A DNA stretch of 64,000 nt from Paramacrobiotus metropolitanus. Taxonomy: Eukaryota; Tardigrada; Eutardigrada; Parachela; Macrobiotidae. The translations under genes were made by a program, and so were the position numbers. Below, in pieces: positions 1 to 64,000 of this stretch; the first letter of the stretch is position 1, and each line of letters starts with the position of its first letter. The DNA lies in the NCBI RefSeq assembly GCF_019649055.1, contig NW_026570309.1, positions 310,001 to 374,000 of the forward strand. The letters are read 5' to 3'. Below the pieces are notes generated by a model that saw only the letters and a list, made by a program, of their open reading frames with translations, made no database searches and was not told the DNA's origin.

Positions 1-40
1 TAAATTTGGTTTTATTATTTTTCCTACAGTAGCCAACTTA

Positions 41-176
41 TTCAGCGTAAGCTGATGAAGATACGTATCTTACCAGGCTAATGGAAAATTTTTTTGGTAC
101 ATTTTGAAAATTCAGTGTAAGCTGATGAAGATATCTTACCAGGCTAATGGAAAATTTTTTTGGTACATTTTGAAAA
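41..176. repeat. Tandem duplication, two copies of 66-70 bp
   Basis: Positions 41-110 and 111-176 are near-identical head-to-tail copies, each starting TTCAG(C/T)GTAAGCTGATGAAG and ending TTTTGAAAA. The second copy lacks a 4-base CGTA present in the first and differs at one other base. The repeat lies in the intron before the kinase exon at 391. It looks like a recent local duplication. Confidence 0.9.
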
Positions 177-390
177 TTTTATACTTTTTTTGGTTTGATT
201 TTAAGTTGTGCATTAGCTTAACGGTATCCCGTAGCATCTTGCAGCATTATTGTGCATTAGCACCAGCAGCAGCATTGCTCCGTGTACTGATAGCACGACT
301 GTTTCTTCATTTTTATTCGTAGAAGCAGAAGTGTTACGCAGAATAATGCTGCGTCAAATTCTTGTTCGAAAGTAAACCTGTATATTATAG

Positions 391-940
391 GTTCCGTTGC
401 CGGTGTGCTGGATGGCACCGGAATCCATCATTCCCGGTCGTGGAGTCTTCACCACGCTGAGCGATGTATGGTCATTTGGCGTGGTTCTGTGGGAAATATT
501 CTCCTTGGGCGGTATTCCATATGCTAGTGAGTTTCCTAACGGGATCTTCTACACACAGTTTTGCCAATTCCTTCAAGAAGGTCAACGACTAAGTATACCG
601 GAATTATGCCCAGAATCAATGTAAGAGCCTTCCGGAGCGCGGTCGCCTGACTTTTTACGAATTTTTTACGCCTCTTCTTGACAGCGCGGTACTGATGACA
701 AATTGTTGGTCCTTCCCTGCTGTGGATCGACCTGGTTTTTCCAGTTTAAGGCAAAGTATAGAAGCGCTACTGCCGATCGCGGACAGGAATCGGTATATTG
801 CTTTTGATATGGAAAATGAGAAGCTGAACAACGGCATCAATAGCCTGGCCGATGGTTCCAGCTCAACCGGTTCTTCGCCCAGATTTTTGGCATCTGGTCA
901 AATTGTCGTGAAGATCGATTTACCGGAAACCTCGCATTAG
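391..940 (+). CDS. Receptor tyrosine kinase, C-terminal kinase-lobe exons (5' part outside window)
   Basis: Two exons encode the end of a tyrosine kinase catalytic domain. Exon 391-620 starts after an AG acceptor and ends at AT|gtaaga (phase 2). Exon 685-940 continues in frame to a TAG. Visible motifs are CWMAPES (end of activation segment and APE), [14 protein letters not shown] (subdomain IX) and [13 protein letters not shown] (the CWxxxxxxRPxF of subdomain XI), followed by a Ser-rich tail of about 50 residues. The first kinase-lobe and HRD exons must lie upstream of the window. The 230-bp exon has a same-length, same-phase partner at 11253-11482, so the two loci are paralogues. WMAPE after the activation loop favours a receptor-type tyrosine kinase. 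The extracellular domain and subfamily cannot be told. Confidence 0.8.
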
Positions 941-1935
941 GGCATTTGGCGCTCGATTCTTTGCCATTTTTTTGCCTTGTTTGTAATTCGCGTCTGTCGG
1001 ATGCAGCCAGTTTTAGGCCATATATAGCAAGCAATAGCTTCCGATCAGCAATTCTAACGTTTAGCACTTTATTCCAGTTTCCTAATAATACGAACCGTAA
1101 TTATCTTTTAACGTCCTGATCACAAATTAGTTGGTGGCTGGGTTACGTTTATCTGACCGGACCGTCAATATCCATAGCAAATCGCAAGTGAGGGCAGATT
1201 TGCAACTAGTATATGCGGGCCACATCGTTTATCAGGGTTTATCAGGGTTATCAGTCAGAAGACAGCGACGAAGTGGATTACATAGTAGACCTTGCACAGG
1301 ATTATTGGCTGAAGCTACGATGTAAAATTTTGTCAGTACAAATTTACAAAAAAACTGATATGGTTATTGCAGTCCGATAAATTTTGTATGACCTTGCGTT
1401 AATCAGAACGGCAATTGTCACTAAAGAATCTAGCAAACGGTTCAGAACATTATTTAACCGTCTGTTAATGTAAGCAGAAAATATTTATTCCCATTAAGCA
1501 CTAGGACAATTCGATCAGAACAGAATCTGTAGAAGTACAGATCATTTCACTATTCAGTATTGCATTGATGAAGTAAAATATTCACATGGCGTAGACGAAT
1601 GATCATTGGCCAGATTTCGCAGATCAGGTTGAACACCACGGAAAACATTCACCGGCACCCTATCCAGATTCCAGGGACTCCAGGGTATGAAAGAGCAGAA
1701 TATTACACGCATCCTCTGTCTACGCTGAAAACACCTTCGCATTCTATCATTCTATTCATTGCATTCTGGTGCCATATGATTCAAAATGAGGAGGCATATG
1801 TGTTGGCAGCCAACTGGCAGCCGTAGATGATATTAAATATCATCTACGGTAACAAACCAAGATAAAATTTTTATCTTGGTCTGTTACCAGTTCCTCAATG
1901 GTGAATCCGCTGAGTCATTATCGTTACAGTGTTAG
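941..1935. other. Intergenic, no gene seen; paired hairpins at 1821-1887
   Basis: I see no convincing coding exon here. Near the right end are two adjacent inverted repeats. One is the near-perfect palindrome CCGTAGATGAT/ATCATCTACGG (1821-1849). The other is GTAACA-ACCAAGATAA paired with TTATCTTGGT-TGTTAC (about 1849-1887). They could be part of a small element or simple palindromes. Function is unknown. Confidence 0.5.
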
Positions 1936-1986
1936 GTGTGGGAGTCGCACACCAATTTTTTGGAAAAATGCATTCCGAATAAATAC

Positions 1987-3024
1987 ATGTACGATGCGCA
2001 GAATCTGGTCTGCTTTTCCAATACAGCACAAAGCGCCATGAACCAAACTAACAAAATGCCCGCTGTTACCAATACAACTTCACCATCATTGATCACACAA
2101 TCACCATTTTGGGGCATCTTTTCAGTGTCCATTCTCGTCATAACGATTGTCGGAATCTTGTCGAATTTGCTGATCCTGATATTGTTACTAAAATCTAATC
2201 CCGGACAAACGCCGTTCAACATGTACCTCATCAATCTGATTTTAGCCAACTTTTTGCATTTTATCACCGCGGCACCTTTGGATCTGAGCACGACATTAAT
2301 GGGCAACTGGCCGCTAAATTACGCCGCCTGTACATTCTGCCTATACGCCGGCTACATCATCAACGCGGCCATCCCGCACAGCCACATGTTGGTCACCCTC
2401 AACCGTATCTGGGCCGTAACCTTTCCTGTCAGCTACCGGCACTATCATACCGGAGCCATGGCTGCCAGCCTTTGCCTGGCTATGTGGCTGTACATTCACG
2501 CGCTGCTGCCGCCGCAATTGATTCGTGATGCATTGTATTATCGTTTTCAGCAGAATGTGCCATTTTGCTGGCTGAATGCGGAACATCCGGCACAGTGGCG
2601 GCTGGTGCTCTTCACCGAGTTCTGGTGCTACATTGTACCGCAGACCGTAATGTTTACCGGTTATCCGTACATTATGTACAAACGCCGTCGGCGTTTGCAG
2701 TTTTCAGCAGAGCGACGGGACGGTACACAGCCTAGCGGGACGACAAACCCTCCTGCGTCAAAGAACCTGGTGGCCGCGCCAGCTAGTCGCCCATCCACCG
2801 GCTACAGAGTGCTGACCATCCTGACTTTAACGGCATTTGTCTGTTGGATTCCCAGCATGGTGTACTTCAAACTGAATTTATTGAACGGATATCAGAGTGC
2901 TCTTTTCTATCAAGTGGGCGGGACAATGGTGTTACTGCAGGCTGCAGCCGACCCATTGTACATCGCCCTCAGCGTAAAAGGCATTCGTGCAATATTGAAG
3001 ACCATGATTTGCTGTGGAACATAG
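1987..3024 (+). CDS. Class-A-like G-protein-coupled receptor, single exon
   Basis: An uninterrupted reading frame encodes a seven-transmembrane receptor. The frame is open from 1936, but ATG codons are at 1987 and 2038; 2038 is closest to a normal N-terminus and begins with N-glycosylation sequons (NQT, NTT). TM1 carries the class-A Asn (GILSNLLILILLL). TM2 holds NLILANFLHF. TM3 ends in TLNRIWAVTFPVSY, where NRIW stands in place of DRY. TM6 has the FVCWIP version of CWxP. TM7 ends DPLYIAL in place of NPxxY. A basic loop 3 (YKRRRRLQF) follows TM5. The altered DRY and NPxxY motifs are shared with the two-exon cluster at 36.8-54.1 kb, but this gene is intronless and clearly more distant. Ligand unknown. 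Confidence 0.8.
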   Translation: MYDAQNLVCFSNTAQSAMNQTNKMPAVTNTTSPSLITQSPFWGIFSVSILVITIVGILSNLLILILLLKSNPGQTPFNMYLINLILANFLHFITAAPLDLSTTLMGNWPLNYAACTFCLYAGYIINAAIPHSHMLVTLNRIWAVTFPVSYRHYHTGAMAASLCLAMWLYIHALLPPQLIRDALYYRFQQNVPFCWLNAEHPAQWRLVLFTEFWCYIVPQTVMFTGYPYIMYKRRRRLQFSAERRDGTQPSGTTNPPASKNLVAAPASRPSTGYRVLTILTLTAFVCWIPSMVYFKLNLLNGYQSALFYQVGGTMVLLQAAADPLYIALSVKGIRAILKTMICCGT

Positions 3025-3753
3025 TTCTGGCCGTCAGGATCTCAGGTTTCTGCCCGGGCTAAATGAGAAGAAGGCAGTGGTCGAACAGTATCGAGGCAAA
3101 GATGGATTTCGAATGCAAGTGGCGGCTTTGCGGACTATGTTTCACCGTCGGGCGTCATACACTTGGCTTTGCTACATGTCGTTGCACCTCTATGTACTTC
3201 ATATGCCTGTTCAGTGATATTGTATCATGTAACGATGTAGCAAAGTTTTCATGCAAAACATATCGAGTGTATTGTATACAAGACGTATCTGTTGCGATCG
3301 ACTGCAATATTACTTATCAGTTTTATTAAAATGTCCGGCTGTTGCATAATGTACTGCGCCACAGGCTCATGCAGTGCTGGTTAAGGGCATGCGCGGCACA
3401 ACCGACAATTTGCTGACCGCTATCTTGCTGACTGTGCACAGAACGAGGTGTTCTACTTCTTGTGGACAGTGAAGTCTGTTTCTTGCTGACATTATTTCGT
3501 TATAGGAGCGCACCCTTTTGCCGACTGTACATAACCCACCAAAATAAGAGCATTGTGGAGAAAGGAGAAGAATTTACGCTTTCACAGCTCTGATTTTTGG
3601 AATATGCGGACTCCAGGCAGCTACTACATACCAAATGCCAGAAACTGCTAGCGGTTCAGAATATACCAAGGATCACCGTCTAAGTCTTTAAAAGTTAATG
3701 GCAACTGGAAACAGAAAACAAGGTCGTATACTCCGGTTCTTTAGACAATGCAG
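3025..3753. other. Intergenic, nothing recognised
   Basis: Short frames occur but none has a recognisable motif, good splice context or a paralogue elsewhere in the window. It separates the convergent GPCR and gustatory-receptor-like genes. Confidence 0.5.
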
Positions 3754-5778
3754 TTATAGTTTACCGACATTTGAAGTATTAGTCACATTTTGGAGTAAAA
3801 TTAAGATTTCCTCCTTAGAGATGCTTTTATTTTCCAACTGATCCATGATTAGGACGTAAGTTATCATCCCGCCGATTAACTAAAAAGGAATGCAAGGTAT
3901 TGGGTAATCCCGTAACGAGCACAAAACGCTTGAGCACGGCTCACGTCTCAAACACTTTGTTTCATTACCTTCGCAAGCTGAGCATAGCTAGAGCATTTTG
4001 CTAACATTTACAGACGTACAGATATATAATCATTAGTAGTACAAAAGGGTTAGTTAGTTGGGGAATAGGCGAATAGCTAACTTACAGTTGCCACAAACTG
4101 ACGATTTACAGTGAAGAATCCACCAACTTGAAACGCCACGTTCACCGACCCGACCCGTCTGATGTAAAAATCAAGTATGCGATCGGTATTTGATTCCGGT
4201 GCGTCTGCGGCGATATCCCGTAGAGACTCTTTAATTTTATCGGCCTGAAAATTGGCAAAACAATGGATTCGTTTTGATTCGAATGATGCTGCTACGTGTA
4301 TGATAAAGGTACGGTGGAAAACCTTGGAAACTATGCTTTTGCATTTATTCGCCCAGTTGGAGCATTCACGCAAGCACACCCGGTCTAAACTTGCCTGTTT
4401 CCTTACCATTTCGCTGGTCGTCGACTATTTCTGTAGATCTGAATCATCTGATCTCGTAAACGTTGTACTTGTTTGTTAAACGATTTTTAAAAATACAGTT
4501 TGACTTCAAAGATTGATTGTTTTTATACTAACTTAACATGCAAAGAAAATTTCGGGCGTAAACAATCGCAGGAGTGAGGAGACAAAAGTAGAGCCTATTC
4601 TGTCTTTGGCAAGCCAGAAACTTCGAATTCGACACTATCACGGTATAACGATGCGCGCTTCGAACCACGCTTGATTTTTCTACGCATGACCAAGTTTCGC
4701 CTGTTTTTCCGTCAACAGGACCCGGTAAGTAATTTTAAATCCTAATATTACCTGCTCGAGCACGTAAACCAGGGTCCATGTGCCGAAAACAGCGCAAAAC
4801 ACCAGCATTAGAACATTTTGCGGCAGAACAGGTATTCCAAACCTTACTCGATCAATGTACGTAAGCAGCGTAAAAATCTGATGAGCGTAGACCAGCAGCA
4901 AGTTGAATGATGACAGTTTGCCCAATTGGCGTACAATCCGGGAAAGATTCACATGATCAGTCACAATGGTCTCAATTTCTGCCACATGTTTTACACCAGT
5001 TAACTGGCTGTTCATTCTGCTGAAGCATACTCCAACCGCGAAGCAGACCACCATCGCAATCGACTGAATTAAATAAAACACCAAGTCCATAATGAACTGA
5101 TTGACCAGTTGAAGGTTATTAAACAAATGCAGAGCAAGCGACGTTACTGGCAGTCGATACAGTTGTCCAAGAAAGTGTAAAGATCTAATACTCCCTGTAC
5201 TGCTCCAAAGGGTGGCAATCAAGTAACCGGCACCGAACGTGGTGCATGTGTGGATGAATAAGGTAAATAAAATGATGACAGTTTTATCGCGCAGCTGCAG
5301 GTACTTTGTGCAGTACGGTCCCGTTTGACGAATGGCTGCTACGTAGTTAGCATAGACACAGTGGAAGTGTACTACGCTAAGGAAGCGAGTAACTGTCCGC
5401 TGGAGATCGGTGATGAAGTTTAGGAGCGCGCCATTCTCAGTGTTGAATTGTGACAGCGAAATTCTCATGTAAAATGAACCAATCGTGCCGACGCAGTAAG
5501 GTGCTAACAAGCTTATTGCCCACATTAAACGTAAACCTTTCCATACCCGGGGGAGATTTCCTGTGCCCGATTTTCGCAAACCGGAGAGGATGCCATATCC
5601 TGCCATGGTACAAAAGGCCAACCATGGTTGTACCAGTTTTTCGAGAAATGTTAAAGCATGCGTAAAATGCACTAAACGGGCAAGCATGTTATGCCAGTTG
5701 TGCGAATCTGCCCATAGAAAAGCGATACCTTTCAGCAATAAACGAAAAGCTACTAGAACCCCGGATGATGACGGCTAA
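3754..5778 (-). CDS. Gustatory-receptor-like 7TM chemoreceptor (insect-type Gr), 5' exon missing
   Basis: Three exons are read on the minus strand. The large exon is open from an ATTAG acceptor at about 5778 to about 4690 and encodes about six hydrophobic segments, including LVYAHQIFTLLTYIDRVRFG. The second exon ends at 4086 (GCAACT|gtaagt) and carries GGFFTVNRQFVAT, matching the (G)xFxxxxxLL block just before the last helix of insect Gr proteins. The last exon, 3879-3754, starts after a TTTTTTAG acceptor, is phase 0 and reads MITYVLIMDQLE, the TYxxxxxQ signature of Gr TM7, then a short tail and TAA. The join between the first and second exons is uncertain: the second may start near 4423 after AATAG, and the best donor on the large exon is unclear. 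No ATG opens the large exon, so an upstream 5' exon is likely. The expected function is ligand-gated ion-channel chemosensing in sensory membranes; ligand unknown. Confidence 0.65.
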
Positions 5779-7019
5779 TGGTTAATTTTGGAATTAAAGT
5801 AGTTTGCGCTGGAATCAGAATAGAAAACCAGAATTTTATTGCTGGGCAATCCGGCAGTGCGCCAATATAATTTAGCAAATGTCCTTATGTACATTGATTT
5901 TGCTAAAGCCTTCACATGCGCCATTAAAATTTATACGTACTCGTAAAACAGATTATGAAAGTATGTAGCTTTGCCTAATGTCGGTTACAGAGACGCAGAA
6001 TAAGCAATATCACTACTGTAGTGTCTACTGAAGTACGCACGAAGGCTGACAGAGCTAACAAGTAACTGCACTGGTACCAGAAAAATCTGATCGTTCTTCC
6101 ATGAGCGGCTGATTGAAGGACTCTATAACTCTCGTGAGAGCTTGCGTTGTGTTTATACAATTCTGTAGCATAGCTTCTACACAGTCTACTCTACACAGAA
6201 CTCAGAAATTAAAAATGCTTGTTAAAGGCAATGTTATGCTAGAAAGGTTATACAACTCAGAGGTTTGGTCTGTCGGCACTGAATACCTCTTGCAACTCCT
6301 GCTTATAAAGCTCCTTGACAACCTTTTAAACTGGAGTACAACAGTCTCATGAGAGCTCGAGTTGTTATTTTTGTTTCGATAGCCTCAACTGATAACTTCT
6401 GCTTTAAAGCTTCCCGATATCACAACCTTTCCAAGATTCGTCTGACAGTAAGCGTACGCAGATGCATAATTGTACTCGGTATCCTCTGGTTTGTTTTCTC
6501 GGTGCATACTTTTTTGGCAACAGAATAAGCAAATATATATGTATTCAGATATCGCCGTGCGGCATTAGATTTGCTCTACATATCGGAACAGAGGCAGCCG
6601 ACACCCGGTCAGGACTTACCGCACCGTGCGTTAAATTTTTCGAGATTAAACGAAACTTTTATTCTGGCATAAATTTCGCTACGATTCAATACAGCTTTAT
6701 TGTCTGTATTGTCTTGCGTATACTATCGCTGTTGATTAGTGATATCTGTGCAATCTGCGTCACATCAGTTAATAATATAATAATATAAGAACCGGTAGTA
6801 AGTACCGTAGTGTACCTATTTGAGCTACTGCAACGTAAGTATATCTTGGGAAAGAACAGCTACAGTTTGCAGCTATCAAAGCTTGTTGGTGTCACGCGTG
6901 CCAGGCGAGAGACTGCGGCAATCAATGACAGATAATATTATGTACACTACAGGTTCATGATTTCATCAGACTCACCTAAAGGCAGGCGCTAATCCAACAA
7001 GGTAGCCAAACACTTCCGC
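5779..7019. other. Intergenic, no gene recognised
   Basis: The stretch is AT-rich with only short frames. I see no splice-supported exon or repeat structure of note. The first exon of the gustatory-receptor-like gene may be hidden near its left side. Confidence 0.4.
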
Positions 7020-7867
7020 TAGAGCCCTGCACGAGCAGCAAAAGTGCTGCTCAACTCGCTCGTTTCTGCTTTTTTAAACTTCCTGCTCGCTCAACTCGCT
7101 CGCTCCCAAACCGCCGCTCGCTCAACTCGCTCGTTTTCCAATTTTTCTTTGTTTCCGCTCGCTCAACTCGCTCGTAATTTTATTTTGGCAAATCGGCTCG
7201 CTCGTGAGATCGGCAAAAATTTACGTAATTTACGTATCAATTTTTTTGCACGAATTACTTATACCAAACGTTTCACCAACACAAAGACTCAGTAAGTGTA
7301 ATTGGATGTTCAGAGACAGTCACTTATATCTCCATACTGGTAGTCCGTTTCATTACAGTTTTTCATTTTTTCGCTAATACATTTCTCTAATTTTCAACTG
7401 GATGTAGTTTTCTTAATTTAGCCTGAAATAAATACATAATTATAATAGAATGCTAAAAAATTAAAATGCACCTTTCTCAGGAAGCATTCAACTGATTCAT
7501 AAACCCGTCAAATAATGTTTTTGTTATCTACGAGTACAAAATATCAAAGGTTAGTCCTGAGTCCCAACCGGTCTAGGAAAGTTAGGAAATCACTTCGCGC
7601 GAAGCGCGAAGGTGACGGTCGTTTAAGACCTTTTCAGGTCGGTCAATATAATTTTGTACTAGAAACTTCTCCAGTTCGCACAATGTAAGCCTGTAGGCTC
7701 GCGATCGCTCGCACCTGACCATCCCGCTCGCTCGGCTCGCTCGCAATTTTTTTTCTATTGCTCAGCTCGTTTGCAAATTCGCAAAACGACGCCTGCTCGC
7801 TCGAAGTGCTCGCGAGCGCCGAGCGCTCGTGAGCCGAGCCGAGCGGCTCGGCTCGTGCAGGGCTCTA
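7020..7867. mobile_element. Non-autonomous hAT-type DNA transposon with 8-bp target duplication
   Basis: The element begins TAGAGCCCTGCACGAGC (7020-7036) and ends with its exact reverse complement (7851-7867), a perfect 17-bp terminal inverted repeat. It is bounded by the 8-bp direct repeat ACTTCCGC at 7012-7019 and 7868-7875. An 8-bp duplication with a TAGAG-type terminus fits the hAT superfamily. Inside, both ends are packed with subterminal repeats of the motif CGCTCGCTCAACTCGCTCG (about 7040-7205, with related arrays at 7690-7850), as expected for transposase-binding arrays. At 848 bp and with no transposase frame, it would need a transposase supplied in trans. Confidence 0.85.
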
Positions 7868-8094
7868 ACTTCCGCTACGCCAAACTAATACGGGTAAATA
7901 GATCCGGTATGATATCGCGCTACTTTGACAGAAGGAAGTGATAATGCTGATTACTCCGGGCTCACAAGAGCGCCCTCTGACTAGCTTAAAATAATATTGC
8001 ATAAGACCGTAAGAGTCCATAAGCAAGCAGAAACCATCAGATGCCGGAAAGTTTACCGTGCTAGTAAATTTTGAGACTACGAAGCCAGCTAACC

Positions 8095-9630
8095 ATGAAA
8101 GAAGAAAACTGCACCGACATGCATATCGTGCGCAGGTCAGAATGGAGTTTATATAGAGCGGCCGATGGACTGCCGGCGTTGCCGTTACCGACGGACTACA
8201 TGGTGTATACGCATACCTTTGGAACAGCATGTTTTGACCGCGATTCCTGCGTGTCGATCATCCGAGAAATTCAGAATTATCACATGGCCAAGGCTTTCAA
8301 TTATTCCGAAATAGGCTACAAGTATGTAATGATTCTTTTGACTGTAGTGTAGCAGGGACTGGTACCAGTGCACCTAATAAATGCATGGACTTCCATATAA
8401 GTTTGTTGTTTTATAGTTTTCTAATTGGAGGAGACGGGATAGTGTACGAAGGACGTGGTTGGCATACCAAAGGAGTTTTCAAAGCTGACATCCATCGTGA
8501 TGGGATTGGAGTGGCATTCATCGGAAAGTTATCCTCTGAAGGTAGTAACATCTGCGCCGTTTTGCAAAAACAATTGTAAAAATCGCATTGTACAGCCCTG
8601 CTCAGCCAAGTTGGGGGAGTTTAGTTAAATAATTTATACATTATCTGTATACACTGTTTTGTTTCTTATTTGCAGTTTTCTAGTGTAACTTTTTACTGCA
8701 AATTCGTTTATTTCAAAACCGGTACCCTTCGGTGTGCCAGTAGGGAGCCGAGCACTGGTTAAGGGGGTTGGGTAGTGGTCACTTTTAGGATGTTTACAAC
8801 TGTCCCTCTGTAGAACACACCAGCAGATATATTTACGAGAGATTTTTTGGAAACTGTTCAGTGAACCAAAGACTGTCAGGTATGCGGTAACAAAAAAATC
8901 TAGCGCAACCAGTGCTCGAGCTACCCACGAAACAACGTGCACCTGCCATAGGCTTCTATGTTAAGAAGTACCTGTTGAAGAATGCGGTTGCCAAGCGCAC
9001 AGACCTAGGTAACTTCAAGTTGATTTTATCCATGGGTAAAACATGGATCATGTAAAGGATTTTCATGTTACGGCGGTCATAAATTTCCCAGACGGAGAAA
9101 CAGGATGACCGGAGGAACAGAAGAAAAGAAATTTTAAACACGACTACTGCTACCAAGTTGGGTGGGTTGAGCCGCTTTTTTTCTCTGGCCTACTCTGATT
9201 ATGACTTCACTATTATCCGGCAAGCGTTCTCAAAGTAAAACCTCCAAGCGCAAAAGACGTCGGAGACCCACGGGAACCAAGAAAAAATTAAATAAGAAAG
9301 TATTTTATGACGGCTGACCAATGCTAATTTTTTGAAAAAACTGCCCCAACTTGGCTGAGCAGGGCTGTAATTAAGCTTGTTTAAAAGCATATTCCTCAGA
9401 GATATGGTATCAACGGGCGAAATTTTTTGCCCTTGTTTGTAGGAGACTGCAACGGATTTACGTATGCTGCGGCGGCCTCAGCACATAAGTTACTGAACTG
9501 TGCGATCGGCAACGGGTTTTTACGTACACAAAACCAGTCAGGATCGGTGCTGCCGTTATTAATAAATCCATCTCTGAAGGAATATATTCTCAATCCAGCA
9601 GCCTTAAGATGTACGGTTCTTATATCTTGA
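8095..9630 (+). CDS. Peptidoglycan recognition protein-like (PGRP / amidase_2 fold), probably non-catalytic
   Basis: Three exons (8095-8321, 8417-8541, 9443-9630) join in frame to 179 aa, close to the size of a single PGRP domain. Exon 1 has VRRSEW (the usual WGA-type start) and ends REIQNYHMA...SEIGY. Exon 2 reads NFLIGGDGIVYEGRGWHTKG and DGIGVAFIGK, the PGRP core. In amidase PGRPs the segment before the first helix reads HHT with a zinc-binding His; here it reads THT. The C-terminal GHRQ...PT-CPG region that carries the other ligands is replaced by unrelated sequence, so hydrolysis is unlikely and recognition is more plausible. No signal peptide is visible at the chosen ATG, so the protein is cytosolic or a 5' exon is missing. 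Intron 2 contains a MITE (8593-9367). Confidence 0.8.
8593..9367. mobile_element. MITE-like element inside PGRP intron 2
   Basis: CAGCCCTGCTCAGCCAAG at 8593 is matched by its reverse complement ending at 9367; the perfect inverted repeat, including the flanking A and T, spans about 25 bp. Both ends are bordered by TA, consistent with a Tc1/mariner-like TA target site, and no longer duplication is visible. The 775-bp interior has no intact transposase frame. The outer CAGCCCTGC resembles the GAGCCCTGC of the hAT element at 7020, so a hAT origin with a lost target duplication is an alternative. Confidence 0.7.
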
Positions 9631-9961
9631 GCTTACAAGCATAAATAAAGCATGACATTCATAAGAAACGTATGGATCTTGGCTTACTAGTAACATCACG
9701 CTAGGCACGTTCGTATGGTAATCAGTCCGATGCTTATTTAACAAGGTTCGACATTTTTTTAACCTCTACGTACTTTTGCCTCTATGTACTTACGAACTGT
9801 ACCCCAAACTTTTAACCAAATTTCCTAGATGGAAACCCAGCATGTTCAGAAGCGGTTATCAGCAGAGAGGTTTCTAGTTCGCATCAGTTTCAAAGTAGGG
9901 TTGCTTTCCGCTCAAGTTTCTTGAAAATATATGCTCAGGTGTTGCCTTTTATACGCTTTAG

Positions 9962-12196
9962 CATTTCCCAACGTTGCTGGATTCTCCGCTGGAATCATTC
10001 TGCCAGTATTTTTACTGGCGCTGCTCGCATTTGCCGGTCATAGGTACCGAAACAGACTAAAGGTGCGTTAAAATCACACTCCGTAAAGATCACGTTGCTA
10101 AAGATCACAATTATGAAAACGGGTAGCGTGATAGAATTATGATTATTGAATACGAGGGGATGACAATGGTCTCCCTCCCTTACTACCGTCACCTGGCTGA
10201 AGGATGACGTTTTATGTGATCATACTATAGTGCTTATGTAGCGCGCCAGATTTAGCCGTATGTCCTGCAGCAACGTTTTTCTCCAGTCAGGTACTGACGA
10301 TAGCAAGTGCGAGAATTGCCGTTAACATTCCCTCGTATGTACAGTAGGCACTAAAAGTTGCATCTTTTTCTTTAGAGCAGAGTAGACCATCTCTATGCCA
10401 TACAGAAATTAATCCCCAAGCATGTCGTCATGTACTATGATCGGCCGCGGTAGTCAGTACATTTAGGTGGGTTGGTTATCTGTTGTCGTCAGAACATATT
10501 CCGGTACCTCTATTTGTGGATTCAAATAATAATATATTTCGCAGAGAATATCTGCCTGGGTGTGGGACAGTACGGGCAGGTGTACAGAGGAACCTTATCA
10601 GATGGTGTTGTCTCGAGGTCATTCTACAAAGCAAGTAGGCGACGTGTGGTGGCAGTCAAAATCATGCACAGAACACTGCGTTGTAGCAATCGAAGAACCG
10701 AAGACTTTTTGAGAGAAATGAGTGTTCTCATGAAAGCTGGACGGCACACGGATATCGTTAATTTGGAGGGCGTTGTCCTCACAGGCAAGTAGTACTCCAT
10801 TTGGAAAGCAGCATAAAGCGTAGTACAATTTTAGCGAAGTAGCGTACAGCATAGACAGCTTTTGGGCATTCGGTTATTTTTTACCGATATGTTGTGTTAG
10901 ATACATTGATGATCATGATGGAATACTGCGCTCTCGGATCGTTGGATGTATGGCTTAGGGAGCTAAAACCCGGGAACGTTAGATCTACTGCAGATATCTG
11001 TTGCGAAAAGAACAGTGAACTAACGCATATCGCATATCAAATCAGTCGAGGAATGGAGTATCTTTCTTCCAAAAGTATTATTCATCGTGATTTGGCCGCA
11101 CGTAACATATTGTTGGATGCCGAACAGACAGTTAAGATTGCTGATTTCGGCATGGCACGACAGCAAACCGAATATATCTTACTTCGTCAGGTATTTGATA
11201 TTTGGCTGTACAGAATACATACTTGATGTTGGGACCTTTGCACTAATTATAGATTCCACTACCAGTCTGTTGGATGGCACCGGAGTCCATTATACCTGGA
11301 CGCGGAGTTTTCACGCCCCGCAGTGACGTGTGGGCCTTTGGGGTCGTTCTGTGGGAATTGTTCACTCTAGGCGATATCCCTTACGCCAAGGAATTCCCTA
11401 GTGGATTAAATTACGAGCAGTTTGTAACATTTCTCTCCCGAGGAAATCGGTTGCAGATCCCGGCTTCCTGTCCAGAAGCAATGTAAGCTGCTTCTGTTTA
11501 GCGCATAACTGTTTTCTAAGTATAGTAACGCGCTATGCGTAGTTTGCGCGTATTACATACGTGTTATGACGTACGTGTTGTGTATTCTGTTACGTACGAT
11601 TTGCTGTTCTTATCTAACGGATTTGATCGCTAATTCCATCCATGATTCTGGTTTAATGAATCAGTCTGAAGTTTCTAACTTCAACTAAATCTGTGAGCTT
11701 GTTTCTAGCTGAAAGGTCGTGTGACTCTAGGTTAGAAGGAAGTTCATATCTCGCTCTGTTCTGTTTGCTTGGTCGTTCGGTTTGGTGATTAAACATTTTG
11801 GAAGTTCCTGAGTGTTTCGGTTTCGGTAACTTTCGTTAGGCACAGCAATCCGCTCGTACCTAGCGGAAGTAGGCAGTAGTTCCACTTACGGAGTCCAGAG
11901 CATATTCCCACTCTACCGATTGAGTAGGTTTGGTCATCTAGTGCGGTTGTCGCGGTGCGACTTCCGCATAGCATGTCAATAGTTATTCTATATCTACCTA
12001 CTGCTTCGTTTCAGCACGACCTTAAATGAATGATTGTTGGGATTTCCAACCAGACAGCAGACCGGATTTCACGTATCTACGAAGCCATTTTGAGATGTAC
12101 TACCCAACGTGCAAATCTCTATACATAAAACTGGATCATGAAAATAACATGCTGAATAAGACTCTGATAATTCCCACAAACTTTTCGTCTGCTTAA
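9962..12196 (+). pseudogene. Receptor tyrosine kinase, second copy, with frame disruption
   Basis: Exons: 9962-10062 (a single TM helix, GIILPVFLLALLAFAG, then basic HRYRNRLK); possibly 10376-10449 (juxtamembrane); 10545-10784 (Gly loop GVGQYGQVYRG, VAVK Lys, and the alpha-C Glu as FLREMS); 10901-11190 (HRDLAARN catalytic loop and DFG); 11253-11482 (CWMAPES...DVWAFG); and 12015-12196 (NDCWDFQPDSRPDF, ending TAA). The 10784 donor is G|gcaagt, so the intron is GC-AG, and the frame ([11 protein letters not shown]) supports it. The last exon joins out of frame: after the phase-2 donor an extra A in CCTTAAATGAATG puts TGA in frame, whereas removing one base restores the alignment with copy 1. The juxtamembrane exon also fails to join in phase. 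It is therefore either a young pseudogene, an assembly error, or a gene with an unusual splice. All catalytic motifs are otherwise intact. Confidence 0.65.
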
Positions 12197-13138
12197 ATTT
12201 ATGTCATGCAAGTCATCTGTGGGGTGATTCAAAAACAATGGACTTCATTAACTGTCCTGACAAAAATTTTTTTAAGGAAAGTAAATCCATACGAACTACT
12301 TTCGGCAGTCCTATGTCTTGGAACAGAAGCCAAATGAACACTCATGCTTGGGGGGAATTAAAGGATTGTACAGCTGTTAACGTCCTGGTAGCAAACCTGT
12401 AGATTTAAACAGATTCAGAACTAATACTCTGCCCTCGTACTTGATATCATTTTTGCGTTGTTTAATGTTATTACCTTGACGTCTTTGAAGCCGGGAGAAT
12501 AGGCTGACAGCCCAACTCCCGGCGTAACCGAGAATCGCAGCATTTGGCAGCAGGTGCCACTTACGGCGCCTGTAACGGGATCGGTCGAAACAGTGCTGCC
12601 GCTGGCACACACCGGTAGACCTCCATTGTTTCCGGCACCGTAGACACCAGTGGTCGCGGTAGCTGGCAAACCGGCTATTATGTTCATGTTACTAATCCAC
12701 ACGCCGGGATCATCGGAGCCAGGAAGAGCGGTAGGAGAATTTATGTATGCCCCAATTTGCCCCCACAGCTGTGCCGCTTGGAGCTCCCATACCGCTTATT
12801 GGATATGCATCAGATGCCAAGTCCCAAATTAGCGGAAAACCAGGCGGGGCGTTTGTGACCTGGAAACCGAACAGAATCACGTTGAACAAGGACTACATGA
12901 CGTTTAATGAATGTATAGGAAGATCACAACGTACCGCGCATGTCAGCTGAGGATATGTGTTGTACGGTCTTCCGGAAGGATCAGTTCCAGGAGGGTAGCC
13001 GACACACACCGATGCGCTATCCGGGCACTGTAAAAAAAGGGGCGTTGATCCAGCTGGGGTGGATGTTGTGACTTGGCACGGCGCATATCGGAACTGCAAT
13101 GCAAATTTATTGTTATAACTTTGATTTTGGTTGTTTTT

Positions 13139-13827
13139 TTAAGGGAAGTGGCCCGGTACATGGTACCAAATTCGTGTACATGCACGAAATCTTTCACTTT
13201 CGCGCACTCCCAAAACCTTTTTTCTCTTGTTTTATGACATTCGGTAGCCAGATGATTTGTATACACTGGCGTGAAAGCCGTTTGTGCGCGCAACATCCGG
13301 TTCGAGAGTTATGGCTGTTAGAAATTTCCAAAAAGTTAAAATGCATTCCGGTGTCCCAAAAGTCTCATTATGGACCGATCTCTTTCAGATTTTGCATGTA
13401 ATTGCACATGGCCATGAAGATCGTTTTTACACCGATCCAGACTTCCATGATTTTTTTTTTAAATTTTAAAATGAATTTTAAAATTTTTGAAATTCATTTT
13501 AAAATTTGAAAAAGATGCTAGAACAGTGGATCGGTGTAAAAACGATCTTCATGGCCATGTGCAATTACGTGCAAAATTCGAAGGAGATCGGTCCATAATG
13601 AGACTTTTGGTACACAGGAATGCGTTTAAACTTTTTGGAATTTTCTAACAGCCATAACTCTCGAACCGGATCTTGCGCGCATAAACGGTTTTCACGCCAG
13701 TGTATACAAATCATATGGCTACCGAATGTCATAAAACAAGAGAAAAATGGGTTTGGGAGTGCGCGAAAGCGAAAGATTTCGTACATGTACACGAATTTGG
13801 TACCGTATACCGGCCCACTTCCCTTAA
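13139..13827. mobile_element. Foldback element with about 330-bp inverted arms
   Basis: The sequence from AAGGGAAGTGG at 13141 rightwards is the near-exact reverse complement of the sequence ending CCACTTCCCTT at 13825. The arms run about 13139-13470 and 13495-13827 with over 90 percent identity by eye, separated by a short AT-rich centre that is itself palindromic (AAATTTTAAAATGAATTTTAAAA). Apparent frames on opposite strands of the two arms are mirror images of one another and are not genes. It sits in intron 2 of the copy B pseudogene and could form a very long hairpin. The family is unknown. Confidence 0.85.
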
Positions 13828-14069
13828 GTTTTAAGCCATTTAAATAGTGCATACGTGTTGTTATGAATATTCAGAATATTGTTAATAAAAACTACGATCG
13901 GTTACAACTACAAGCGATTTGCAATTCTTATGGCTTATAGACGAGTTCATGCTCAAATAAGTACCGTAATAAAGATGGGCTGTGAGGCTGCGCGACTCTG
14001 CGTGCCGATGGCGGTGAAAGCGACTGTCTGTACCATTCCATTGGCCGGCGCGGTACCGTCATAGAATAT

Positions 14070-14568
14070 TGTAGCGATAGAAATTAGATGTACCGCCAGT
14101 AGGAGTGTTAATTGCTTTTCTCTACTGATTATTGGTTGTTATGTTATGAAGATCAGAATCCTAGTTTTCCTACTTTTACCGACCGCATCTCACGGTCAGA
14201 AACATCTTGAAATTAGTCTTGCTGCAGCTTGCTCTGAATCTTGCCCCTGTGCTTATGCACTTCTTGCTAATGCGCTTCCCGTGCTTCTTGCTCCCGTGCT
14301 TATGCACTTCTTGCTCCTCAGCTTGCGTTGCTCGCTGATTCTTGCTACGTTGTACTTGCTAATAAACACCTGCGATGACCTTGTGTTGTGTTGCGTAATC
14401 GCTATGGGATGATCGTGCATCTCCCATCATTGCCACCATGTAAACGGTAGTCAACTTCCGGTCAGCATCGCTGCCGACCGTGCCAGCCTTTCCCACTAAC
14501 AGCCGACAGATCGTGGTAAGGTGGATTAACCAACCCACTAGAACAGCAGTCAAACCGGCTGCTGTTAC
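14070..14568. mobile_element. 499-bp insertion in exon 2 of copy B, 5-bp target duplication AATAT
   Basis: Comparison with copy A shows that exon 2 should read EQIFY. In copy B the codons EQI-F are split: on the plus strand AATAT occurs at 14065-14069 and again at 14569-14573, and removing the DNA between them plus one AATAT restores EQIFYDG in frame. No AG acceptor lies where an intron would need one, so this is an insertion rather than an intron. The insert has only weak terminal similarity and holds a CTTGCT-rich stretch (14215-14350) with no recognisable transposase. Confidence 0.8.
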
Positions 14569-15851
14569 AATATCTGCTCCGAAGCGGAATTGGAATTGAC
14601 ATACACGTGTCCGCTGGCTGTTAAATATTCATCGTTCGAAGATGATACAAGGTGTTGCTGATATTCATACGTCTGAGGACCGCATGTATCATTCAGTACC
14701 TGCACGATAAAGAGAACAACGCTTATAAATAGCATAGAAATGGGAAAATTTCCTGCATTTACGTTTAGAAATACGGCCGGCAGCGATCCAGTGCCAGTGC
14801 CCCAACACGGCACATCGACGACATAATTTATGGGACTGAGAAGAATGCTGCACTGCTTTGCATTTTGGCACTAGCATCCAGAGTTGGTGCACGGATTGGG
14901 TGGGTTTGGTGGACAGCCACCACCGCAAGGTGGCGACGCGTATCCGGGAGGGACAAAGTAGGGATCAAGCCATCCGGGATGGGCCTGTACAGCCGATAGG
15001 CTAATGACCAATATTGCACCGATAAAATTAAAGTGACCTTTATGAAACATTATGAATCTGACGTGCGTAATGTGCGTAATCCTGGCTCTAGACCTGTAAG
15101 CCAATTTAGCTCAAGGAAACGTTTAATCGTGTGGTTGTACTCGTATCTAGCGTTAATGCAACAGAAATTCTACAGGTAACAAGAAGATATTTTAATCAAG
15201 ACAAGAAGCAAGATCGCACGTTTTTATTCAACATTGTGGTCAGTCGTACTGTTTCCGAAATCGTCGTTAGGGCGTTTATTCAATAATTTTTATTACGGTT
15301 GTACACAATGGTTTCTGCCGATATCCAAGCTTGTAAAATCGCGAAATGGTTTCCCAACCAGACGGTAATAAATTTTTATCTACTTGAGGCGCCTTCTTTA
15401 CAGCCTCGGCGGGAGTCATACACGAGATCCAGAGATTTTAAGAGTTAAACTAACGCTTTTAACAACACACTTTGCGAGTTCTTCATAAGTGTCTTAGAAG
15501 ACATAAACGGCTTCCTCAAGCAAACAACTCTCTTACTTCTTCCGGTCACATTTTATTGTTGAATTGACTATATTATTTTGTGGATTTTCAAACTACTGTA
15601 GTTATTTTCTGCGTTTTTTGTTGGTTTGTAATGTTTGCCACCCTTTTTTATTTCTTTTCCGTTGAATCTCGAATCTCCATAGCCAAGAAACTAACGAGAA
15701 AAAGCCAAATTTGCAATATTTATGGCGTGCTTAAATATTTGTGCTCCCATCACCATTTCCAAACACAAATACACTAAATTACAACCAAGTTTGAAATTGT
15801 GGAAGCACCAGTTTCAGTTGTGTCTGCAGTCGCAGATAACAGTTGCAGTTG

Positions 15852-17534
15852 CTAAACGATGGTGCAGGTGGCCCAGTCTTGGTAGCATACCTATCAGAAA
15901 ATCTTTTTAATTGATTTTTTAAAAACGTTTTGCAGCTTTTTATAACGGAAACATCCGTTAAGCATGGCACTAATATTGTAAAACTGTTATAAGACTTTTG
16001 TATTGTACCTTAACGTCCTGATACCCGGCGGTGTACGGTGTGATCATTACGCCCGGCGACACCGAGAAGCGCAAGGTCTGACAGCAGTTACCGGTGACCA
16101 TGCCTGTCACTGGATCTGTGCTGGTGGTGATAGGTGTAACACCAGGGCACGGCAGAGCACCGTTATTACTCGCACCATATATGCCGACCGTACTCGTGCT
16201 GGCAAGACCGGCGATGGGGTTCATACTACTGATAAAGACGTTCGGTTCATCTGAACCAGGAAGAACAGCCGGAGAATTGATGTTCCAGTTCTCTCCTGGA
16301 CCGAGACCATTTGGTGCACCGAAGCCGCTGACTGGTGCCGCGTTAGATGCCAGATCAAAAACCAGCGGGAAGAGCGGAGGTGCATTGCTGACCTGTGCAA
16401 CCAGAGACAATCACAATCAATCCATCATAAAATGTTATCATTTACTGCGGTTAGTATGGCATGTGGCTGGTGATAAGCGTACAACGAACTTACGGAGCAT
16501 GTCAGCTGCGGATACGAATTGTACGTTCTCCCGGATGGATCAGTGCCTGGAGGATACCCGGGGCACACCGAAGCGCTCGTAGGACATTGCAAAATAAGCG
16601 CGGTTTGCCCAGGAGAGGATGTGGTCGTTGATCCCATACATGCCGCAAATCGGAACTGAAAACCGTGAAGTTGTATGCTATTCGATGCATTTATTATTTA
16701 ATTAACAGTTGTACCATTAATTTTGTCTCTTATAAAGGTACAATTCCTAGCTAAAAACATCATCAGAATCGCAGACGATAATTAGTATACCGGTTTTGAG
16801 TTGAATTTGTCCGTGTTGAATTCTGAGTGGAATTGGATGCATCCAATTCACGTATCATGCATATACATGATACGTATTGTAAATTGTTAGTAGGTTGTAT
16901 ATGAGTACCGTTATGAAGATGGTCTGCGATGCAACACGGTTTTGTGTGCCAACAGCGGTGAATGCAATCGTCTGGACCAATGTGCTCGACAGCGCAGAGG
17001 GGTTGTAAAATATCTGCTCGTTGCCAGTGTTTCCGGTTACATAAGCGTATGGCGTAATGATGTCATCATCGGATGAGGACACGAGATGCTGTTGGTAGTC
17101 ATATGTCTGCGGTCCGCAGGTGTCGTTAAAAACCTTAACACAAAACAAATAAAACGATATGTATAGTAAGCTATACTGTAATTTGCATTAGGGCTTTCTA
17201 GGTTCTTTACGCTGACGATGGTGGCAGGGGATGAACCTTGTCCTTGAGCAAAACACGGCACTTCCACCGTCCATGGAATTTGATTCAGCAAAATGGAACA
17301 GTGTTTCGAATTTTGGCACTGGCATCCCGGATTGGGGCAGGGATTGGGCGGAGGAGGTGGGCATCCGCCACCGCAGGGCGGCGACGGAAATGGCAGGTAC
17401 GGCACCGGCGGAAAGTATGGCTCCAGCCATCCCGGAAAGGCTTGCACCACTCCGAGACAGCTCATACCCAGGCAGAGAAGAGCGAGACAACCTTTAAAAA
17501 TCATTTTTCTAAATGGAAGACGGAGCAAGGCCAT
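15852..17534 (-). CDS. Secreted Cys/Pro-rich protein of unrecognised family, copy A (intact)
   Basis: Five exons on the minus strand are 17534-17211, 17133-16909, 16655-16494, 16392-16009 and 15890-15852. They join with all introns in phase 0 to 377 aa (367 if the ATG at 17504 is used). The N-terminus is a signal peptide (CLALLCLGMSCLGVVQA) followed by FPGWLEPYFPP and a Pro/Gly/Cys motif (PPCGGGCPPPPPNPC). Later blocks are FNDTCGPQTYDYQQHLVSSS, VCPGYPPGTDPSGRTYNSYP, SDEPNVFISSMNPIAGL and GNCCQTLRFSVSPGV. The last 12 residues, VCYQDWATCTIV, are encoded by a tiny exon whose homologue occurs in copy B. Even Cys spacing and a secretory signal suggest an extracellular, disulfide-bonded protein. 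I do not recognise the family; a lineage-restricted one is possible. Conservation with copy B at every exon strongly supports the model. Confidence 0.8.
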
Positions 17535-19015
17535 ATTAACAAACTAGTGCAAAAATTGGGTGCAGGACAGTTCTCGTAATATATACCCGTGCGTGCGTCG
17601 TTGATGGTTTCTTGTGGGAGTTTTATTGCATATTTAGCCTTGGCATATTTACAGTATATTTAGTGTTCTTTTAAACGTAACTGTAAGCATGATATTTGTG
17701 GTAATTTTTATCGTTGGCGTCTACTTGATGGGCAATAACACCAGACCAAAGATGACGCTTTCTTCCAATGTCACAATAGAAAGATTTTTGTCAACATTAC
17801 CGGAAGTTTCTGAGGCACTTGCCACAGCACGAGAGCAATGAAAAAGTCATTGATACCTAGAGTAGGAATTTAACGGTTGCCATACGTCTGGGATTTATGA
17901 GTGTAAATGTACACACGCGTTTACGTTATACGGCATATTAAAATAACAGAATTATGGAATGCCGTATAATCCAACGCAGCTGCATGCTACAAAAATTGGA
18001 ATCGATTAATTCGAATAATTTAGGCCATGTCTGAACTGGAATCTTAGCGTAAACTGAATTAAATTCATGATAATTAAGTACTGTACGGTAGAATACTTAA
18101 CTAACGTGCTGTAAAGAAATTAGCTGAAATAAAGGAGCTAAACGTAGACTATGTACAGGCCGGGCTCCAACTTTTCGGAGGAAAATGAAGAGATGGCTTT
18201 GATATACTTTGTACTTGGGGAAGTGTGCACGTGATTGACCGCCACCTCTGCCTTAACTTGCAACACTTCTTGCAAATGCCAAAATAGACAGATTTTGTCA
18301 ACATTGCCGGAAGATTTTGAGGCACCGGTCAACGCTTATTGTCCAGTCAAGTTTCGCTCCTTCTGCTCTTTTCTTCGTCCAGTACTGCCGAGTGAGCAAA
18401 AACAGAATTATTATTTTTTTCTAATCTCACGTAAGCGTTCTTTGGCACAAAAGTTAGGCTTGTTTTGCTTTTTGGTGCTGCCAGCGTGTGGTGTCAGGGC
18501 GGGCTTATGATTCAGCCCTTCTCTCATTGGTTGGTTTTGGGTTTTTTCCTGTCTGGGCATTTGCATGCGCTTTGATGGCTCTATAAGGCAGCTGCGCTGC
18601 CTACAGAGACAAGTGGGTTCTTGGCTTGCGCGCAAAGCGCGGTGTGTGTCAGATTTCGGCATTAAAGCCTTCATCCGGGTTTGCTTTTGTTTCGCCGTCG
18701 ATGGTCGATGCGCGCCTAGTCAGCGCCATCTGATAGTGGTTTTGATAAACGGAATATTGTTGCGACATTGTGCGCTAGGTGCGTGCTATAACTATTTTAG
18801 TAATATTTTCATTCTAGCAGTTCTTGCAACAACATACATTTGGTTTAAAAAACACTTTGTAATGGCCTTGAAGTGGATAATATCTACATATTATATTTGA
18901 AAAGCCGATACATAAAATATCAAGAACTGCATCGCCAGCATTAGAAAAAGGTTAATAAATATTAACTGATTATTTCACCTGACCGTACCAGACCACCGTC
19001 GGTTTATACGGTATC
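17535..19015. other. Intergenic with a small dispersed duplication
   Basis: No gene is supported. A segment of about 45 bp occurs twice in the same orientation, around 17773-17819 and 18280-18325 (sharing TTTTGTCAACATT-CCGGAAG and TGAGGCAC). In one frame both read as STLPE-like peptides, perhaps remnants of a duplicated exon. Confidence 0.45.
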
Positions 19016-19322
19016 CTCCCATTTCGCCAAACCGGACATTTCGCCAACCGGGCATTTCGCCAATGGGATATTTCGCCAACAATATTTTTTTATTTTCTTG
19101 GGTTTTCTTAGTCTTCTTAGATTTCTTAGGTTTCTTAGGGTTTCTTAGGGTTCTTAGGTTTACTTAGGTACGTTTATAAGGTTTTCTTAGGCTTCTTAGA
19201 TTCCTTATTTTTCTTATGATTCTTAGGTTTTGTCTCATGTTATGATTTCGATTTTAACTGTTTCTGATAATTTTGATTCGAAGTGCTGACATAGCGAAAT
19301 GTCCCGTTGGCGAAATGGGGTG
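19016..19322. mobile_element. Short element with CATTTCGCCAA terminal repeats
   Basis: The left end has four spaced ATTTCGCCAA units (19021-19080). The right end (19293-19320) carries the inverse, GCGAAATG and GGCGAAATGGGG, making an imperfect terminal inverted repeat. The centre is a run of TTTCTTAGG-type repeats, similar to a run near 63110-63210. It is probably a MITE or satellite-like unit, with no coding content. Confidence 0.55.
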
Positions 19323-19457
19323 GTAGGTGAATTTTCTACGGAAAATGGTGTTAGTGCGGATTTTGTTCAGCCTGAAAAGTGTGCGCAATAGACGTTGTAA
19401 AAAATTTGGTAATTTCAACTGTCAGCTGTCATTCGACATACTCACTTACAGTAAAGC

Positions 19458-20358
19458 GTGTTTGAAGAATCGCTCAGTTCAGCCTTCGCTCAGTTCAGCC
19501 TTCGTTACTTCACATATATGTGCAATGTGCGACGAACCGACGTTACGAATGCCTCGTCTACGCACTGGAATCCAACTAAAAAATTAATAATCATAATCGT
19601 AGAAGATGGCATTTACACAGTTCGACGCGGCATCCGTATTAACTGTAATCAGAGAGATGATAACTGTATCTTAATAATTCTTTCCGTCGGAGCACAGAAA
19701 CTGCGTCAGGGTTGTGCGTCAAAGACGAAAATCGTTTTCGTGGACATATGCCAGAAGGGTATACTACCGATTTCAGTGTTAATACAGAGAATGCAGGCTA
19801 TGGACATGTTCCAATTGGTATTACGCAGCTGCTGTACTCCTGATGAAAACATGACAGTCAGCCCACATGGCATGGAAGTGGCTTTGGCGGCCATACTGCC
19901 CGGGACAGATGGGATTCTACGCACAACCCTGACGAAATTTCTGTGCTCCGACGGAAAGAATTATGATGCCGACGTTACAACCCTGACGTTACGAATGCCG
20001 ACGTTACGAATGCTTCAAACGTGCGACAAACCGAAGTCTGTGGGGGCCTTCTACGTGAATCAAGTAGTTTTAACAGATCACAGAACGCTGCCGCTGACTG
20101 AATGATACTTTGTTCATTAGAAACGGACTCTGGAAAAGGCCCTATGGAATATGGAGCGACATGACATCAATGAACGGATCTTTGCAAATTGCACTTGAAC
20201 TGTGGTTTTTACGACGGACGAATAAGGCTATTAAATTGGATAAAACTGAGGTAACGCTGTCAGCGCTACCGATGCATATCATTACGGAAACCATCGGATT
20301 ACTCGCCAGCCTAAAGAAGTTGAAACTTCGCGTGTTTGTGGACTGTGGAAATATTTAG
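19458..20358 (+). pseudogene. Serpin-like fragment
   Basis: The stretch around 19790-19960 translates to MDMFQLVLRSCCTPDENMTV and SPHGMEVALAAILPGTDG. This matches the first helices of serpins (FxLxLxx...ENxxxSPxSIxxALxxxxxGAxG). Further on, SVGAFYVNQVVL could be the strand that normally reads ANALFVxxxxxL, but the frame is then closed by TGA at about 20103. The reactive-centre loop and the C-terminal PF motif are not found. Short repeats of GACGTTACGAATGC at 19538, 19985 and 19999 interrupt the region. It is most likely a decayed or truncated serpin. Certainty is modest, because only the N-terminal block is convincing. Confidence 0.35.
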
Positions 20359-20380
20359 TGGATACTACGATTGGCCAAGA

Positions 20381-20779
20381 AATGGATTTTCTGGTTTAAG
20401 CCCTCGCCCTCTATCCCACCGGAAGCATACTACGCACTACGGACTTAACTTGTGCTAACAAGTAGCACTTTGGTACGCTGCGCATTGTCAAGATATTGGG
20501 TTTTTTAACTTCGCGAATGCATCAAAATGTACGGCAGACACATTTTTTTATAATTCAATGATGGCGTACTAGGTGTTCAATATAAAATTTTCGTGAAATG
20601 TTCGCCATACGCTAGCTGCTAGTTGACTACAACGCCTCAAATAACATAATACTGGGTTGGTATGGCTTAAGCCATGTTTACCCGGTAAGCGCTACTGCAA
20701 AGTTCACTGTAAACTGCCGCACTTTAGCCACGCCCCAGCCTTTAGCCACGCCCCAACGCGTTAAACCAGAAAATCCATT
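20381..20779. mobile_element. 399-bp MITE with 19-bp perfect terminal inverted repeats
   Basis: AATGGATTTTCTGGTTTAA (20381-20399) is exactly mirrored by TTAAACCAGAAAATCCATT (20761-20779). The inner right end holds a direct repeat of TTTAGCCACGCCCC. No target duplication is clear and no protein is encoded. It abuts the left arm of the large inverted repeat that flanks the fusion gene. Confidence 0.75.
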
Positions 20780-20785
20780 CGGGTG

Positions 20786-20935
20786 TCGCGAGTGCACACT
20801 ATGTTATTGTGCAGAAGTGGAATTTTAATCAATTTTATTGCTGATTTTACTGCCATTGCACCATTTGTGGACCCGTTTATCCACGTAGAAGCGCATAAGG
20901 GGGACAGCATGGCGACAGGTTCTGGATTGAGTTTA
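20786..20935 (+). repeat. Long inverted repeat, left arm
   Basis: From about 20794 (GAGTGCACACTATG) for about 110 bp the sequence is identical to the reverse complement of about 24119-24010, after which identity falls away over the next 40 bp. The partner lies about 3.1 kb to the right, on the far side of the fusion gene and transposase exons. The geometry suggests either ends of a composite element or a duplicated, inverted piece of the same element. Confidence 0.8.
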
Positions 20936-21113
20936 TTGACGCAATAGCTGCAGACAGCGACCGATGAAGTACTGTAGTAAGAACTTAATTTAATACTTCT
21001 GTTGAAGTTAACTGAATTTTGAGGTGAATTTTGTACAGTTTTGTAAACTGCCGCAGTTGCAAAAGATCTGAGATGATTGTTAAAGTCAATTTGTACTTCA
21101 GCATTACATCATT

Positions 21114-22543
21114 ATGTGGCCAGCATTAGATCATTATGACACAGTGTCATTATCTCATGGCGTTTTCCAAGAGGAACACGGGTCGGTGCAGACTATGCAG
21201 TCCCCGTCGTTAAACAGTATTCCAGAGACTGAAGTTGAAGAGCACCTACTTGTTATGGAGACAACCTCTTTGGGCTATGCCACTGATGGTAAGTAGACTT
21301 ACAATTATGACGGTATTTATAGCAACAATACTTCTCGAGCATTCTAATAAATACTCGTAGGCTCGTACGTAACCAAATTACAATAGCATTCTGTACATTG
21401 TAAATGTTCGCTTTCTAAAACAGTCGGTCTGATTTATGTATTGCTACTCGTCATTCTAGCTATTGCAGATTAATTAAAATTTATCGCGCTCCTTGATGTA
21501 CACTACGATAAACGCTAGGAAAGCTATTTGCAGGGAAACAAGAGACCTGCTGTGCCGTTAGTTTGAAATCCCCATGCGCAATGAATTACGGCGTCCTTAC
21601 TTGCGATTTGTGCAGAAAATTTTTCAGGACAAACTGCAACAAGCTGGTGAGTGTATGGCTTTCATGCATTTATAACACTGTTGGTACCTGTCTTATTTAG
21701 AAACTGAAATGCAAAGGAAGAAAAGGCGACTGTGTGGTGCAAAATGTTTACCAGCCATGCAGTTCGTGTCGTATGAAGAAGTGTCGGGCACTTGGTATGG
21801 ACCTTTTGGCTAAACGAAAAGTACACCAACAACTGGACCGCGCTACCCTTGAATCGAGGCTCATCAGTTTGCGGAATCATCGAACTCCCAATGTTTATGT
21901 ACTGAAGGCTGTCAAGGCTGTTGTTCGCAAGTGCGAAAGTGCGGAGGACGTGAACAAACTACTTTACGCAGTGGAAAACGGAGAAGTGGAGGAGACAGAA
22001 TGTGTGCGGTTTCCACACAAGTCCATTAAGGTAACAAATAATATTTTTAATTCAGATGTTTTGAGTTTTACATTTATTTGTATTTAATTTTATTTTCGTT
22101 TCACATTTATGACTGTTTAGATCGACAAACATGAACATCTTAGTCATGTGCTTGTGGCTAAAGCGTTTCGCTGGAACCGAGTCAGTGAAGATAAAGTCGT
22201 TTCTTCGCACAGCTGCAAAGTCAATCCCGGATATGTGTGCATTAATCCGTACCATTACCGCAAGAAGAAGCAAGGACCAGCTGGAACTGTTTGCGTTGTT
22301 ACTAACTGCAACTTTTCTACAGTAATAAATCCCACTGTTGGATTTTTTCGACTGCCGGACAGAGAAAAAAGCAGAGAGCGGTATCTGAAATTTTTCTCCG
22401 CGTGTGCCCGACAAGATTTGGACAAATCGGGTTTCAGGAAGCATCACCGAATCTGCGGAAGGCACTTTTTGGAATCGGACTTTAAGTTTTTCTTTTGTTC
22501 TAATATCAGGGATAGCGACGGTCTATTCAGAGAAATTAACTAA
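21114..22543 (+). CDS. Fusion of nuclear-receptor-type zinc module, SMAD-type MH1 domain and THAP zinc finger
   Basis: Four exons (21114-21288, 21534-21646, 21701-22030, 22121-22543) join in frame to 346 aa, all with GT-AG introns. Residues about 64-125 resemble a nuclear-receptor DNA-binding domain: NYGVLTCDLCRKFFR, then CSSCRMKKCRALGM. The second Cys of finger 1 is Ser68, and finger 2 spacing is C-x6-C-x8-C-x2-C. Residues about 162-256 match SMAD MH1: VLKAVKAVVRKC, HVLVAKAFRW and VCINPYHY, with the zinc set C197, C238, C246, H251. Residues about 262-326 are a THAP domain: CVVTNC, GFFRLP and ICGRHFLESDF (C264, C269, C318, H321). Finger 2 and the MH1 start share one exon, and the MH1 end and THAP share another, so the fusion is read directly. 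A nuclear DNA-binding role is likely. No ligand-binding, MH2 or catalytic domain is seen. The stop at 22541 could instead be bypassed by splicing to the transposase exons, but no phase-matched donor was found. Confidence 0.75.
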
Positions 22544-22557
22544 TATTAAACTTTCAG

Positions 22558-23920
22558 GAAATGAAGCAAGCTTTGTCAGAGTTGCAGCCGTCTTCTAACA
22601 GGAGAAAATCTTTGCCAAAACCTACATGGACTGGTCTGCACGTTACGGTATACGGGTCCGAAGAAGTGGCCAGGCGACTTTTAAATTCAGGGTTCCAGTT
22701 TGTTCTCCCCGGTAAAATGACCAGTGACCCAATAGAGGTAATTAAAAACAAGAAAGCCAGTTTTTGTTTCATCTTGTCAAGACGGCTGTTTCAGTGTATA
22801 TGCATTTATTTATATATCATTATGTAATACGTATGTAATACTATGTATTTATTTATGTCTTATGTATTTATTCATGTCTCATTTTATCAGATTGCTGATT
22901 TGCAACTGTTTTTAATCTTGCAAAACTATTTTTGTTCGATTTTAATAGAGGCTGTTTTCGACATTTAAATACGGCTCCGGAAAGGTGACAGTTGGGAAAG
23001 TCAAAGAAGAAGTTAAAAGGATGGAAACACTGCAGCACCTTACGGGCACTACTAATGTTAGTCGAATGGGGCGCCAAAAGCGGAAAAATAATGAAGTAAA
23101 TTTTTCAACTTCCCCGCTGAAGAAAAAACGTAGGCTGGACCAGCCACTACGCACGGCGGCCTTTAATTTTGAAACAGAACTCAATTACTTGCGCTCGCTG
23201 GGAGATTTTTCTGTTCAGTCGCCGTGCGATATTTTTGGGGAGCTGCAGAATTTAAATGCTGAACTGTGGACTTCAGTTCAACTTGTCACACTAACCTTTG
23301 AAAATCCGGTCACACTAAGCAGTTCCAAGAAAGGTAGAAGAAATGCATAGTTTAGAAATATTGCTACTTATCTATAGTTATTGTTTTTGTATTTTTCAGA
23401 TCTTGTCACTACTGGGTTGACTGATCTATGAGGTTATATCGTTTCAAAAATTCAGAAAGGAAAATTTTCCTGCACCTCTTGCAAGGCCGGTATTGGCAAC
23501 ATGTTTGGAGTGATTTTTTCGGAGAGTGGCGGATTAGTCACGGCACGGTCGCGTACTGATTTTGGTGGTTTAAGCTTGCCTTGTCCGCAACTAAGCGCGC
23601 TTTTGCAGTATGCACTTGGATTTTTCGAAAAGTTGCAAGAGATTAATGATTTTTACAGAGGGGATCTACATTTGGAAAGAGCACTCAAGTTGACTCTGTT
23701 AAATATGGAATTACATAGCTTTCATCCGCTTGGTGATATTTGTTTATGCGATCTTACGAAATATTTAGAGTACGAATGTTTGAAGCGTTTTTATAATACT
23801 GCATTTAAAAATGATGTAAATGAGCGCCGAGCACTTGCTCTGAAGAGAACATACGGTGCTCGAAAAGCGGTACCGATGTCTACAGATCCCAGTAAGTTGA
23901 AAAAATTAAAGCAGAATTAA
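22558..23920 (+). pseudogene. P-element/THAP9-type transposase, C-terminal exons with an in-frame stop
   Basis: Three exons (22558-22737, 22949-23333, 23400-23920) join in phase. Across the first junction the protein reads FQFVLPGKMTSDPIE and then RLFSTFKYGSGK, matching the SDPIExxF block near the end of the RNase-H-like domain of P/THAP9 transposases. The third exon reads GYIVSKIQKGKFSCTSC and later SGGLV, the SGYxxxK...CxxC and GGL region that closes these proteins. A TGA at 23429-23431 stands where Ser is expected before GYIV. The catalytic N-terminal RNase-H part and GTP-binding insertion are absent between the THAP exon and this point, so it cannot be an active transposase. It may be a decayed element or the exapted tail of the fusion gene. 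The frame stays open for about 160 codons after the stop, which hints at recent decay or readthrough. Confidence 0.65.
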
Positions 23921-23974
23921 AACTTGATAGTTGGTAGAAAACTAGAAATACTGAAGTAGTGATTATTAATTCCA

Positions 23975-24127
23975 AACGCCAAGCGGGAAAGGCTAGTCGC
24001 GATGCTGTCCGCCTTGTGAGCGGCTACGTGGATAAACGGGTCCACAAATGGTGCAATGGCAGTAAAATCAGCAATAAAATTGATTAAAATTCCACTTCTG
24101 CACAATAACATAGTGTGCACTCGTGTC
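23975..24127 (-). repeat. Long inverted repeat, right arm
   Basis: This is the reverse-complement partner of 20786-20935. On the plus strand it reads, in one frame, VSGYVDKRVHKWC, which loosely resembles the SGYV...C motif of P-type transposases, so the arms might be copies of a transposase exon. The same stretch is also open on the minus strand, and I do not call either as coding. Confidence 0.75.
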
Positions 24128-25796
24128 GCTTGAGCCTGCAAAAAGATCAAAATTATCAGATGTCATTTATTTGGCAGGGCGAAGCACAGTGATGTTGTTA
24201 ACGCCATCGACTGAGCGGTTAGTACTGAAAGGTGCGCATCTTGACAGGAATAGCCGGACCCTCGCCTAATTTTTCGAATTGATACAATCAGCATGGAACG
24301 TGTCAGCGCAAAGACCGTCAAGGAAACTCACGGTTGTTCTTTACCAGTGCCACTGGAATATTGAAGGTGAACTGGCGGAGGAAGTCGAGATGCTGGATTC
24401 GGTTTGCTCCAGTCTGGTCTTGCTCTGTCAGGATCTGGTATGGATGGACTGGATATTCTCATTTGGCAAAGGTTACTTCGCTAATGAACCGCTATGGTTG
24501 GGGTCAGTGAATCCCAGTTCAGCAGACCGGAAAACGCAACTGTGCGGACTTTTGTATAAGACGTTGCCCGTTGTGTACCATTTGTGTACGCTGATTTGGC
24601 GATCAACATCGCATTAGAAAAGTAAGAATTACCTTATTCGCATTTAGATTGTTCTTTCGGATGCTTAACATTTAAGACCTAAACCTGAATATTGTCAGAT
24701 AAAATATCAATCAGATAGTACTTCAGCTTATGACTATCGGTTATTACTTGTAGGTATTATTTTTAGGCGTACTGAACTAGCTCACTTTTAAAGTGTTAAT
24801 CACACTAAATAAATTATTTGTGCTATGCTATGTTATTACACTACTACAGGCTTGTTTGAGTGTTACACCTTGTAGACACGATTTAGTGTTTCTGCACCTT
24901 GATGGTTCTCACTTTTACCACAGGTTCTGTGGTCGTGTCAAGGAAATGATCCGCGCCAGACCCCTAAGACCAGCGACTTCTGGTACTATTGCCTGGACGA
25001 AAGACGAACTGGACACACTAGACGTTACGACATTAAGCAGGCTCACGCTCTGCGCACTTAGTCGCCAGATGATTGCAAGTAAAGCGGAGTTCAATATGCT
25101 GGGACCAGAATACGATGTCACGGAATTATTCCGGTCAGAATGAGCGCCCAATCAATCGAAGAAGTTTTTTGGTTATCGTTGTCCGAGAAAATACCCCATT
25201 TTGCGTTTCATTTTGTTGGAGATCTTGTGATAATTAATTATAATGCGATATGTATAGAAATACTTACTGGTAATCGCACTCGGTAATGGTTAGACATTGT
25301 CCTGCTTTATTCCATCATTACTTACAGGATTTGCTCGTTTAATTAGGCAGTTTAATTTGTATGGAAGTATGCATCTGCGACACAAGCTACCGAGTAGCCG
25401 GACAAGCGGAGCATTGCGATAAACGCAGTATTCGAACTCGTTTTGGTTTGGGTTTTTTCGGTCCCGGCAGAAAAAGAAAAATCTTCGTCATTGAAAAGGA
25501 AAAAATATTTTTTGTCTCTTACTGAAATTTTGTCATCGGGTTTTGGCACAGTACGCTCATAAATCTGTATAGCGCTCTTCCTGCGATCACTGGGCAAAAC
25601 ATCTTCGTACTTCCTGTTCACCAACGAAATCAAGGAAAACTTAGTGCGGACAGCCAATAGATAGCTTACGGAACTGTTTTATCCTTGCCTCTTTCAAATT
25701 TTTCTAATTTTAGCTGAAAAACCCGATCGTGTGCACCAGGCTTGGCGAAAATCATTCAGATTGATTAGTTTGTTTCTTTTAATTTATTAATTATTA
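24128..25796. other. Unassigned open frames, no recognised gene
   Basis: Frames at 24279-24617 and 24793-25143 (plus) and 25352-25657 (minus) are 100-116 codons long and somewhat hydrophobic or basic, but show no family motif that I can name. The minus-strand one could be a 3' exon of the neighbouring GPCR. They are listed for completeness. Confidence 0.25.
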
Positions 25797-27677
25797 TTAA
25801 CCGCGATTAGTCGACAATGCTGTTGAAGTATCTCGGGAGTCTGGAAGCTCTCCATGATTGGAGCCCGGTTGGCGACAATGTGCGAACATCCACACGGCAC
25901 GCGCGCAGAATTTCCGACACACACCGCAGTAGATAATAAAGTTAACGGAATAATTGGCATATATACACTGGTTCATGATGGCGAGCAAAATCACATTCTC
26001 GTCATCCGTAAAATGGGCCAGGCAGCGCTTTTCCAGTTGGTGGCCAATACGTATGTTCGATTAGCCACGGAATTCTGGACAGGAGATATAAGACAACGGC
26101 AGCCGTTAACATGCGAATTGTTGTCACCACTTGCTGGTCACCGCCATGTGATCGGATTGCCGTACAGTCCTTAGGGTTTTGTACACAGCGCTGACCTTTT
26201 GCCAGACGTTTTTCAATGCATCGTTTAAGTAGTAATATCACAACCATTCCGTTAATCAGCATAAGTAAGACGATTGTCGAGAATGGGATTAAGACCTATC
26301 AAATTAAGAAAGATTTACTGAAAATAGATGTTTTATGGCCCCGACAAGATACGCCATTTTGACCTTACATAGCTAACGTCTTGAACTTTGCACCACTTCC
26401 TCCTCCACGTTGGGACAGCCTCTGATTCCCGTGGAAGAGAATAATCAATTAGTTCAAATATATAAACAGCAACAGCTATTGGAATGAGAACCAGTATTAT
26501 AATTCGTGCTCGGAAAACAGTGAAGTATGCGAATCGAATTGGAGACATAATTGTAAGAAGCCGGGTGAAGCTAAATATTATCAGGCTCCTGCAAAATGAA
26601 CACAAGAAAGTTATTGTACGGTATAATCTGCCGGAAAGTACAGGTGGGGTAAAATTGCGACGTTGATATCAATACCAATCGGAGCACTGCGATGCCACAT
26701 TTCCTACAAATCACAAAGTGTTCGAGATTGTTGTAAAATTGACAGAGCGTGAGAGGCATAGGCGATACAAGCATTTTTATACGTACAGATAAAAACAGGA
26801 ACGCAAAAATCATGAACTATGTATTTATGCAAACAAATCTCACCGATGAATGTACCGGCAATAACAAACGTATGGAAGAGATGGTATTCTGATTTATCAC
26901 CAGCCCCAATCCGATCCTGTTAATTAAAAGAAGTGTTATGCCGAATTTAACTGGCATTGCCCATTAAAAGACCATAGAGTTATGAATATTTGTTCGTGCA
27001 TGTGGTCAGGGACCCAGGCTCCCAGCAATATCTCATTTATCGGAATATTTTGAAATTATACGTACGGTGTTAAATGAGTAAGCCAACTTAGGCCTTGTCC
27101 CGAATTCAAAGCGAATCTCGTTATGGTACGGTTGCTCAACCGCACGAGGTGGCTGTATGCAGTGGCCACGCCTACAGATACGGTACGCGAAGCCACCTCG
27201 CGAGGTGGAGTTGCTGTATCGCAACGAGATTCGCTTTGAATTCGGGACGAGGCCTTACATTTAAATAGCTCACAGACCACGCCCACCTGTGTGAAAGATA
27301 TTAAATGACATTAAACATGGTGTACGCAGTTGTGTAATGTAAGGACGTATAACAAATTAATGGATTTCAAAAAGTTTTTTACTGCCTTACATGCAAATCA
27401 GATTGAAGACAGAAAGGGCTTTCAACAAGGTGGCTTGAAAAGTCTTTACACGGCGAAGAATAATTGCGCTACCAATGTTTCCCACTGAACAAATAAACAA
27501 CCAAATGGGACGTAGAATGATTTCACTGTAAGTGTATCCAGACTGGTTGTAAATGTATCCGTAACTACGTACGAGCCCAGCGCAACCGCTCCCGTTTACA
27601 TACATGCTCCCGTACTGCAAACCGTGGTCATCAGCCTGGAAGCTTGCTACATTTGTTACTATCGCTGGCCCTGACAT
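25797..27677 (-). pseudogene. Class-A GPCR (peptide-receptor-like), multi-exon, probably decayed
   Basis: Exon 1 starts at ATG 27677, has N-glycosylation sequons and TM1 with the conserved GN (CSVGNIGSAIILRRV) and start of TM2, and ends near 27393 (CAT|gtaagg). A small exon at about 26920-26850 can encode EYHLFHTFVIAGTF. The exon 26588-26369 carries the end of TM3 and TM4 (FSFTRLLTIMSPIRF in the DRY position, then RIIILVLIPIAVAVYIF) and ends AGCTAT|gtaagg. The exon from 26295 holds TM5 (LLMLINGMVVILLL) and TM6 (AAVVLYLLSRIPWL). TM7 (ILLAIMNQCIYANYSVNFII) is in a different frame from TM6, so about one base is gained or lost near 26040. Exon phases for the first two joins also do not fit. This is either a pseudogene or an unusual structure. 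Ligand unknown. Confidence 0.5.
27091..27254. mobile_element. PIF/Harbinger-like MITE, 164 bp
   Basis: The element begins GGCCTTGTCCCGAATTCAAA and ends with the reverse complement, a 32-bp terminal inverted repeat with one mismatch. It is flanked on both sides by TTA (27088-27090 and 27255-27257). A 3-bp TTA target duplication is characteristic of PIF/Harbinger elements. The two halves also pair partly in the interior (CGAGGTGGCT with AGCCACCTCG). It lies upstream of or within the first intron of the minus-strand GPCR. Confidence 0.8.
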
Positions 27678-27913
27678 TTTTAAACAAACTCATTTATACA
27701 TCAAATAATCCTAGTTTTGCATTACTTTCAGCTATCCCGGTTTAAAAAAGCCTCGTTTTTAAGATCAGATTTCTAGCTCACCAGCACCTGTCTCTTTCGA
27801 ACTTGATCTGTGCATGGTACTGGCGCAGGCCCCACAAAGCGTTCCTACCGGCGTAAGAACCCCATCAGAAATTGGAACACTATTTTTTTGTCAACTACAG
27901 CATATGAAAGTAC

Positions 27914-29396
27914 CAGACCTGGGCAGTTATGAGATTTCGACTCATAGTTAGAGTTAAGAGTTAATCGCAGCTCGCGAGTTACGCTACGAGTTAAGTTAGC
28001 CGCAATAACTAGAGTTAACTGGAGTTAACTTCTAATATAAAAAATCATGATTTTATTAATCAACTTCAAGTAGTCTTTTATGCATACCGATATCACTTTT
28101 ACCAGATTTGAGACACAGACCAATTAATAATTTTTTTCTTAAAACTGATTTTTAAAATTCATGCTTTTTCTTATGTTCCTTTATCATGTTTTTCCTGAGG
28201 GAGAGAGCGAGAGACATTTTTCTTGAGGGAAGAAGATAAAATATAAATGAAACATAAGAAAGAATAAGAATGAAACAAAAGAATGAAACATATAAAGAAA
28301 ACATGCTTGTGTTTTTGTGTTTTGTTCTTATTGTTTTTCCTGCCTGTTTTCTTTCACCCTCAGGAAAAAATCAAACATAAGAAGTTCTTATCTGACAAAA
28401 TTCCTCCCTCTTTTTAACCACATAAAAATTCCTGCCTCTCAAAATTCCTCCCTCTTTTTGACCCTGGCTTTTGGGGCAGAGCGCCGGCAACGCTGAACTT
28501 TTTTACTAAGATTTCGCTTCACATGGCTACCGAAGTTAGTGTAGCTGTTTGACAGCGTTGACCGCATTATTACGCTTCCCTAATGGGCAGGTAGCGAACA
28601 ATTACAGGTAGCAGTTAGCGCACAGACGATCAGTTCCCGTGTGATTTTGGTGCGGAACATGATTTGTCCTCTCGTTGACAAAATTTTGCTCCGCAAAAAA
28701 TTACGTTCTCTGGACGCTGTTAATTGAGCTCAAATTGAACGACCACACTCACTCTCACAGTCAGCATGGACTCTCCGATGCATATTCATCGACCGAAGCG
28801 TAGCGAAGGTAGATTAATACATACTTTCGTTGATTTCTGTCCGTTACGAAAGGTCGTTACGAAAGGTTGTTATGAAAGCCATTTCCAACGAGTAACTGGA
28901 AGTCTATGCTTATGTTGCTAAGTCGTTTTGCAAAATAATATAAAATTTCATTGTTCAACATATACAAATAGTATTAAAATACTTAAATAGTTTGTAATAT
29001 AAAATGTAGTATACTGTACTCAAAGGAAATGCTGCGCTCCGGTCTGTCACAGGCACGCCAACGTGCATTTTCCTAGTCTAGTCAAAGCCTTGGGCGGTCG
29101 TAGTGTACGTCGGCTCGAGAAATTTTGTACACACATACTTTTGTAATTATGGCAATTTATGCGATCCACGGTTAAACTAACATTTTTTCTTATATTTTCT
29201 ATGTTTTAATTTCATTTTTGCTTTCAACTGAAACCCGCAGAGTTACGTTAAACTCGAGTTGCGCTATATTATTTTTGAGTTGCGCTAGAGTTAAGTTTTC
29301 GTCCTGGCGAGTTAAGCTTCAAAGTTAAGTTATAACTCGTTAACTCGAAAAAAACTTGCGTTAAGTTAAATAGTTAAAATTAACTGCCCAGGTCTG
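27914..29396. mobile_element. hAT-like element with 8-bp target duplication, 1.48 kb
   Basis: The termini are CAGACCTGGGCAGTTA (27914-27929) and its perfect reverse complement (29381-29396). The flanks carry the identical 8-mer GAAAGTAC at 27906-27913 and 29397-29404. CAG termini with an 8-bp duplication are diagnostic of hAT elements. Subterminal regions are filled with GAGTTAA/TTAACTC-type motifs on both sides. The interior includes a direct repeat of AAAATTCCTCCCTCTTTTT (near 28400 and 28440). No transposase frame survives, so it is non-autonomous. Confidence 0.85.
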
Positions 29397-29404
29397 GAAA
29401 GTAC

Positions 29405-32400
29405 TGTCCAAGAGTGGTGCATGCCGTACGTAAATACCAGCGAGGTATGAGAGAACTATTGTTCGGGTGCTGGATCAATGCAAAGCAGCGGCTATTGAGG
29501 TGGTGGTTGGGAGCTAGTGCGGTAAAGAAGGCGTGCGAACTAACTATACTTTCGCTGTTGTTTAACGCGAACGCCAATGCAAAACCAGTCAGTTTACCAG
29601 TTTTATTAATAAATACAGCCCTGCGCTGTGAGCGAACGCGCGCCCTGCGCTGTAACAAATTAAACACTTTAAAAATATTGCCAACACCAGTAACATTAAA
29701 ACACAACTATTATCACATCACTGGAGAAAAACAAACAACATCGACAGCACAATTAATTATCGAACGCGTCGATCTTAAGTTTTACCAAAAACGGTTCGTT
29801 TTACCCAAGATATGTCCTAAAATATTGTCTTTCTTGGCGTAGGATTTCACGTCTTAATCCTTCCAGCCGTTGAAGGCAGCTGTCACGAGGCCAGCCAAAA
29901 CTCCCCGTTCACAGGATGCTCAAATACACTGTGAAAAAACCCGACTTTATTAACGATAAAATGTGTCAGCACAGATTCAAAGCTTTATAATATAATCGGC
30001 TTTTATTAATTTATTTATCTAAACCTAATAAAATGAGAAATTGAATATGACCCGAAATGACGAAGTAACCAAAATACGAACCACCTAAAACAATAAAAGA
30101 ATTCGATGAAAGTAAACGATAAAAGTACTGTAAGTGAAAAGAAGATCATGCATTTTAAATACGGCGAGCTACGAAAAAATACTGTGTAGTATGTTAACTG
30201 GTATCAAGCAAAGTACAGGGATTTATTTAGCTGAACCACCTTTATCACATACCTTGCTTAACGCGATCTCGCTCGTTCCTGCTGTCCGCCATACGCCGCG
30301 AAGTTCAGGATACAATAACGACTGGTGGCAAGTCAAATAAACGAAATCATTTTTAGTAACTGCAAAGATGATAAAATAACTTATTGGCAAGACTTTTGAC
30401 TCCATGTGCTTCCTCTAAGAACACTAAAACGGTAACTTGCAGTCTAACACTCGAACTGTGGTGACTTACAGTCACTACTGTAGTGAATGCGACTCCGCTT
30501 TCCGTTGACATGGCTCGTCCTCCATGCCGCTGCTTCTCCTCCATGGGTTTTCAGCTATCCCTAGGTTGTGGCGGGGTTTTTGAGGACAAATCAGGAAAGG
30601 AAACGCGAGAACGGGCAGAAACGTCATCAGCCCGGAAGCCAGGAGAAGCGAAGTCGCTCAAGCTTGCAAGTAGTCCCCAGTTCAAAGCCATTTCGCCAAT
30701 GATGACGAACCGTATTATTAAATTTACCGGAAAAGTGAAAACTGCTTTAATAAAAATAAGTTCTGCAGGACCAGAAGCGAAATCGCTGAAACGGCAGAAA
30801 CTTTAAAATTTTACGAAAAGTTCAAAATTGAATAATGTTGCTGTGTTGCAAAGCCTGAAAAGTGAAAACCCGCGTGCAGGGTGTCCATTGGCCTCAAAAG
30901 CGTGCAGAGCAACCTCTGTGTCGACAATACGCATTCTAGCGCGTGGATTGTGCGGTGTGCCAACCGCACAGCAGAGAGCTACATTAATTTCGGCACATTC
31001 GCCAACCGCCCATAGCGCTGCTTATAGATTCATGCGGCGGTCAGAGGCCAGCGGCTAGTTTAAAAATTTTTGGCTCTGGTGGCCTGCGATTAACATCACA
31101 GCTAACGCAAGCGTAGCCGCTCGAGCACCAGCTTAGCTACTTATATGTTGGCCGCGCCAAATTGTTTCGTTAACTGCACCAGAAATACCAATTTTCAAAT
31201 CTGTCGTGGAAACCGGGTATTGCACATTTCTAGAAAGAGCAGCAAAAAATGCTTGTGACGTTCGCTACGAAAATAAAACGCAGTCATCGCAAAACGTGTA
31301 GTGCAGACCAGTGAACAAACGGATGTTGTGCAGTCAACATTAATACACATACGGAAATCCAAACGTATGAGAAAATGTACGGCCTGTTATCCTGGCGCTA
31401 CCTGTATATGCTACAAACAGTCAACAGACACCACTTTTACCGGTAAATGTCGCAAGGGAAAGTACGGTAATTGATCTTGTTAAAATCAATACAACAAGCA
31501 ATTAATGTCAGGTTCGGCGCATGCAAACACGTGTAATCAATAATTATCAAAACAAATTGAACCCAATTTGATCAAAATAACTGTAGTGAAACATAAAAAA
31601 ACAGAAAATTGTGGACATGATAGATGGTTAAAGGCATCTGCATACAGTCAGCCAGTATCTTATAGCACTAAGCACTCCAGCCGAGTCCAGCGCATATGTC
31701 AGTATCTGGTACCATGAAAATATTTTATGCACCTTTAAAGCACCTTGATTATGCACCTTGATTTTGTGCACGCACGAACATCGCAAACCTACCCATGTAC
31801 CAACGTTTGCGTTTGAATTAGAATATTCTCATTTTGTTGGAATTCTTGTTTTCTCAATAAATTCTGTTTCAAATAAGACATGAAACCGACATGCCGGTAG
31901 ACACAAAGCTTGAAGGCCGTATTTATGCGCTTATAGGTCAGTGAGGTACAAATTTGGTCATTTAACAATAAAAGTGCCGATGATAAAACATCGCTTGCCT
32001 ACAACAGTATCGCCGTAATTTTCGGTTTTTGTTGAATAAAAATCAGTCTAGAATTTTTGATACTGTTCCTTAGCCTTTTGATAAGTCTTTTATATTGATT
32101 TTTCGTCGTTTGTCTCACTTGTCAGAGGTATGCTTTGATAGGCTGGATTACCTCAGGTATCAGTTCAGCTGCAAAAATAATGAGTTTTTTGTATACAGAA
32201 ACCGGCGCATGGCTATGAGTTATGACTGATGCAATTCTAAGAAATATTATGGTTTCTGTTTTCTCCTTGCATCAAAATATTACTTTTTACATATAGTGCG
32301 AACCGCCCCCTACAGCCGCAACAGGCCTTTGTGTACGCCCCATAATTCATAAGCCGTAAGTGCAGAAATCAGCTGTTCGAATTCGGTTGAGTATTTTGTG

Positions 32401-33225
32401 TTTATGAGTTCATAATAATATTGTAATATTAACCCACCGAACTGTGCGGCTATGCATCTGTAGGTACTCTACTGTCATCTTTTTCAACAGGACTCACTGT
32501 TATAAATGAGCAAACGAACAACAAACGATACATACCTTGTATATCGATATTTACATAGCTTAGGTAGGTACATACATTGTACGGTTCGTTACAAAAGCTA
32601 ACTGAATTATTATGACTACAAGCAATTGAATTACAGAGGCTATCATGAATTGCCATTTTCATGGAAAGTTTGTAAACAAAAAACAGTGGCACTGTTTTTG
32701 CGAAACTTTTTTTCGTTACGTATTTGTCAAAAAATGATAAGACACTGCATGGTCCATGCAGTATCTTATCGTTTTTGGATAAATTTTAACACAGTTGAGG
32801 CACTGCATTTTGTATCAAACAGTTCTACGGAATTGCAAGAATATTTAGCGTGCGACGACAATTCCACTTAATCCAGTTGATCTTTACTTTGCGACGCAAG
32901 TGCAAGCGATGGATGAGCAAACATGTCGTTAGAGATGCAAATGTAGTTGGCAAGTAAACAGTGGTCGGTTGTGCTGGTCAGCGAAGATGAGAGAGTAGCT
33001 GGATGTACACTCACTCTTGATATCCCATCCAAGCGTCACATCATATCCCGATAAACCAGGGACAGGAGAGACGCCGGTAAGCAATCAGGTAGGCCAGCTG
33101 CGGCAACACCGCGTCAGATATCACATCGGCCGCTCATGAATAATTTTCTTCCCCTTCCCCCCGGTTAATATCCATTTCGCTGCCGTATGCCGTAGAGCAG
33201 GTGGATTGACGCGGGAGTGAATGGG
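29405..33225. other. Gene-poor stretch; small hairpin at 32729-32776
   Basis: Open frames of about 60-140 codons occur (for example 29414-29842 and 30483-30806 on plus), but opposite strands are equally open and no domain is recognisable. At 32736-32770, GATAAGACACTGCATGG is followed directly by CCATGCAGTATCTTATC, giving a hairpin with one mismatch and almost no loop. I see nothing else. Confidence 0.4.
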
Positions 33226-33330
33226 ATGGACGCCAGCAAAGATCAGTCAAAGCTCAAAAAGCAGCACACCGCTCCACCGGATCCGGATCAGTTGGTGATG
33301 TGGGACGTTGCAGGTTTTCCTGAGTAGAAT

Positions 33331-35599
33331 ATGGGACGTACATTGCCTATACCGGTTACGTGTGAGGTGTGCGGGGATCGGAGCTTTGGCCGACACTATG
33401 GTATGACCTTTAAAAACTTCTGTTAGTTTCAATTTTATGCATTTAATCAGTTTTGTGTCTGATATAAAATTTAGCGTTATAATCCAGAGACTGTATTTCT
33501 CGTGCTGCGTATTTTGTTAAACAATAATTCTAAAAATACTGTTTCTAAATTCTGATTGTGAATTCTAAAACTATTTATTTGGATCAGTTGCTGATGCGCA
33601 CGGAATTCATTGTCGATAAATTCTGTGTCATTTGATTAGGTGTTTACTGTTGCGATGGATGCAGCTGCTTCTTCAAGCGCAGCATTCGCCGGCGCATTTC
33701 GTACAGTTGTATTTGTAAGTATAAGTACAAGAAACTGTTTGTTGGAGATTTTTATTATTGGAAATTTAATTTTGCGCGTATAATAATCTTATATAAGTGT
33801 ATTTGGCATTTTATGTTACATATATAGAGCAACGCTACATATAAAATAGAGCAGTATAATAACGCCGTACTAATTAAGGAGCATGAGGCCAACTTGCCAT
33901 TCACTTTGCAACTGTACCATATACCGCAATATACTTAACCGCGCAGCAGTAATTACTTATCGTTAATAACGTACTGATGTATATACAACTTTACAGCTGG
34001 CAGTAATAACTGCGTTATCGACAAAGCCAGGAGGAATTGGTGTCCCGCGTGCCGGCTGCAGAAGTGTTTTGACGTTAACATGAATAAAAACGGTAGGTAA
34101 TGTTTCCTGTATAATTAAATTTATCGTGTTAATCTACCGCAAGGAAATTTAATCGGTTGCCGCGTAGTATGAAACACGTTTCTATAATGTTCTCATTCGT
34201 TACCGAACTCTCTAGCTTTTGTCCTGATGATATAGCTGTGCAAGATGAACGAGGTCCGAGAAAAACTTTGGCAAAAACCAAACGACCCGCTCCCTCTGCA
34301 GAGACCGAAGACCTTTCCTCTGCTACCACAGCCAGTACTACAGCAACGACGTCACGGATGCTGCCGGGTTATTCAATCACTGATTTGTCGATTAATTCGG
34401 ATATCCGAATTTCAAGCCCTACACTCAACGGAAGACTGCTGATCCGTCAGGAACACAGCGCATTTGCTGGGGTTATCCCATACAATAAAGGTATTTTGAT
34501 GAACTCGATGCTTGTTTTTTATATTGGTTATCCTTGTTTTATTACGTAAGAAATTAGTAAGTTGTTGATTACGTAATGCTGTTACGATCGATAAGGTTAT
34601 TCGCGTCATGAACAAAGTAATTTATTGCTTATAAATAATATAACTCTGCGACCCTCATACATCATACGCTGTTAACCATGATATATTGACAGAAAATAAA
34701 GCGCATTTTTCATTTACTGTTTGCTTCGACAATACATGTATATAAAATAACAATAATTAATCTTCTTTTGGGCATTATATCAATAATTATTATATTTATG
34801 TGGATGACTGCGTCACTAACATTGAACGTCGTATGATTGCAGAAGACATAACCGCCAGTCGCATTCCCTTGCTGCTCTGCATGCAGCAGTTCCGACTGAT
34901 GTTGTGGGAGCGTATTCAGCGCACGGAATTTATGCACCTGATTTTGACCAGCGATCAAAAAGCAACCATTGACAAGGTCCTGTCATCGATCTGGCCGGGA
35001 CTTTTTCTGCTGCATATCTCACACGGACCGTGGATGGAAACTACTTGTTCCGCTTTATGGAACCGGGTAAGATGAAAAAATTATACCTGCAATCACTACT
35101 GTAGAATGCGTGGAAGTGTGGAAGCAAACTTCACATTAACTTCAACGGGCATGCCTTACTCGTTTATGGCTTATTTCATAAAGGCCTTTGTACTACGCTT
35201 CTCCTCATAATGTTGATCGAACAGTGACATTTTTCAACATTTATGTACAGAGAAGTTCAGGTTTCTTCTCTTCAGGGCGGCAGCGAGAGCAACGCGATGG
35301 TCAAACTGCTTATGCGCTGTCGTGACACGCAGTTGGATGCATCGGAATTCGCCGTCCTGGAGAGTCTGATTGTGGTGCAGAGCCTGCAGAACATTCGCCT
35401 GAGTCCCTTCTTGATGGAACTACAGGAACGCCTACACGGTTATCTGTGGGCGCACTGCAGTATGACCCAGCCGACGGCACCGACCCTGCGCTTTGCAAAA
35501 TTCCAGATGCTGACCAATCAACTGCGTCGCATCAAACCCGAACAGGTTCAACAGGAAATCGGCTCCCTGACCTTTACACCCCCGGCACCGCTGTCCTAG
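33331..35599 (+). CDS. Nuclear receptor, NR2E-like (PNR / DHR83 / FAX-1 type)
   Basis: Six exons (33331-33400, 33640-33714, 33997-34092, 34236-34490, 34843-35066, 35276-35599) join in frame to 347 aa. The DNA-binding domain is complete: [14 protein letters not shown], then [18 protein letters not shown], then [20 protein letters not shown], with all eight zinc Cys. The P-box CDGCSCFFK and the T/A-box [11 protein letters not shown] are typical of the NR2E group containing PNR, DHR83 and FAX-1. A Ser/Thr-rich hinge follows. The ligand-binding region ([26 protein letters not shown], then a helical C-terminal exon) is divergent and short. The protein should bind DNA half-sites in the nucleus and regulate transcription. 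The start ATG lies only 10 codons before the first Cys; an upstream frame from 33226 ends in TAG just before it, so a longer 5' exon cannot be excluded. Confidence 0.85.
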
Positions 35600-36840
35600 T
35601 AGCAGTGGCTTTAGTACAGTAGAATAATTTCTCGTATGTTTATGGAATGGTTTTTTTGGCAAGCGCTAGTCAACATGCTAGCCAATCGCAGTAGCTAGAG
35701 GGTATCAATGAAAAAGGTCGAGCGTGTAGGTCAGGTTTTTTGAACGGTATACTGGAGAAAACTAGGCAGTAATTTGGCTCTTATTGTTTTCTGCTTTCTG
35801 TGGTTGCTGTTCAGATATTCACGCGGACTGAAAATAAGAAATAACGAACTCTAGACAAACAAATGCTTGCAGTTTATATTTCTGTTCGTAACAGCTTTAT
35901 TACGCTTAATATATAAACAACTTATATCAAGAATTTATATCGACATATTACATCAAAAATTATCAACAACATGAACACACGTAAGCTGTCAGATACAGTT
36001 GTTATTATTATACGAAGGCTGTATAATATAATTGAATAATATCTATGCGTGCTACCGAACGAAAAAGGGCATAGCTTGTCTTGGGGACATCAGTTTACTC
36101 TTAACGGATCACTGACGTTGAACGTAACAAATCGAAAACTTAAAATAAAATTTAAAAAATTTATTCCCGTATGTGGTGGCCGAAGTGTCCTTGTAATTTA
36201 TCATTACGTACTTGTATGTACTTGTGCATGTATCTGAATATGCATTATACAGATTGCACTGAGTATGTACACTGAATATCTATATTGTACAATGAATATC
36301 TATATAATACGTGCACTGCCAAATGCACGGCGTTGTGCATTTTACTTGTATTATTATCAAGTGTACACCGATTTATCGGACAGAGCAGGAAATCCAAACA
36401 CATAATATCTATTTAGAATTCGTGCCATGCCCGATAAATTTTCACAACTGGTAACATAATCTTTGATTAAGCATCAGAATTTTTAGATGAATGTCAATAC
36501 AGACGTAAAATGGTCCCGGTATTACTGCAGTATGTATTTAAATGCACATCAAAGAGCGATGCCGTTGTCTGACACGGCTGTTGTTACTTGAATATTCATA
36601 TAGATATGGCATTTCTGAACACTGCACATCCTCCAGTTGATGGAAAAAAATACTAAAGCGTCCAGTCATCTATGTAACTGCTTGTTCAGCTTGAGTGCTT
36701 TTAAAAGTTCTTACACCTATCGAAAACGATCAGTGTAACAAATTGCTGCACCTCAACAAACCACCGTTCATTTTGGATCCGGTCAGCCGAACTAAATACA
36801 AATAATCCAGATAGTAACACTGTTACAGTAAGCAGCACCA
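35600..36840. other. Intergenic, nothing recognised
   Basis: AT-rich sequence with no supported exon. It separates the nuclear receptor from the GPCR cluster. Confidence 0.45.
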
Positions 36841-38023
36841 ATGGAAGGGAATTCTTCCAATGGTTCTGGTCGAACCATTTGTGGTGAATTTATTGATTTC
36901 TTTGTCGCTAACGGAACGATAAGCACCATTACAACCAGTGACTCTGCGGCGATCTGGGGATTTCACACCATTATCACGATTATTACTAGTTCGTTGGCTG
37001 TTTTACTTAATTCTGCTTTGGTTGGGGCATTCCTAAACCAACCTCGTCGTCACTCTTCGTTCAGCGTGTACTTTATAGCACTGTCGATATCCAATGTGTT
37101 GTTAAGCCTTCAAGGATGGATCAATGTTGCTGCTGATCGTGATCCAGATATTTTAGATAATCGAGCTTTTTATGATGTTTCTCAGTACATTTCCTGGGTA
37201 CTGGGCGGTATCCCGTTGAATCTTCATGTACTGATCGCCGGCAGTCGTGTATGGGCTATTCGATTCCCAATGTCGTACCGTAGCCGACATAACAGCCTGC
37301 TGGCAATAGTGTTGACCTTTTGCATGGTGGCATGCGTTCATGTAGTGTGCCTGCCTGTGATGATAATGTTGGCTGTATATAACCGATTACTCGAAAACAG
37401 CTGTCAGGTATGAAAACTAAATATTATGAAAGTTTAGAATGCTAAAATACTGAAAATCTTTTATCCAATATTATTAAAATTCGAATGAAAGGAATAACAC
37501 CGGATTCCAGATGATAGAGCAAATATTGTGGTCAAATGGCCATGACCTTTTGAGAAGAATATCTGTTTTCCGCATTTTATTTGTGTTTGTTCATGTTTAG
37601 AAGATGGCGCTGTTCGACCTTCAGATAACATGGATTCAGTTAGCCATGGTGTTGATTTTCGAGTTTCCGATCTTTGTCGTGAGCGTCTCTTGGGTTTATG
37701 TGGCTGTCAAACGGCGGGGAAAACGCAAAATCTTATCTAGATTGACTTCAACTCCTTCGGATGCGCAAGGCAGAAACAACACCGGTTTCGTAGTGTTCTC
37801 AGCGGTGACAGCAAGCGCGGTTATTTGCTGGACTCCATACAACACATTGTATACCGTTTTCGCTTTCAGTTCAGAGGACAAGACCATGGATCCCACTTTG
37901 CTTAACTTGTGTTTGGCGTTGTATCTAATTCAACCGGTTGTGGATCCTGTGGTAATCGCTATCACCATGCCGGAACTGCGCGAGACCTTAAAAGATTTAT
38001 TCCGGCAAATGATTAGGAAATGA
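36841..38023 (+). CDS. Cluster GPCR 1, two exons
   Basis: Exons 36841-37407 and 37601-38023 join in phase 0 to 329 aa. The intron follows the codons SCQ in extracellular loop 2. The N-terminus has N-glycosylation sequons (NSS, NGT). TM1 has LLNSALV. TM2 and loop 1 read SVYFIALSISNVLLSLQGW. TM3 is followed by GSRVWAIRFPMSYRSRH, with SRVW at the DRY position. TM6 is SAVICWTPYNTLY. TM7 reads QPVVDPVVIAITMPELR, with DPVVI in place of NPxxY. Loop 3 is short and basic (VKRRGKRKIL). This family member is the first of seven in the cluster and looks intact. Ligand and coupling are unknown; the changed DRY and NPxxY suggest non-canonical activation. Confidence 0.85.
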
Positions 38024-39012
38024 CAAATGATTAGGAAATGTTTTACCCTCACAGACAACTTGATTACCCAATAACGCTTAACACCACTGGAACTGCTTCT
38101 CCCTTTTGGTGTTTTACTCGCAGTTTTCTTTGCAAATACCGTACTGCATGTTCACTCTTTTAGTAAATACTGCTGCTCTTCAAGCTTTCATCGATAATTA
38201 TGTACACGTCGTTAAAAAATTACAGTTAAACTAGCGCAGCTTGACATTTCTTACTACCGATGCTTAGTTTCCGGCAGCAAAAGCAATGCATTCCTCGTTC
38301 ATTACAGTAGTGTCTCGTAATTTCTCCCATTCAATTCACGCCGTTCTGCCCGGTAGTATGGAAAGCCCCATCCTTTGGGCGAAAGCGCAATTTGCCCTTG
38401 GACTTCGGCTATACTATATCGCCATTTAAGTCATCCAGTGTAGCCGTGGCTGGACAGCATTTCCGGATTTATCGTTCCCGACTTGCTGGCTTCACCTCGT
38501 CCCGACAACTGATGCACAACTTGTGCAGGATACCGAAGGCCAGATGTCGACTGATCTCTTGCACTGTTGAACAGTCTCAGTAATACACAATGTAGTGAAT
38601 TTTTAAACGGTAGAATGGTTGAAGTACCTCGATGTTTGATGCATCATTCGACAATCCAGGTCATACATATTTGCAGTTGCTTTATGGAAAATACCACATT
38701 TTTCATTTGTCTCTCGCAACTGATATAAGACATAAGTTGGCTGGCACCTGTCGGAAAATTACACAGCATCAAATTACGAATGATATCAAAGTAATCAGAC
38801 GTCGTTGGTAAAGCTTCCCCCAAGGGACCTCTACTGCGCCATCGCAGAATTTAAATTTTCAAGAGAGTTACGGCCGGGCGTGACGCAACCTACTCTACCG
38901 GCAAACTAATTTCTGTTTTATCCGTGAACGGCCATAAAACGGTGAGTTTAATCTCTGGCATTCTATTGATTCTAGCCGATTGTAGAATGCATCTTTCAAA
39001 AAATTCCTAACC
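38024..39012. other. Intergenic, no gene seen
   Basis: Spacer between cluster GPCRs 1 and 2, with only short frames and no repeat of note. Confidence 0.45.
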
Positions 39013-40570
39013 ATGAACAACGGAAGCTGTACGAATTCCAGTAATTCTATAGGCCCTGGGATGACTAATGCGTGTGTTGTTGGAATCGATGCATTACCTG
39101 AAGAGGAGATCAGTTTGTCAGCCTGGAATTTTGACGATATAGTGACGATTATTTGCAGTACATTGACCTTAATTTTGAATTCAGTTCTAGTCACGGTATT
39201 GCTAACAAACCCGAAGCTCCGTTCATCCTTCAATATTTACTTGACTACTTTGCTTATCTTTGATGCCTTGTTAAGCTTACATGGATTTCTCAGCCTCGCT
39301 GCCATTCACTACCCTGGTGCCAAATATAATGCAGAGTTATCTGGCTTATATGCTTACGTTTCATGGGTTATGAGCGGAATTCCGTTAAATATTCATGTAC
39401 TCATTGCCGGTAACCGTATCTGGGCAATGGCGGCGCCATTTTCCTACAAAAACCGACATAATAATGCAGTAGCAATTGGACTGACGTTTCTGATAATTGT
39501 GTATGTTCATGCGATATGTCTGCCGGTGGTATTTATAACTGTTCTTTATTGCCCTATTCCGATGGATTCCGATGTGTGCGAGGTATTACGAGCCAGAAAA
39601 CATCCAATTACGCAAACGATACGTTATTGCAGCAGTAATTGCTGAACAACTGAAGCATGAAAACTGAAGCTTTTAAGATCACGACTAAAACCGATACGTA
39701 GTACATGTATGTATTCGCAGTTGAGCGGTTTCGTTGTCCTGGTAGAAATTCTCTCCTTGCCATTTTACATTACTGAAAAGCGCAAAAAACACGGGTATGG
39801 CCGATAGACATAATTTAAGGCTACTTGTTATCGATTTCACGGTACTCCGTCGAGACGGTCAACCGTGAATCGACGGTTTATTCGTCGAGACGGTTTGACC
39901 AGCTTCAGATTTATATCGCAAATTCTGGCTTGTCCAACACCACTTGAGCAAACCCAGCATTAATAAATAAAGACATAGAGCCCGTAAATTTCGCACTGTA
40001 CGTAACTGATGATCGAAACAAAAAATAGAGTAAACTGGATTTGTATGTTGACCATAAGGGACACCTAGGTATATGCATCTTTACTCCAGATGACGATTCT
40101 GATTCAACTCAGTATACCGCATTAATAATGCACGTCTACTGTTCCAGAATGCTCCGAATATTTTGCTGGAATGGGAGAAATTCACGATGGTCCTGGTGTA
40201 CGAGTTTCCGGTGGTACTTATGACGGCATCGTGGGTGTACATTGCATACAAGCGGCGACTTCAGAGAAGGATACTCTCTAGGGTGGCCACAGCTCATGAG
40301 ACTATGGAAGGTCATCACACGCATCATCATCACAAAAGCGTCGGTTTTCTGGTGCTGACGTTCTTATTGGTCAGCGCCATCGTGTGCTGGACCCCGTATG
40401 AAACTTACTATGTTCTCTTCACATTTGGCATTATCGAAGAGAATCCGAAACTTATCAGCATCACTCTGGCGTTGTATATTGTGCAACCTGCTCTGGATCC
40501 CGTATTGATTATTCTGACAACCAGTGATTTGCGAAGATGGATTAAGGAAACGGTTGTTAAATGTATATAA
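39013..40570 (+). CDS. Cluster GPCR 2, two exons
   Basis: Exons 39013-39582 (ending CGAG|gtatta) and 40148-40570 (after GTTCCAG) join in phase 0 to 330 aa. The intron again falls just after the loop-2 Cys (DVCE). Motifs are AGNRIWAMAAPFSYKNRH after TM3, AIVCWTPYETYY in TM6 and QPALDPVLIILTTSDLR at TM7. Loop 3 carries a run of His residues (HHTHHHHK), unusual for a receptor loop. The closest relative in the window is cluster GPCR 6, which shares the NNAVAIGLTF TM4 and the DSDVCE loop. The 565-bp intron contains two copies of CGTCGAGACGGT (39850 and 39884). The gene appears intact. Confidence 0.85.
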
Positions 40571-41350
40571 CTCTTGGTTTCGCTGTCAAGCTGGCCGATA
40601 ACTGCTTAATAATAAAAGCCACCAGCGGATGCGCTACAGTTAGTTTTAAAATAACAAGAAGTTAAGATAGGTGGCGCAAACACCTTATGATATTTACTGT
40701 CGTAAAAACAATAAAATCTAATGAAGTGATATCTTGCGGCAAACCATTACGTAAGCATTTACCGCGCGTGAGACGCCTTGACTGCCGACGTGTCGATAAA
40801 ATGAATACTGTAAGTAAAAGTGTAAACCCACACGTTTACAGTCTTCCACTAGAGTAGATAACGCCATATCCCAGAACCACCGGGCACTCTGGGGGAATAA
40901 ACGCTGCTTCGAATTGTCGAACACTTTCAATACGTACCCCCTATATAGTATACACCTTCACCGCTGTTTGATTTATAGCCATGATGTTTGCAAAATGCGC
41001 TCTTCACTTTAGACTGTGAAGTTATTGTTGGCCAGTATCTCTGTATGCGTTCATATTTCACCCGCATCGCAGAATTCATTCGGGATCACGGATGATGTGA
41101 CGAAGGGCTGCCAGTCCACGCTAAGTTGATGTGTTGAACAAAGTCTTGTTATTTAGCTGTTATCGATGTAATTTTAATTTACCAAGGCACTGGGATGCAA
41201 GACTGCAAATAGACGATCCCGGTTAAAAGTGCCATTTTTGACTAACTTTTGATCCATTTTTTATGAAAATAGCCTTTCTCTTTCCCCATAAACAAATCAT
41301 AATATTTAAGCAAAGGGCATCTTTCCAAAGCATGTTTGCACTAATGCGCA
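40571..41350. other. Intergenic, no gene seen
   Basis: Spacer between cluster GPCRs 2 and 3. No supported coding or repeat feature. Confidence 0.45.
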
Positions 41351-42533
41351 ATGAATGTGAATTATTCTAATATATCCACTCATTTGACCTGCGGAGATTT
41401 CGATGAGTTCGGAGTTCCTTATGAAACGGTGAACGACGACGATCCATCTACCGCTGTCTGGGGATATGAAAGCATTCTCAAAGTTACCTGTAGTACGCTA
41501 GCGTTTCTGTTAAATTCGGGCTTGGTTTTTATTTTTGTGAGATATCCCCGTTTGCGCTCCTCTTTCAGCGTCTATTTCATCGCTTTATCGGTTTCCAACG
41601 CCTTGCAAAGTCTCCATGGCTGGATCAATACCGCTTTGGAACGTGCACCCGTTTTGATGTACAACCCATATTTGTACGACACTTACCTGTACATTGCATG
41701 GGTACTGGTTGGTATCCCATTGAACCTGCATGTGCTGATTGCCGGTAATCGTGTCTGGGCTATCACATTTCCAGTGTCCTATCGAAACCGACATAACAGC
41801 TTTGCAGCGGTGGTGTTGACCTTTTGCATGGTCGCATACGTTCATATTGTGTGTTTACCATTTGTGGTAGTTATGGCTGTGTATTCGCGTTTGTTACCCG
41901 AAAGCGGTTGCCAGGTAGGAGAGCTACTCAATATGTTGTAATTCTTAGCGGGTATATACGTATACAGATAAATCTAGGCATTTCATTGCACCGGAGCAAT
42001 CCAATCGAAATTTTATTATACTTCTTGTAATGCTGAACAAAATGTGAAAATATGTGGGATTTTCGAAATTCATCCTGTTTTCGCGCACTTGTATTTAGAA
42101 CACTGTGCTCAACCGCGTGCAAAGAGTCTGGGTCAAATTGGCAATGGTGCTCGTGTACGAGTTCCCCGTAATCGTCCTGACCGCATCTTGGATTTACGTG
42201 ATAGTCAAGCGGCGGGCGCACATCAAAGTCACCATTAGACAGCCCGCAATACAGGCGGACGGGAAGACGAAAAACAACACGGGATTCATGGTGTTTTCGG
42301 CGGTCACAGCAAGCGCAATTATCTGCTGGACTCCATACAATACATTGTTTACGGTCTACACGTTTTACACAGAGGGGTCGATAGCTCCAACGTTGCTGAA
42401 CTTTTGCTTGTCATTGTATTTGATTCAACCAGTTCTGGATTCCGTTCTGATCTTTATCACCATGCCGGAACTGTACACAACAACGAAGCAAGGTTTTCGC
42501 CAATCAAATCTGAAAGCTCAGCAACGAAAGTAG
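41351..42533 (+). CDS. Cluster GPCR 3, two exons
   Basis: Exons 41351-41914 (ending TGCCAG|gtagga) and 42099-42533 (after TTTAG) join in phase 0 to 332 aa. The N-terminus has NYS and NIS sequons and the acidic CGDFDEFGVPYE. TM3 is followed by AGNRVWAITFPVSYRNRH. TM6 is SAIICWTPYNTLF. TM7 reads QPVLDSVLIFITMPELY, where even the Pro of DPVL is replaced by Ser. Closest to the damaged GPCR 4, with which it shares the N-terminal GDFDEFGVPY block and the exon-2 start NTVL. Apparently intact. Confidence 0.85.
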
Positions 42534-43948
42534 GCAACAAAACCAGAGCGGGGAGTTGTGGCATACTTATGTGTTTACGTCGTGCCGTAAGCTGGTCGTG
42601 TATAGTACAGACATTATTCTTATCACTGACCATGAAGAATCTGCTATCATGCTGTGCTTCGCACAATCTAATTAATATATTGTGGAGTTTCGTTTTATAT
42701 TACCTGAATGCAGCGCGAAAGCACATCTCCCGTTCATTTCTGTTTTTACCCACAATTTATTTATTGATGTTTGCGCACTGTCTTTACGTTAACAGGCTCG
42801 TAGCAAAATCGCTCGTTCCAGGTTGCTACAAAAATCTGGTAAAGATAGATGTTTTCAAAGAAAAGACCAGACTAATCTGCAGATTGATCAGTACATTCAG
42901 CATGTATAGGCGTATTGCGAGCGAAGTTATAGACCCCACCGGCACGAAGATAACGCGTACTAAAACATATGAATTGGATTTTTTACGATGTTCCTTAATC
43001 CGACTTTCTTTGGCTGAAGCCAAGTATTTACTTCTGTTCTCGACGACGTTCAAATAATTTTATGCTTCCCGTCAAAAACAAAACAAACCTTGCGCCGCGC
43101 TCTAGCAGTATAACGAATAAAGGCGGTTCTCATGCTACCTGTACGCCGATTGCCAACGAGAATGGTTGCAGAATTCATATATTGTAATTAATCCCAAGAC
43201 AACGTAATAAATCTGCTTGGTGCCTTTTTCGGCCCAATACAGTTAAAATGTTAAATGACTATCTACTGGCAAAGTTACCAACGATGTTATTCCATATATA
43301 AAAATGCTACCGCTTTGCGGGTATTTGCATTTTTTGAAGAGCTAAACCAGTCTGTTGTCATGAATAAACGTTCTATGGTGATTTTTATTTATGTTTGCTT
43401 AGCGACATAACAGTCAGTCATTCCCCTACGGCCAGGCCGTTCTATGGTTGTATCAGCGACACTCCGTAAGCAACTGTTTGCTGTGAACTTCAGTTAAAAT
43501 TAATGACGACAGTCATGACCCTGTTTGGCCGTATGCTAAATTTCAAATGCAGTTTTTCACCGGGTAACAAAATATGTGAACGCCATAATCTTTACACTCA
43601 GGAAGAGTGTAACTACTGGCTGCCATTGATACAAATTAAACACATTCGATACCATTGATTTCAAAAGCGATGCTGTTGGGTGAGCATGATACAAAAATGC
43701 GCTCATACATTATAACCTTTAATTTAGAAGCCTTGGTTGATTAGTCATCATGCTTTCAATCGTTAATATTCGCTCATAGGGAAAAAATTCAGAATTCAAG
43801 CTGATTTTAAAAAAAAACCGCAACCGATATACCAATACACACAGTTTTTGAAGAGCTGAGAAGGTTAATTCAGTTTTATTATTATCAAATGTTTATATAG
43901 TTCTTCGTTTACCACAGTAATCAGTTGTGTTGAGTCGCATCGACCACA
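42534..43948. other. Intergenic, no gene seen
   Basis: The reading frame of GPCR 3 exon 2 is overlapped by a longer frame (42404-43057) in another phase that continues past its stop. It has no domain and looks like a by-product. The rest of the stretch is unremarkable. Confidence 0.4.
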
Positions 43949-46659
43949 ATGGATGGAAATTATTCTACGGGTTTTGCCCTTATGACCTGCGGAGACTTCG
44001 ACGAATTCGGGGTTCCCTACTCAACTGCTACAATGAACGCTTCCACAAGCAGTGAATTACCGGCAGCTATCGGGGGATTTTAAAATATTTTAAAAGTTAT
44101 CTGCAGTACACTAGCGTTCATATTGAATACTGGTTTGGTTTTGCTTTTTACAAAATATCCCCGTCTGTGCTCGTCTTTTAGCGTGTACTTTATCGGTTTA
44201 TCGGTCTTCAACGCCTTGCTGAGTCTTCATGGGTCGATAAATACCGCTTTTGATCAAGCTCCATATTTAATGGAGTATCAAAATTTATACGACGCTTATC
44301 AGTATATTGCATGGGTTTTGGCTGGCATTCCAATAAATCTTCATGTGCTGATTGCCGGCAACCGTGTATGGGCCTTTACCTTTCCACTGTCCTACCGAAA
44401 CCGGCACAACAGCTTCGTAGCGTTGGTACTGACCTTTTGCATAATCATTTATGTTCATATTGTGTGTCTACCTGTAGTGGTGATGCTGGCTGTGTACTCT
44501 CGTTTGATACTACTAGAAAATGGTTGTCAGATAAAAGAGATGGTACTAGCAATCGTAATTTGTTGTATTTGCCGCTTTTTTGTATTTTTCCGTTGCGCAG
44601 TAGCAACGTAAAAGCAACTGCAAAGAATCATCCATATTAGAATATTATTAACCCGTTGACGGGCATTGGCGTCAGGCGATGACAAGGTGTTTGGGATTTT
44701 TTTCCCAGTGATCGGAAACAGTTAATCGGTATCCCATAGCACAAAAAGCAAAAAGGGACTTCGAAGCAGCAGTAAAAACGTAATTGAAGCCTTTGTCTCA
44801 AGTTAATTACGAACGACAGGTCCGCAAATATCGTTAATTTTGGACTTTTCTAGCTGTCGTAGGTCTTGCTCATTAATTAATTAATGAATGAATAATTAAA
44901 CCGGAGATAAATCCACAAGGTACACCTGAAAACGCTTTATCTAAAAACGGTTAACACGGACATTGTAGGTTGAACCATAGATGACCACAGTCCGTGAAAA
45001 ACGTGTGTCGTCGGCTGACACCATTGCCCATGAAGGGTCTTGAATACACGGGCGGGTGCAATTTCGACATCAGCTCTTTATAACGTAACCGGATCAAGTT
45101 GCTGTCGGTTTGTAAGGAAACATGCGCCACACCGTTCCGGTTATCGGTAGCTGGCAAAAAGCGCTTCTGCGGATCAGCTCCCCGGGCGGTCGTCAAAATA
45201 GTAACATTGTCTCGAAGGTTGTCAGCCTTCAGGGTTCAGACAGCAACACGTTCGAGGAAACAGTGTGTATGACAATGTAAAATGGAAGCACAACACTACG
45301 CTCTGACGCGTTTCTACCTACATTTGCGATGCGTCACTTGGATAAACTAAGCAAGTGGGGCTGGGTAGCTTTAAAAAAACATGGGTACTTTGGCTAGACT
45401 CGGGCGATTGCAAACAAGAACGATTGCGCACTGTACTGTGCACATTGGCGATGTGCACATTACTTCCGGGTTACTTTCCTACCGCTAGTGCGTTTCAAAA
45501 AGTGCTAGTGACCACTAATATCTGAATCAGCAACTATCACCAATGCAGTTGGACAGCCTGGACTACCCCCGCCGCTTTTGTGATAATGGGATTTGTAGCC
45601 ACTGGCCAAATCCAGGAAGCATAGAACCGCAGGCAATACAAGCAAACATAAAGGCGGGTTGGCGTGCCCGAAATGACGCAAGTGTTATGTTAAACTTTGT
45701 AAAGAACGCTTCGTGCAGCACCATGTGACTGTAATAATCTATATTTTGTCAGTACAGTAGTAATGGTCAAAATGCATGAAAATAACCTTTGGTCATTTTT
45801 AATTTATTGTTGACCAGTGGTCAACTTGTTGACCACTTCTATACTTCTGTTTTAAAGTACTTTTTTGGGCTATTTAATGAAGTTGTTGCTTTTGTGTAAT
45901 TATTTTTCGACTAGTTATTATAGAATTAAACTTTTATATGCTGTAGACTGTCCATGGGCATTGGCGTCAGGCGACAACATAGTCACCACGGCTGACCTAT
46001 GGTCAGCACAAACTCATAAAAAATTCCCTTTCTTAATTGAATTTTTTCATCGGGAAATCCCGATTTTCATAAGGAAACTCGCACTCCTTCGGGTACCTCC
46101 CGCTGGAGGGTTAAACATTAGTATCATCCAAATTAAACTTTTCGACTTACCATTATTATTCATTGTGAAGTTTTATAGCAGACTGAAAATAGTGCTAGAA
46201 AATTAAAGAATACTGATTTCCGTAATTTCTCATTTTTCGGATCTTTAGAACACCGTGCTTTACCATGTGCAACAAGCATGGGTCAGGCTCGCTATGGTGC
46301 TCGTATACGAGGCTCCCATACTCATCGTGGCCACATCTTGGGTATATGTGATGGTCAAACGGCGAACGCAGCTCAGAGTCACGATTAGACAGGGAGTGGC
46401 TGCACATGGGGAGGGGAAGACAAAAAACAACACGGGCTTCGTGGTGTTCTCGACGGTGACCGCAAGTGCCATTATCTGCTGGACCCCATACAATACACTG
46501 TATGCCATCTACGCCTTCTACTCGGATGAACGTCCAATCGATCCGGTATTGCTTAATTTCTGTTTGGCATTGTATTTAATTCAGCCGGTTCTGGATCCCG
46601 TATTAATCTTTATTACTATGCCGGAATTGTACATCACAGTGATCCAATTCTTTCGGTAA
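43949..46659 (+). pseudogene. Cluster GPCR 4, pseudogene
   Basis: The first part (ATG 43949 to about 44530) and last exon (46249-46659) align with GPCR 3. Two lesions are visible. A TAA at 44081-44083 lies within the segment before TM1, where GPCR 3 has Glu (WGYESILKV against GGF-stop-NILKV). At the exon-1 end the donor is lost: other copies read TG(C/T)CAG|gt, here TGTCAG|ATAAAAG. The interval between the parts has grown to 1.7 kb and contains a 19-bp direct repeat GGGCATTGGCGTCAGGCGA at 44661 and 45956. The second exon itself is open (AIICWTPYNTLYAIYAF, QPVLDPVLIFITMPELY). A full receptor cannot be produced without readthrough and a new splice. Confidence 0.85.
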
Positions 46660-47330
46660 TGAGGAGTGCAAGCATTTTGAGGAAAAATGCATCTATAAAT
46701 GTCTGAACGACGGTTTATTGACGCTATGCATGATCTGAGCCATAAAAGCCTGGGGATCCGCTTGGTGCGAAGCGCCATCTACGTAATGTACTAGTACAGT
46801 AATTCCTTCTTTAAAGTGTGCGGCGTGGAAACACACTTTTCGCTTTTATTGTTTTAACCTGACAGTTTATTTATCAATATTTGTGCAATGCATCCCCGTC
46901 TTCTACGCAGAAATGCACTACGGTACCTGATCAAACTTGCAGCTTCCTGTTTCGAATTGTGCATGGACAACGGAGCTGGCTGTTCAGTTATGTAAACTGT
47001 ACGTTGAGGATCAATACAGAGTATCAACTATCTGCTGTGAGCATCAAGATAAACACGTCAGTGAACGCTGCGGTAGCGCTCACTAGTTTTGTAACAAGTT
47101 TAGTAATATTTAACGCTAGCCATTCTCCAAAGTCATTGTCAAAGTGCTTTATCTTTATGAACTCCGGATCCAAAGATCTTCCGTGTTAAGTACAGTCTGT
47201 GTTCGATTTTTTACTTTCGAAATACACGAACATCTGTTAGAAAGGTGTAAATATTTCGTGAAGTAAAAATAAAAGGTGGAAAGTTATTTTTACCTTTTTA
47301 GAAGTCAGTTATCGCTGTTATGCAGAAAGT
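46660..47330. other. Intergenic, no gene seen
   Basis: Spacer between GPCRs 4 and 5. An open frame at 46881-47189 has no recognisable content. Confidence 0.4.
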
Positions 47331-47366
47331 TTGAATTTTTATCAGTCGTCGTTACTATGCAGAAAT

Positions 47367-48519
47367 ATGGTTTTATTTAGCCGGACTTCCGAGATGTATA
47401 ATATATCCAACAATGGGTTCTACGACAACAACAGTGATCTTGCATCAGTTATTGTTTCCGGTAACACATCCAGCTGGAGGTCAACTTCTTCAGCGTGGGA
47501 ACCGGCCTCGATCCTAACAGCCGTTTGTAGTATTCTGACTTTATTGTTGAACTCTTCAGTAGCTGGCGTTTTACTGACAGTCCTGGAGCTTCGATCAGCA
47601 GCATTTAGTGTGTACCTCATAGCTCTGTTAATATTCAATGCGCTATTGAGTATCCATGGTTGGCTGAGCGTCATCAACGAGCTGAATCCCTTATCAGCCA
47701 TTCATATGGGCTTATCCGCCTTTCGTTTCTACGTGTCATGGGTACTAACCGGCATTCCCTTAAACCTCCACGTGCTGATTGCCGGCAACCGTGTCTGGGC
47801 GATGGCATTTCCTTTCAGCTATAAAAACCGGCACACCAGGAAAACAGCGATCATTTTGACCTTTCTAGTGATGGGATACATACACATTGTATGCTTACCT
47901 GCAGCAATCAGCATTTCCGTTTACTGCCGTGTGCCCCTATTTGAAAATGGATGTGAGGTAATCATTCATTATTTTAAAATTGCTACGGTGAAAAATGTGA
48001 TTTCCGAAAGTTCAGAAAACTGTATAAGCTTTATTCGTCCAAAACATTGTATTTCAGATTACGGAACGGCCGTACATTATGACGATTAGCCAGCAAGTCG
48101 CTATGGTACTGGTTTACGAATTTCCCGTAATTTTTCTTATCTCGGCCTGGATTTTTGTCGCCGTTAAAAGGCGGCAACAACTCAAAATTCTATCAAGGAT
48201 GGCCGTAACAATGTTAAATTCAAGCCCAACTCAACATGACTCGAAGCCGGATATCCATTCAAAACATAAGAGTGTCGGGTTCGTGATGTTTTCGGCATTA
48301 ACCATTAGTATAATCTTATGCTGGACTCCATATGAGACATACTTCACCATTACGTCGTTCGGTCCAGATTCGGAAGTTGAAGATTCAGCAATCATAATTC
48401 CAACATTGGCGTTATATCTTCTGCAACCGGTATTGGACCCAGTGCTCATTGGCCTCACGATGCCGGAATTACGAAAGAAGTTAAAGAGCATTGTGGTTGC
48501 ACTGTGTGCCGTCAGATGA
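47367..48519 (+). CDS. Cluster GPCR 5, two exons
   Basis: Exons 47367-47957 (ending TGTGAG|gtaatc) and 48058-48519 (after TTTCAG) join in phase 0. The frame is open upstream to 47331 but no ATG exists there; ATGs are at 47367 and 47394, the latter beginning MYNISNNGF with a sequon. TM3 is followed by AGNRVWAMAFPFSYKNRH, TM6 is SIILCWTPYETYF and TM7 is QPVLDPVLIGLTMPELR. The product is about 350 aa (341 if the second ATG is used). The intron position and phase match the other members. Apparently intact. Confidence 0.85.
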
Positions 48520-49010
48520 ATAGCTTAATTTGACAGCAGGATTTTGAGTGGTTTCTGAAATATCAAGCTCCTTTCTTATCTAAGAACGGTGTAGAAGATG
48601 TGCCACAGAAAAAGAATGAATAAGCTAAGAAATTTAACTGACAAAGTGCTGAATTAAATGCCTTGTGGTCGATTTTGTCAAACAAGTTTGTCTGCTTCAA
48701 CAGAAACGTTCCGTTTCTTATACGTTCACATCTAACGAACAGCATCTACTATAGTTACGAGTATCTGCCCTCTGCTCTGCACTAATATCGCCGCATTACA
48801 TTTCACAGTGACGTCATATTAATTTTTGTTGCCGGTCTTCATTAAACATAATTCTACTTTGTCTCTCAAGGGACTGAGCCAGCTGCTGGGCAAATAGCAA
48901 ACGAATTCTGTCCTACTTCCGACGTACCGTAGTTGTGCTTCTGTTGTAGGACTCAAACCGGCGGACTACGGCGTGGCGGCTGTGAAGGCTTTTTGTAGTC
49001 ATCGCTGGCC
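48520..49010. other. Intergenic, no gene seen
   Basis: Spacer between GPCRs 5 and 6 without supported features. Confidence 0.4.
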
Positions 49011-50062
49011 ATGTTTAACGAAACTTTTATCGAAAGTGCTGAAAACGTTAGTAATTTTGCAGGCTGCTTATATAACTCGACTGATTACGGAATGAACGTC
49101 TCAGTCAATGGGGAATCATTGCAAGATTGGAGTTTTGACGATATAATAACGGTTATCTGCAGCACCCTCACCTTTATTTTAAATTCCGTTTTAGTAGCGG
49201 CATTATTAAAGAACCCAAAACTTCGTCCCTCTTTCAGTATTTATCTAACTGATTTACTTGTATTCGACGCCTTTTTGAGCCTTCATGGATGGCTCGGTCT
49301 GGCCGCCAGTCGGTTTCCGAACGCAAACTACAGTCCAGGGTTATCGGGCTTATATGCGTATGTTGCCTGGGTTAGCAGTGGGATTCCGCTGAATCTTCAT
49401 GTGCTGATAGCTAGTAATCGTGTGTGGGCGGTGGCGTCTCCATTTTCGTACAAAAGCCGGCATAATAATGCAGTAGCGATTGGACTAACGTTTCTGGTTG
49501 TTGCTTATGTTCATGCAATATGTCTGCCGACTGCCGGTAGTATTTATCACGATTTTTTATTGTCCCGTCCCAATGGATTCCGATGTGTGCGAGGTAATAT
49601 AATTACAAAACTTCACTGCGTTTCTGCTGCATCGCTCGTATGTTTTAGGTAGCTCCGCACATTCTATTGGAATGGAAGAAATTCGCAATGGTCATAGTAC
49701 ACATGCTACCGATTGGGTTGATGGCGGTTTCATGGATGTATATTGCGTATAAGCGTCGAAAGCACAAAGTAATACTTTCTAGACCGGCCGAAGCTCACGA
49801 GAATTCGGAACATTTTAGTTACAATCGAAGCATCGGGTTTTTAGTGTTTTCGGTCTTAATGATCAGCGCCATCGTGTGTTGGACGCCGTATGGGACTTAC
49901 TATCTTCTGCTCACATTTGGTGTTATCGAAGAGGAGAACCAGAGGGTGATAAGCATTACGTTGGCTCTGTACCTCATCCAGCCGGTGTTAGATCCAGTGC
50001 TAATTGTTCTGACGACAAGCAAGCTGCGAGCGGTGATGAAGAAAATTCTTATGAACGTCTGA
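49011..50062 (+). pseudogene. Cluster GPCR 6, with a frameshifting 7-bp duplication
   Basis: Exon 1 runs 49011-49593 (ending GCGAG|gtaata) and exon 2 49649-50062 (after TTTTAG). TM segments and motifs are intact up to TM4 (ASNRVWAVASPFSYKSRH, NNAVAIGLTFLVVAYVHAIC). There a tandem CTGCCGA-CTGCCGG (49524-49537) adds seven bases and shifts the frame. Removing seven bases restores VVFITIFYCPVPMDSDVCE, which closely follows GPCR 2. Exon 2 is open (AIVCWTPYGTYYLL, QPVLDPVLIVLTTSKLR). This is either a recent pseudogene or an assembly error in a small tandem repeat; the otherwise clean sequence allows either. Confidence 0.75.
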
Positions 50063-50688
50063 TTTGCTTATTAGTGCAAGATAGGCTGGCAGTGGTGGGT
50101 CTGTACATTTAGTTACACTGAACATCACCATAATAAAAAGCAGAAGCACCAATTCGTGATAAAGTAAAGCGTACATACCCGTAGAATTACGTCAAATGTG
50201 GGTCATCAAAGTGTACAGTAAACCGATAACAAACAAGATGGCTACTCAACTCATACACTTTGACTAACAATAAGCGTGACTGTACGAGTTATGATTTCTG
50301 ATTACAGTTTACCATTACAGTTTACCATTAGTAGTGATCTTAAAACAGTCATAATCTACATCAGGCTTCGCCTAGATTAATGCATCTCAGCTAATGCTGT
50401 GCCTCTGGTTCTGCGATATATATAAAGCGATATATAATGCGATATATATAAAAGCGTGTTAATAATTGACTCTTATCTGTAGATAAAGCGCTCAGTGAAC
50501 TGTTATTTAGAATTCTTTGGTGCGGTGCATTGCACCGTTCTGTTTCCATTTATCTGGACCGCCGTGCTCGTTCCATTCTACAGTAGTTATAAGTACGCCG
50601 GCAATCATACACGGATATTATTTACAGAATTAATAATATAACATTTTTCAAGGAATATGGTTGACCGAGTAGCCAAGTAATCCTCCAA
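50063..50688. other. Intergenic, no gene seen
   Basis: Contains short direct repeats such as CGATATATATAA-like units near 50425 and a duplicated AGTTTACCATTA near 50320. Likely holds the promoter of the downstream Rab gene, but no specific element is called. Confidence 0.4.
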
Positions 50689-52233
50689 ATGGATCGTCTA
50701 ATATTTAAGCTGCTATTCATTGGGGACTCTGGAGCGGGCAAAACCAGCATTATATTACGATATGCGGATGATTGTTTCAGTAGTAATGCCGTTTCTAACG
50801 TGGGTAAATATATCTGCAAGAAGTGTTCGATAATTTTATCTTTGAGCGTTGAGCTCGGCAAAAGAAATAAGGTTAATGAAATACTACTCATACTTTACAG
50901 AATCGTGATAAAATGTTTATACTTTTTCAAGCTGGAAAAACCAGTCAAGACAAAAATTTGGTTCATTCTGCTCGTGCGCTTCAAATAATTGTCAGTACCA
51001 AGTGCGGAACTGATAATATTTTTGTCAGGAATCGACTTCAAGATCAAAACCATTGAAATAAAAGGACGCAAAGTCAAACTACAGATTTGGTATGTATAGT
51101 CAAACTACAGATTTGGTATGTACAGATTTGGTATGTCTGTAACTGTTCTGTGAGTGTTTCTGAGGTTCTCTCCCAAATGTTCCATTTTGCGCAAAAAATA
51201 TTTCCACGAGATAAAGCGACCATTTTTCCTTGAAGTAAAAGTAATGAGGTGCAAGTAGCACTCACTTTGGTGATACCGTGTGAAACGTATCGAAATGCGA
51301 GTTTGTAAAGCGGGAGTTTTTACAATTTCAGGGATACCGCTGGTCAGGAACGCTTCCATGCCATAGCGTATCCCTATTATCGTGGAGCAATGGGGATTAT
51401 TCTTGTTTATGACGTTACCAACCGCAGATCATTTGAAAATCTTTCCACCTGGATGCGAAACATTGACGAGGTAACACTTGTCACCAAAAGTGTATTTTGT
51501 GCATGGACTTTCTGGTACATGTAGCATGTACTCTGTATGCTAATGATATAACCTCTACAAATAACTTTTGGGTTTATTCAATTGCCAATGTTTCGCATCA
51601 TAGCTGTACGCAGCAGTCAGTGTTTACGTTTGCTGGATACCATGAGTTGATTTAGAAAGTTTCAATTGAAGTTTCAAATGTTAGTATTACGCTACACCAA
51701 CATTTACGTACAATACTCTGCAGAAACTAACTGGAAATGTTGACCTATTGCTACTTCTCTTCCATAAAAATGAGGGCTACGGTTGAGCCGAAGCTGGGTT
51801 TTCATGGCTTTTCAAAACATTTATATGTTGCAGCACGCTAGCGAAAAAGTCGAAAAAATCCTACTAGGCAACAAGTGTGATATGGAAGCGCAACGTGTCG
51901 TCAGTCGCCAAGAGGGCGAAGCCGTTGCCCGCCAGCACGGTATACCTTTCCTGGAGACCAGCGCCAAAAACAACATCAATATCGACCTGGCATTCCACAA
52001 TCTCACCGAAACCATACTTCTCGACATTGCTCTTGAGCGATTAACTGCCAAGGTAGGTTGCTTTTGAACATATAGTCGTACATCAAATAAGAGTAGTTAT
52101 CTGCCCTAACGAGGAGCCATTTTTGTGACCTCTCTCGCTTCTGGTACAGGCTGAAGCAGCTAAAGAGGTAAAGCGACTGACAGCCGCGACGGACGCTGAT
52201 TCGAAATGGTCGAGTTGGTGCTGTTATTCGTGA
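50689..52233 (+). CDS. Rab8/10-like small GTPase
   Basis: Five exons (50689-50803, 51029-51089, 51332-51470, 51834-52052, 52150-52233) join in frame to 205 aa. Visible GTPase motifs are the P-loop GDSGAGKTS (residues 12-20), the Rab effector segment [25 protein letters not shown] (G3), LLGNKCDM (G4) and ETSAK (G5). The C-terminus ends CCYS, a CCxx-type prenylation signal. The sequence is closest in pattern to the Rab8/10/13 group ([18 protein letters not shown]), which acts in exocytic vesicle traffic. It differs in switch II ([12 protein letters not shown] rather than RFRTITTAYYRG) and in switch I, so it may be a derived paralogue. The donor of exon 2 is followed by two extra tandem copies of CAGATTTGGTATGT (51108 and 51122); using either would add an in-frame TAG. 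Confidence 0.9.
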
Positions 52234-52682
52234 ATCGTTTGTCATGTACATATTACCGGTAGCTACTGATTTTCATTTTTGTCTACCTTTCGTTTACCCT
52301 TGTGCCGTGGCAATAATAACAGAAAATGATAAAACGATAGCGCGTGCATGATGTGCAAAATTGTAAACTCTGCGTATTTTTGTACTTTAATTGGCGGTAT
52401 GTAAAGGTCACAATTTTTCTACCCTAGTAACGATGTACTCCAGGTATTAATTCTAATAAAGGTTGTTGACATTATTGATCACATTTCTTCTGGGAGCGAA
52501 GGCTTTATGCGTTGATGTACAGTAGCTAATTCTACAGTCACACATTGCCACAAAGACGAAAATTGCGACGAAAATTGCCAAATTGAAAAAAAGACGAAAT
52601 TGCCACAAATAACCAAATTTGGAATAAGTAATAATAAATAACCAAATTTGTCCATCTACAAATTAAATTAAAAATTAGGGTT

Positions 52683-54049
52683 TTATTTTCTAATGCAGCC
52701 CAGAAATCCTTCTGCAATAACCCGGCGCAAATCTTTCATGGTAACAACAGTTAACAAAGGATCCAGCACCGGCTGGAAAAGGTACAAGGCTAGGCAGAGA
52801 TTGACGAACCTCCGATCGGCTTCCGTTAAATCCGGGATAAAGGCCCACACTGTGTAGTATGTTTCGTACGGCGTCCAGCATAAAATCGCACTGGCCGTGA
52901 GAACGGAGAAAACAAGGAAACCTGTCGAGTACTGACCGCGTCTACCGCCCGTCTTTTGCGCGGCACTCGTGACTGCGCTCAACTGAGCTGTCGTTGTGGC
53001 ATTGGCAATGGCATTACGCCGCTGTTTTTGTTTTATTGCGACGTAAATCCAGGCGACCGCCATGAAAACAATGGGAAACTCGTATATGAGGAGCATTACC
53101 AATTGATCCCAGGCCATCATCGGTCCAGGATCAGTATTGACCTAATGTACATGTATAAAATTTAACACTCGTGTAATATATGTAAATTAAAAATCAATAA
53201 AATTTTAAGAAGGATTTTAATAGAATGTATTCACTAAACCCTTATGCATATCAGTAAATTAGTATCAATGTGCTTATAGCTGGAAAAGGAAGCAACCTTT
53301 TTCTGCTATCAGAAACAGGATAAAATCAGACGGGAAGCGAAACTTATTTTACGATAATGTGTGACATATGTAAATAAATCATCGATAGCTATTTTTAACA
53401 TGAGCGGAAGTACTGCACTTCTTAATGCTCCTGATCGTCTATAGATTATTATGATTTAACTGTATCACAGTGTTTAAGGCAATACCTGACAGCCATCTGT
53501 TTCAAATGGTAGTCGATAATACAGCGCATTCATGATCACACCAGGGAGACAAATTATATGAACGTAAGCCACAACGACGAAGGTCAGTGCAATCGCCAAC
53601 CAATTGCTATGCCGGTTTTTGTACGAATAAGGAAACGCGATAGCCCACACTCGGTTAACGGCGATCAAGACATGGAGGTTCAGAGGAATCCCGGTGATCA
53701 CCCAGGATACATAGGAGCGGAAGTCGCATAAGGTGATATTGGCCATGGAGCTGGGGAATTGTTTGCGCGCTATGTTGAGCCATCCATGCAGACATAGTAA
53801 AGCGTCAAAAATCAGCAGTGTGATGAGGTACACACTGAACGATGAGCGTAGTTCGGAATGAGTGAGCAGAATGGATGCTATAAATGAATTGAGCGTAAAG
53901 GTCAGCACGCTACACACCGTTGTTAAGATCGCATCGTAGCCCCACACCGGTAAAAGTGGAACTGGAATATTCGCCGTTAGATTAACAAGTGGTATTATCG
54001 GCGATTGATTTGCATTGATGTGGTGGAAAATTCCACTCGAATTGTTCAT
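52683..54049 (-). CDS. Cluster GPCR 7, two exons, opposite strand
   Basis: Exon 1 is 54049-53486 (ending TGTCAG|gtattg) and exon 2 is 53141-52683 (after ACATTAG); they join in phase 0 to 340 aa. The N-terminus has NNSS and NQS sequons. TM3 is followed by AVNRVWAIAFPYSYKNRH, TM6 is ASAILCWTPYETYYTVW and TM7 is QPVLDPLLTVVTMKDLR. Loop 3 is longer than in the other copies and Ala/Thr/Gln-rich (VAIKQKQRRNAIANATTTAQ). It shares the loop-2 intron with the plus-strand members, so the family was inverted locally after it expanded. The frame is open far upstream of the ATG, but that extension is not hydrophobic and is not needed. Confidence 0.85.
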
Positions 54050-54361
54050 AGCGAGGTGCACGCTGAACAGTACCAACTGATTTATGCGTAAGCTGTTTGG
54101 AGTGAAAATTTGCAAGTGTGGTTCACTTGTTTTAAACGCCTTTTTCTGCCTTGGGCGATAAACAGTCAGGAAGGAATTACAAATATGTGATATATTATGC
54201 CTTAAAATAACCTGCAACCGAAGAACTTCATTAAGCTGTTCTTGTGTACAATACACGTGTAACGAAATACGCTTTAAAATGCGCAAGAATGAGATAGAGG
54301 ACGTATCATCTGCTATACTATACAAGACTATTATACAGGTAGTGCTTGTCATACAATAAAT

Positions 54362-55670
54362 ATGGGTACTGCGCTGGAAATATCACGATGTGTCGCGTCA
54401 TCCCGGGTTATAGCGGCAGTCAACGAACACTCTGCAATGGCATCATCGTTTTACTTATTCATCATTACCTTTGTGGCGGATGCATGTTATTATTGTACTT
54501 GACGTAGTTCGCTCTAACAAAGCTGGCGGTTTATCAACTTGATTAATTCTGAGATTGGATAACGCCAAGCGTTTTGCAGGGACAGATCAATAACGTACGC
54601 CCACGATGCTTATGACACGGGTGAATTCATGACCATCCAAGAAAACTTCAGGGCCATACGCTTGTATATCTTCTACAGATACAACGTAAGCTGATTCTCC
54701 GTCACGGTTTTGTGTTTCAGGGTTCACACTGGAAATAATATTTGTTGCTTTCTGCAGTATGATGGCGCTTCATGGCGGCGTTGCGATGCCGATCGTAGAA
54801 ACATTCGTGTTCCACAGGAGCCGTCGTCATTTTGCAGGATTGTTATACTGTAGTGCCACCAGACAGAGAAATTAACGATTTTTCACCAGCGACCATTTAT
54901 TTCGGGTTCGTGAGCACGAATAGGAGTACTTCTATCTTTAACATTACGAAAGTTACTAAAACTGCGAAAAAATGTTGACATATATACAATTGTACATACA
55001 GATATATTATTAGCAGTTACCTACTTTTTCGATTCTGCATTGCGATTTGCGATCGACCGGACCTGCGTACTGTGCACACTGTAACATTAAAGTACAACAC
55101 TCCTAATAGCAGTTGTTATGAAATCAGTCGTATGCAGTTTCATTAGTCACTAGCTCACTATTAAGATGAGATCATCGTTTGCACATATCTGTATCAGTTT
55201 AAGATGCCCGTTAGCGATACTAGTGTTAATCAGCATGTTTGTGTACACACAGCTGTCATATTGAAATCTGTGGTCGGAAGTGTACCAAATAATCCAGCTA
55301 CATATAAATTGCGGTTGATGGCTAACATGCCACCCTCAGAACCGGCTACCACATTTTCGTATGTTTATTAAATTTAACTGTAGCGCTGTTGTGCCCTGAA
55401 TTCAATTTTTTTTATCGCTGTCTAACTAACGGTATTCCGTTACGGCCAAAATGGTACCGTGTTACCATTTCTCTGGAATCTTTTTCTCGCACCATCATTT
55501 GCTGGACATACCCGCTTTATTAAATCGCCAGATGCACCTGCTAAATCACAGCCTACGTCTGTGCTGCGGCAACAACCATTCCTAACGCCAGCATTTATCC
55601 GCGCCGAGAAAATTTCAGAGACGGATACTACACCGAGGATTACTATTCTACTTACAATAACCGTTCATAA
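54362..55670 (+). CDS. Possible serpentine chemoreceptor fragments (unassembled)
   Basis: Several short segments on the plus strand look like pieces of a 7TM protein. ATG 54362 opens a 48-codon frame ending in a hydrophobic stretch (SSFYLFIITFVADACYY). Exon 54580-54685, with good splice sites, reads GEFMTIQENFRAIRLYIF, resembling the YQ-xEN-xRxLRL loop of nematode Sre-type receptors. At 54721 onward one frame reads EIIFVAFCSMMALHGG and ETFVFHRSRRHFAG, helix-like. Frame 55545-55670 ends RDGYYTEDYYSTYNNRS-stop and is the best supported, because the same tail is conserved at 61089-61220. The pieces could not be joined in phase, so gene limits are guesses and part may be a pseudogene. Confidence 0.3.
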
Positions 55671-57441
55671 TGACCCGCTTTGGCATCAATATTATGAATG
55701 TACTACGCACATCTGACTATATCAGTAATACGAAAACAGTATTAATTTTTGGGCAGGTGAAATACTTTCACGTCGGCTTTCTCATCAGGTGTTTGTTTTT
55801 GGTAATTTACTGTACTATGAAAAAATTGTTATTATGTTCATTTCAATCAATTATGGATGTCCGCATTGTAAATACTTCTATCATTTTTGCTAATTTATTG
55901 TTTCTTGTCCAATCACCGCGTGCAAGTTTGCTCAAAATGAGATTCTAGCTCTCCAGAGAAAGCGTTATTTCCACACAAATCAAATGCCTTCTAATTGTAC
56001 ATAATATAATATCATGAAGTTGATATTAACATGTAAGAAATCTCACACGGGAAACATAAGTCGCTGCACGAATTCCCAAGCATTTCATGTATGCTTAGGA
56101 TACATTCCTCCCGTATGCCTAGGCTCTTATCTAGGCAATGTAGAATACCTGGGGAATATGTGCCGAATGCAAATGGGATAAGAGAGATTACGAAAACAAG
56201 AAGACGTACGCATGTATACACCCAAATTATAAGTAACGTACAAATACGTGGAATAAAGTGACAAAGATGGCTCGGGTTTGGTAAGGTGGTATGAAATATG
56301 ATTATCTACTTCTGAAGGAAAGGTAAGCTACCACCAGACTTGAAAGTTCAGCCGGTTAGCGCATCAAACCAGTAGTCACCTTACGAGTATACCTTGCCAG
56401 TCAGTGCGCTCTGATCTTCTGGATTGTCACGACTTGAAGGTGGCGTAATATCTTTAATATTTACCCGCCACTGAGGGCGCACAAAACCAACTAATTATCG
56501 GCAACATAGCAACACAGGCACACTGCTTCCGCAGTTGCCATGCTGGACACACAGGTCACAGCGGACACAGTATCTCGTGACATAGTGCCACTACACTACG
56601 CCACATGGATCACAATTGATGTTTGCGAAGCAAAAATTCGGATGTAGCGTTGAGCGTTGAAATTTAAACATCGTACCATCGCGCCAGTATTCATGCCACA
56701 GCTAATGAATGCAATGAATCGATAGTACGAGTAGTGACTTTTAAAATTGTTCCTTTGCTAGGCTTATTTACTCGTATTACGTACCAGGTAGTAACTAGTA
56801 CTACTAGTTTTTACTGACAAGTATTAGTAGTACTAATATTAATTTGTCAGTATAAAAAGCAACATGCGGCATACAGCAGCATATTCATGGAGTACATACG
56901 ACATAAAAGGTTTAACAGCCAAAAGAGAATATATTTTGTGATTTTTATTAATTCAATAATTTTTTGTTATTGACTGACTAATTTTTGTGCAATAGTGAAT
57001 AGTCCAGGATGTAAATCCTGAAACCAATGCGAATAGGGAAACGGAAACCGATATGATACTGCAGATTCAGCCTTCGATACGTTTCCCAGCGTTTATAATT
57101 TAATAAATCGGTGCCTGGAGGTCAGTAGTGCAGTGCCACAGTCCACAACTCCGCATGACAAAGGATAAAGAAACAGACTGGATGTCTCCGTTCCCACTTC
57201 CCAGACAGCAGGCACACGACAGGCAGATGACCAGTTTTCGCTCTCCATTGTTTACCGTTTGCAGCTTGCCACTCAGTCGACTTTCAGACTTCAGTGCAGC
57301 CTTGCTTGTTCTTCGTTTCGATGCTGTCCTCATTTTATGCTATGCTGTTGCAGAGCTAGGACGCAGCCGGGTTAGCAGAGTTTTTACGAATTCAGTCAAC
57401 GTTTACATGAGTAGAACACAAGTTTTTCCGCTTTCGACAAA
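55671..57441. other. Intergenic, nothing recognised
   Basis: AT-rich sequence with scattered short frames and small palindromes such as TAGTACTACTAG near 56795. The right end is presumably the 5' region of the F-box-like gene. Confidence 0.4.
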
Positions 57442-60345
57442 ATGGACGGGCAGATTGTTGGTGACTATTTTAAGCCTGCAAAGCGCGATCGTCGTCAAGC
57501 CAACATGGGCAATACGGTACTGGTGAATCTGGACGGAGAGAAAGATTTCTACCTAGACTATCTGCAGGATATCAACGGCCAAAACGTCTATGTGGATTTC
57601 GACTGTACCACGATCCCACCACGTTGGATCTCCGCGCAGCGCGTGTGGTTGCACGAATTGCTGGAAAAGCAGTACCCTCAGTCCCAGGAATCTCCCGCCT
57701 ATGTGGCTCTCCGCCAGCAACCAAATGGACCGTATATCTTTCGTCCAGCCATCCGAATGAAACGCTATTCCACCCATGGTGATTTGTTCTATTCCTATGT
57801 GCGCTTGGCAAACGATACTGCTGCACGACCATGGCGTCTGGTGCATCGTTGGCAGATGGTGGAACGTCTCCCTGAACTGTCTGCTCCTTCCTTGCTAGAA
57901 CGATTACCTGCTGTTAATTACCGCAAGTTTTCGGTGTCTGCGCCTCAAGTGCGTCTTCTTGAGCATATCGATGAGCACCGGATTATCAGTGTACTGAATG
58001 CGGCTTTTCGCGGCGGTTACAGCAATTTTGCTGGGTGGGATCGGGTGTTTGTACGCATGGAAGGCGACACCATACATTTCTTGGTGATGGACATATACCA
58101 CTATCATCCCCGGCACCGCTGCGCCAATCCACGGTGCTGGACCGATTCCACGGCGGAAAAAGTCGAAGCTGGTCTACGGGACTATATGATGCCTTACTGT
58201 AATCATCCGGAGTTTCGACCACGTCTGTTGCGCTTCGGTGAAGGTGAGCACGGATGTGCGGCGTGTGCGCAAGCCCGTGGTTGACTGAAACGATGAGTGG
58301 AAATGAATCAGTTATTCATTTTTTTATAATTTTATTCTACCAATAGCACACTTGATGCACCACCGTGAGCCTAATTGACGTACACTGAGATTTGGAACTC
58401 AGAAGAAAATTTAGTGGTTTATTACTTTGTATTTGTTTCTGCTAATTTTATTTTCGAAATTCTGCTCGTATTCCAGCACAGAGTGTACATGATTAATCGT
58501 AAGTACGTATTGTACATAGATGGTGACGCATAATTAATTATATTTTTGCAGAAAAGCTAGATGAGCAGCCAATGATGAACTTTCTGCTGCCGGAAATTAT
58601 GTCAGAGATTGTGCTCCATTTGGATGTCCGCTCTCAAGTTAGAGGGCAACGGTACATACTACACACATTAATTTGTAGTCTGGCTGTGCGTATCTTTCTT
58701 GAAACCAGTATGTACTATGTACCGTATAAGACCGACCTGTGCACTGCTGCCATAATTATGTTTGTTCGAACAGTCCTGGGCCGTTTTGGAAATGAAATTA
58801 ATTTGAAACGAAACCTACAATTATTAAAAACTGAATTTGTGATGCCTATTTTTCTCTGTTATGAAAAAAGAAATCAAATCGATGCATATTAATATTTAAT
58901 GCTTACTTGGTAAATAACATAGTAGTAGTAACCCATAAAAAGTTATTTTTGGATATTTTATTAAATTAACTGGGATTTAATTAATTTGGTCCGTTGCTCC
59001 ACCAAAACTTTGTTAACTTATAGTTGAAAAAATTCAACTTTCCATTTCAAACCATTTTCTAATTTCAACTGCTTGGAGTCCTGATTTGGAAACATTTCGA
59101 TTTGAGAGTTTAAAATTAAAAACGTTTGAAATTGTGATTCTAACCTTGCTGCGTTGCTAGCTGTAATTCACAATCCAATCCTATCAAAATTTTTTATGCA
59201 GAGTCTGCTCTTTGTGGGCGGAGTTGCTGGACAATCGCGCATCGGCTGTCTCCATTACGTTGGATTTGCACAACATCAGTGCGCATATGCCGACCCAGGC
59301 TGCGACCGAAGCCTACCACGTTGCGTTTATTTTGAATCGCACCGTCAACGAAACAACCAAGACACTGACGCTGATCGGAATGACACAACGCAGCGGTGAC
59401 TTTGATCTGCCGTACGATACTCTGCAGAATCAGATTGAGGAATACCTCCGCCTGAAACGTACGCAGTTGCTAGCCATTGTAGTCCAGGACTACCGGTCTG
59501 CTTTTCGCACCATCAGCATGGTTCCGATTCTAATGCCCCGCCTACGAGAACATGACGTGTATTTCATTCCGTCTCGACTGAACAGTTTGTGCCGGAAGCT
59601 GCTGCTGGTTAACTGTGTCGTGGAATTGGGGACCTGGCTGAAATCGAAAGGAAGTGTCAACAAGTTCCCTGTGCTGCCAGGATGGGATGCGGCCGATTCG
59701 CCGGACTTTTTCGTTACGGTGTCGCGTTTTTGGATGACATCCAAAAGAAAAATGCCGGGGGACCCTGGACTCTTTGGCCACTTCGGTGTGGTAATAGGCT
59801 GTGGTGGTCCTCCTGTAAGCGTCTCGGTTCGCGATAAAATAAAGCAGCTGCATGCGTACTGGGTGGACAAGGTGCCATATCCGGGGAAAGAATGGGAGAA
59901 ATTGCGGCAACTGGTGGAATTGTAAGTTCGCAATTATGCGCAGACTGTAATCTTTGTTATCTGCTTACTGCATAAAAACATGCCAATGTTTACCAAGCAA
60001 CTGAAATTGATCTAGCCGAAAAAGTAAACTCCAACTTTCTGAACGCTTTTTTAAAGCTAAAGCGGACTTTTTTCCTGATTTCGACAACGGTAAATAAATC
60101 TCTTTCCCTTTTTTTACCGTAGTACGGCAGGGAAGAAATTTGGGAAGAAATCTGATTTTCGATTTTGTTTCTGTTAATCTAACTGTAGGTTTGGATTGTG
60201 TGAGATGTCACTGGCACCTGGATTCTGGAGTGAACTTGACCTGCGGAATTTCGACGGTTTGCCCCTGACCAATTTGCTGTTGGCTGTCCTTGCCTATCTT
60301 TATCTGCCTGCAGCTGCCCTGGAGCAGTCGGAAGTAGTTTTTTAA
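57442..60345 (+). CDS. F-box-like protein with a novel N-terminal domain
   Basis: Four exons (57442-58243, 58552-58651, 59202-59921, 60189-60345) join in frame to 592 aa; donors AAG|gtgagc and ATT|gtaagt are strong. Residues 1-267 form a domain that I do not recognise (GEKDFYLDYLQDINGQNVYV, PRWISAQRVWLHELL, HYHPRHRCANPRCW), with a Tudor-like opening and a paired-Cys stretch. Then LLPEIMSEIVLHLDVRSQV and VCSLWAELL form an F-box-like helix pair (LPxEI...IL..L....R..VCxxW), split by an intron. A 240-residue region and a C-terminal LDLRNFDGLPLTNLLLAVL follow, with no named repeat. If the F-box is real, the protein is a substrate adaptor of an SCF ubiquitin ligase. Reading exon 1 straight on instead gives a short protein ending at 58284; the spliced form is preferred because four exons stay in phase. 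Confidence 0.75.
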
Positions 60346-61079
60346 CGCAGCCGCAGATGTTCAGTGGATTAAATGTATCTTACGTTTAGTTTCCATTGAT
60401 GTTTACTTGGCTAAATTGATTAGTACGTTCTGCGACCGCATTCACCATCTTGACGCCATTATTTACGTCATTTTAAATTTTTCTTTTTATACGCATAAAT
60501 ATAGCGTAATATGTGTGGGATACGGTACGCGAGTGGAGCTGACATTAAATGACAAATTGGCGTGTGAAGCGTAGTATCTTTTGTTGGGAAGTATGAAAAT
60601 TAAAGTGTTACGCGCATCGGCGTATTGTACGCATCATAGGGCGATACCGTGGAACTTCCGGTACGTACGCCGTCATCGACCAACGGATACGTGTGGTAAT
60701 GGTATCACTCTGATGTCAACGTTAACCCCGAAGGCCCGAACAAAGCAAACCAGCGTCACTTTCGCGCACAAGTCAGGTTTAAGTGAATGACAATTTCACA
60801 ATGGAAAGGATCTCGCGACGATACGTACTTATTAAGTACTTAACACCTATCGCCACTTTATTATAGTTTTTGACAGAATTTGCCTGGGGGTCTTTTTCAG
60901 AATTAACCACACACCAGCAGTAACTATAAATACATATTTCACCCAAAGGAGATATCTTCCTTCATAAATCACTACGTGCTTACTGTTTCCAGTTTTCTCG
61001 TTTTGACTGCTCTTGTGCATTGATTTCCGATCCACTTCCGGACATATCCCTGATCTTTTTTCGTTTTAGCTGGCAATAG
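60346..61079. other. Intergenic, nothing recognised
   Basis: No supported exon. Upstream exons of the conserved short tail at 61089 may be hidden here. Confidence 0.35.
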
Positions 61080-61220
61080 CTGCTTACCATGGACAAATAC
61101 ACCGAGACCATTGATATAACGATCCAGTGGAATGCGATGCTGTTTGAAGCCGGTACCCATCGCGGCAGCCTCCGCGATGGTTACTACACTTCTGATTACT
61201 ACTCAACCTACAACCAGTAG
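61080..61220 (+). CDS. C-terminal exon with conserved RDGYYTxDYYSTYN tail
   Basis: After an AG acceptor the frame reads through MDKYTETIDITIQWNAML to LRDGYYTSDYYSTYNQ and TAG. The tail matches the protein end at 55670 (RDGYYTEDYYSTYN) although codons differ at many synonymous positions, which indicates conserved coding sequence. The Tyr-rich cytoplasmic-looking tail could be a phosphorylation or sorting signal. The remaining exons and the gene family are unknown. Confidence 0.4.
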   Translation: MLTMDKYTETIDITIQWNAMLFEAGTHRGSLRDGYYTSDYYSTYNQ

Positions 61221-61449
61221 CTGAAACAACAGCGTACCGCCAGTTCCCGAAATGGATTTCTGATCTGCAGGATTTTAATCGGCTACTGTGGCGTTCAGTT
61301 TCATGATCTCACGGCCTGTGATTTGCCAAAAACCGACGCACTTAAATGTCAAAAGTATTCGGACATGTGTCAAATCTTGTCCAGAAGTATTCGCACATCT
61401 CTATTCCTTCCAATCTGTTCCAAATTCTGTCTCGACAATTTGTTTTAAA

Positions 61450-62093
61450 TTACTTTAATTTAAAATTTAAGTCCCTTGGGGTCCAGGTTTGCTGAAGCAA
61501 GTTGTTCTTTACGCCAATCTGGTGCAGAATTATACGTACTTGCAATGCGCCAGTTCTGAAATTTTTGCAAGTCCGAAATAAATGGAAAAATATTTTACTG
61601 AGCGACAAATTTACCATAATATCATTGTCGTTCAGAACACTGGAGCGGAAAGCAGTCAGTAATGCGAATACGACAGCCGTAAGAAACAGATTGAGCATTA
61701 AGCCGGTAAATGCCATCTTGAACTGCACTAGAATGTTATTTCACCTGCTGTCTTTACCAGTTATTACGTTCGGCGTTTCTAGCATAAGGATGCGTAATAC
61801 TGCTGACCTCCATGAATATGACATAATACTATGATGTAGCTAGGTAGTATTAAGAACATACCAGCAGGCAGCAACATGCGACAACCGCATTTCAGTTCAA
61901 ATGCAGTTGAGTTCGATCGAACAAATATCGCACCAATTTTTGCTTCGAACTGTTCGAATAACGGAATAGGGAACATTACAACTATTGGGTGGCCGAACAA
62001 AATGTCGGTCTGCTTCTTTGAAGTGTTGAGGGTCCATCCAGCCTTTAATCGACAGTTTTTTAATTTAGTTTGAAAGAGCAGTGTTCGTTTCAT
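61450..62093 (-). CDS. Possible membrane-protein exons (GPCR-like), low confidence
   Basis: On the minus strand the frame 62093-61779 contains hydrophobic ILFGHPIVVMFPIPLF and, further on, LLPAGMFLILPSYIIVLCHI. After a possible donor at GGAG|gtcagc, an exon starting at about 61720 (acceptor TGCAG) reads FKMAFTGLMLNLFLTAVVFA and LLTAFRSSVLND, ending ATTATG|gtaaat. The hydrophobic spacing would fit TM4-TM6 of a receptor, but no diagnostic motif is visible. Confidence 0.25.
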
Positions 62094-62269
62094 ATAAAAA
62101 ATAGGAAAACCAACATTTTAAAAAGCTCTGAATTTTTTACAAATTCTTTTAAAGAAATGGGTGGAGTTGGAGGATGTCCCGGAAACCCAAATTCAAATTT
62201 GCTATTTCTCAATTCAAAATCGCCGTTATTCGACGACGTATTTTGTTGGTTTTCATGGTTGTAACTTTA

Positions 62270-63600
62270 CTATTTCGGGTAAGGGAAATGTTTCTTGTTT
62301 ATTTCCTCGTAAAAAACTATGACCTTTACTGGATTTATTCGGGGTAGAAGCGGTAACTACAAAACCCCACACATATGATTCTCGTGAAATCAGATGGCCG
62401 TTGCTTTAATAATAAATTTCTCTCCGACGATTCAGAAACTGATAAGGCTTAAACGTGTTTCTATAAGAGCATTCATTTAGCTACATTCATCATCGAAATC
62501 GGCTTATCTGATTGCACCCTGTTTTGCAGTAAAAAATTTTCCCTAAAATAAGCGAACAAAACTGACAAAAAACTTGCAGTTTTTCGAAATGCCACAAAAT
62601 GCGGGAACTGCATAGCTCATTCAGAGCATGCACCATGCCAACAACTTTTTTTTTAAAAGCAGAAGATTTTCGCTACATAAATCAGCTGAAGAAGTTAAAA
62701 TATTGCGCGCTGGAAAAACGTATCACCAGATTCAAAAGTTTGCGAGCTGGGACAAAATAAATTTCCACACGTTTTTAATTAACATCGTTATTAATGAGCA
62801 TGTTTTAATTTTCTGAAATAAATTTCACCGTTTCTAGTAGCTAATTAAATTTTCTATCGAACGATTCTAACTAATTTACAATAGGACAAATGGTTCGCGA
62901 GAAACAAACCACAACAGGAGACCGACATTTTGTGCGGCCACCCGGTAATTTCAGCATCCTGAAATAGCTTTACCTTACAGTAAACACGAAGCCGAACCGA
63001 TGACCCGCCTTTTCGTCGACGAAAATTCATTGATCGTCACTAAGACGAACATACGTATACGATGTCGACCCGTCACGAAGTCGACGTACCAACCTTATGT
63101 AAACCGCCTTAGCTTTCCTATGTTTCTTAGGTTTCCTTAGGTCTTCTTTATTTAGACAGTTTCTTAGATTTTTCCTTAGGCCATCCAGTTTTTTAATTAT
63201 TCTTAGATTGTCTTAGCCGTTGGCCTCGTGATCATCGACGTTTTGCTGCCGACCTCGGCGACCTCGTGGCTGTTGTCCTTGGTCGGCGGGAGTGTTAGTC
63301 GACATAATTTCGGCGGACCAAGTAAACCTTAACAGTTAGAAAAAACTTCTGATGTGTGCATTTTGCTCACTTAGTCGGTTTCAAAAAGTTACTTTCGATC
63401 CAAACGCTCGCGAGACAGCACAAATATCTGTGGTTCAATCCAGCGCGCTTTTTTAAAGAATGCTGTGCGATTATCGGTTTTGTCGTGCAGCCTATTCAGT
63501 ATCTTTTCAAGTTTTGTTTCCCCACAAAATCCTAGATATTCTTTTAAGGTATTGTATTTGTATAATAAATTCCGACATTACCAAGGCGTATTAAATTTTA
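62270..63600. other. Repeat-rich intergenic DNA
   Basis: No gene is seen. Near 63110-63215 are irregular TTTCTTAGG/TTCCTTAGG repeats resembling the core of the element at 19016-19322, so this may be a diverged relative. Confidence 0.4.
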
Positions 63601-63693
63601 ATGGCATTCAATCGTGCGTATTTATATAACCGCTACCGGCAGTCAAAGGAACTGTGCCAACTGCTGACCAAACATGGACAAGCTGGCACTATG
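63601..63693 (+). CDS. Possible first coding exon of a gene running off the window
   Basis: ATG at 63601 opens 31 codons (MAFNRAYLYNRYRQSKELCQ...) ending ACTATG|gtaaga, a good donor. The peptide is basic and helical-looking. No second exon lies in the remaining 300 bases, which consist of TTTACTTACTTTTACTTACTA-type repeats (63720-63890), perhaps the edge of an element. Identity unknown. Confidence 0.3.
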
Positions 63694-63716
63694 GTAAGAG
63701 ATCTATAAAGGAGATA

Positions 63717-63900
63717 GGTAGTGTTGGGTAGTAAAAGTCCTTGCCAATATACTTATTTTTACTATCTGCTTTTGGAAGTTTACTTATTTTTACTTACTAT
63801 TTAAAATTTCTCGGGACTTTTACTTACTTTTACTTACTATTTCAATTTTTCCAAGGACATTTACTTACTAAATTAAAGTAAATTTACTAAATAAATGTAA
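63717..63900. repeat. ACTTACTTTT-type AT-rich repeat, edge of a possible element
   Basis: The motif TACTTACTATTT recurs several times between 63760 and 63880, with a starting block AGTGTTGGGTAGTAAAAGTCC that resembles the outer end of some hAT elements. The right boundary and any matching inverted end lie beyond the window. Confidence 0.5.
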
Positions 63901-64000
63901 TTAGGACTGAAAGTGTCGAACTGCGTTAGTTTCAAAGCGCTGAAAAGTACTGAAAACGGCGCAGAAAATTTTCTTATGCATTAATAGAGCTATACAGCGA

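Follow-up and report, generated by a model that had tools for sequence, protein, structure and literature searches.

What kind of gene carries three unrelated types of DNA-binding domain in a single reading frame? Such a frame was found in the window, a 64,000-nucleotide stretch of a tardigrade genome (C89:310001–374000), where positions 21114–22543 encode one nuclear receptor-type zinc module (zf-C4), one SMAD-type MH1 domain and one THAP domain. The original prediction read the locus as a new transcription factor built by exon capture, possibly by a P-like transposon. The genome searched in this study is 169.8 Mb in size; it holds about 20 matches to CAHS, a protein specific to tardigrades (best match 65% identical, E 3e-69), which identifies the organism as a tardigrade.

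The coding region is split into four exons, all on the forward strand; splicing throughout was predicted from the GT..AG borders and the frame. The putative exon 1 (21114–21288) encodes an acidic N-terminus, its start codon is uncertain; the frame is open and ends at a GTAAGT donor, and it is disrupted in the copy on C99. Exon 2 (21534–21646), compared with the copies on C99, C20, C1 and C2, encodes the first zinc finger of the zf-C4 domain. Exon 3 (21701–22030), supported by Pfam, the genome search and its splice sites, encodes the second zinc finger and, after it, the N-terminal half of MH1. Exon 4 (22121–22486), supported by Pfam and its splice sites, encodes the remaining, C-terminal half of MH1 and then the beginning of THAP. 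The intron between exons 3 and 4 is GT..AG, 90 nt in length and of phase 0, and both domain joins are located inside exons. As predicted, 21701–22030 and 22121–22543 are open and in frame, each bridging one domain boundary; MH1 keeps all four of its zinc ligands and THAP keeps its C2CH set.

Scanned exon by exon with Pfam, the window copy gave E-values of 2.4e-8 for THAP and 2.3e-6 for MH1; the zf-C4 halves scored 0.0011 (exon 2) and 0.016, each below the cut-off. The genome profile search matched MH1 across the intron at 21905–22264 (E 3.8e-8). AlphaFold2 modeling of exons 3–4, from a single sequence with the intron read through, was uninformative (pLDDT 34). In three spliced sister copies, all three domains are over the Pfam cut-offs, with values of 7.6e-15 (C20), 1.4e-14 and 4.9e-10 for zf-C4, 7.4e-13, 5.2e-13 and 2.1e-12 for MH1, and 1.2e-8, 3.1e-8 and 5.2e-7 for THAP. 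Chance can thus be excluded for the triple fusion, which is confirmed. In the window copy, the second Cys of the first finger of the zinc module is replaced by Ser (CAVS); the copies on C99, C2, C20 and C1 all have CAVC.

The frame lies within one DNA transposon (20790–24122), whose terminal inverted repeats are 127 bp long and whose target-site duplication (TSD) is 7 bp. The left repeat (20790–20916, forward strand; GAGTGCACACTATG...) is 127–128 nt in length and 95% complementary to the right repeat (23996–24122, reverse strand), with which it pairs; both were aligned with the copies on C99 and C2. The TSD reads GTGTCGC at 20783–20789 and is identical at 24123–24129. Other insertions have 7-bp duplications of their own (CTGTAAC for C99, GTTACAT for C2 and ATATTAC for C29), as do three MITEs (ACAGTAC, GTACTAC and GCCCGAC); at the C20 insertion, 6 of the 7 duplication positions match. 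The element shares the outermost ∼86 bp of its repeats with ∼30 short MITE-like loci. The differences between the left and right repeats are common to all three copies, so the divergence of the terminal repeats is useless for dating. The TSD length speaks against a P-type element in that P elements have 8-bp TSDs (PMC7776569), though Galileo has 7-bp ones (PMC4168063). Two neighborhoods were seen in passing. Just 5′ of the element, the window contains what looks by eye like a serpin fragment (19674–20360; ENMTVSPHGMEVALAAILPGTDG), with a 46-nt inverted repeat. At L040 (C12:852454–855696), two THAP domains adjoin a relative (83%) of the window element's terminal repeat.

The copy on C99 is 5.3 kb in length; it is 97% identical to the window copy and about 2 kb longer. 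The extra ∼2 kb encodes the remainder of THAP and a P-type RNase H region. Spliced in silico, C99 gives a protein of 847 residues, in which Pfam matched zf-C4 (residues 2–68, 9.6e-9), MH1 (residues 103–191, 2.7e-12), THAP (residues 202–282, 5.8e-11) and TNP-like RNaseH_N (residues 537–659, 2.2e-8), all over the cut-offs. One intron splits the THAP domain of C99; the second half, with an ALPT motif equivalent to AVPT, shares its exon with the RNase H region. The DNA-binding and catalytic parts are therefore one protein, and no captured passenger gene is involved. The RNase H-like domain PF21787 was matched in all four members (3.6e-13 in C20), and the Tnp_P_element HTH (PF12017) gave at best 8.9e-5 in three of the four; in C370, its score of 22.5 bits is just short of the Pfam cut-off, 23. 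The transposase alignment contains two invariant Asp residues as catalytic candidates, in ISDQT/ICDVT and SDNGAEN/SDHGAEN, and the third acid of the D-D-E triad was not located in it. Pfam gave no match for a GTP-binding insertion domain in the C-terminal 493 residues, for MH2 in the 847- or 493-residue proteins, or for a nuclear-receptor ligand-binding domain in the C99 protein. No P transposase was among the PDB matches of the RNase H alignment profile, and among the family copies in the genome, no wholly undamaged one was demonstrated.

Alignment with C99 (393345/395328) places the breakpoint of one ∼1982-bp internal deletion at 22483–22486 of the window (forward strand), with TAA microhomology. 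This deletion took out what remained of THAP together with the putative HTH and the RNase H core. Past the breakpoint, the window frame continues into a stop codon at 22541–22543; C99 continues at the point at which, in the window copy, 22486 abuts later sequence, so the stop at 22543, where the original prediction ended its last exon, is a scar of the deletion and not a natural C-terminus. Three remnant transposase exons follow on the forward strand, 22559–22737 (EMKQALSEL...PIE) and 22949–23333 (FSTFKYGSGKVTVGKVKEEV...), both conserved in C99 and C20, and the C-terminal 23400–23920 (GYIVSKIQKGKFSCTSCK...). The last one contains a premature TGA near 23430, where C99 and C20 are open; this further stop indicates that the window copy has decayed. 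The Pfam scan of the post-deletion exons of the window copy gave no match. The window copy is thus an internally deleted, decayed and non-autonomous transposon copy rather than the new transcription factor first proposed, and in its full-length relative the three domains form the N-terminus of a transposase. Its product is at most a DNA-binding fragment, unable to catalyse transposition.

The same architecture occurs at independent sites. C20 and C29 are separate insertions with different flanks; they are 99% identical to each other and have identical 94-bp repeats, indicating that they inserted recently. Together with C1:2056056, they have the same domain order as the window copy and share roughly 54–68% amino-acid identity with it. 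Estimated by the Nei-Gojobori method on these short segments, dN/dS between C20 and C1 is 0.22 and 0.27 for the two zinc-finger segments (zf1 and zf2), 0.19 and 0.17 for the two MH1 segments (MH1a and MH1b), and 0.21 for THAP. All the DNA-binding segments are under purifying selection by this measure (dN/dS 0.17–0.27); the values are similar, so the added domains are as constrained as THAP.

Subfamily B (C370, C5, C155, C17 and C21) possesses MH1 and THAP, and its two long frames continue with HTH-like and RNase H regions. In the genome-wide zf-C4 search, which did match the C1 and C20 elements, zf-C4 was absent at the subfamily B loci. Canonical P-type elements are also present in the genome (e.g. 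C8:1793817, with an 842-residue frame), and they have THAP directly at the start. In the catalytic-domain tree, which is unrooted and has long branches, the MH1-bearing transposases stand apart from the canonical P-type elements. The simplest order of gain that we infer would be THAP alone, then MH1, and then zf-C4 in one branch. As a separate observation, THAP matches are densely clustered at C17:1200000–1410000, where open frames of up to 1310 residues carry many tandem THAP domains.

The introns of the added domains bear on their source. The MH1 profile of the elements best matched SMAD4 structures (8.8e-20), and R-SMADs scored 5e-16 or weaker. In the elements checked, representing all subfamilies, MH1 is interrupted by a phase 0 intron exactly 8 residues before the conserved His of xHV. 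The host SMAD4-like gene has its MH1 intron at the same position and in the same phase (between LQ and VAGKKVFPHV); in the host R-SMADs it is elsewhere. The MH1 and THAP trees are too short for the donor gene to be identified, and the SMAD donor is unresolved in the MH1 tree. The zf-C4 profile of the elements matches nuclear receptors. Its phase 0 intron is located three residues before Cys5, the same as in L077, one HR96/DAF-12-like host receptor (between FFRRNALGGK and EFKC); in the other host receptors inspected, the zf-C4 intron is mostly elsewhere or absent. L077 is the top-scoring receptor for C99 and the second for C20, and L072 has the highest similarity score for C20 and C1, so the scores do not single out one donor receptor. 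The introns common to the elements and the host genes suggest that genomic DNA, and not a processed copy, was captured. Together with the terminal repeats and TSDs, they support the proposed capture of host DNA-binding exons by a P-like transposon. The P-boxes and the MH1 hairpin of the elements differ from the host versions. The window itself harbors one host nuclear-receptor gene of several exons at 33330–35600, possibly NR2E/tailless-like by eye; its DNA-binding domain introns differ from those of the element, and its proximity looks coincidental.

MH1 and THAP also occur together in host-like genes. At C12:1816662 (L042), C12:1829421 (L041) and C166:70387 (L043), an MH1 domain with the same intron is followed by THAP further downstream; no transposase was seen at these three loci, and at C166:70387 C2H2 fingers follow MH1 and THAP. 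The host-like MH1 domains form one clade with the transposon MH1 (100/99), in a tree that is too short to fix the origin of these genes. Their THAP differs from the element THAP and is further from MH1. They may be donors of the element domains, derivatives of the elements or parallel fusions.

Taken together, these observations make it very probable that 20790–24122 is a deleted copy of a P-superfamily element, whose full-length kin encode a transposase of zf-C4, MH1, THAP and RNase H with captured host exons. An ancestral THAP-only P transposase would first have taken up genomic exons of a SMAD4-like gene; exons of a nuclear-receptor gene would have been captured later, in one branch. In P transposases, THAP binds internal sites near the ends, and DNA cutting and joining are carried out by the RNase H domain (PMC7776569), and the THAP of Galileo binds several sites within long repeats (PMC3688188). 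In the tardigrade element, MH1 and zf-C4 would probably make further contacts along the long terminal repeats, so that the transposon ends are recognised by a composite of these modules and THAP; judging from the altered P-boxes and MH1 hairpin, their DNA specificity may have been retuned. A bolder version, which we consider possible but doubtful, is that the P-type lineage acts as a shuttle for the DNA-binding exons of transcription factors, that the captured SMAD4 and receptor exons were selected as a composite end-recognition module, and that the lineage spawned the MH1+THAP genes on C12 and C166.

The order of events might also have been reversed. A host transcription factor with zf-C4, MH1 and THAP, or with MH1 and THAP, could have come first and been taken over whole by a P-type transposon, or the window copy could have been domesticated as a transcription factor or repressor. 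The three transposase-free host-like genes with MH1 in the transposon clade, and the open DNA-binding region that the window copy retains, speak for this. However, zf-C4 plus MH1 occurs only within elements, and the host-like genes carry another THAP, more distant from MH1. The window copy has lost one zinc ligand and carries the deletion scar and the further stop, and the 38 codons of its exon 2 differ from C99 by 4 amino-acid changes and 0 silent ones. We therefore consider takeover or domestication unlikely.

It is far less probable still that neighboring genes or nested insertions produced a chimeric frame, with the domains never together in one protein. Although splicing is predicted only, domain order, joins and the position and phase of the introns all recur at independent insertions with different TSDs, which share 62–65% amino-acid identity and are under purifying selection, and the zf-C4/MH1, MH1/THAP and THAP/RNase H joins are all within exons. 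The original prediction is partly supported, with its observation confirmed, and capture by the transposase remains the preferred reading.

If so, DNA-binding domains of host transcription factors appear to have moved into a transposase at least twice and then to have been kept under selection. The direction proposed here is opposite to the well-documented one, in which transposases give rise to host genes (THAP9, SETMAR and others). With this family, it can be tested how the end recognition of a transposase changes, and the family would offer a tangible way for transcription factors with novel sets of DNA-binding domains to arise.

We found no published description of a zf-C4/MH1/THAP transposase architecture in the open-access literature. 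Like the P-element superfamily (Drosophila P, Galileo and 1360/Hoppel; THAP9 and its fish transposons), the tardigrade element has THAP, a candidate HTH-like segment, PF21787, inverted repeats, internally deleted copies and MITEs, and its 7-bp TSD is as in Galileo. Different from them, it has zf-C4 and MH1 before THAP and 127-bp repeats, and the GTP-binding domain and the third catalytic acid are unrecognised in it. Its MH1 resembles that of SMAD4 in all four zinc ligands, the best profile match and the intron position and phase; however, it has a short, altered DNA-binding hairpin (no DGRLQV), it is part of a transposase and no MH2 follows. Like HR96/DAF-12 (NR1J)-like receptors, the element has a pair of C4 zinc modules, spaced in the standard way in C20, and the intron as in host L077, but its P-boxes (DSCRK, VPCKL and IPCKS) are non-standard and it is without the ligand-binding domain. 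The closest counterpart of the window copy itself is the KP element, which acts as a repressor in Drosophila. Both are internally deleted P-type copies that retain the DNA-binding part; by analogy with KP, the truncated window product is a possible DNA-binding repressor, which could in principle compete for the transposon ends.
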